From a virus, in the IMG/VR virus record IMGVR_UViG_3300034418_007081, positions 1 to 30,611 of that record: DNA of 30,611 nucleotides; one strand, given 5' to 3'. Both the position numbers and the translations under genes were made by a program. The notes below the pieces were generated by a model, which was not told where the DNA came from, did no database searches, and saw only the letters and a program-made list of their open reading frames with translations. Each line of letters starts with the position of its first letter. Position 1 is the first letter of the stretch. This document shows, one piece after another, positions 1 to 30,611 of this stretch.

Positions 1-260
1 AGATCCAATCTCAAATCACTTTCGTCCTTCTTCTCTACCCAGTTCATATCCATCAACTTTTGTTTTAGTGGCGTCCAGATAATCTGTTTTGCCATTCTAT
101 AACTGGGTGCAATATACCACACCGTTTTATTGGGAACACGAGCAAACCTTGCAAGTTCTCTCATGCCCAAATGTGTTTTACCAAAGCGTCTTCCTGCAAC
201 CAACACTCTGAAGCGAGCGTCACTGGTCGCTACTTGTGCTTGCGGTATCGTCAGTTTCAT
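1..260 (-). CDS. terL: Terminase large subunit, N-terminal part (cut by window edge)
   Basis: This is the first 86 residues of the DNA-packaging motor ATPase, read from an ATG at 260 to the window edge. Around residues 18-28 a Walker A motif (VAGRRFGKTH) of the deviant GRRFGKT form typical of large terminases is visible, followed by VWYIAPSYRMAKQIIW, the usual segment after the P-loop. The start overlaps the end of the small terminase gene by 41 bases, which suggests translational coupling. The remainder lies outside the window; its nuclease end is at the opposite edge (30261-30611). Family assignment is firm. Whether any bases are missing between the two edges is discussed under findings. 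Confidence 0.92.
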   Translation of the reverse strand, partial: MKLTIPQAQVATSDARFRVLVAGRRFGKTHLGMRELARFARVPNKTVWYIAPSYRMAKQIIWTPLKQKLMDMNWVEKKDESDLRLD

Positions 261-645
261 CCGGTGCCTCTTCTACAGTAAATGTTGCAGGCAGATCAGC
301 ATCCGTCCAGGGCAACGGCTGTCTATCATCACTGTTTCTTTCGCCGTTTTCTGTTTGGTGTAGGAACTGTTTGCCAAGCCAGATAAGCATTGTCTTATCC
401 TGCTTTTCAATAGCAAGATCAATCTGGGCTTGTCTTAGTCTTGCTCTAGTATGTGCTTTGACTTGATTGATGAGTGTGCTGAAACGATCTCTCACAGTGC
501 TACTGTGACAGCCGAAAAACTTGCCCATCTCATCATAGGTGCATCCAATCTGTGCCAGTTTTATAAGTGTATCTCTGTCTATTTCAACAGTTTTTGCACT
601 TTTACCGGGCAGTTCTTCCTCAAACCATTCTGGTTCAAGTTCCAT
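220..645 (-). CDS. terS: Terminase small subunit
   Basis: This 141-residue protein fits the DNA-recognition subunit of the packaging terminase. Residues about 35-55 (TYDEMGKFFGCHSSTVRDRF) form a helix-turn-helix with the spacing seen in small terminases. The segment MLIWLGKQFLHQ at about 84-95 is a recurrent small-terminase signature, followed by an acidic, proline-rich tail ending TSSDQ. The gene lies directly upstream of terL and overlaps it. Its start overlaps the stop of the fibre-tail adaptor gene (TAATG). The pac or cos site it recognises is not evident. Confidence 0.88.
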   Translation of the reverse strand: MELEPEWFEEELPGKSAKTVEIDRDTLIKLAQIGCTYDEMGKFFGCHSSTVRDRFSTLINQVKAHTRARLRQAQIDLAIEKQDKTMLIWLGKQFLHQTENGERNSDDRQPLPWTDADLPATFTVEEAPDETDDTASTSSDQ

Positions 646-974
646 TATACGCTCCTTGGCTCAACCAATATTCTAAACTGTCTTGCAACTGTAAGACTGT
701 TGGTTGTTGTTATTGTGCAGGTCACTGTGTATACACTGTCCTCACTGCCGCCACTCAAAAACACTGTGCTTTTAGTTGAGTTGTTAGTTTGACTGTCGAT
801 GGTGAGTGGTGCACTGTCTCCTGCAATCGTGCTAACTGTAAAAGTGCTGGTTGAGATTGAGTTTTGTGCTGGCATCCAATCTGTCCAATCTACACTGTAG
901 TCTAACACATCTACTGGAGATTTTCTAATAAAGACACCGTCTCTGTCTTGTTCAAATCCTGTTAGTGTTGTCAT
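645..974 (-). CDS. Fibre-tail adaptor-like protein
   Basis: This 109-residue protein has the pattern of a common small phage protein often annotated as fibre-tail adaptor. An N-terminal stretch reads VLDYSVDWTDWMPAQNSI, followed by a beta-rich half with STVFLSGGSEDSVYTVTCTI and a closing RQFRILVE. In the family the N-terminal 'DY.VDW..W' segment and the 'V.LSGG....Y.V' strand are conserved; both are visible here. It sits between a long repetitive fibre gene and the small terminase, at the end of the fibre operon. Its stop overlaps the terS start. The exact virion location is inferred. Confidence 0.7.
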   Translation of the reverse strand: MTTLTGFEQDRDGVFIRKSPVDVLDYSVDWTDWMPAQNSISTSTFTVSTIAGDSAPLTIDSQTNNSTKSTVFLSGGSEDSVYTVTCTITTTNSLTVARQFRILVEPRSV

Positions 975-2330
975 TTAGTTTGTCCTTGTTCTTGTTCCAG
1001 GCGCATATGCTGGCACTGGGATTTTGTATGTTCTTGTTTCGCTGCTTGCTGACTCTGTTCTCAAATATTCATCCAATACCATTAGCGTTCTTGCTTCTGT
1101 GGCAATGGTTGCTGTTCTATATGGATCGAAAGTTTGAACTGCCGCTAAAGTAGCAGTGACAGTGCCCAGTGTGATATTTAGTGAGCCCGCAAATACCGCA
1201 TTACCAGTTGTGGTTAAACTGGTTGTGCTTGCAAGATCGCTTGTTGCACTGATGTTGTTTGTTGCTGTTGTGATCACACTGCTGGTTGTGACTACATCAA
1301 TGTCGCCGAATACAACACGCTCGCCTATTGTTGTTGTGACAGTGCCCAGTGACATGTTGATTTCGGCACTCTGATGTATTAGATTACCTGTTACATTTAC
1401 ACCACTGGTGCTTGCAATAGTGATATCACCGAAGAACAGTTCACCGCCGGCTACAACTGTGACAGTGCCAAGTGCAATATCAACCGTTGCTGCTCTGTTT
1501 CTCACAGCGTCCACTGTTACTGTGCTTGCAGTGTTTACAGTGCTAATACCCGCCGCAATAAAGCCACCGGTTACATTAGTTGTTGCGAAACTGCCAATAT
1601 GAGCACCATCTACAGGACCCCATACTGCTTTGGGCCATGTATTCCAGTCATCATACAGTCCAACATTATCCCAGGTATATGCATATCCTGCGTCATATGG
1701 ATCGCGTAGTGTGTCATGCAGTTGATTACCCAGTGTAGTTGTAGTTGTGGAGTTAGCAATAGTTGCATCAACGGCAATCGTGTTTGTTGCTGTTGTGCTT
1801 ACACTGGATGATGCCTGCACTGTTGCACTGTTAGCACTAAGAACACTGGCATCTGTAGATATAAGAACGGTGCCGGCAAGTATGACGACACCCAAGTCTG
1901 CGTCCACTGCATCCGCACTGACTGCGAGTGAACTTGCTATTGTTGAACTACCACCCTGATTTAGTTTTGGAACTGCACTGATTTGATGTGCCGCACTAAT
2001 GCTGATATTTGCTCCAGCCAGTCTTGCGGCATCTGTGCTTAATCCTGATGCAATGCTTATATCAATAGCACCGCTTGCAGTGGCACTGGCAACTGTAACT
2101 GTGCTTGTGCCTAATGTAAGGTTTATACTTGCCGATAGTGTGTTTGTTGCAGTAGTAGTGGTAGCAGCAGTGGCAGTTATTTCAGACTCTGCACTTAACT
2201 CGAGACCCGCACTTGCACTTGTAGTGGTTTGGGCACTACTGTTTAAGGTGAATACTTCAAAGAAGTCACCTGTAACATATGATTGTGCGTCTGCGGGGCT
2301 TAGATAATAGCCTGATACAATAACTGCCAT
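975..2330 (-). CDS. Repetitive Ala/Ser/Thr-rich structural (fibre) protein
   Basis: This 451-residue, low-complexity protein is dominated by Ala, Ser, Thr, Val and Ile in alternating beta-strand patterns. A degenerate unit built on 'I.LGTVT.T.GE..FFGDI' recurs at about residues 285-310, 325-350 and 385-400, with a related copy near 68-80. At about 208-240 a distinct aromatic segment (YTWDNVGLYDDWNTWP) interrupts the repeats; a similar 'YTW..F.....W..W..FYPGG' segment is in the protein at 17565-18263. The C-terminus ends IPVPAYAPGTRTRTN. The start has a Shine-Dalgarno sequence (AGGAA). A beta-solenoid-like tail fibre or decoration role is inferred; no enzymatic domain is visible. Confidence 0.62.
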   Translation of the reverse strand: MAVIVSGYYLSPADAQSYVTGDFFEVFTLNSSAQTTTSASAGLELSAESEITATAATTTTATNTLSASINLTLGTSTVTVASATASGAIDISIASGLSTDAARLAGANISISAAHQISAVPKLNQGGSSTIASSLAVSADAVDADLGVVILAGTVLISTDASVLSANSATVQASSSVSTTATNTIAVDATIANSTTTTTLGNQLHDTLRDPYDAGYAYTWDNVGLYDDWNTWPKAVWGPVDGAHIGSFATTNVTGGFIAAGISTVNTASTVTVDAVRNRAATVDIALGTVTVVAGGELFFGDITIASTSGVNVTGNLIHQSAEINMSLGTVTTTIGERVVFGDIDVVTTSSVITTATNNISATSDLASTTSLTTTGNAVFAGSLNITLGTVTATLAAVQTFDPYRTATIATEARTLMVLDEYLRTESASSETRTYKIPVPAYAPGTRTRTN

Positions 2331-2343
2331 AGCGTTTTTCCTA

Positions 2344-2775
2344 TTAGTCTAGTGTAATCTCTAAACTACCTGATGAAATAATGAATGTGTCACCATTTGT
2401 GATTGTTTTGTTAACTGACAACGCACCCCAAGCAATCAAGTTGCCGCCACTTGCCGCATCCCAGATACCAATGTGTGTAACTGTTCCCCAGTCACCGGTA
2501 GCACTTGGGAATGTAATCTGTGTGTCAGTTGTGATTGTTCCGTCTGTTGCTGCTCCTGCAGCCGAGAAACTATTTGTTCCAGCGGTGCCATCAGTGATTT
2601 GCTGACGAGCGTAAGCATCTGTGCCCACGGTTAGTTCTGTTAAACCTACACCATCTGATCCGCTCATGCCTGTTGCTAGACCTAGATATAGGTCAAAGTC
2701 TGTCCAATCGGCGATTTCGCCATTTCTAAAGATATGATCGAGAACCTTGTTCTCTGCATAGTTTGATAAACTCAT
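2344..2775 (-). CDS. Tail fibre-associated protein, paralogue A
   Basis: This 143-residue protein belongs to a widespread phage family starting with 'MSLSNYAENKVLDHIFR', followed by a 'YLGL' strand and a C-terminal 'IGIWDAASGGNLIAWG' segment. It is clearly a paralogue of the protein at 4347-4736: both share the N-terminal helix (Y.E.KVL.H.FRN), the 'YAR' motif near the middle and 'G..DA..GGNL.A.G' near the end. Members are usually found beside tail fibres and are taken to be structural. AAGGAG lies 8 bases before the ATG. Confidence 0.72.
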   Translation of the reverse strand: MSLSNYAENKVLDHIFRNGEIADWTDFDLYLGLATGMSGSDGVGLTELTVGTDAYARQQITDGTAGTNSFSAAGAATDGTITTDTQITFPSATGDWGTVTHIGIWDAASGGNLIAWGALSVNKTITNGDTFIISSGSLEITLD

Positions 2776-2820
2776 TTTGCTAACTCCTTATGTTTTATCA
2801 TTGTATTTACTGGGTTTTAG

Positions 2821-3543
2821 TTAGGCTGTTTTTATGAATCTAGCCATAAATCCGCCCCCGATGAATCCCAGCCCAGTTGCTGAACTCAAACTTGTTATTG
2901 TTGCTGTTGCTTTTACTTGTATGTTTGTTGCACTTGCAAAAGTTTCAGTTGTAGTTAAATCACACCACATTAATCTATGCGTCCGGTTAAGGTCAGTGCT
3001 TATATCATGCGTTTGACTGGGTGTGAATGTTGCTAACACTGTGCTTGTGTCTGTGTTTAGCAGTTCTATTTTAACGCTTACACCATAACTAGGAATATTT
3101 CCTGTAGTTCGTTGTATTTGAATGCTCCAATAGCCATCTATTTGTATTTGGTATGTGCCTGCAGGTATTTCTGGATTGTCATCTGCACTGCTAAGATTGA
3201 ATATGTTTTGATCATCAAAGTTATTAGCCGGACTAAACTCAAATGTTTGTGTAATCGTAGCACTGGGACTTGCTGACCAACTGATGGGATATTGCGTGTT
3301 GCCGCCCGAGTTGGTTAAAGGCATGTAACTACCATTTAACAGAGTATTATTGGTTACATTCCATTCTGTGCCATCGTATGCCAATACCTGACCATCCTGA
3401 GGTGTGCCTAGGTCTACTGTGCCAAACTCAGCAATAATAGCATTGACATTGTCAATGTTTCGCTTTATATCCGCGCGGGCATTCTGTGGTGCATCATATG
3501 CATTGTCTACGCTATCTGTTGTTGTTGTTGTGGGCCAAGTCAT
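2821..3543 (-). CDS. Tail fibre protein with WPT/ARADI N-terminal anchor
   Basis: This 240-residue protein has an N-terminal module (MTWPTTTTTDS, then NARADIKRNIDNVNAIIAEFG, then GQVLAYDGTEWN) shared with three other genes at 3546, 15864 and 16313. The remaining 170 residues are beta-rich, ending FIGGGFMARFIKTA, and resemble a C1q/TNF-like jelly-roll fibre tip (PAGTYQIQIDGYWSIQI). The shared N-terminus is most simply a tail-attachment domain and the variable C-terminus a receptor-binding or decoration domain; that division is inference. The gene starts 2 bases after the preceding stop. Confidence 0.7.
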   Translation of the reverse strand: MTWPTTTTTDSVDNAYDAPQNARADIKRNIDNVNAIIAEFGTVDLGTPQDGQVLAYDGTEWNVTNNTLLNGSYMPLTNSGGNTQYPISWSASPSATITQTFEFSPANNFDDQNIFNLSSADDNPEIPAGTYQIQIDGYWSIQIQRTTGNIPSYGVSVKIELLNTDTSTVLATFTPSQTHDISTDLNRTHRLMWCDLTTTETFASATNIQVKATATITSLSSATGLGFIGGGFMARFIKTA

Positions 3544-3545
3544 CG

Positions 3546-4160
3546 TTATACTCTAAACAACTTTATGCTAATGTTGAAACTTACACTACCATCAGTGATA
3601 ATATCTGTAGTAAATGTTACTCGAACATCACTAGTGGTAGTGAGTGTAAAACTGTTTGCACTGCTTATGCTATACACTCTGTGTTCATCATTGTCTGTGT
3701 GCATGATTTGAGCATATGCAATATTGTCGATATCCGCACCTGCTGTGTTATTGCGTAGTTTTAGTGTCTCAAGGTTTGGTTCTGGATCCGGATTGTTGTG
3801 TTGAGCACTGAATATTCCTGTAATAATGGCTTTGTAAGTGCCTGCGTCTAGATTCATATCCACACCACTTACACTGTTAACAATGCTGTATTCATCATTG
3901 CTGATTGACATTGTGTTTGCACTGAATGTCAGGTAGGCTGCTCTTGTGCCGGCTGCTCCACTATTGATCCAACGACTATTACTGCCATCATACACAAGTG
4001 CTTCGCCATTCGCCGGCGCAGTTATTGCTACTTCACCAAACTCATCAATAATAGCATTTACATTGTCAATGTTTTGTTTGATGTCAGCACGAGCAAGGCC
4101 CGGGTTGTCACTACCGCTGTCTACATTTGCTGTGCTTGCTGGTGTTGTGGGCCAAGCCAT
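3546..4160 (-). CDS. Tail fibre protein with WPT/ARADI N-terminal anchor, jelly-roll C-terminus
   Basis: This 204-residue paralogue of the neighbouring gene begins MAWPTTPASTANVDSG and continues LARADIKQNIDNVNAIIDEFG and EALVYDGSNSRWIN. The C-terminal part (AAYLTFSANTMSISNDEYS, DAGTYKAIITGIFSAQHN, VRVTFTTDIITDG) has the strand pattern of C1q/TNF-like trimeric tips. Its first eleven residues match those of the gene at 16313-17098 almost exactly although the two lie about 13 kb apart. It is preceded by AGGGAG and follows a 55-residue gene. Confidence 0.7.
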   Translation of the reverse strand: MAWPTTPASTANVDSGSDNPGLARADIKQNIDNVNAIIDEFGEVAITAPANGEALVYDGSNSRWINSGAAGTRAAYLTFSANTMSISNDEYSIVNSVSGVDMNLDAGTYKAIITGIFSAQHNNPDPEPNLETLKLRNNTAGADIDNIAYAQIMHTDNDEHRVYSISSANSFTLTTTSDVRVTFTTDIITDGSVSFNISIKLFRV

Positions 4161-4170
4161 GGTGTTCTCC

Positions 4171-4338
4171 CTATAGTATATCTATGTTTAGTGTTTCAAG
4201 TCTGCGGTCTGCTGACTCTTCTGCTTGATCATCATCACACTCTACAGTGCGTGGCAGTGTAACTGCTACACCTGGAATAGCGTTTAGCATCGCTGCCTGA
4301 TCCTGTGTTAAATCCTGTGTTGTTGTTAGTGTTATCAT
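4171..4338 (-). CDS. Small acidic protein, 55 aa, unknown
   Basis: A 55-residue open frame fills the gap between two fibre genes. It starts at the ATG at 4338, six bases after AGGAG, and ends TLNIDIL. Residues 1-20 form an amphipathic helix-like stretch (LTQDQAAMLNAIPG), and the C-terminal half is strongly acidic (ECDDDQAEESADRR). The family is not recognised. Its tight fit between neighbours, good ribosome-binding site and same strand make it a likely real gene, perhaps a fibre assembly accessory; that role is only a guess from context. Confidence 0.62.
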   Translation of the reverse strand: MITLTTTQDLTQDQAAMLNAIPGVAVTLPRTVECDDDQAEESADRRLETLNIDIL

Positions 4339-4346
4339 TGTTGCTC

Positions 4347-4736
4347 CTAACTGAGTTCTATAATAAGTTTGCCTGCTTCCACGATGAATGATTCACCATC
4401 GCTGACCTGCGCACTGGGCGTAATGCTGCCATATGCAAGTAGGTTGCCGCCTGTGCTGGCATCATACACACCAAAAGCAACAACAGTGTTCCACGCTCCG
4501 CCACTGGCTGTGAATGTTTCATCGCTGGTATTCGCTACCTGTTTGTTTGAACTATAAGCATCAAATGCTGTTGCTTGTCGAGCATAACCATATAGACTGG
4601 CAAGTTCTGTGCCACTGGTGCTGTCTGTAGGTGCCACACTGAGCAAACCCAGGTATAATGTGGTTGGGGCTGTATACGCTGTGTTGCGAAATACATGCTC
4701 TAATACCTTTTGTTCTAAATAATCTGTGAAACTCAT
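4347..4736 (-). CDS. Tail fibre-associated protein, paralogue B
   Basis: This 129-residue protein is the second member of the family seen at 2344-2775. It has MSFTDYLEQKVLEHVFRN at the N-terminus, LYLGLLSVAP, YGYARQAT, and FGVYDASTGGNLLAYG near the C-terminus. The close pairing with paralogue A and the position directly after a fibre gene support a structural role at the tail. The two copies differ mainly in the middle loop, as expected if that part is exposed. The start lies one base after the preceding stop. Confidence 0.72.
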   Translation of the reverse strand: MSFTDYLEQKVLEHVFRNTAYTAPTTLYLGLLSVAPTDSTSGTELASLYGYARQATAFDAYSSNKQVANTSDETFTASGGAWNTVVAFGVYDASTGGNLLAYGSITPSAQVSDGESFIVEAGKLIIELS

Positions 4737-4737
4737 A

Positions 4738-5757
4738 TTATATACTTCCTGTTGTTAAACTACCGGTTGTGTCATCTGTTAGTGCTGGACCATATGCACC
4801 GGTGCCCGCGAGTCTATCTGCATCTGTAGCGCCAACCCAGTTGTAATATATTTGACTTGTAAACCCGTCATATAATCTGCCTCGAGGCAGTGCCGGTGTG
4901 CCTGATAGCATTCCGTATATGTAGTTTTCAAACTGCGCCGAGCCATCCAAGCCCACAGTCATATGCACCGGACCTAATCTCAACTTATCACCGGCATAGT
5001 TGGGTTGGATGGTTCCATAACTGATGTGTGTGGGATTGACATCCCAGTTGTAAATGTTATTGTCAAAGTGATCTTCTAACACATAGAATGTTGTGCTATT
5101 ATAGGGTGCTATTACACTTTTTACTTGTCTGTCGCCGACGCCGATGGCATAATCTCCTCTAATATCTCCATTGTATGGAAAAAACCCAAATACATTCGTG
5201 TAGTTACTATACCAGAATGAAAACTTGCACCAACCTGCGAATGTGCCGCTATCACTGGGTTGTAGTGCTACTAGACTGACATTACTCATGTTGTTGCCAT
5301 TTAACTCTAGTTTGTTTAGTATAAACTCGATACTACAGTTTGCAAAACTGCTGGTTAAACCGGTTCTTCTGTTCACCAGTGCTGTGCTTGGATGTGTTTT
5401 TACCAGGATCTCAAACTCGTTGCCAACGCCGGTGCTGCTTGTAGGATTTTCACTGCCCATGCTTACTAATCTTGCAGTTTGTGCGCTGGTAATGCCGGTT
5501 CCACTAAACGCACTGGGTGGCAAATAAACCCAAAACTCCATGAGCACGCTACCAAAGTTTACATATGACGCTGTGGTATTAAGATCAACTGCCATTCTTG
5601 TGGACGATGAGTTGCTACCATACTCTGCGTTCATTTCAATATAACGAGCATCCAGAAACTGCGGGCCAGTGGCTGTGCTACTACTAACAGTTCTGCTCAA
5701 GTAGTTTGCAGGCGATGCACCTGCATGCCAGGCTGCTCTGTGTGTTGCCAAAAACAT
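4738..5757 (-). CDS. Tail fibre / lectin-like structural protein
   Basis: This 339-residue protein is rich in aromatic and small polar residues. It includes ARYIEMNAEYGSNSSSTRM near the start, VLMEFWVYLPPSAF at about 72-85 and a long beta-rich centre. The pattern 'V.M.FWVYLPP.......S.....LVSMGS' suggests a LamG or concanavalin-like carbohydrate-binding jelly roll, an inference from strand pattern alone. The C-terminus (PALPRGRLYDGFTSQIYYNWVGATDADRLAG) looks like a display segment. It follows the 773-residue fibre without any gap (TAA directly before ATG), so the two probably act together at the tail tip. Confidence 0.58.
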   Translation of the reverse strand: MFLATHRAAWHAGASPANYLSRTVSSSTATGPQFLDARYIEMNAEYGSNSSSTRMAVDLNTTASYVNFGSVLMEFWVYLPPSAFSGTGITSAQTARLVSMGSENPTSSTGVGNEFEILVKTHPSTALVNRRTGLTSSFANCSIEFILNKLELNGNNMSNVSLVALQPSDSGTFAGWCKFSFWYSNYTNVFGFFPYNGDIRGDYAIGVGDRQVKSVIAPYNSTTFYVLEDHFDNNIYNWDVNPTHISYGTIQPNYAGDKLRLGPVHMTVGLDGSAQFENYIYGMLSGTPALPRGRLYDGFTSQIYYNWVGATDADRLAGTGAYGPALTDDTTGSLTTGSI

Positions 5758-8079
5758 TTAGATATAGTTCCCACTTATAGTCCACAAATAAGTGCCATCT
5801 ACATTCATAACACTTACAACTGTGTAGTTGCCTGCACCCGAATCTACGGTGGTGATGCCATTTGCAATCTTAAATGTTTCACCTGCGCCTGCTGTGAATG
5901 ATACAGTTCTACCGCCTGTGCCATCCTGTTTCAAGAACAGTGTAACACTGCCTATCATTGGTGTTCCACTGGCATTGTTATCGCCTGGGAAGTTGCTCAT
6001 TGTGAAACTTGTTATATTATCACTTAGTGTGACAATCTGTGTGTTACCATTGTTGTAGTCAACTGTGTATGTTCCACTTGCACTGTGAGTTTCTTCATAA
6101 CTGAGTTCACTGTAGTAGCCCACACTGCCGAACTTTTCTACATAGTGAGGCATGTCGTTTTTCACATTATAGAATAGTGCACCGCTGCTTACATTAAAGT
6201 TGCCGTTGCTGGCATCTCTAGAATCTCTATGTGTATGCCATACACTAACATCACCTGTAATATTGACCGAGGCGCTGCCGGCACTTTCAACACCTACTCT
6301 TGCTGCGTATACACTGCCATGATCGATTGTTAAATCTTGTGGATTCGATACCGCGCTATATTCATTGTCAAAACCGGCTTGGAAGTATAACTGATTTTCT
6401 ATTGCCGCGGCTCGTTCTACTGTAGCACCATATGTTTCATTACTGTTGGTAACATTAAAGTTGTTTCTGATGCCGATAATGCCTCTGCCTGCTCTGTCAC
6501 CATCCAGGTAGGTCATGCCATTTACATCTATAGCATATTGCATATGATTAGTGCGGAATCTTGCATTAGAACTGCTTATTGTAGAGTTAGCATTGTTAAA
6601 CTTGATGTCTCTACCAATACTTTCGCCATAATAACGACCTGCGCTTGCATCTAGACTTCTGTTACGCCAGTTTATAAATGCTGCTGTTGTGCTGTTCGTT
6701 CCATAAAAGCCCGCGTTTAATGAAGGACTACCAATAACATAATGGGTGCCTCTGGCAGTGTTATCAGCATCTGTGGCGATTGCATTTGAACTTGCCATTG
6801 TGACTTTAATATTGCCTGTGCCGTCTGGTGCAAGTTCAATGTCACCATTGCTTGCCGCGGCGCTAATGATGCTATTGCCATTTACATCTAAATCGCCACC
6901 AAGTTGCGGAGTTGTGTCATCAACGACATCGCCGCCTCCGCCACCACCACTCACAGTTGTGAAACTTAATACACCACTGCCGTTGGTTGTGAGCACTTGT
7001 CCATTAGTGCCGTCTGCACTGGGCAATGTTAGTGCTAGATCCGCGGCCATACTTGCAGGCGCACGAAGCACAACACCTTTGCCGGTTGTGTCACTTTCCA
7101 GTAAGAAGTTGTTACCGGTTGTGTTGCGGAAATAATACTTGCTACTGCTTACAACAAACTGTGTTGCGGCTGTGATAGTTTGGTTATTTGTATCGAAACT
7201 GTCTGCAAGTTTAAGGTTAGTAACCAGTGTGTTGCCTGTGCCGTTGGGTGTGATTGCAATGTCACCGTTTGACACACTTGTAATAGCGTTTCCATTTACA
7301 TCTAATGCACCGCCAAGTTGTGGAGTTGTATCCTCAACAACATTGCTGATTCCTCCACCACCACCGCCTGTGATCCAATCATAGTCTGCACCATCCCAAC
7401 TAAGAACTTGTCCTGTGGTTGCTGTGCTGGTGTTTAGGTGTGTGTCTACATCTGAGTTTGCGTAACCATCTGTAATACCATATCCACTCAGTGTGGTTGG
7501 TGTTGATGTAATGCTTGCAAATGGCAAACTGGTAGTATGGCTTAAATCACTAATCTGACTTTCTGTAATGCTTAGTGCCGCTTGGTGTTGTGTGACACTG
7601 CTCTGTGTAATATTAGCGTCGGGCACATTAGCCCAAGTTACTGCTGCACTTAGATCATTTGTTTCTGTAAATGAAGTTAGATAACCACTGTCATTTGTTA
7701 GACTGCTAACTGCTGTTGGAATATCACTTGTAAGTGCCACTGTTCCAGTTGTGGTTGGCAGTGTTAGTGTGCCGGTGTTACTAATGCTACTAATAACGGG
7801 TGTGGTAAGCGTTTTATTTGTAAGTGTGTCTGTGCTTGACGCAGTAATATAACTGCCCAAGTCACTGATTTGACTTTCTGTAATGCTAAGTGCGGCTTGG
7901 TGCTGTGTCACACTTGATTGCGTGATGTTTGCATCCGGAACATTTGCCCAGGTCACTGCGGCAGTTAAATCGTTGGTTTCTGTTTCAATCTTAGCCGTGT
8001 TTAGGTTTGTAAAGTTAGCATCAAGTTCTGTGATCGTTAGCGCCGAACCTTTTGCAGTTCTGGTTACAATAGTAGCCAT
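5758..8079 (-). CDS. Long tail fibre protein with internal repeats
   Basis: This 773-residue protein is the longest of the fibre cluster. Near the N-terminus a 34-residue unit with core NVPDANITQSS and ALSITESQISDL occurs twice (about 43-75 and 149-181). The same unit is found once in the protein at 16313-17098. A second repeat, 'TTPQLGG.LDVNGN.I' with 'NGDI...P.GTGN', occurs twice (about 255-290 and 390-425), each preceded by a GGGGG linker. The C-terminal third is beta-rich and ends TYLWTISGNYI. Repeats of this kind are common in phage fibres. The ATG follows CGAGGAG. A receptor-binding role is inferred from context. Confidence 0.78.
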   Translation of the reverse strand: MATIVTRTAKGSALTITELDANFTNLNTAKIETETNDLTAAVTWANVPDANITQSSVTQHQAALSITESQISDLGSYITASSTDTLTNKTLTTPVISSISNTGTLTLPTTTGTVALTSDIPTAVSSLTNDSGYLTSFTETNDLSAAVTWANVPDANITQSSVTQHQAALSITESQISDLSHTTSLPFASITSTPTTLSGYGITDGYANSDVDTHLNTSTATTGQVLSWDGADYDWITGGGGGGISNVVEDTTPQLGGALDVNGNAITSVSNGDIAITPNGTGNTLVTNLKLADSFDTNNQTITAATQFVVSSSKYYFRNTTGNNFLLESDTTGKGVVLRAPASMAADLALTLPSADGTNGQVLTTNGSGVLSFTTVSGGGGGGDVVDDTTPQLGGDLDVNGNSIISAAASNGDIELAPDGTGNIKVTMASSNAIATDADNTARGTHYVIGSPSLNAGFYGTNSTTAAFINWRNRSLDASAGRYYGESIGRDIKFNNANSTISSSNARFRTNHMQYAIDVNGMTYLDGDRAGRGIIGIRNNFNVTNSNETYGATVERAAAIENQLYFQAGFDNEYSAVSNPQDLTIDHGSVYAARVGVESAGSASVNITGDVSVWHTHRDSRDASNGNFNVSSGALFYNVKNDMPHYVEKFGSVGYYSELSYEETHSASGTYTVDYNNGNTQIVTLSDNITSFTMSNFPGDNNASGTPMIGSVTLFLKQDGTGGRTVSFTAGAGETFKIANGITTVDSGAGNYTVVSVMNVDGTYLWTISGNYI

Positions 8080-8102
8080 AGGGTGTTATCTCCTCGTATA
8101 TG

Positions 8103-8633
8103 TTATTTATAGCACCAAGTTTCCCACTGTTTTGGCGTGCTCAAGCAGTGTAACACTGTGGGTTTGCTGTCTGCTAATAACAGATGATACTGGTCTCTAA
8201 ATCTTTGGGTCTTTTTAATAGTGCCCCGTTTAAGTTCATGTTCATGCCATCGTTCAGTTCCATCATGTGTAACTGTGTCGAATCCTATGCAGTGAATGTA
8301 TTCTGGTGCGTGTGCCAATGCCAGTTTGATTGCCAGTGTTCCTGTAATGTCTAAATCACTGTTGCCAGGCACCGTGTGTTGACTGTGTCTTGTAGCCCAT
8401 CTGTCTGTGGTATAGCAAGGTCTGCGACAGTGTTCTTTGTTGTATTGAACCCAGTGATCATCACAGGCAACTACATAATCAATGGCAATCTTATCTTCCA
8501 GTTCTAACCAAGCACCATTGCACACTATAACTCTAAGATCCGAATCAACCCGGTGCCAGTCGAATGCGTGTATACTTGCACCGTTTCCCACTACAAGAAA
8601 CTCTAAAGGCTCTAGGTCATATTTGTTTATCAT
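8103..8633 (-). CDS. Rossmann-type protein, possible sialyltransferase/DUF115-like
   Basis: The ATG at 8633 (MINKYDLEPLEF) is preferred; a TTG four codons earlier is possible. This gives 176 residues. The N-terminus has a Rossmann-like strand and loop, FLVVGNGASIHAFDW, followed by IDYVVACDDHWV and, later, TGTLAIKLALAHAPEYIHCIGFDTV. Together these match a loose pattern seen in DUF115 and GT42-like sugar-transfer proteins ('GNGPS...D....CN....D..VA.D...G..A..LA......I.L.GFD'). The protein is short for an enzyme of that class. It lies just before the long fibre gene, so virion or cell-surface modification is conceivable but unproven. Confidence 0.45.
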   Translation of the reverse strand: MINKYDLEPLEFLVVGNGASIHAFDWHRVDSDLRVIVCNGAWLELEDKIAIDYVVACDDHWVQYNKEHCRRPCYTTDRWATRHSQHTVPGNSDLDITGTLAIKLALAHAPEYIHCIGFDTVTHDGTERWHEHELKRGTIKKTQRFRDQYHLLLADSKPTVLHCLSTPKQWETWCYK

Positions 8634-8649
8634 ACTCACATCCAAAGTG

Positions 8650-8701
8650 GGGCACTGGGTGTTTTAATATAGGAACAAAACAAACCATGATCCCAGTGCC
8701 C
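8650..8701 (-). other. Hairpin in the leader of the 8103 gene
   Basis: Perfect 10-bp arms, GGGCACTGGG (8650-8659) and CCCAGTGCCC (8692-8701), are separated by 32 bases, immediately upstream of the 8633 start. No T-run follows on the minus strand, so it is not a standard terminator. It may shield or separate the translation start, or process the transcript. Confidence 0.55.
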
Positions 8702-8708
8702 AGTATAT

Positions 8709-9167
8709 TTATCTGACCCATTTATAGGCTCGTCTTGTGACTATGGCATGTATGCTTTGTTGTGTTACACCCCATTCATCAGCGAGCAGTGTTTGACTGT
8801 CACCTAAACTGTGATTTCTGCGTATGGTTTGAACTTCTTGTTCAGTGAATAACTGTTTTACACCCCGAGTGCGACATTTATGTTCCATGTGTTCCTGTGG
8901 GTTCATTATACGCATATGATAGGGATTCACACACAGTTTGTTGCCACACATTTTGCGAATAAGTCTGGTTGGATCATCGTTGGTGCGTTTTTCTACTCGA
9001 CAATACCTATCCCAGAGTATGCGATGCACATAACAGAGTTTACCGTGCCAGCGTGTTATGGGTTGTCCACTGGCATTCACACCGCCGGGCCATATCCAAC
9101 AAGTTTCTTTATCCACGGGTTGTATGCGTTTTAACAGGTGTTCTACTGTGTTAGTCAGCATCGTCAT
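8709..9167 (-). CDS. HNH endonuclease with C-terminal helix-turn-helix
   Basis: This protein of about 152 residues (start at the ATG at 9167 or 9161) is a small HNH nuclease of the type found as free-standing homing or nicking enzymes in phages. Near the N-terminus is CWIWPGGVNASGQP, followed by YVHRILWDRYC (first His) and MCGNKLCVNPYHMRIM (Asn and last His), the usual HNH_3 layout. Cysteines in the CGNKLC segment may bind a structural metal. The last 45 residues (FTEQEVQTIRRNHSLGD then LADEWGVTQQSIHAIVTRRAYKWV) form an AP2/HTH-like DNA-binding tail. The start overlaps the end of the preceding gene. Confidence 0.82.
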   Translation of the reverse strand: MTMLTNTVEHLLKRIQPVDKETCWIWPGGVNASGQPITRWHGKLCYVHRILWDRYCRVEKRTNDDPTRLIRKMCGNKLCVNPYHMRIMNPQEHMEHKCRTRGVKQLFTEQEVQTIRRNHSLGDSQTLLADEWGVTQQSIHAIVTRRAYKWVR

Positions 9168-9513
9168 CACCAAATAGCCTATTCCAATGACTTTGTTGTT
9201 TCCAAAACTCTGCCATTTGTTCTGCTAAATCTTGTTTACTTGTGACTACTTCTACACTAATCCTGCTATCAGCGTCTATGAGATTCTTACTCTCATCTTT
9301 CCAGCGTAGATTATTCAGCACAACACCTTTGGTTCTGGCTGCTTTGATAGTAGTTTCCCATCGTCTAAAGTTTCTATTGCCGGGATCCACATAACATGTT
9401 AACTCTTGCTGTGTTTTAACCCCCACAAGTTTTACACGACAGATCATTCCGCCGTGCTTGCTTTCGATATCATTAATATCACTTATAAATGCTGGTTCGT
9501 TTAATCGTGCCAT
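9151..9513 (-). CDS. Unknown early protein with acidic C-terminus
   Basis: This 120-residue protein is not recognised. It has its own strong promoter (9545-9574) and a ribosome-binding site (CGGAG) before ATG 9513. The centre has a beta-barrel-like strand series (MICRVKLVGVKTQQELTCYVDP) and a basic patch (NRNFRRWETTIKAARTKG). The C-terminus ends RLFGDDDAD, an aromatic plus acidic tip of the kind single-strand DNA-binding proteins use to bind partners. An OB-fold nucleic-acid binding role is a possibility from this shape only. The end overlaps the HNH gene. Confidence 0.62.
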   Translation of the reverse strand: MARLNEPAFISDINDIESKHGGMICRVKLVGVKTQQELTCYVDPGNRNFRRWETTIKAARTKGVVLNNLRWKDESKNLIDADSRISVEVVTSKQDLAEQMAEFWKQQSHWNRLFGDDDAD

Positions 9514-9544
9514 TTTTTGTCTCCGTTCAGTGTTATCATTGTAT

Positions 9545-9574
9545 ATTATACTACTTGTATTTAGCCGTTGTCAA
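9545..9574 (-). promoter_or_regulatory. Minus-strand sigma70 promoter for the 9151-9513 gene
   Basis: A perfect TTGACA (9569-9574) and TATAAT (9545-9550) are separated by 18 bases, with an A-tract (AAAAAAAC) directly upstream of the -35. The spacer and -10 contain ACAAGTAGTATAATATAC, nearly identical to the promoter at 14487-14515, which points to a shared regulator. Confidence 0.85.
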
Positions 9575-9756
9575 GTTTTTTTGTTGTTTTGGGTGTATTG
9601 TTCACAGTAGTGTTTGCAAAGTGTGTATAGTTCCCCCGCAGTGTCTGTGGTGTAATCTGTTACAGGTGCGTAAGTCATTATTTCTATGATTACTCTATGT
9701 AGATTAGGATGTATATTTTTAGGTGGTTTATTCATCCACACAGTGTTATTTGCCAT
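9571..9756 (-). CDS. Small unknown protein, 61 aa
   Basis: This 61-residue frame is not recognised. It begins MANNTVWMNKPPKNIH and contains a central helix (LHRVIIEIMTYAP) and a second helix with two cysteines (LYTLCKHYCEQY). It overlaps the end of the upstream 118-residue gene by 11 bases, the coupling typical of this operon. Its end reaches into the A-tract and -35 region of the 9545-9574 promoter, so that promoter is embedded in the gene's 3' end. Confidence 0.55.
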   Translation of the reverse strand: MANNTVWMNKPPKNIHPNLHRVIIEIMTYAPVTDYTTDTAGELYTLCKHYCEQYTQNNKKT

Positions 9757-10102
9757 GTCTCATTGCCTCCAGCACACTCAATCTCTGCACTATAACACAG
9801 GCTTGGGGTGGTTGTGGGTTTGCGTTTGTGGGGTTTAGAGGATCCATGTAGAAGCAAACAGTGTCTGTGTATCGTGCGTGTTCACTATCATTGTGTAATA
9901 GGGTTGCGATGTTCAGTCTCTGTGCGGAGTTATATGCTATTATAACTGCTGAATATCCCAAGGGAACTAACATGCTTGCTACACCTTCTATATCACTGCG
10001 TGGGTTATCTGTGCCCTGTATAACTGTGATGGGTCCTGTGCGTATGCCCGGGCAAGTGCCAGATGTGTGTAGTGTGTTAAAATAGTCAAGCCACTGTTTC
10101 AT
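9746..10102 (-). CDS. Unknown early protein, 118 aa
   Basis: The start at ATG 10102 (MKQWLDYFNTLH) is chosen because GAGAGG lies eight bases before it and the ATG overlaps the TGA of the preceding mini-gene; an upstream ATG at 10132 has no such support. The protein carries strands PITVIQG and YSAVIIAYNSAQR and a C-terminal QACVIVQRLSVLEAM, consistent with a small alpha/beta fold. The family is not recognised. It belongs to the methyltransferase operon. Confidence 0.6.
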   Translation of the reverse strand: MKQWLDYFNTLHTSGTCPGIRTGPITVIQGTDNPRSDIEGVASMLVPLGYSAVIIAYNSAQRLNIATLLHNDSEHARYTDTVCFYMDPLNPTNANPQPPQACVIVQRLSVLEAMRHGK

Positions 10103-10164
10103 AGTTCTAACCTCTCGTGTATAAACTCGCAATAATCTGGGTCTATTTCTGTATTGATTATCAT
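10099..10164 (-). CDS. 21-aa mini-gene resembling a methyltransferase C-terminus
   Basis: A 21-codon frame starts at ATG 10164, which overlaps the TGA of the methyltransferase gene (ATGA), and ends in a TGA overlapping the next ATG at 10102. AGGAGA lies five bases upstream. It encodes TEIDPDYCEFIHERL, which closely parallels the last residues of the preceding methyltransferase (TEISPDYIDIANRRL) and the C-termini of that family in general. Its first four residues (MIIN) also match the methyltransferase start. It may be the relic of an internally deleted second methyltransferase, or simply a coupling peptide. No independent function can be claimed. Confidence 0.5.
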   Translation of the reverse strand: MIINTEIDPDYCEFIHERLEL

Positions 10165-10910
10165 GTTAGTCTCCTATTTGCTATATCAATATAGTCCGGG
10201 CTGATTTCTGTGCCAATACCAATCCTGCTATTCTGTTTGGCTATCTTGATTGTAGTGCCCGAGCCAGCAAAGGGATCATATACGGTATCGCCCGTGTTTG
10301 TCCAAGTTAGAATCTGATCTTCTGCTAACTGCTCTGGCATAATCGCAGGGTGTTCAAATGCTATTTTATCTTTGGTTGTATGGCCACCACCAACAGTGTA
10401 TACAAACACATTGTTCAACTTAGTGTGCGTGTTGCGTTTGGTTTTTTTGTATTCAATAGTGCCTGCTTTACCGCGATATCGCATATTTGCTTCACCAGTA
10501 TACGCTGTTTCACGCATCAACTGGTTGAAGGTCTTTGGCTTTCCTAAACTAAAGCAAAAGATATATTCCCATGCTTGATGATATCGTGGGCTGCTGCTTG
10601 AACTTGGCATTGGGTTTCTTTTAACATAAATCATGGTGTCATTTAGTTTAAAACCCGCGTCAATGAATGCTAATGCTTGACGCATACTTGTGCCAGTTTC
10701 GCTACCTTTTACAGTAGCATCAGCAACATTCCAAACAATAACACCTCCTGGTTTTACTATTCTCTTTAACTCCGGAAGCATATTTGGTAAATCAAAATCA
10801 AAACCCGTGTATTCTCGTAGGTTGTCGTATGGAGGACTTGTCAATACCATATCAACACAGTCATCTGGTTGTGTTCGCATCCATTCTACACAGTCTTGAT
10901 TGATGATCAT
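10161..10910 (-). CDS. DNA methyltransferase (N4-cytosine/N6-adenine class)
   Basis: This 249-residue S-adenosylmethionine-dependent DNA amino-methyltransferase carries the catalytic motif LTSPPYDNLREY at about residues 23-34. The SAM-binding motif DPFAGSGTTIKIAK is near the C-terminus (about 217-230), followed by the strand GIGTEISPDYIDIA. Catalytic motif first and SAM motif last is the beta-class order. NVADATVKGSETG and MIYVKRNPMPSSSSSPRY lie between, with the variable target-recognition stretch at about 125-190. It probably protects phage DNA from host restriction or alters regulation. No partner nuclease gene is nearby. The start overlaps the stop of the upstream gene (ATGA). Confidence 0.93.
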   Translation of the reverse strand: MIINQDCVEWMRTQPDDCVDMVLTSPPYDNLREYTGFDFDLPNMLPELKRIVKPGGVIVWNVADATVKGSETGTSMRQALAFIDAGFKLNDTMIYVKRNPMPSSSSSPRYHQAWEYIFCFSLGKPKTFNQLMRETAYTGEANMRYRGKAGTIEYKKTKRNTHTKLNNVFVYTVGGGHTTKDKIAFEHPAIMPEQLAEDQILTWTNTGDTVYDPFAGSGTTIKIAKQNSRIGIGTEISPDYIDIANRRLT

Positions 10911-11194
10911 TGTTCTGTCTTTGTTAACTGTTCACTGAGTAAGAATAAACTAAAGTCTAGGTTAGCAAGTTCTACATCAGGTATGTTAGCATATGTTTGT
11001 AGTAGGTTATTTTGTTTGCTGACGATTTCAAACAACTGCTGTTGCACAGTGCTGTGCCGTTTCATAATATTCAGCATGGTGCTTGCCAGTGTGTTTATTG
11101 TGGTCTGCAACTCAACTTGATTTTTTGCAAGTTGTTGTAGTATTTCATATGGATTATCATACTGTGCCATATCACCGAGATCTATTGGTTTCAT
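10907..11194 (-). CDS. Small coiled-coil protein, unknown
   Basis: Starting from ATG 11194 (MKPIDLGDMAQYDNPYE) this is a 95-residue, largely helical protein. Heptad-like stretches include EILQQLAKNQVELQTTINTL and LFEIVSKQNNLLQTYANI. Neither this ATG nor the one at 11170 has a good Shine-Dalgarno sequence, so the start is uncertain; an upstream frame reaching 11263 would run through the terminator hairpin and is unlikely. It is the first gene after the 11.3 kb leader RNA and overlaps the methyltransferase start by four bases. The family is not recognised. Confidence 0.55.
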   Translation of the reverse strand: MKPIDLGDMAQYDNPYEILQQLAKNQVELQTTINTLASTMLNIMKRHSTVQQQLFEIVSKQNNLLQTYANIPDVELANLDFSLFLLSEQLTKTEQ

Positions 11195-11221
11195 AGTGTA
11201 TTTAAGCCCGTGTGTTTTTGG

Positions 11222-11273
11222 GTAAAGAAAAACCCAACAAGTTGTCAGATTAGAGGAGACCACTTGTTGGGTT
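11222..11273 (-). terminator. Intrinsic terminator/attenuator before the methyltransferase operon
   Basis: On the minus strand, 12-bp perfect arms AACCCAACAAGT and ACTTGTTGGGTT (pairing 11262-11273 with 11231-11242), with a 19-base loop, are followed by a T-rich run (TTTTTCTTT). The shape and tail closely resemble the terminator at 15565-15603. Confidence 0.75.
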
Positions 11274-11340
11274 AGGTTAAACTAATCTAGGAGAATAGTT
11301 ATGCTGTATAATACACGACGCACTTGTTATGCGTGTATTG
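11222..11340 (-). ncRNA. Candidate structured leader RNA or small RNA ending in a terminator
   Basis: Transcription from the consensus promoter at 11347-11375 should start near 11340 and meet an intrinsic terminator at about 11222-11273. The transcript of about 119 nt would contain a first hairpin with AAUACACG and CGUGUAUU arms, then a linker, then the terminator. No start codon with a good ribosome-binding site is present on this strand within it. It could be a free small RNA, or an attenuator controlling the methyltransferase operon by antitermination. No known RNA family was recognised. Confidence 0.5.
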
Positions 11341-11346
11341 TTTATT

Positions 11347-11375
11347 ATTATACATATTTACAGTGCGTGTGTCAA
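11347..11375 (-). promoter_or_regulatory. Perfect consensus sigma70 promoter
   Basis: TTGACA (11370-11375) and TATAAT (11347-11352) are separated by exactly 17 bases, with an A-tract upstream (ATAAAAAAGG). The 16 bases covering the -35 and A-tract are the same as in the three 80-bp promoter cassettes, but the spacer lacks their palindromic operator. It faces the leader RNA at 11222-11340. Confidence 0.88.
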
Positions 11376-11399
11376 CCTTTTTTATCACGCTGTCTCCTA

Positions 11400-11753
11400 T
11401 TAGTAGTCTACGGTTGTATAACAAGGTGTTAGTGTTGAACGCACCCGAGTGAATACTGCCCGTGGATGACACTGCCAACCCAACTTAGGGCCAATATTGG
11501 AATATTCATCCAGTGTTTTTTGTAGGCTATCAATATATTCTTCTGATACATTTTCTACAACCACAGCATCACAAGTCTTGGCTGCCTTTTTGTATATGGC
11601 ACTTGCTGTATTGCGGAATAACCAAACGGTATTTTTGCCTTCTAGACATTTAACAGGGTTGCGGTTATATTTGAAACGCCCGATAATGCTGACTAAGTCT
11701 GGTGTATGTGCTACATTATCGATTGTGATTGCTTCGAAGTTTGTGTTTTTCAT
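11400..11753 (-). CDS. Unknown early protein, second gene of a promoter cassette unit
   Basis: This 117-residue protein starts with MKNTNFEAITIDNVAHTP, its ATG overlapping the TAA of the upstream 57-residue gene (TAATG) after GAGGAGGCAGCGTA. It contains a likely alpha/beta core (LVSIIGRFKYNRNPVKC, VWLFRNTASAIYKKAAK, CDAVVVENVSEEYIDSL) and ends TLTPCYTTVDY. The family is not recognised. It is co-transcribed from the first 80-bp promoter cassette. A host-takeover role is only suggested by its position. Confidence 0.68.
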   Translation of the reverse strand: MKNTNFEAITIDNVAHTPDLVSIIGRFKYNRNPVKCLEGKNTVWLFRNTASAIYKKAAKTCDAVVVENVSEEYIDSLQKTLDEYSNIGPKLGWQCHPRAVFTRVRSTLTPCYTTVDY

Positions 11754-11926
11754 TACGCTGCCTCCTCTACAAGAGTTTCAAGTTTTAGTTTTAGAAGTTG
11801 GGGGTTGTTTCTGTAAGTGTTTTGGAAAGTTTTAATAGCCCAACTAGCAACCATACGGTCTTCACTGTTTGCTGGGTATTGCTTTAGGATCTTTGCAACT
11901 ATTTTGAACCGTTCTGCGTTAGTCAT
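11753..11926 (-). CDS. Small unknown early protein, 57 aa
   Basis: This 57-residue frame starts exactly at the ATG that closes the 80-bp promoter cassette (11924-12003), so its expression signals are clear. It begins MTNAERFKIVAKILKQYP, is helical and basic throughout, and ends KLKLETLVEEAA. Its TAA overlaps the next start (TAATG). The family is not recognised; the size and charge would fit a small regulator or host-protein inhibitor, but nothing in the sequence proves that. Confidence 0.75.
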   Translation of the reverse strand: MTNAERFKIVAKILKQYPANSEDRMVASWAIKTFQNTYRNNPQLLKLKLETLVEEAA

Positions 11927-12003
11927 TTTGTATTCTCCTAGTTCGTTTGTTTAACTTATTCTTTATAATAACACGGTATTGCTACCTGTCAACCTTTTTT
12001 ATT
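11924..12003 (-). repeat. 80-bp promoter cassette, copy 1
   Basis: This is the first of three identical 80-bp copies. Read on the minus strand it holds an A-tract, TTGACA (11987-11992), the palindromic core GGTAGCAATACC filling the spacer (11975-11986), TATTAT (16-base spacing), an untranslated leader, CTAGGAGAATACAAA as ribosome-binding region and finally the ATG of the next gene. Confidence 0.95.
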
Positions 12004-12193
12004 ACGCTGAGTCCTCTTGAAACTTCTTGTAAGATGCTTCCGGACCCAGTTCTAATCTGTTCCAGTTATTCTCCCCAGACCATTGATTTGCTTGTTGAAC
12101 TAATGCATTACAATCAAAGTAATCATTGACTGTGCCAAAACTTACTTGAACATCATCCAAATAAACATACAATGTGTAAAACTTGTGTGTCAT
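12002..12193 (-). CDS. Small unknown early protein, 63 aa
   Basis: The start at ATG 12193 (MTHKFYTLYVYLDD) is chosen because GAGGAGACAGCGTA precedes it and it overlaps the TAA of the upstream gene; an in-frame start ten codons earlier lacks this. The protein has a beta-hairpin-like start (YTLYVYLDDVQVSFGTV) and a helix with NALVQQANQWSG, ending KKFQEDSA. The family is not recognised. It is the second gene of the unit driven by promoter cassette copy 2, and its stop lies at the edge of cassette copy 1. Confidence 0.66.
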   Translation of the reverse strand: MTHKFYTLYVYLDDVQVSFGTVNDYFDCNALVQQANQWSGENNWNRLELGPEASYKKFQEDSA

Positions 12194-12420
12194 TACGCTG
12201 TCTCCTCTGTAATAACATCCCAAGCATTGAAGTCATCATACTCAACACCAACACGCAAACACGCCATTTCTTTTACAGTGTCAGCATCATCAAAGTATTC
12301 ACCATAACCACTGTCAATGTAAAGAGCAGTTTCAGCATCACTCATTACAATCTTGTTCAGTAGATTGCCAGTCTGTGGGCAATAGTTCATCATTACAAAG
12401 TTGTCTAGTTGCTGTGTCAT
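12193..12420 (-). CDS. Small acidic early protein, 75 aa
   Basis: This 75-residue, strongly acidic protein starts exactly at the ATG closing promoter cassette copy 2. It begins MTQQLDNFVMMNYCPQTGN and includes SDAETALYIDSGYGEYFDDAD and a tail with EYDDFNAWDVITEETA. The net negative charge is high for its size, as in DNA-mimic or anti-host proteins of phages, but that comparison rests on composition only. The family is not recognised. It is coupled to the following gene by TAATG. Confidence 0.72.
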   Translation of the reverse strand: MTQQLDNFVMMNYCPQTGNLLNKIVMSDAETALYIDSGYGEYFDDADTVKEMACLRVGVEYDDFNAWDVITEETA

Positions 12421-12497
12421 TTTGTATTCTCCTAGTTCGTTTGTTTAACTTATTCTTTATAATAACACGGTATTGCTACCTGTCAACCTTTTTTATT
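12418..12497 (-). repeat. 80-bp promoter cassette, copy 2
   Basis: This copy is identical in all 80 bases to the copies at 11924 and 13687. The -35 region overlaps the end of the upstream 133-residue gene: the cassette's AAGGTTGACAGGTAG is read as its last codons and stop. The operator core is at 12469-12480. Confidence 0.95.
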
Positions 12498-12877
12498 TGT
12501 TTAGAAAGAGGAATACGAACATCAACTAACCAATAGTCATCACTATTATCTCCCATCAATGTGGCAGTCTTGTCAAGTCTTTCAACTGCTTTCCATTTTT
12601 TCTTGCTGTTCTTAAAACGCAGTTTATACTTACGCCAAGGAACGGCACCAATATCTTCACTGCAAAACTGAAATGCGACATTATTGTGTGAGGCTGTCTT
12701 ACAAGTCGCGGATTCAGTTAGCCAAGCGTGACGCCCGATCAAACTATAACCCAAACGACGCTGACTGCGTGTCAGTAAATCCCAACCGCGGTGGGCATTA
12801 CACCCTTCTAAATCAATATAGCCGCTGTCATTGATAAGTTTAGCAGTAATGCTGTTAGTAAAATGGTTGATAATCAT
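12476..12877 (-). CDS. Unknown early protein whose 3' end is formed by the promoter repeat
   Basis: The start at ATG 12877 is chosen because AGGAG lies eight bases upstream; a GTG one codon earlier also exists. The 133-residue protein contains SGYIDLEGCNAHRGWDLL, an arginine-rich stretch (RSQRRLGYSLIGRHAWL) and a basic segment (RKYKLRFKNSKKKWKAVERL). Its last residues, KKVDR, and its stop codon come from the 80-bp promoter cassette. The family is not recognised. It is the second gene of the unit driven by cassette copy 3. Confidence 0.66.
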   Translation of the reverse strand: MIINHFTNSITAKLINDSGYIDLEGCNAHRGWDLLTRSQRRLGYSLIGRHAWLTESATCKTASHNNVAFQFCSEDIGAVPWRKYKLRFKNSKKKWKAVERLDKTATLMGDNSDDYWLVDVRIPLSKQIKKVDR

Positions 12878-12888
12878 CACGCTGTCTC

Positions 12889-13689
12889 CTAGTTCGTTAC
12901 CTTTATGGCGCTTGTTTCTTTAGAATATTTTGGATCTATAACGGTTTCCGATAGTTGCATGTATTTTTTAATATCACCTTTTCGATAAGCGTTGCATATC
13001 CGTAGTTGCTCAACACTCATTTGATCGTCTCTAATATAAGTCATTGCATAAAATGTTAAGTGATGTGTTGCGTTATCTGCAGGTGTTACTGTAAACTGTC
13101 GTTTTTTATAAGTCAGATTTATATTCAGAGAGTTCTGGCCTATAGCACCATGGCCCAAGAACGCACCTTGTTTTAGAGGCAATAAGTAATCTTTTCTGTA
13201 TGAAACGCCGTCGTCTGTGCGTTTTATTTTAGATGGTGGCGGCAAATGAACAATATTTTCGATTTCTTCTATGTCAATAAAAGTTCCTGTTCTTTCACGG
13301 TATCTACCAAAAGCGTGTGGTGTTATTTTAACACAGCCTAGTTTGTCTGTAATAGTCCAGTTTGCTCTGTTTTTTAACAAAAGTTTTCTACTGACAACAT
13401 AACAATGCAAAGGGTTTCCCAAATATTTGTCAAGTTGCCAATACCGTTTACCTGTTTGCCAAAATGGTAAACGGTATTGATACCGTTTACCTGTTTGCGG
13501 TATTTTACCTTGTGCCATAATCTGCAAATCTTTTTCATCGTCTTTCAATGTGCGTGGATTAAATATTCCTACTTTGGCAAAAGCAAGTTTGAAACTACGC
13601 ATAGCCTCTTCGTCTTTTAAAAGGTCATTCCACATGTCAGAGTTTATCATGTCCAACTCGTCTTTGCTAAAAGTTTCCATATCGTTCAT
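12889..13689 (-). CDS. Unknown 266-aa early protein with embedded palindrome; possible initiator or DUF4258-like
   Basis: This is the largest unrecognised early protein and starts at the ATG closing promoter cassette copy 3. Residues about 63-85 contain a short peptide repeat (QTGKRYQYRLPFWQTGKRYW) created by a 19-bp DNA direct repeat flanking a 26-bp palindrome. Residues about 120-150 read KITPHAFGRYRERTGTFIDI, resembling the 'HA..R..ER' start of DUF4258/RelE-like folds. The following strands (SYRKDYLLPL, LNINLTYKKRQFTVTPAD) could complete such a fold. Repeats inside a gene recall lambda O and its iterons, so an initiator role is an alternative. Neither assignment is secure. Confidence 0.6.
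   Translation of the reverse strand: MNDMETFSKDELDMINSDMWNDLLKDEEAMRSFKLAFAKVGIFNPRTLKDDEKDLQIMAQGKIPQTGKRYQYRLPFWQTGKRYWQLDKYLGNPLHCYVVSRKLLLKNRANWTITDKLGCVKITPHAFGRYRERTGTFIDIEEIENIVHLPPPSKIKRTDDGVSYRKDYLLPLKQGAFLGHGAIGQNSLNINLTYKKRQFTVTPADNATHHLTFYAMTYIRDDQMSVEQLRICNAYRKGDIKKYMQLSETVIDPKYSKETSAIKVTN
13441..13498. repeat. Iteron-like direct repeats around a 26-bp palindrome
   Basis: The 19-mer ATACCGTTTACCTGTTTGC occurs at 13441-13459 and 13480-13498. Between them a perfect palindrome (13466-13491) has arms GGTAAACGGTAT and ATACCGTTTACC around TG. Its centre, GGTATTGATACC, differs by one base from the operator core in the three promoter cassettes (GGTATTGCTACC). Confidence 0.92.
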
Positions 13690-13766
13690 TTTGTATTCTC
13701 CTAGTTCGTTTGTTTAACTTATTCTTTATAATAACACGGTATTGCTACCTGTCAACCTTTTTTATT
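13687..13766 (-). repeat. 80-bp promoter cassette, copy 3
   Basis: This is the third identical copy, driving the 266-residue gene and the 133-residue gene behind it. The operator core is at 13738-13749, directly abutting the -35. Confidence 0.95.
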
Positions 13767-13767
13767 A

Positions 13768-14094
13768 TCATCTTGATGCATGATATTCGGTGTCCAAAAC
13801 ACTGTGTCCACGATTGGTCATACACAGTTTTAGAACCCGTTTAAAGTTGTATTCCTTCTCGTCCAACAAATACAAACTTGCTGGGCGAACAAACCAGTTA
13901 TACCAAGCCTTGGGTATATCTGTGATTTTGGCGTTCTCGTGTGCAATACGCAAACAGGTGTCCAAATCATCTTCATAGCGTAGTGCTACTTCTGGACTAC
14001 GGGCACCTCCACTGTCTACTACTGTGCGAGTGCCCACGCCACTACACCCTGCGAGTGTAGCGGCAATGATTACGGTGGGGATTATTTTACGCAT
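13768..14094 (-). CDS. Small lipoprotein
   Basis: This 108-residue protein begins MRKIIPTVIIAATLAGCSG: two positive residues, a hydrophobic stretch and a lipobox (LAGC) with Cys17 as the predicted lipidated residue. The mature part has two further cysteines (DTCLRIAHENAKI and KLCMTNRGHSVL), probably a disulfide in the periplasm. The closing 'C...RGH.VL' pattern is often seen in short bacterial and phage lipoproteins. It is coupled to the gene before it. A role in superinfection exclusion or as a spanin-like partner is possible but not shown. Confidence 0.75.
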   Translation of the reverse strand: MRKIIPTVIIAATLAGCSGVGTRTVVDSGGARSPEVALRYEDDLDTCLRIAHENAKITDIPKAWYNWFVRPASLYLLDEKEYNFKRVLKLCMTNRGHSVLDTEYHASR

Positions 14095-14099
14095 AACTA

Positions 14100-14444
14100 T
14101 TAGCCTGCCATTCGATATTCTAACCTGTCGCCGTTATCCATGCAAGCAAGATGAATATCTATCTTGTTGTTGCTTCTAGGCACATTATAGACATGTAGAT
14201 TATATACAATAACCTTACCTGTGTCTCGATTGTGTAAGAAAAAGTAATGCTCCGGAAATATTGACACTAGATTTGATTTACAGTTGTCACTTTGGATTGA
14301 TCTAACTATCTTTACCAAGACTTTTAAATCATCCCCATCCCAATCAATAGCGCGATGTGTATCTTCTAGATGAAGGTTTCCGTCCATTGCGTCATTGTTG
14401 ATGCTCATTTTGTAGTATGTTGAAATAGAATATTTAGGTGCCAT
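14100..14444 (-). CDS. Unknown early protein, 114 aa
   Basis: This 114-residue protein is the first minus-strand gene of the divergent region. It follows the promoter at 14487-14515 and AGGAG eight bases before ATG 14444. It contains HLEDTHRAIDWDGDDLKVLV, IFPEHYFFLHNRDTGKVIVY and NLHVYNVPRSNNKIDIHL, which looks like a compact alpha/beta fold with no recognised motif. The lipoprotein gene follows five bases after its stop. The operator in its promoter suggests tight regulation. Confidence 0.7.
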   Translation of the reverse strand: MAPKYSISTYYKMSINNDAMDGNLHLEDTHRAIDWDGDDLKVLVKIVRSIQSDNCKSNLVSIFPEHYFFLHNRDTGKVIVYNLHVYNVPRSNNKIDIHLACMDNGDRLEYRMAG

Positions 14445-14486
14445 ATCAGTTTCTCCTAGTGGTTACCTTGTTTTAAGTTATACTGT

Positions 14487-14515
14487 ATATTACACTACTT
14501 GTAATAGTATGTCAA
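14487..14515 (-). promoter_or_regulatory. Minus-strand promoter with a palindromic operator
   Basis: TTGACA (14510-14515) and TAATAT (14487-14492) are separated by 17 bases with an A-tract upstream. A perfect inverted repeat, TATTACA and TGTAATA around five bases (14488-14506), covers the spacer and -10. The same sequence recurs slightly degenerate at the 9545-9574 promoter. Confidence 0.82.
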
Positions 14516-14562
14516 CTGTTTTTTTTGTTTTGACTCAAAAAACCCACTTTTTTTGCTTTTAT

Positions 14563-14591
14563 TTGACTTCTGTGGTAAATACTCGTATAAT
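14563..14591 (+). promoter_or_regulatory. Plus-strand sigma70 promoter
   Basis: TTGACT (14563-14568) and TATAAT (14586-14591) are separated by 17 bases, preceded by T- and A-rich tracts. It faces the only plus-strand genes and is divergent from the promoter at 14487-14515, with about 50 bases between the two -35 boxes. Confidence 0.82.
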
Positions 14592-14602
14592 AAGGAATAC
14601 TA

Positions 14603-14686
14603 ATGGCACATAAGTTTTTAATCCTCGCAACATTCTTAACTGGGTGTTATACAGGAATAATAGTTACTATAATAATATTAGGATAA
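14603..14686 (+). CDS. 27-aa hydrophobic peptide with lipobox-like signal
   Basis: A 27-codon frame lies directly after the plus-strand promoter, with AAGGA six bases before the ATG. It encodes a short positive start (MAHK), a hydrophobic stretch ending in FLTGC (a lipobox-like sequence, Cys15) and a second hydrophobic tail rich in isoleucine. It ends three bases before the next start codon. A tiny membrane or lipidated peptide is the plain reading; holin-like or toxin-like action is speculation. It is shorter than usual annotation cut-offs. Confidence 0.55.
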   Translation: MAHKFLILATFLTGCYTGIIVTIIILG

Positions 14687-14689
14687 TCG

Positions 14690-15175
14690 ATGACACAAGT
14701 AAAACGAGATCCAATAAACGACTGGACCAAGACAACCCGTAGCCTTTGTGCTATGAGTGCTCGTGCTGACGCTAAACGCCGAGCAAACAGTGAATGGTGG
14801 AAGCGGAGTCGTTGGGCTAATCCAGAGCAACAAGCACAGGATACCTTACAACAACAACTTGTTGGCTATTGGGCTCGAACTAAAGGTGTTACACTACAAG
14901 ACATAAACAATCCAGATATTTCCTTGTTACTACGGATTCGTGAAGATATATTTGATATGCTTGACGCAAGTCAGCAAGCAAGATGGAGTTCATATTGGGG
15001 TCAAGTATTCACACAAGGCAAAAAACTTTCAGGCAAAAAACTAAACACACTATACAAAGACATTGAACTGGCACAACAACGGCACACTATTAGGCACAAA
15101 CGAAATCCCGAAAAACAGAATCAAGATATGACGGTAAAGGGTTCTGCGCTCGATCAAACTCCTCCTTGGGATTGA
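14690..15175 (+). CDS. Unknown plus-strand protein, 161 aa
   Basis: This is the only sizeable gene on the plus strand. It is basic and helical, with an arginine/tryptophan-rich section (SARADAKRRANSEWWKRSRWANPEQQ), a central segment VTLQDINNPDISLLLRIREDIFDML and a lysine-rich stretch (GKKLSGKKLNTLYKD). The C-terminus ends ALDQTPPWD, a proline, aromatic and acidic tip that recalls partner-binding tails of DNA-processing proteins. The composition suggests nucleic-acid binding. The family is not recognised. Its transcript should end at the terminator at 15345-15365. Confidence 0.72.
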   Translation: MTQVKRDPINDWTKTTRSLCAMSARADAKRRANSEWWKRSRWANPEQQAQDTLQQQLVGYWARTKGVTLQDINNPDISLLLRIREDIFDMLDASQQARWSSYWGQVFTQGKKLSGKKLNTLYKDIELAQQRHTIRHKRNPEKQNQDMTVKGSALDQTPPWD

Positions 15176-15234
15176 TCAACAGAGTGGTATGCCGGGGCTG
15201 CCCATATATGGGTGCGAGTTATACATAGTCAAAC

Positions 15235-15324
15235 TTCTCGCTTAAATGTTTCAAGGAGTTCAAGCGCCTTGCCTATGAGGTTAAATGTAGGCACCGAGAT
15301 GATGTTTCGGTAAGAAAGCGAGAA
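15235..15324 (+). ncRNA. Candidate cloverleaf-like RNA fold
   Basis: A 9-bp closing stem (TTCTCGCTT 15235-15243 with AAGCGAGAA 15316-15324) encloses three consecutive hairpins: CAAGG/CCTTG (15252-15271), CCTA/TAGG (15272-15291) and ACCGA/TCGGT (15293-15311). It is not a recognisable tRNA: loop sizes, an anticodon arm and a CCA position do not fit. It would lie in the 3' untranslated part of the plus-strand transcript, just before the terminator. Confidence 0.4.
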
Positions 15325-15391
15325 CGGGTAATACAGATCACATCACCTACAGTGTAGGTTTTTTTAAGTGTGTGGTTTGTATTATCCGTTC
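15322..15391 (+). repeat. Inverted repeat enclosing the plus-strand terminator
   Basis: GAACGGGTAATAC (15322-15334) pairs with GTATTATCCGTTC (15379-15391) over 13 positions; the single departure is a G-U pair in plus-strand RNA. The enclosed 44 bases contain the intrinsic terminator. The arms share the core GAACGG-T-A-AC with the inverted repeat at 15634-15745. Confidence 0.85.
15345..15365 (+). terminator. Intrinsic terminator of the plus-strand operon
   Basis: The stem ACCTAC/GTAGGT (15345-15350 with 15354-15359) is followed directly by a run of T residues to 15365. It lies about 170 bases after the stop of the 161-residue gene. Confidence 0.82.
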
Positions 15392-15564
15392 TTTTGACTT
15401 TTTTACCGAGATGATGATTTATATCTAACTCCTTTAAAGATCACAAGTAATACATCGAACAAAACGAGTGTAACGAAGTTTTGTGATGATGTAGATGAAC
15501 GAAGTTCATCTCTCTACTTAAACCTATATAAAATAATCATTTGGAGTTCGAGCCGTGATTGAAT

Positions 15565-15603
15565 AAAGAAAAACCCCTGTTAGGGCTTATACTAACAGGG
15601 GTT
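15565..15603 (-). terminator. Intrinsic terminator of the structural operon
   Basis: On the minus strand, AACCCCTGTTAG (15603-15592) pairs with CTAACAGGGGTT (15583-15572), 12 perfect base pairs with an 8-base loop, followed by TTTCTTTATT. It should end transcripts that come through the tail genes to 15864. Confidence 0.88.
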
Positions 15604-15633
15604 ACAAATGCCGTTATAACATAAACGGAGTTT

Positions 15634-15745
15634 GAACGGATTACACAACTGATTGTCGGAATATAAAAAAATGGCACTTTTTTAAGTTAAACAATAGTCA
15701 CACCCAATATTAGAATATCTAAGAAGGGAGTTGTGTATTCCGTTC
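15634..15745. repeat. Long-range 17-bp inverted repeat
   Basis: GAACGGATTACACAACT (15634-15650) and AGTTGTGTATTCCGTTC (15729-15745) are inverted repeats matching at 16 of 17 positions, 78 bases apart. With the pair at 15322-15391 they give four copies of a GAACGGRTWAYAC motif in alternating orientation. Confidence 0.88.
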
Positions 15746-15766
15746 ACTTTTATTTATTATCTGTGA

Positions 15767-15855
15767 GAACTGGGTAAAACTTTTTGTGTGTTTAGGGAAG
15801 CGACTGTGACAGTTGCCTGCCACAGTCTATTACCCAGTTCCTCGTGCCGAAGCAC
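15767..15855 (-). ncRNA. Minus-sense structured 3' UTR RNA with GNRA and UUCG hairpins
   Basis: On the minus strand a GUGC-UUCG-GCAC hairpin (15855-15844) is followed by a perfect 11-bp stem GAACUGGGUAA/UUACCCAGUUC (15840-15830 with 15777-15767). The stem encloses an 11-bp hairpin GACUGUGGCAG/CUGUCACAGUC capped by a GCAA tetraloop (15827-15802). One pair is G-U on this strand but A-C on the other, which favours a minus-sense RNA. It begins right after the stop codon at 15864. Confidence 0.62.
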
Positions 15856-15863
15856 ACTGTTAT

Positions 15864-16301
15864 TTAACTTGCAGACGCAGTTGCGCCCAGTGCAACTACT
15901 TTCCAATCTGTTCCGTTGTATACCACTAAACATTCAGTGCCAGCATTGCCATTTGTTGTGTAAGCAATATCACCTTCTTGTGGTGTTGGGATTGTAGTGC
16001 CTAACTGCGCCAGTGTAAGTGGTGTTAGATTGATTACATCTTCTACTTGCACACGATTTGTGTCGGGTTGTAGTGTTAGATCAATGCCTGAACTACTTAC
16101 AAGTGTGTTTGGTAGGTATGTGTTTGCAACTCGTAAACTTGCGTCAAGAGGTGCTACACCATTTGCTTCACCTCTACCATTGATTACATTTGCAAGTTCA
16201 TCCAGTGCTGCCTTGATATCTGCTCTTGCGTTTGCAGGACTATCGCTTGCACTGTCCATGTTTGTTGTTACAATATTTGTGTCATCTGTGGGCCATGCCA
16301 T
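15864..16301 (-). CDS. Short tail fibre protein with WPT/ARADI anchor
   Basis: This 145-residue protein begins MAWPTDDTNIVTTNMDSASDSPANARADIKAAL, the same N-terminal module as the fibres at 2821, 3546 and 16313. Its C-terminus (PQEGDIAYTTNGNAGTECLVVYNGTDWKVV) matches the 'CL.VY.GT.WK' ending of the neighbouring gene. It is therefore a minimal anchor with a short ending. It is the last gene of the structural operon. AAGGAG lies seven bases before ATG 16301. Confidence 0.72.
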   Translation of the reverse strand: MAWPTDDTNIVTTNMDSASDSPANARADIKAALDELANVINGRGEANGVAPLDASLRVANTYLPNTLVSSSGIDLTLQPDTNRVQVEDVINLTPLTLAQLGTTIPTPQEGDIAYTTNGNAGTECLVVYNGTDWKVVALGATASAS

Positions 16302-16312
16302 CAGTTATCTCC

Positions 16313-17098
16313 TTATAGGTTTCCGTCGAAAGTTATCTTTTTCCAGTTAGTGCCGTCATAAACAGCAAGACAACCTTGTGTGCTATCATATGCCATAAAA
16401 CCAGCCGCAGTGCTTGCAGTGTTATAACCCGGAGGTGTTTGACTTGTAATACTACTTGTTGCAAGCGGATTTAACTGTATTAGATTACTAAAACGCACCG
16501 CTGTGTCTGCTTCAAAATCAATAAAGTTTCCATTTTCTGCAGTAAAACTTGGTGCATTTACACTTGGGTTGTTGCTGCTACTGCCAGGCTGAACTTTAAT
16601 GTAAGCATCCCAGTTACTGGTATCACCGTTTTGGATAAAGAATCCAAACACAGGATCTCCATCGTCATTGGTAAATCTAAATGTGTTAGTGGGAGCACCT
16701 GCACTGTCTTTTAGGATCATTGCATCTTCTAGACCTGTTGTAGCACTTACATAATCACCTAGGTCACTGATTTGACTTTCAGTTATAGTTAAGGCTGCTT
16801 GATGTTGAACTACGCTGCTCTGTGTAATGTTTGCGTCAGGCACATTAGCCCACACAACTGCTTGTGTTAAATCATTTGCTTCACTACCGCCACTACTGCT
16901 TGCTTCAACTTCAAACTTACCAGTAGCACTGTCATACACAAGAATGTTATTGTCACTTGGCGTTGCAGGTATGTTAAACATACCAATAATGTCATTTACA
17001 TTACTGATAGTTTGATTTATATCTGCTCTTGCCACACTGATCTTATCTGTGTCTGCATCAGTGGTAGCGGTGCTTGCTGGTGTTGTAGGCCAAGCCAT
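16313..17098 (-). CDS. Tail fibre protein with WPT/ARADI anchor and shared repeat
   Basis: This 261-residue protein starts MAWPTTPASTATTDADTD with ARADINQTISNVNDII, the common anchor. At about 78-112 it carries one copy of the unit with NVPDANITQSS and ALTITESQISDL that occurs twice in the 773-residue fibre at 5758-8079. The C-terminal part (GYNTASTAAGFMAYDSTQG and CLAVYDGTNWKKI) resembles the generic 'Y.GT.WK' ending of fibre proteins. It starts by overlap with the small membrane protein (TAATG). Confidence 0.74.
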   Translation of the reverse strand: MAWPTTPASTATTDADTDKISVARADINQTISNVNDIIGMFNIPATPSDNNILVYDSATGKFEVEASSSGGSEANDLTQAVVWANVPDANITQSSVVQHQAALTITESQISDLGDYVSATTGLEDAMILKDSAGAPTNTFRFTNDDGDPVFGFFIQNGDTSNWDAYIKVQPGSSSNNPSVNAPSFTAENGNFIDFEADTAVRFSNLIQLNPLATSSITSQTPPGYNTASTAAGFMAYDSTQGCLAVYDGTNWKKITFDGNL

Positions 17099-17268
17099 TA
17101 TTTGTCTTCCTCGTGTGCTTTAACAAGCCACTTGATGTCGTTTTTAATCTCTGCAATATCTTCGCGTATGCGAACCATAACTTCATTTTCAAGTTTGTGT
17201 ATACGCCATACACACCAGATTACTACTGGTGCTAGTGCTATCGGATACATTGTTAAGAAATCTTCCAT
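17098..17268 (-). CDS. Small membrane protein with coiled-coil tail
   Basis: This 56-residue frame starts at ATG 17268 after AGGAAAG. Residues about 7-24 form one transmembrane helix (MYPIALAPVVIWCVWRI), followed by an amphipathic charged helix (NEVMVRIREDIAEIKND) and the tail KAHEEDK. One N-terminal membrane span plus a coiled coil resembles small holin- or inner-spanin-like proteins. As no other lysis gene is visible, this is the best lysis candidate in the window, but that is inference. It is tightly packed between two structural genes. Confidence 0.65.
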   Translation of the reverse strand: MEDFLTMYPIALAPVVIWCVWRIHKLENEVMVRIREDIAEIKNDIKWLVKAHEEDK

Positions 17269-17269
17269 G

Positions 17270-17557
17270 TTACTTTCCTAATATTCTCTTTGCCCAGCGT
17301 AGTCCTGCAGGACCTCCCCATAGCAAGTATGCTTGTGTTCCTGGTGTGTCTTGCCCAGGTTTATAGTATGTCTTTGCACGACTCAGAAAACTGTATGTTC
17401 TTCGCACAGTTTCTAAACTTACATTCTCACGCCGAGCAAACTGATTGGCTCTTGCTACTCCTACACGAGTGCCACCTTGTCTACTAGGCGGACTTGCTCG
17501 TCTCATTTTCAATCCCTTGCGGGCGGCTTGCGCCATTGCTTGTGTTGGTCTTGGCAT
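17270..17557 (-). CDS. Small basic protein of a conserved phage family (GGTxVGVARA/LWGG)
   Basis: The start at ATG 17557 (MPRPTQAMAQAARKGLKMR) is chosen because it lies just after the previous stop and matches the family's usual beginning. The 95-residue protein shows SRQGGTRVGVARANQFARRENVSLETVRRTYSF and AYLLWGGPAGLRWAKRIL. This combination is seen in short phage proteins and in a domain attached to some prohead proteases and other virion proteins; its function is not established. It is strongly basic, which suggests DNA or virion binding. Confidence 0.62.
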   Translation of the reverse strand: MPRPTQAMAQAARKGLKMRRASPPSRQGGTRVGVARANQFARRENVSLETVRRTYSFLSRAKTYYKPGQDTPGTQAYLLWGGPAGLRWAKRILGK

Positions 17558-17564
17558 ACTGTAT

Positions 17565-18263
17565 TTACGCCAATGCAATAGTGCCACCATTCACGGTAAC
17601 ACCAGGCAATCCTATTACAACAATGTCAACTGTTGCATCCACACTTACTTTACCGAAACTATCTAAATCTATAATGTTTACACTGGGTGTGCTTGTGTCA
17701 TAATCATTTGGATCAAGCAACACAGTTTTGTGTGTGGTTTCTGAAGTCGCCGCTGTTGCTGATATGCTAAGAATAGCACTGAAGTTTTTCTGTAAAGGCA
17801 ATAATCTAGCACCTACACTTCCACTCAGTGTAGATGTGTCAATGTTAAACAGTGTTTCGACAATGCTGTTCTGACTATCCAAGTATTGAATGTCAAAACT
17901 TCTTAAACTAATATCTTCGCCTGTGATTTCGATATCACATTTGATGTATCTACCACGCAGTGCGGCGCCACTGAAAACTGCAGGTGTTGTAAATGTAACA
18001 TTATCTGTGCTTGTGCTAAACTTTAGTTCTATTGTGCCAACAGCATCGACAAAAGCAATAGGAACAACATCTTTAATAGCACCTAAATCAATCGTAGTGG
18101 CTGATACTACTAAATCTGGACTGCCGCTTGCAACATAACCACCTGGATAAAACGGTGCCCATTTTTCCCACTGAAACCAATATCCTGGTGTAAGTTCTGT
18201 GCCGAAATCTGCCCAAGTATAACTGGTATCGGGGTAAAGATTGTTATCGTCAAATATTGCCAT
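17565..18263 (-). CDS. Tail-associated structural protein, 232 aa
   Basis: This beta-rich protein begins MAIFDDNNLYPDTSYTWADFG. Its 'YTW.DF....GYWFQWEKWAPFYPGG' stretch resembles a segment in the repetitive protein at 975-2330. It has the appearance of a minor tail or fibre-anchor protein: VPIAFVDAVGTIELKFSTSTDN, GRYIKCDIEITG, and a C-terminal VIGLPGVTVNGGTIALA. It lies directly after the tail-tip gene, a typical place for fibre-connecting proteins. No enzymatic motif is visible. Confidence 0.6.
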   Translation of the reverse strand: MAIFDDNNLYPDTSYTWADFGTELTPGYWFQWEKWAPFYPGGYVASGSPDLVVSATTIDLGAIKDVVPIAFVDAVGTIELKFSTSTDNVTFTTPAVFSGAALRGRYIKCDIEITGEDISLRSFDIQYLDSQNSIVETLFNIDTSTLSGSVGARLLPLQKNFSAILSISATAATSETTHKTVLLDPNDYDTSTPSVNIIDLDSFGKVSVDATVDIVVIGLPGVTVNGGTIALA

Positions 18264-18271
18264 CGTCTATC

Positions 18272-20356
18272 CTAACTTGTAATAAGAACACCATTTTGAA
18301 CAACACCACTGGTGCTGTATAAACTACCTATTCCACTACTGGTATAACTCACTGTTGCCATGGCACTACCAATACCGTTTGGTTTAAAGTATTTTACACC
18401 ATATTCATATACTTGACTTAGTTGTGCTGGAACAAACTGCGTATAACTTGTGCTATTTGCGTTCACTCTAATACTGTCTATATGTGTATATTTGTTGTTT
18501 AAAGGTTGTTTAACATAGATGTAAATCCAGTCATAATCATAAAAGTCAGTTGGTTGTGTCCAACTCAATAAAACTTCATCCATGTTAAATGTGCCTGCAC
18601 TATTCCACGCATTTTTAACAAAAGTGGTAGTCAAGTTAGTAGGATCATTTTTATCACCACTGTTAGGCGGATAGTTGATAACTGTTCCATTATAAGGTGT
18701 TGTGTTACTTACTACACCACTGTTATAAGTGTTGGTTACATTACTGTTAGTAAGATTAAGATTTTTCGGTGGTATATAAGCAAACTGTGCTTGTTTAAAC
18801 ACATATTCTGCTGGTTCATGTTCTGATGCACTAAAACTAATAGTATAGTCAGGCTCAATCTTCATACTTTGTATTCTATAAGGAACTGCACTAAGTCCTA
18901 AGTTATCATAGGTAATAGTAACAATGTCGCCTACTTCAACTTCATGTAGTTCACTAGTTGTTTTGAATGATATAACTTTCTTGTTTCGACTTCTATATAG
19001 GATTATGTGTGCTAGATCTGCCGCTAAACTACTGTCAGTTATGTGCTGAAAACTTATAGTTTTACGCAACCTTCTGCCATCATCTTCTGCAATAAGATCT
19101 AAATCTTCTTGACTGTCTGGCACAGGATAGGTAACCTCTGTCATGTTCCAGTCATTGCCTGGATTAGGATGACTTAACACCACTTGGTTATAATGGTTCT
19201 TTGTGTTAGTGCCTTCAATGTTTATGCCTGCTAACAAGTGATTGGTGTTTATAGCAAACGCAACAGTGGGTGTAGTATTTTGACTGTCTGTGCCATTGCC
19301 AGTGTCTAACAGTTTGAGTTTAAACTTGCCCTGGACATAGGGCATACCACTTCTCATATTTGTAAGAAATGTTTTTACATTTGACATCACAGTTTTGTCT
19401 GTGTTTATAACTGCATTGCTTGAAAGCATAGGGCCACTAACACCACTTTTATGATAAGTGACAGTTGAAGCATATTTGCTTCTTGCAGTGCTAAAACTTG
19501 TGAAGTCAATGCGATTATTTGCAAGTCCTCTGCCATAGCGTGGATTACGCAAATAATCTAACAAGTGATCTGCTGGGTTGGTGCTGTATGCTACAGTTTC
19601 GTTTTCATATGTTACACCGCCTGCACTTGCGGCACTTGCAACCTTTTTACCTTTTACCAATGCTTTGATGCGAGGAACACCACTGTAAGGATTCTTATCT
19701 GCATCTTCCTGATTTTCTGCTTTGGGCCATTCAAAACGCATTGCCAAATAAGCAAGTCCACGAAGTCTATGACTGCTTGTCCATCCAGGTGCTTCTTGTA
19801 ATAAACTACTTGCACCTTGACTGTCACTGCCTGTAAACTTTTGTATTTCCAATCTTCCGCTGAATCTACTGTCTGAACTTAAAACATCGTCGATAAAGAT
19901 TTCACCAATGCTTTCAACTTCACCTTCGCAAAGCACTAAAGCCAAGTATAGAAACTTGTTATTATCGCCATTGCTACTAACAAATACTCTTGTTCCACTT
20001 ACTAATCTTTCTCCGTAAACTACAGGAATATGCTCCAGTGTTCCTGCTTTATCAACTAAGATACCCTTGTTTTCTGCGTTTGCACTTGCTAAATCACTAC
20101 CACTAAAACTAGGTGTATCGAAGCCTCCCATAAGCCCGTCGCCTAGTAAATATCCTGCTGCCGCACCAACTGCGGCACCAACTGCGGCACCTACAAGTAT
20201 ACTTGCACCAATCAAACCCACTGCCGCGGCACCAGCACCAACAGCCGCACCTAAAACTGCGCCAATAATCACAACAGGTCCAGCAAGTGCTGGTGTTGCG
20301 AATGTTACTCCTGCTAGTAATGTGCCTAATAGTAGGCTAAGCCGCTTGATCCACAT
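18272..20356 (-). CDS. Tail tip / central fibre protein (gpJ-like)
   Basis: This 694-residue protein sits where lambda gpJ-type tail tips are found. After residue 80 it reads LEHIPVVYGERLVSGTRVFVSS, then LALVLCEGEVESIGEIFIDD, a hallmark of gpJ-like hub proteins. Later come LLDYLRNPRYGRGL, VSFKTTSELHEVEVGDIVTITYDNLG and, from about 555, a fibronectin-III-like segment (VLLSWTQPTDFYDYDWIYIYV). Unusually, residues 1-80 form a signal-peptide-like start (RLSLLLGTLLAGVTFATPALA) followed by a glycine-zipper membrane stretch (AAVGAAVGAAAGYLLG). It overlaps the preceding GNAT gene by 20 bases. Confidence 0.85.
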   Translation of the reverse strand: MWIKRLSLLLGTLLAGVTFATPALAGPVVIIGAVLGAAVGAGAAAVGLIGASILVGAAVGAAVGAAAGYLLGDGLMGGFDTPSFSGSDLASANAENKGILVDKAGTLEHIPVVYGERLVSGTRVFVSSNGDNNKFLYLALVLCEGEVESIGEIFIDDVLSSDSRFSGRLEIQKFTGSDSQGASSLLQEAPGWTSSHRLRGLAYLAMRFEWPKAENQEDADKNPYSGVPRIKALVKGKKVASAASAGGVTYENETVAYSTNPADHLLDYLRNPRYGRGLANNRIDFTSFSTARSKYASTVTYHKSGVSGPMLSSNAVINTDKTVMSNVKTFLTNMRSGMPYVQGKFKLKLLDTGNGTDSQNTTPTVAFAINTNHLLAGINIEGTNTKNHYNQVVLSHPNPGNDWNMTEVTYPVPDSQEDLDLIAEDDGRRLRKTISFQHITDSSLAADLAHIILYRSRNKKVISFKTTSELHEVEVGDIVTITYDNLGLSAVPYRIQSMKIEPDYTISFSASEHEPAEYVFKQAQFAYIPPKNLNLTNSNVTNTYNSGVVSNTTPYNGTVINYPPNSGDKNDPTNLTTTFVKNAWNSAGTFNMDEVLLSWTQPTDFYDYDWIYIYVKQPLNNKYTHIDSIRVNANSTSYTQFVPAQLSQVYEYGVKYFKPNGIGSAMATVSYTSSGIGSLYSTSGVVQNGVLITS

Positions 20357-20801
20357 TTAATCTTTTACATCCTATGTAGCCCACAGTTTCGTATCCCATA
20401 CGCTCTGTTAGTATCTTTGTTCTTTCAGGAGTCATACCATAGTCGCCTAGTAGTATTTCATCCATGTTATTTTGTTGTGCCCATTGCTCTGCTCTTTCAA
20501 CAAACACTCGCTCCCAACCGCCCCCTCTATGCTCTTCTTCAATATATAATAGGTTTACATTGGCAGCAAGATTACTACTCCAGCCTTGTGGGCCTGCAAT
20601 AGTAACACAAAAGCCTACAACATGATTGTCGATTAATAATACATCTGCTTTACACATTGGGCTTATAATAGCAGTGCGAAAATAGTTATGTGCTTGTGTT
20701 TCATTGTATGCTTGAAACTGTGCAAATCTACTTTTATCAAAATATTGTTGCCCAAGTTCTACTACTTCTCGTAAATGTTCTGCTGTAGCGTCATAAATCA
20801 T
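20337..20801 (-). CDS. GNAT-family N-acetyltransferase in the tail module
   Basis: The start at ATG 20801 (MIYDATAEHLREVVELG) is preferred because it overlaps the upstream stop (TAATG) and follows GGGAAG; a start six codons earlier is possible. The 154-residue protein shows the GNAT order: VLLIDNHVVGFCVTI strands, then VNLLYIEEEHRGGGWERVFVERAEQWA with the acetyl-CoA loop (RGGGW), and a C-terminal ERMGYETVGYIG. GNATs at this place between minor tail proteins recur in marine-type phages. The target, virion or host, is unknown. Confidence 0.82.
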   Translation of the reverse strand: MIYDATAEHLREVVELGQQYFDKSRFAQFQAYNETQAHNYFRTAIISPMCKADVLLIDNHVVGFCVTIAGPQGWSSNLAANVNLLYIEEEHRGGGWERVFVERAEQWAQQNNMDEILLGDYGMTPERTKILTERMGYETVGYIGCKRLNVDQAA

Positions 20802-21388
20802 TAGTCTGGTCTTCCCCATTTTATGTCTGCAATAGCACTTGTAGAGAACTCCATTCCTCTGTCTCCTGGAAATACTGCCTGTTGACTAGGATCGTTTGTT
20901 CTTCTGCCGGCTATGTTTTCAAAGTCATAAAACACACTACTACTTGTAACACTTATAGTTGCGTTTTTTGGTGTCTCTGATATCTTGTATCCAACAACTT
21001 CTCCGTCCCATAACATTACAGGATTGTCGATCTGGTTAAAACCTGCATCATAAAATAATCTATAGATTACTACTCTGCGATTCATATATCCATTACCGCT
21101 GTCTGCGTTCAAAAATAGGTTTGTAAATGTGGAACTGGCTGCTGTTAAAACAATATTGATTTGATTGACTCTTGCGTCGATTGTTTCGCTTACAAGGTCA
21201 AAACTAAGGAACTCACCATTAGCGGCAAAACTACCACTACCGCCTGTTGTAGTTGTAGTGGTTAAACTAAATGGTGCGTTTGTTAATCTTTGTATACCAC
21301 TGTCAAAGTGGATTTCTATGATATCACCGAAAAGGATTTGATCCTTCGCGAGTTCAGTTTGTATTGTAGAACTTAAACCGCGTGCCAT
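20801..21388 (-). CDS. Minor tail protein (DUF2163/gpL-like)
   Basis: This 195-residue protein is the second of two minor tail proteins after the tape measure. It begins MARGLSSTIQTELAKDQ, contains VVIYRLFYDAGFNQIDNPVMLWDGEVVGYKI and NATISVTSSSVFYDFE, and closes with the segment DPSQQAVFPGDRGMEF. The pattern of an early hub-like beta domain plus 'FPGD.GMEF' near the end resembles tail-hub proteins such as DUF2163/Bacteriophage BR0599-type members, in which a cysteine-rich site is common; none is visible here. Its start overlaps the preceding stop. Confidence 0.68.
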   Translation of the reverse strand: MARGLSSTIQTELAKDQILFGDIIEIHFDSGIQRLTNAPFSLTTTTTTGGSGSFAANGEFLSFDLVSETIDARVNQINIVLTAASSTFTNLFLNADSGNGYMNRRVVIYRLFYDAGFNQIDNPVMLWDGEVVGYKISETPKNATISVTSSSVFYDFENIAGRRTNDPSQQAVFPGDRGMEFSTSAIADIKWGRPD

Positions 21389-21990
21389 TATAGTGCCTCA
21401 CGAACGCTAAACTCTATACCTACCATATCTGCTAAGCCGGTGCTATATTCTTGTTGCTCATCTTCAAGGAATACAGTAAAAGGAACATTGTTGACAGTAA
21501 TAGTTTCATCATTTGCAACCTGTTGTTGCAGTTGAGGTGTAATAGCAATAGTGCCTGTGCCTGATCCACTTGTAGTAACATCTGCTGTAACCATATAAAC
21601 TTTATTATGTCCGCTAAACTTCACAAAGTCACCTGCTTTTACCAATGCAGTGCTTGTGCTTGCACCATCAAACTCTATACTTGCATCACCTGCAGTCTGT
21701 GTGTTTACTACACTAGGTGTAGATCCACTGTATCCTGTTTGTGTATTGCTGTATTCTGGTAATGTAACTGTAAAAGTTTCAAACTGTCCTTTTTGTGCAG
21801 TAAGAAATGCAAAGATAGGAGCCGCATCTGCTCTTTTCATTGGAGCGTATGAACACTCAAAACTAAAGAACTGTGCTGAACTACTTTTAACTTGTCTTCT
21901 ACCACTTACTGCAAATGTAACAATATTGGGAGTGTTGTGTTTAATGTTTACACTTCTTAGTGCTGGGCTTGTGGGTAAACTACCGCTCAT
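21388..21990 (-). CDS. Minor (distal) tail protein
   Basis: This 200-residue protein follows the tape measure gene with a TAATG overlap. It shows NIVTFAVSGRRQVKSSSAQFFSFECSYAPMKRADAAPIFAF, the 'R....GGQ.W.....Y.PM.R' type start of distal tail proteins, then KGQFETFTVTLPEYSN and a central FDGASTSTALVKAGDFVKFSGHNKVYMVT insertion. Its ending, YSTGLADMVGIEFSVREAL, is typical of such minor tail proteins. It probably forms a ring at the tail tip between tube and hub. Confidence 0.72.
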   Translation of the reverse strand: MSGSLPTSPALRSVNIKHNTPNIVTFAVSGRRQVKSSSAQFFSFECSYAPMKRADAAPIFAFLTAQKGQFETFTVTLPEYSNTQTGYSGSTPSVVNTQTAGDASIEFDGASTSTALVKAGDFVKFSGHNKVYMVTADVTTSGSGTGTIAITPQLQQQVANDETITVNNVPFTVFLEDEQQEYSTGLADMVGIEFSVREAL

Positions 21991-24209
21991 TATACCATAC
22001 TCCTATTGCCTTGGTTTTCTGTGGCTTCTCTAATAAATCCTGTGATCATTGCTTTACGCTGTATAAGCAGTTGATCAACTCCGGCAGCATCTACTGCATT
22101 GATATTAAAGTTAACATTCACAGTGCCTCCACCATTATTTAAGCCTTTGTTTGGAACGATGGTTCCACTGCCACTAGGAACAAACATTTCTGGGCCTGTT
22201 TCACCAACCATATATGGTTTGTCTTTGGTAACTGGACCACCAAACTGTCTGCCTGTGTATTGCTGACTTGCAATAGTTGCAATCTGTGCCGCACCTGCCG
22301 CAATAATAATACCTGCAAGGATTGGACCAAATATACCACCCTGTGCAAGTGCTTTTGTAACACCCTGTGCAGTGTTGATGATTGCTTCTGCCATAGCAGC
22401 CGCTTTCATTAGTTGGAATGCCTTTTTACTGTGTTGACCCAATGCTTTCAGTGCTTCCATTCCAGTGTCTTTAATGAACGAAAGTTTTTGTTCTTCACTG
22501 AACTGTGCAAAATCCATTTCAGCATATTTGCCACCTTTGAACTTGCTTAGTTGGTTATCGTAGTTTGCTTGTTGTATGCGTGTAATCTGTCTTTGGTGTT
22601 CTTGTTCAACTTTTTCTTTGAGTTTGTTATAACGCCCAGCATCCTTCATATAAAGGTTATTGAACTCTTGAAGTGTTTTTAGTCGCTCTTGGTATGCGGC
22701 TTGTTCTACTTCTACTTCAGTGCGTAGACTTGCTTCCAGTGCTTCAATGCGTTCGCGAGCCTGTTTTTGTGCTTCGTTCTCGCCTATTTTTACTGTTGTT
22801 GTAGGAGCAAGATCTGGTGCAAATGGTGTTGCACTGTCTGCTTTCTTTTGTTCTTCTCGTTGTTGTTTTTGTGCAAGTTGTAGTGCATCATATTCAGCGG
22901 CTAGATCTTTTATTCTTTTTACAAGTTTAGATTCACCCGGGTCAAATCCCAGTGTTTTTGCGCCTTCTAATAGACTTACTGTGGCATCACTAACTGCGCC
23001 TGCTACATAGTTCCAGGCTTCAATAAGTGGATTAAGTGCATCGGCAACAAACTGTCTAATAGCACCATACATTCTTCCCAGCAGTTCAGTAAAGTCACTG
23101 AACAGTCCGCGAACAACATATACAATCTTACCTAATCCAACAAAGTGATCCAACAGTGTCACTGTTGCAAAAGCAATAGCAGTGTAAGGATTTAAGAATC
23201 TTGTTATGATTGACAACAGAGTTTTGAAAGGTCCAACTACTGCTGCCAAACCAAACTTAGCAAAGTTCTTAAAACTTCTCTGAGCAATATTTGTTTTCTC
23301 GCTCATGTTTCCAGTAGCCTTTGCTGTTTTACCAATAATAGTCTGAAGGTTACTGAATACTTTTACACCAATAAGACTCAGTGCCGCATTGCGAAGCAAA
23401 TCAAAGTTATCTGCTAGAAACTTTATACTGTCGCTGGCAACTCGAATAGCATCGCCAATACCCGCACCTAACTTAGCCGCAAGTTCATCATTCTTTGCAA
23501 GAAACTCTGTTAAATCTTTGATTGCATCTTTTAGCGCAGGACTAAGTTCCTTGCCCAATGTGTAAGCAGTATTGCGTAACTGAATAACAAAGTTACTCTG
23601 CAGAATACTCAAGTTGTCAAGTTTGCTTGCAGTTGCACCACCAAAAGCCTCATCTAAACCAACAGTAAGTGCATCTGTAATCTTACGAGCACCTTCTGCA
23701 GTCTTACCAAACTCACTGATTTCTAATCTTGTAAGTCCAAGTTGTCGTTCTAGAATAGCAAATACAGGCACACCTCTGTCAGCAAGTCTGTTTAGTTCTT
23801 CCAAGCCTAAACCACCACTAACTGTTCTTGCAAACAAATCACTCATTGCTTGCAGTGTGCCTAACTGATCAGTAGTGACAGCGGCAGTATCAGTAAATGT
23901 TGTAAGCAGTTTTTCTGTAGGTTGAATACCAGCACCTGCAAGTTTGATATAACTGTTTGTTAAATCCTCAACACCAAACTGTGTGCGTGTAGCAAAACTG
24001 TTTAGGAACTTAAATGCTTGAGCACCTGTTTTGGCACTGCCAGTTACACTGTTTAGTGTATCTTCTAGATCCTCAAACTGGCTTGTGACATTGATGATAC
24101 CACGCAAAACTGCACTACCGGCTAGACCTGCAAGTGCGGCTTTAACTAACCCTAAACTTCTGTCAAACTTACGGGTGTCGAGATTTAGGGTGATTGTTTG
24201 CTCTGCCAT
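21990..24209 (-). CDS. Tail tape measure protein
   Basis: This 739-residue protein sets tail length and probably aids DNA delivery. Residues about 50-210 form the conserved tape-measure domain: DLEDTLNSVTGSAKTGAQAF, GVEDLTNSYIKLAGAGI, and GGLGLEELNRLADRGVPVF. Several hydrophobic helices follow at about 270-410, then a long charged coiled coil (about 440-580). A glycine/alanine-rich membrane stretch (LAGIIIAAGAAQIATIAS) and the frequent C-terminal FGGPVTKDKPYMVGETGPEMFVP complete it. Length predicts a tail of roughly 110 nm by the usual 0.15 nm per residue rule. It starts inside the end of the frameshifted chaperone reading. Confidence 0.94.
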   Translation of the reverse strand: MAEQTITLNLDTRKFDRSLGLVKAALAGLAGSAVLRGIINVTSQFEDLEDTLNSVTGSAKTGAQAFKFLNSFATRTQFGVEDLTNSYIKLAGAGIQPTEKLLTTFTDTAAVTTDQLGTLQAMSDLFARTVSGGLGLEELNRLADRGVPVFAILERQLGLTRLEISEFGKTAEGARKITDALTVGLDEAFGGATASKLDNLSILQSNFVIQLRNTAYTLGKELSPALKDAIKDLTEFLAKNDELAAKLGAGIGDAIRVASDSIKFLADNFDLLRNAALSLIGVKVFSNLQTIIGKTAKATGNMSEKTNIAQRSFKNFAKFGLAAVVGPFKTLLSIITRFLNPYTAIAFATVTLLDHFVGLGKIVYVVRGLFSDFTELLGRMYGAIRQFVADALNPLIEAWNYVAGAVSDATVSLLEGAKTLGFDPGESKLVKRIKDLAAEYDALQLAQKQQREEQKKADSATPFAPDLAPTTTVKIGENEAQKQARERIEALEASLRTEVEVEQAAYQERLKTLQEFNNLYMKDAGRYNKLKEKVEQEHQRQITRIQQANYDNQLSKFKGGKYAEMDFAQFSEEQKLSFIKDTGMEALKALGQHSKKAFQLMKAAAMAEAIINTAQGVTKALAQGGIFGPILAGIIIAAGAAQIATIASQQYTGRQFGGPVTKDKPYMVGETGPEMFVPSGSGTIVPNKGLNNGGGTVNVNFNINAVDAAGVDQLLIQRKAMITGFIREATENQGNRSMV

Positions 24210-24707
24210 ACGCCTGTTTTTCCTGTTCTGCTACATAATGAAAGTAAGCAAGCCAAATCTCAAGTTCTGGCATACTCATTTCCGCTACCTCTTCGAGGCT
24301 TTTTCCTAACTCTCGACCCACCTTACACAATAGTAGTAAATCTGGGTCTTGCTTTAGTTTTTTACTGTTTGTTCCACATCAAACTGATAGTCATCTTGTT
24401 CTCCATTGATTGCGGCGGCAACTTCAATAATAACTGCCGGATCAACTTCGTTTAACAATACTACTCTATCTGCTGGTTGAAACATTTTACTACCATCTTC
24501 ATTGCGACACTTTACAATCAAACTTTCCACAAGTGCTTCTGTGGTTTTGTTTTGTTGATGTAGTGTAAGCACTCTGCTTTCCTCTTTGAAACTGTTTACT
24601 TTTTTAAAATACACAGTTGTATCCCAAGATTTAACATAGAAACTTGACATTTTTTCGTCTAGTTTGTCTCTGAAGTGGTCTGTTGCTTTTTTTAGAACTG
24701 GATTCAT
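24169..24707 (-). CDS. Tail assembly chaperone, -1 frameshift fusion (G-T)
   Basis: A ribosome slipping back one base on A AAA AAC (24363-24357) would leave the 117-codon frame one codon before its stop. It would then read 62 further codons to a TAA at 24171-24169, overlapping the tape measure start at 24209. The added part contains CKVGRELGKSLEEVAEMSMPEL, EIWLAYFHYVAEQEKQAYG and ends NNHPKSRHP, like the T part of lambda gpGT, including the 'W.AYF..' segment. The heptamer is in the correct phase. Its location just upstream of the tape measure is exactly where this event is known. Confidence 0.88.
24354..24707 (-). CDS. Tail assembly chaperone, unshifted form (G)
   Basis: This 117-residue protein begins MNPVLKKATDHFRDKLDEKM and ends QFDVEQTVKN. 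It is the G-like chaperone expected between the tail tube and tape measure genes. The centre includes FKKVNSFKEESRVLTLHQQNKTTEALVESLIVKC and a C-terminal helix (DRVVLLNEVDPAVIIEVAAAI). It binds tape measure protein during tail assembly in related phages. The start overlaps the previous gene's stop (ATGA). The last codons contain the slippery heptamer. Confidence 0.85.
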   Translation of the reverse strand: MNPVLKKATDHFRDKLDEKMSSFYVKSWDTTVYFKKVNSFKEESRVLTLHQQNKTTEALVESLIVKCRNEDGSKMFQPADRVVLLNEVDPAVIIEVAAAINGEQDDYQFDVEQTVKN

Positions 24708-25003
24708 TTTAGTTTTCCTCTAAGTCGTAAACTTCTTATTGTAGGTCTAGTCATACCTTCGGGTGCTTGGCGACTATAACCGTTGTCCAATCTTCCACTG
24801 TAAGGTTTCGGATTGTTTATTACATAACTGTCGCCTTGTTTTCGTTTTGTCCAGGCCCGTTTTGCGGCTCCCGAACGAACTGGTGTGCGACTTTTTACAC
24901 CATTAAAGAGATCGGCAGCAAGGGAGTCAGCCTCTTTGTCTCGTGCTCGCTCCATTGCTAACCTTATGGCTACTGTAGATCCTACTGTAAGCCCTAATCT
25001 CAT
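24704..25003 (-). CDS. HK97 gp10-like neck / tail completion protein
   Basis: This 99-residue protein has the layout of HK97 gp10-type neck proteins: an N-terminal helix (MERARDKEADSLAADLF), then VKSRTPVRSGAAKRAWTKRK, the 'TPV.TG.ar..W' hallmark. After that come YVINNPKPYSGRLDNGYSRQ and QAPEGMTRPTI, matching 'N..PYA..LE.G.S.QAP.GM'. These motifs make the family call firm. Its place here, after the tail tube gene, is slightly later than usual in head-tail operons. Confidence 0.82.
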   Translation of the reverse strand: MRLGLTVGSTVAIRLAMERARDKEADSLAADLFNGVKSRTPVRSGAAKRAWTKRKQGDSYVINNPKPYSGRLDNGYSRQAPEGMTRPTIRSLRLRGKLK

Positions 25004-25447
25004 TTATGCTACAGGGGTAAATGTAATGTTACCACTGCCTTGTGCTGTGAATGAACCTGTAACAATACCATCAAATGAACTTGTTACACTCATACCAGTT
25101 ACAATACATGAGCCAGATAGTTTGATTTTACCTGCTCCTGTGTCACCTTCTGGATAAAGGATAATAGTTCCTGCTGGACTTGTTGAACCGTCACCAAACT
25201 GGAACTGACTAATCAACTGACTGCCTGAACCACTGATTTGTGGATCACCACTGCTTGCGCCTGCTTCTACAATAAACTCACCGCTTACTGTAAAACTGCC
25301 CAAACCGTGTGTATAGGTTCTCATTTCATCGCCCATAGCCGATGTTTCTAGTGCGTCCATAGTTGTATCCATTGTGAAACTTGTTACTTCAACTAGTGTA
25401 GTTCCACCAATCTCTAGAACGCCCTGTGTGCCGCGAATCGCTGCCAT
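25004..25447 (-). CDS. Major tail tube protein
   Basis: This 147-residue, beta-rich protein fits the tail tube family. It has GTQGVLEIGGTTLVEVTSFTMD at the start, then TTMDALETSAMGDEMRTYTHGL, a common tube-protein signature ('D.tt.dd....t...gl...t.S'). GSFTVSGEFIVEAG follows, and SGSCIVTGMSVTSSFDGIVTGSFTAQGSGNITF lies near the end. Strong ribosome-binding site GAGGAG. Position between tail terminator and chaperone genes agrees. Confidence 0.86.
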   Translation of the reverse strand: MAAIRGTQGVLEIGGTTLVEVTSFTMDTTMDALETSAMGDEMRTYTHGLGSFTVSGEFIVEAGASSGDPQISGSGSQLISQFQFGDGSTSPAGTIILYPEGDTGAGKIKLSGSCIVTGMSVTSSFDGIVTGSFTAQGSGNITFTPVA

Positions 25448-25452
25448 TTGTC

Positions 25453-25641
25453 TTACTCCTCGTCTTCAGATTTTACATCTGTCATTGTCAGCGTAACTGG
25501 TTCATCCAGCACTACTGTTTTTGTTTGTTTTTTGGGTTGATCTTCCATCATTTCCCAACCGTTTTCCAATAGAACATCTACCCTGTCTTGAGGTTTCATT
25601 CTAATCTTTCCTGAAACGATTTCTTTCATTTTAACTTTCAT
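25453..25641 (-). CDS. Small charged protein in the tail operon
   Basis: This 62-residue frame is not recognised as a family. It begins MKVKMKEIVSGKIRMKPQD, contains RVDVLLENGWEMMEDQPKKQ and ends with an acidic tail (MTDVKSEDEE). The start overlaps the preceding stop (TAATG) and it ends just before the tail tube gene. Small acidic proteins at this place may be chaperones or neck accessory proteins, which is inference from position. Confidence 0.65.
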   Translation of the reverse strand: MKVKMKEIVSGKIRMKPQDRVDVLLENGWEMMEDQPKKQTKTVVLDEPVTLTMTDVKSEDEE

Positions 25642-26072
25642 TATGTTTGTCCTCTTGTGTATTGATATAACACATTTACTACAACTGTTACCTCACCATG
25701 TGGAGGTTCTACATCGTTATTTACAGTGACTTCAACTACCTGTGTGTCGATGGCGTTACTGTCTCTGGTGACATCTGCGACAAGTGCTTCTTCAACTCTT
25801 TCCACAATGTCATTACGAAGCGTGTCAATATTACTACCGGTAACATAACAAACAATGTTATAAGTGATAGTGGCAATACGACTGCCACTGTTGCCCAAAA
25901 GACTAAGTGGGCCGCGCTCTTCCCCAGCAGTGCTGACAAAGATTGCAGGATACTGTGCTCTTGATAAGTTTTCAACATCTAAAGACTCCCTAGTTACAAA
26001 AGTTGGTTTAGGATCGCGAGCATCCTTTAAAACCTCAATAATATTTTTGGCAATAAGTTCTCGCTTGCTCAT
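25641..26072 (-). CDS. Tail terminator-like protein
   Basis: This 143-residue protein begins MSKRELIAKNIIEVLKDARD and contains LSRAQYPAIFVSTAGEERGP, a central strand set (RIATITYNIVCYVTGSN) and IDTLRNDIVERVEEALVAD. The pattern is typical of tail terminator (gpU-like/Tc) proteins: an N-terminal helix 'I...I...L', the 'P.i.v..G.E.', a central 'y.v..yv.....' and the helix 'l..li..i..aL'. It lies between the connector and the tail tube gene, where this ring is encoded. Overlaps the connector gene by ATGA. Confidence 0.76.
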   Translation of the reverse strand: MSKRELIAKNIIEVLKDARDPKPTFVTRESLDVENLSRAQYPAIFVSTAGEERGPLSLLGNSGSRIATITYNIVCYVTGSNIDTLRNDIVERVEEALVADVTRDSNAIDTQVVEVTVNNDVEPPHGEVTVVVNVLYQYTRGQT

Positions 26073-26530
26073 CTAACCAATCTCTGGTAATGAACACTGA
26101 TTTTTTCGCTGTCAGTGATTGATCCATCACCGTCATCGTCATATTCTATTCCGTCTTTGAGTATGTCTGTCCATTCACGAGCATATTCTGCACGATAAAA
26201 GTTCATCATGTTGTAGAATCTGTCTGTTTCTGGATCATGTCTACTAAGTTGTGGAAAGATGTAATAACCCAAACAATGGTAAACACTGGCTCTGGTAAAC
26301 TGACTTTCTGTTAGTTTTGTTTCATCCATTTCGATTGGATCTGCAAGTTGACTGATGTCTACTTCCGCAAGTCCATATGCTCTTCTGGGCCACCACTCAA
26401 TACGCAATGCTCTAAAGATATCCTGACGGCTCTTTTCGAACAAATCGTTAAAGTTTAGAATACCATAATCGCGGATATCCGGGACATATTCTTCAACATT
26501 GCTAATAGTAATCATATCTGCTGTTGCCAT
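26069..26530 (-). CDS. Head-tail connector protein with EF-hand-like loop
   Basis: This 153-residue protein directly follows the capsid gene and fits head-tail adaptor proteins: LNFNDLFEKSRQDIFRALRIEWWPRRAYG in the N-terminal third and TESQFTRASVYHCLGYYIFPQLS, then DRFYNMMNFYRAEYAREW. Near the C-terminus, DDDGDGSITDSE has the DxDxDGxI form of a calcium-binding loop. Such loops have been noted in connector proteins, presumably stabilising the neck. It is preceded by AAGGAA and the 26550-26573 hairpin. Confidence 0.76.
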   Translation of the reverse strand: MATADMITISNVEEYVPDIRDYGILNFNDLFEKSRQDIFRALRIEWWPRRAYGLAEVDISQLADPIEMDETKLTESQFTRASVYHCLGYYIFPQLSRHDPETDRFYNMMNFYRAEYAREWTDILKDGIEYDDDGDGSITDSEKISVHYQRLVR

Positions 26531-26549
26531 TGCTTTTCCTTGTAAAGAT

Positions 26550-26573
26550 AAGCAAGGGCCGAAGCCCTTGCTT
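26550..26573 (-). terminator. Hairpin with UUCG loop between capsid and connector genes
   Basis: Minus-strand AAGCAAGGGC-TTCG-GCCCTTGCTT forms a perfect 10-bp stem with a UUCG tetraloop. The following bases (ATCTTT) are a weak T-run, so partial termination or 3'-end protection of the capsid message is more likely than full termination. It would raise capsid output above the downstream genes. Confidence 0.7.
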
Positions 26574-26589
26574 GTATTCTACTCAACTA

Positions 26590-27438
26590 CTAGTTAAGTT
26601 GGTTCTGTGCAATGATGTGAACACCATATGTGTCTTTAAGCACTGCCTGACCTGCTGTCATTGACATAACAAGTTCAGTTGCACGAAGTGATGCGTCACG
26701 CTGTTGTTCCATGCGTGGCTCACGACCTACTGCAATACCAAGTGCATCGCGTGAGAACACGCCACATGATAGACCGTCACTACTTGAAACACCAACTAGT
26801 GAATGCTCAACTACAGTGATGCCTGCTACCTGACCAATAACGCCAGTTTGTAGTGCTTGGTTACCCACTTGTGAAAGATTTGGAATGTTGTTTCCGCCTG
26901 CTGTTGCAAGTTCTTTCTTTAGTGTGTAAGCCGCATATGGATGCACAACTGCATAATATGGACCAGGTGCATTTACCTGACGCAAGTATGCTGCTGCTTG
27001 GAACAAACTGTCAATGCTGATTCCTGTTGCATCATTGCCGATTGTTGTAGCAAATGATGGGAACAATGCAGCCATGTCTGTGTCAAACTTTTCTGCTACT
27101 GCACGACCTAGGATGTTACCAATGTCTGAAGCCACATCAAATGGGCTTGACTCTAGCATAAGGTCTGTTACAGTTGCCATTACACCAAGTTCACCAAGTG
27201 TGATAGTTACACTTTCTGGGTTGATTGCTGTGTTTGAAAGGTCTGTGCCTTCTGCAACACCTGCTGCGCTAACAGTTTGGTAAACAGGAACTTGAAAAGT
27301 CTTGCCTGCGCCGCCTGCGAGTGTGTAGTTGCGTCCTACTGCACGAGCAACTGACTGTTCTGTTGCTGTGAATAGTGCTTCTTGCAGAATGTTAGTAAAC
27401 AGTTCTGCGCCAAGGGTGGTTGTTGTTTCGTTAGCCAT
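26590..27438 (-). CDS. Major capsid protein
   Basis: This 282-residue protein follows the scaffold gene and is consistent with an HK97-fold coat protein. It has an N-terminal arm (TTLGAELFTNILQEALFTATE), VGRNYTLAGGAGKTFQVPVYQ, a P-domain helix region (SDIGNILGRAVAEKFDTDMAALF), PGPYYAVVHPYAAYTLKKE and a final AGITVVEHSLV and AVLKDTYGVHIIAQNQLN strand set. 'F.VPV......' and 'VV.P' are usual HK97-coat motifs. No protease gene is in the head module, so it is probably not cleaved by a dedicated protease. GAGGAG precedes the ATG. Confidence 0.9.
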   Translation of the reverse strand: MANETTTTLGAELFTNILQEALFTATEQSVARAVGRNYTLAGGAGKTFQVPVYQTVSAAGVAEGTDLSNTAINPESVTITLGELGVMATVTDLMLESSPFDVASDIGNILGRAVAEKFDTDMAALFPSFATTIGNDATGISIDSLFQAAAYLRQVNAPGPYYAVVHPYAAYTLKKELATAGGNNIPNLSQVGNQALQTGVIGQVAGITVVEHSLVGVSSSDGLSCGVFSRDALGIAVGREPRMEQQRDASLRATELVMSMTAGQAVLKDTYGVHIIAQNQLN

Positions 27439-27453
27439 GATATATTACTCCTC

Positions 27454-28140
27454 TTATCTGGCAGAGTCACGCTGTTTTCGCCACTCAGCATATTGCTCTC
27501 TGTGGTCTTTGCGTGACATATCTAACTTGGAAATATCTACTTTATTTCCAACTGTGTTATTTGCAGTCTGTGATTGACTGCCACTGCCTCCTGGAGTAGA
27601 AGCAACAAAGTGAGGATTACTTGTTAACCATTCACTTACATACTGATCCACTGTGAGTAGTTTTCCGTCATCTCCATAACGGGGTGCTCCATTGTCATCC
27701 ACAATCTCTACTTCACCTGTTTCAGTGAGGTTAACACGATCCTGCAGAAGTCGTGATACTTGTTGTGGGTTTACTGCTTTCTTACTGCTCGCGGCATTAA
27801 GAAGTGCACCTTCTACTTTAATACTGTGAACCTGCTTTTGTAAGTCTTGGATAACACTATCCTTCTTACCAACAGTTTCCTCGAGAATCTTTTCGAACTC
27901 GCCTCGCTGTTTTTTAGCCTCCAGTTCTTTACGCTCTTTAGCCTGAATCATGTTGTTATATTCGTCTAGATCTACATTGCTGTATCGCTTTTCGAACTTG
28001 GCACGCTCACGCTGAATACGCTCCGCAACGATTTTGTCCACATCTTCTTGACGGAACATTTTTGATTCCTCTTGAACAGGTGTTACGGGGTCCTGCTCTT
28101 GAGTATTGACCACTGGGGTCTCCAAGTCTTCACTTGTCAT
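27454..28140 (-). CDS. Capsid scaffolding protein
   Basis: This 228-residue, highly charged protein precedes the capsid gene. It has an acidic, proline-rich start (SEDLETPVVNTQEQDPVTPVQEE), then a long coiled coil (about 30-115) beginning FRQEDVDKIVAERIQRERAKF, the usual phage scaffold signature 'f.q.qvd.iv..R...er'. A C-terminal basic helix is visible (LDMSRKDHREQYAEWRKQRDSAR). It should guide capsid assembly and be removed before packaging. AAGGAG precedes ATG 28140. Confidence 0.9.
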   Translation of the reverse strand: MTSEDLETPVVNTQEQDPVTPVQEESKMFRQEDVDKIVAERIQRERAKFEKRYSNVDLDEYNNMIQAKERKELEAKKQRGEFEKILEETVGKKDSVIQDLQKQVHSIKVEGALLNAASSKKAVNPQQVSRLLQDRVNLTETGEVEIVDDNGAPRYGDDGKLLTVDQYVSEWLTSNPHFVASTPGGSGSQSQTANNTVGNKVDISKLDMSRKDHREQYAEWRKQRDSAR

Positions 28141-28201
28141 TTTTTAGTCTCCTTAAGGATTGGGTATCTTGTAAGTATTTATCGACCCGTTTTAACCGCG
28201 T

Positions 28202-28750
28202 CTATTTCCGCCCTTTTTCTTTTTTTTCTTCATTGCCATAGTCGTATCCTCTTCTAAATATTTGGAATGTGCTTCTTCCAAACTCCCTTTTTTCACCAAG
28301 TATACTGCTCCAGTCAACTTTGGTTTTAATCAAATAGTTTTTTTGCATGTATATTACAGGTATACTGTGTAACCAATCCTGATAATCCTTTAGCAAATCA
28401 TAAACTATTTGGTTGTCTGATATCTTTAACCAGTGTGTGGGTTCCGGTTTGAAATCATCCAACAATCTATATTCTGCACTTCTATTATTGATACGAGCAT
28501 TTACACGAGCAACATCAAGCATAAATGGTTGATCATACACAATAATATCCACTGTGCTGTTCCATACTTCTTTTCCGTGATCTGTTCCGATTATTATGCC
28601 GGGTTTTGTTTGATCTCGGAAATGTGTTAAACTGCAATCCATAAGTTGATTTGCAACTAAACAACTTTCTTTATGGTATCTACTTACTCTCCAAAACTTG
28701 TCCGCATTAGGTCGTCGTTCCTGACTCCAAGTTAGTGTCTCTACTGTCAT
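28202..28750 (-). CDS. Unknown head-module protein, 182 aa
   Basis: This protein overlaps the portal gene by 44 bases and precedes the scaffold gene. It begins MTVETLTWSQERRPNADKFWRVSRYHKES, with CSLTHFRDQTKPGIIIGTDHG, VDIIVYDQPFMLDVARVNARINNRSAEY in the centre, a C-terminal VDWSSILGEKREFGRSTFQIFRRGYDYG and a lysine/glutamate tail (EEKKEKGRK). No known fold is recognised. The place is often held by a minor head protein or prohead protease, but no protease motif is visible. Confidence 0.68.
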   Translation of the reverse strand: MTVETLTWSQERRPNADKFWRVSRYHKESCLVANQLMDCSLTHFRDQTKPGIIIGTDHGKEVWNSTVDIIVYDQPFMLDVARVNARINNRSAEYRLLDDFKPEPTHWLKISDNQIVYDLLKDYQDWLHSIPVIYMQKNYLIKTKVDWSSILGEKREFGRSTFQIFRRGYDYGNEEKKEKGRK

Positions 28751-30233
28751 CGAATATTTCTTCTATTTCTGGATGTAACTCTAGTATTTCACTATCGCTC
28801 ATGCCTTGATTGATCATCTCTCTAATATGAGCAACCAAGTCTTGACTGCCTTCCACCGGATCGTGTTCTAGTATAATCTCTCCTCCAACCGCGGTTTCTT
28901 CTTTAATCTCGTTGAGTGTTTCCTCGTCCTCAATGAGAATCTCTGCTACGAGAATGTCTATTTCTCGTAATAATCTTGGGTTTGTGATTTCACTGTCTTT
29001 AGCCATTTTAATCTGCTCAAGTTCTGCAGTTTTATCACGCATGTTGTATACATTGCTGTATTCAATAATGCCATCAAATGTAGAGTTTTGCCACAATGCC
29101 CACAAACGCCAAATCTGTTCTTCAGCAAGTTCTAATCCACTGGCTTTTTCTGTGAGTTTTGCTTGTAGCAGTTGAAACTCGCTTTGCAGTGCAACACCAC
29201 TTTGATTGCGTGTTGCTGTGCTACGAATACCACCTAGGTGTGCAAGTTTGTCAATGGTGTCAACTGTTCGTTCAATGCTTGCCAACAAACCATCAATGTT
29301 GTTGCTGTCTGGTTGCAACAAGTATGGCTTTAACCCTTCAGGTGTGTTCTCCGGCACAGTGATAATAGCGCCTGCTCCAGCACTTGCAGTAACCATTTCT
29401 GTTTTTACAAGACTTGGATGGTTGCCAATGCGAGCAAGTTGAATAAGTTCGCTGTTTAGGTTAAAGATTTTAAGTTGGTGATCCGCAATATCTTCAATAT
29501 CGCTGATGCCAATGCCACGCTGCCAACTGCGACTGTTGTATAGAACAACCAAAGGAACTTTGCCCAGTGCGTTTGGTGTTGATTCAATAACATCAACAGG
29601 ATTCTTTGTGTTGCCTTTGCTGAACACAACAACATCAATACTTTCAGGTGTGTAGATTCGATACACTGCTTCTGTTTCACTGATGTGACGCTCAAACACT
29701 TTTACATAGGTGAGTTCATATGCACCATTTGGTCTGCGTGTGTAATCCCAATCCACAACATTGATTGGGCTTATTAAACTTACATAAGGACGGATTTCCT
29801 GTTCAAGTTCCTGTGCTCTAGTGGTTGTTTGTGTTTGTGGTTTATCAACTACAATCCAAGCAGTGCCATAGATGCTTGCTTGAACGCAAGCGTCACGCAT
29901 AAAGTTGTTGAAGTTGCGACCATCGAGGTCAGCATCCTGCATAAACGACTCTAAACTAGGATCACGCTCAATACTACCAAACTCTCTGTAAGGTGCTTCA
30001 CGGAATAGGAAACTTGAATATGTATGAATAATATTCTTACAGTGATTGTCTAATGGTGTTTCTTGTTTGCGGTTATCATACTCCTGTTCATTTTCATAAA
30101 CATAGCGAGTAAGGTAGTCGTTTTTGCGATAATAGAAGCCACCCATATATGAATCGTAGAGAAATCTCCAACGAGTGTGTTGGCTCTGGTGTCCCGGGTG
30201 AATCGCTTCCATTTGATAGTAATCATATTTCAT
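28707..30233 (-). CDS. Portal protein
   Basis: This 508-residue protein forms the dodecameric ring for DNA entry. It begins MKYDYYQMEAIHPGHQSQHTRW and includes YENEQEYDNRKQETPLDNHCKNIIHTYSSFLFREAP, a DUF4055-like portal start. It continues with VQASIYGTAWIVVDKPQ, YVSLISPINVVDWDYT, LVVLYNSRSWQRGIGISDIEDIADHQLKIFNLNSE and a helix with SGVALQSEFQLLQAKL, the usual portal order. The C-terminal part is very acidic (EEIFDDSRDTNLESG). The position after the terminase agrees. AAGGA precedes ATG 30233. Confidence 0.92.
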   Translation of the reverse strand: MKYDYYQMEAIHPGHQSQHTRWRFLYDSYMGGFYYRKNDYLTRYVYENEQEYDNRKQETPLDNHCKNIIHTYSSFLFREAPYREFGSIERDPSLESFMQDADLDGRNFNNFMRDACVQASIYGTAWIVVDKPQTQTTTRAQELEQEIRPYVSLISPINVVDWDYTRRPNGAYELTYVKVFERHISETEAVYRIYTPESIDVVVFSKGNTKNPVDVIESTPNALGKVPLVVLYNSRSWQRGIGISDIEDIADHQLKIFNLNSELIQLARIGNHPSLVKTEMVTASAGAGAIITVPENTPEGLKPYLLQPDSNNIDGLLASIERTVDTIDKLAHLGGIRSTATRNQSGVALQSEFQLLQAKLTEKASGLELAEEQIWRLWALWQNSTFDGIIEYSNVYNMRDKTAELEQIKMAKDSEITNPRLLREIDILVAEILIEDEETLNEIKEETAVGGEIILEHDPVEGSQDLVAHIREMINQGMSDSEILELHPEIEEIFDDSRDTNLESGTTT

Positions 30234-30260
30234 TTTGTTATCCTTGTGTATTTATAGCAC

Positions 30261-30611
30261 CTATCTAACGGCAACTGACCAGGACTCTGGTTGCGCCGGC
30301 ATGGGTCTGTTATCTGTAATCGGGAATAGATATTCTATACAGTAGGTAGCAGCATCAACCATATGATCATAACCGCTGTTCTTGTCTATCTGACTTGTCC
30401 CCTCTTTGTAGGTAAGTTTTTCAAATGCAGTTATCAGTGTTTTGCATTTTGGGTCTATCTGCAATCTATTTTCATCATTAGTGTTTTTAAGCAGGCTGTT
30501 TGCACTGTTTATTCTGTCTCTAACTGCAGGGTGTTTTCTGCGATATAAACACACAAATCCAGCATTTTGTAATATCTGTATGTCTGTTCTGCCGCCTGCT
30601 GATGTCTTGCG
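30261..30611 (-). CDS. terL: Terminase large subunit, C-terminal part (cut by window edge)
   Basis: The frame is open from the edge (codon 30611-30609) to a stop at 30261. It begins RKTSAGGRTDIQILQNAGF, a typical terminase nuclease segment. LQIDPKCKTLITAFEKLTYKEG follows, and it carries YDHMVDAATYCIEYLFPI, where the Asp-His pair matches the last catalytic Asp motif of the RNase H-like nuclease domain. It lies just upstream of the portal gene. It is the second half of the gene begun at 260-1. Confidence 0.9.
   Translation of the reverse strand, partial: RKTSAGGRTDIQILQNAGFVCLYRRKHPAVRDRINSANSLLKNTNDENRLQIDPKCKTLITAFEKLTYKEGTSQIDKNSGYDHMVDAATYCIEYLFPITDNRPMPAQPESWSVAVR

Follow-up and report, generated by a model that had tools for sequence, protein, structure and literature searches.

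A new family of structured RNAs paired with small basic protein genes in marine phages and in Betaproteobacteria from freshwater

We analysed a virus record of 30,611 bases (hereafter the window, meaning the whole stretch of DNA). Comparative analysis shows that it carries a member of a new RNA family. The RNA has predicted long-range tertiary pairing, is under selection on the plus strand and is linked to a gene for a small basic protein. There are two kinds of carrier: phages and bacterial elements. Neither the RNA family nor the protein family has known relatives, though their mechanism may yet prove to be a familiar one. Probably, the two form an RNA-protein machine, the binding and function of which we infer.

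The two ends of the window split the large terminase gene, and a contig with 99-100% identity spans the missing ~0.6 kb. Hence, the window covers nearly all of a circularly permuted phage genome of ~31 kb. Almost all genes are on the minus strand; the clear exception is an ORF at positions 14690-15175 (plus strand). The adjoining 688 bases (15176-15863) were originally predicted to be a single gene-free locus with structure on both strands. As predicted, the ORF list of the window has no complete ORF of at least 60 aa wholly within this gap (ORF 15788-15997 runs antisense to the tail gene). Structure on both strands was also confirmed. Fold energies were about nine standard deviations better than dinucleotide shuffles (z -9.0 for the plus strand and -8.9 for the minus strand), and 0 of 20 shuffles equalled either value. 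The palindrome, minus terminator, plus terminator-like site, long-range inverted repeats and minus-sense tetraloop hairpin named at the time are all present. The proposed unity and limits of the locus did not hold. The fold signal lies in the left and right parts, the middle (15443-15571) being near chance (z about -1), and the RNA starts at 15116, inside the upstream ORF. The gap is two neighbouring units on different strands.

The left unit includes a plus-strand structured RNA of ~300 nt (about 15116-15441, 3′ end approximate) with helices P1-P4 and P6 and two pseudoknots. Hairpin P1 (15116-15146) pairs CAGAATC with GGTTCTG around the loop AAGATATGACGGTAAAG. Helix P2 (15147-15186) combines CGCTC/GAGTG and GATCAA/TTGATC; its stem sequence varies and pairing is retained. 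The P2 loop contains the 5′ strand of pseudoknot PK2, formed by CTCCTTG (15162-15168) and CAAGGAG (15252-15258). Hairpin P3 (15201-15212) is the palindrome CCCATATATGGG, and P4 (15214-15241; GCGAG/CTCGC) presents the conserved loop TTATACATAGTCAAACTT. The long hairpin P6 (15307-15409) spans the inverted repeat 15321-15342/15371-15392 and has a U7 run (15360-15366) near its tip. In the window, P6 has 30 Watson-Crick and four plus-strand G-U pairs, with no other mismatch in its two main stems. The second pseudoknot, PK1, joins GACGG in the P1 loop (15130-15134) to CCGTT on the P6 3′ arm (15386-15390) and is short in the window (5 bp). Two terminators facing each other had been proposed for the gap. 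The minus-strand terminator is genuine. The plus-strand site (15345-15366) is instead the apical part of P6, a hairpin with a 3′ arm conserved beyond the T run. Small hairpins with C-GAA-G loops (15451-15511, plus strand) perhaps form the 3′ end of the plus transcript; similar ones follow the RNA in relatives L116-L118 and L126, and this region folds no better than chance. Members have in common P1, a 7-bp stem with a 17-18 nt loop containing TATGACGG or GGGG, together with P2, a small P3, the ~5-bp P4 with its conserved loop, and the long hairpin P6. The window carries all family features, namely the P1 and P4 conserved loops, PK1, PK2, a long P6 and a basic ORF directly upstream.

Pairing was assessed across 17 members, ignoring kinship. 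Standard pairs were found in 119/119 cases for P1 (permutation mean 69.7), 84/85 for P4 (61.9) and 95/102 for PK1 (85.6, with 0 of 100,000 permutations as high). Variants of PK1 include GACGGC/GCCGTC, GATGGC/GCCATC, GACGAC/GTCGTC and GGGGTAA/TTGCCCC. Those of PK2, beyond the window, include CTGATACAG/CTGTATCAG, CTGTAGAT/ATCTACAG and ACGTAACAG/CTGTTACGT. In alignment A9 (20 rows, aligned on sequence and not fitted to structure, the structure itself being drawn from these sequences), 85.9% of cells pair, compared with 70.7 for shuffled and no more than 50.1 for slid versions. Its covariation score reaches 0.494, against 0.203 shuffled and at most 0.157 slid. Changes on both sides affect 21 of 26 pairs, and all seven pairs of PK2 and all five of P2b are compensated. 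Helix P5, which is shifted by one column between subgroups, reaches only 54%. The helices counted hold 28 plus-strand G-U pairs and one A-C mismatch, the latter equating to G-U on the minus strand. Hence, the left-half element acts as RNA. We conclude that these comparisons show a predicted plus-strand structure to be under selection as RNA. The original proposal of a multi-domain phage RNA is thereby upheld for the left half: aligned relatives share its helices and pseudoknots, with abundant compensating changes. The 3′ strand of PK1 can also pair with the P6 5′ arm. Hence, PK1 may mark an alternative conformation. A kissing interaction between the P1 and P4 loops was dropped, as it pairs in group B and fails across groups. 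Four of five GAACGG motifs fall in the gap, two of them being the P6 arms. An iteron or recombination-site reading of the four was rejected because their total in the window (3 mismatches) is not above chance.

Phage relatives were sought among 77 IMG/VR loci by comparing the sequence that lies beyond the orthologous tail-fibre gene. One match was informative (L098; blastn, 111/150 identical, E 6e-22) and spans the ORF end and gap start. This locus encodes a homologue of the basic ORF and shares hairpin P4, with its loop TTATACATAGTCAAAC unchanged and two compensatory stem pairs. The cassette and the tail gene share a strand in L098 but lie on opposite strands in the window. Hence, the cassette is a unit of its own. 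Further phage members came from a DNA pattern, a three-protein alignment and covariance model R1. This model matches the window, which is in its training set, at 15116-15241 (106 bits, E 1e-23). Two loci, L027 and L051, emerged solely through the RNA model, and both have a small ORF directly upstream. A 17-mer match in L113, inside a coding gene, was discarded as chance. About 20 distinct phage relatives of the RNA were found. In nine RNA-carrying phage records, the genes for portal, capsid, scaffold, tape-measure and terminase have counterparts in the window, most of them 30-55% identical. These carriers are a clade of small marine phages (25-32 kb) with one structural core, and in most of them the RNA is codirectional with the late genes. 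By portal, the closest named phages to the window are Phage DSL-LC06 (48%) and Pelagibacter phages HTVC202P, 111P, 026P and 112P (45-47%). They have the same structural core; the RNA was not found in DSL-LC06, HTVC202P or HTVC111P. Searches of named phages and plasmids with blastn and tblastn gave no match. Locus L013 and DSL-LC06 are the closest relatives with a syntenic gap, gene-poor in DSL-LC06, and neither has a detectable RNA copy. In L013, the gap (13858-14313) is convergent and strongly folding; its terminator sits at the corresponding position, and there are opposing early genes. Several phages have a small zinc-ribbon-like gene (CQFCG...CKSC) immediately ahead of the ORF-RNA cassette (L148:760-1035, L144:12967-13248 and L115). 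One phage that already carries the RNA has a weak second R1 match (G029:C1:15846-15947, minus strand; 15 bits, E 0.012), possibly a degenerate copy.

The exact 19-base P1-loop pattern was searched for in 257 Gb of bacterial and archaeal genomes. It occurs at 15 places, where we estimate about two by chance; all are in Betaproteobacteria and all score as members. A second model, R2, detected three more genomes outside its training set (E 1e-21 to 1e-23). In total, 18 betaproteobacterial members of the RNA family were found. Trained without group A, R2 finds L118 (E 1.6e-5) and L116 (E 1.8e-4). Hence, the groups are tied together. R2 gives the window no score, and membership of the window rests on L098 and R1. 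Matches to R2 occur in 5/300 genomes of the order and 3/399 of the phylum, a sporadic distribution typical of mobile DNA. The bacterial context is a DUF6641 gene, the small ORF, the RNA and, in most cases, a short tyrosine recombinase (Pfam Phage_integrase); some loci add DUF6876 and a larger integrase-like gene. The carriers are small integrative elements of Limnohabitans, Polynucleobacter and others, from freshwater; L. parvus II-B4 is one of the Limnohabitans hosts. The portal of the window's phage family was absent from the nine RNA-carrying bacterial genomes searched. One Limnohabitans element (L181, G036:C7) is flanked by porin genes, with ~2.8 kb ahead of the RNA and 4.1 kb behind it. 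A 73-bp direct repeat (96%), its copies 7.0 kb apart, occurs in those porin genes. This is perhaps an integration site, or the porins may simply be paralogous, and the element ends are uncertain. In Polynucleobacter sp. es-MAR-4 (L183), the RNA element adjoins helicase and methylase genes resembling restriction or defence genes.

In the window, a sigma70-like promoter (TTGACT-17-TATAAT, 14563-14591, plus strand), assigned by consensus match only, has 11 of 12 consensus bases. In relatives L098, L133 and L134, a terminator and then a similar promoter directly precede the ORF. Reading the sequence downstream of the window promoter identifies a putative 27-aa membrane- or lipoprotein-like ORF (14603-14686, plus strand; MAHKFLILATFLTGCYTGIIVTIIILG). 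It is followed by the gene for a 161-aa basic helical protein (14690-15175; pI 9.9), which we presume to be the RNA's partner. A small ORF (72-161 aa) is directly upstream of every intact RNA copy examined, and the 12 pI values computed range from 9.7 to 10.5. The phage proteins are homologous (window versus L131, E 1e-9). Their bacterial counterparts are weakly similar to them (E 0.004) and retain the W-x-K-x-x-G start. An AlphaFold model predicts an all-helical fold of ~110 aa (pLDDT 79, pTM 0.47). Its good matches in a viral fold library are solely uncharacterised proteins of uncultured Caudovirales phages. Among 13 members there was no Pfam match, and no PHROG family was assigned. A PDB sequence search found nothing significant, the window protein found no relatives in a single-sequence search, and the window ORF had no match in the phage collection. 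Screening bacterial genomes with the protein pattern also gave no match. The start of P1 relative to the stop-codon end differs between members: 59-62 nt before it in five, 14 nt before in one and 4-19 nt after in five. Hence, the RNA is independent of the coding end.

No known family had been recognised in the gap, and for the left half this still stands. Covariance models in Rfam 15, with GOLLD, ROOL, OLE, HEARO, group I/II introns, tmRNA and 6S among them, gave 0 matches to the window at gathering score. Permissive searches with the window region and 11 relatives returned low-scoring chance matches only, and 12 bacterial loci yielded tRNA and 5S rRNA only. Literature searches found no description of the RNA-protein pair. 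GOLLD, ROOL and OLE are large, highly structured noncoding RNAs, some of them tied to phages (PMC12286853). The RNA described here is likewise highly structured and phage-linked. Unlike them, it is shorter (~300 nt), is tied to one small basic protein and has no Rfam match. The omega RNA of TnpB-type systems (IS200/IS605) is structured, overlapping the 3′ end of its own protein's gene and continuing beyond it. Our RNA does the same, but its protein is small (72-161 aa), helical and without a nuclease match, and in phages is not beside transposon ends. A TnpB system was rejected, given that it requires a RuvC nuclease, that none of the 13 members has a Pfam match and that the fold is all-helical. 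In ColE1, a folded RNA (RNA II) and a small helical RNA-binding protein (Rom) take part in host-dependent replication. A folded RNA and small helical protein, here presumed to bind RNA, are also present in our case. There is no homology, and order and structure differ. Known anti-phage defence and type III toxin-antitoxin systems were set aside because PADLOC, run with three versions of the small protein, returned no defence or toxin match. For phi29-type packaging RNA there is no Rfam homology, and the terminases here are, by eye, of the ordinary large and small type. No reverse transcriptase, the gene expected of a retron or diversity-generating retroelement, was recognised by eye in ORF lists of the window, the early regions of G022 and G023 or the bacterial loci.

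The reading that we favour, held with about even confidence, is that one plus-strand transcript would yield both protein and RNA, and that these would form a ribonucleoprotein acting in trans. Briefly, the left half would be the 3′ part of a self-contained unit of promoter, small basic protein and ~300-nt RNA. Comparison shows the RNA to fold as P1-P4 and the long P6, held by PK1 and PK2; it would be released from the mRNA that encodes the protein, or act at that mRNA's end. The protein would bind it, probably at the conserved P1 and P4 loops. Working in trans, the complex may target some host process, either during infection or to maintain the element. Covariation of P1, P4, PK1 and PK2 and the wobble asymmetry argue for this. 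So do the linkage of RNA and basic, helical protein across marine phages and betaproteobacterial elements, the unit's own promoter, its orientation independent of neighbouring genes and the new genomes found by model. There are also observations against it. First, L013 and DSL-LC06 lack a detectable copy, so the phage clade as a whole does not require the module. Second, P1 and P2 overlap the ORF end in several members, where translation would disturb the fold. Third, PK1 competes with the P6 stem and, by eye, is broken in bacterial member L172. Few RNAs of this size combine two covarying pseudoknots with a dedicated protein, and those that do often prove to be either machines or elaborate regulators. 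Ours has no counterpart in Rfam or in the named phage and plasmid collections searched, and spans marine phages and freshwater Betaproteobacteria. We tentatively raise the possibility that it represents a new class of RNA-protein machine, possibly with an active or catalytic RNA core, by which lytic marine phages and freshwater integrative elements exploit a host process. Given the explicit structural model and cultured Polynucleobacter and Limnohabitans carriers, RNA function is directly testable.

Rather unlikely, in our estimate, is that the RNA is a cis element in the 3′ end of the small protein's mRNA, such as an autoregulatory site or a stability or translation switch, with no trans role. 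The RNA always directly follows the ORF, and overlaps its end in several members. Competition of the P1 loop and P6 5′ arm for the same 3′ strand would suit a switch. However, the fold, with two pseudoknots, is far larger than usual for autoregulation, and the ORF overlap is not conserved, the P1 start ranging between 62 nt upstream and 19 nt downstream of the stop. An RNA primer or RNA-dependent origin like that of ColE1 RNA II, with the small protein as modulator of host-dependent replication, is improbable. By eye, the gene lists of the window and of the early regions of G022 and G023 contain no recognisable replication gene, and phages and small integrative elements, which share the module, both need replication. 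Against this, GC skew does not switch at the RNA, no conserved hybrid-forming stretch was noticed beyond P6, and the same phage clade includes relatives without the RNA. For the left half, neither the wobble asymmetry, which points to RNA rather than DNA, nor the GC skew supports the original suggestion of an origin or packaging site. A feature of DNA only (terminators, a buffer between convergent operons, or a packaging or recombination hairpin site) would suit the position in the window between convergent transcripts with a real minus terminator, and the tyrosine recombinases of bacterial carriers, but is very improbable given the 28 to 1 wobble asymmetry favouring plus-strand RNA, the conserved loops and pseudoknots and the codirectionality with late genes in most phages, termination being a good reading of the right half only.

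The right half corresponds to the end of the minus-strand late operon, with a structured 3′ region and a terminator. Hence, the termination site suggested earlier does exist in this part of the gap. Just after the minus-strand tail gene is a GTGC-TTCG-GCAC (UUCG) hairpin, then nested hairpins, together forming the structured 3′ end of the late transcript (15604-15863), a feature separate from the RNA. A strong intrinsic terminator follows (15603-15572), with a 12-bp stem and then TTTCTTTATT. The minus-strand fold of 15572-15863 has a z of about -7 against mononucleotide shuffles. No informative relatives of this half were found; only a near-identical sequence (L011) covers it. The single informative mismatch counted in a clear stem (15802-15827) is of the opposite kind to those in the left half. 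This fits minus-strand transcripts. The arms of the second long-range inverted repeat (15633-15650/15729-15746) repeat the GAACGG.T motif of the P6 arms.

Other promoter features were seen in the window. Three identical copies of a ~82-bp promoter/leader, in minus sense, are at 11922-12003, 12416-12497 and 13686-13767. Each has a TTGACA-17-TTATAA box, with the palindrome GGTAGCAATACC between boxes, then AGGAG and ATG. This looks like a shared operator-promoter of early genes. The plus-strand promoter at 14563-14591 is part of a divergent promoter region. Its minus-strand counterpart (14515-14487) has a short inverted repeat, ACTATTACAAGTAGT, between boxes.
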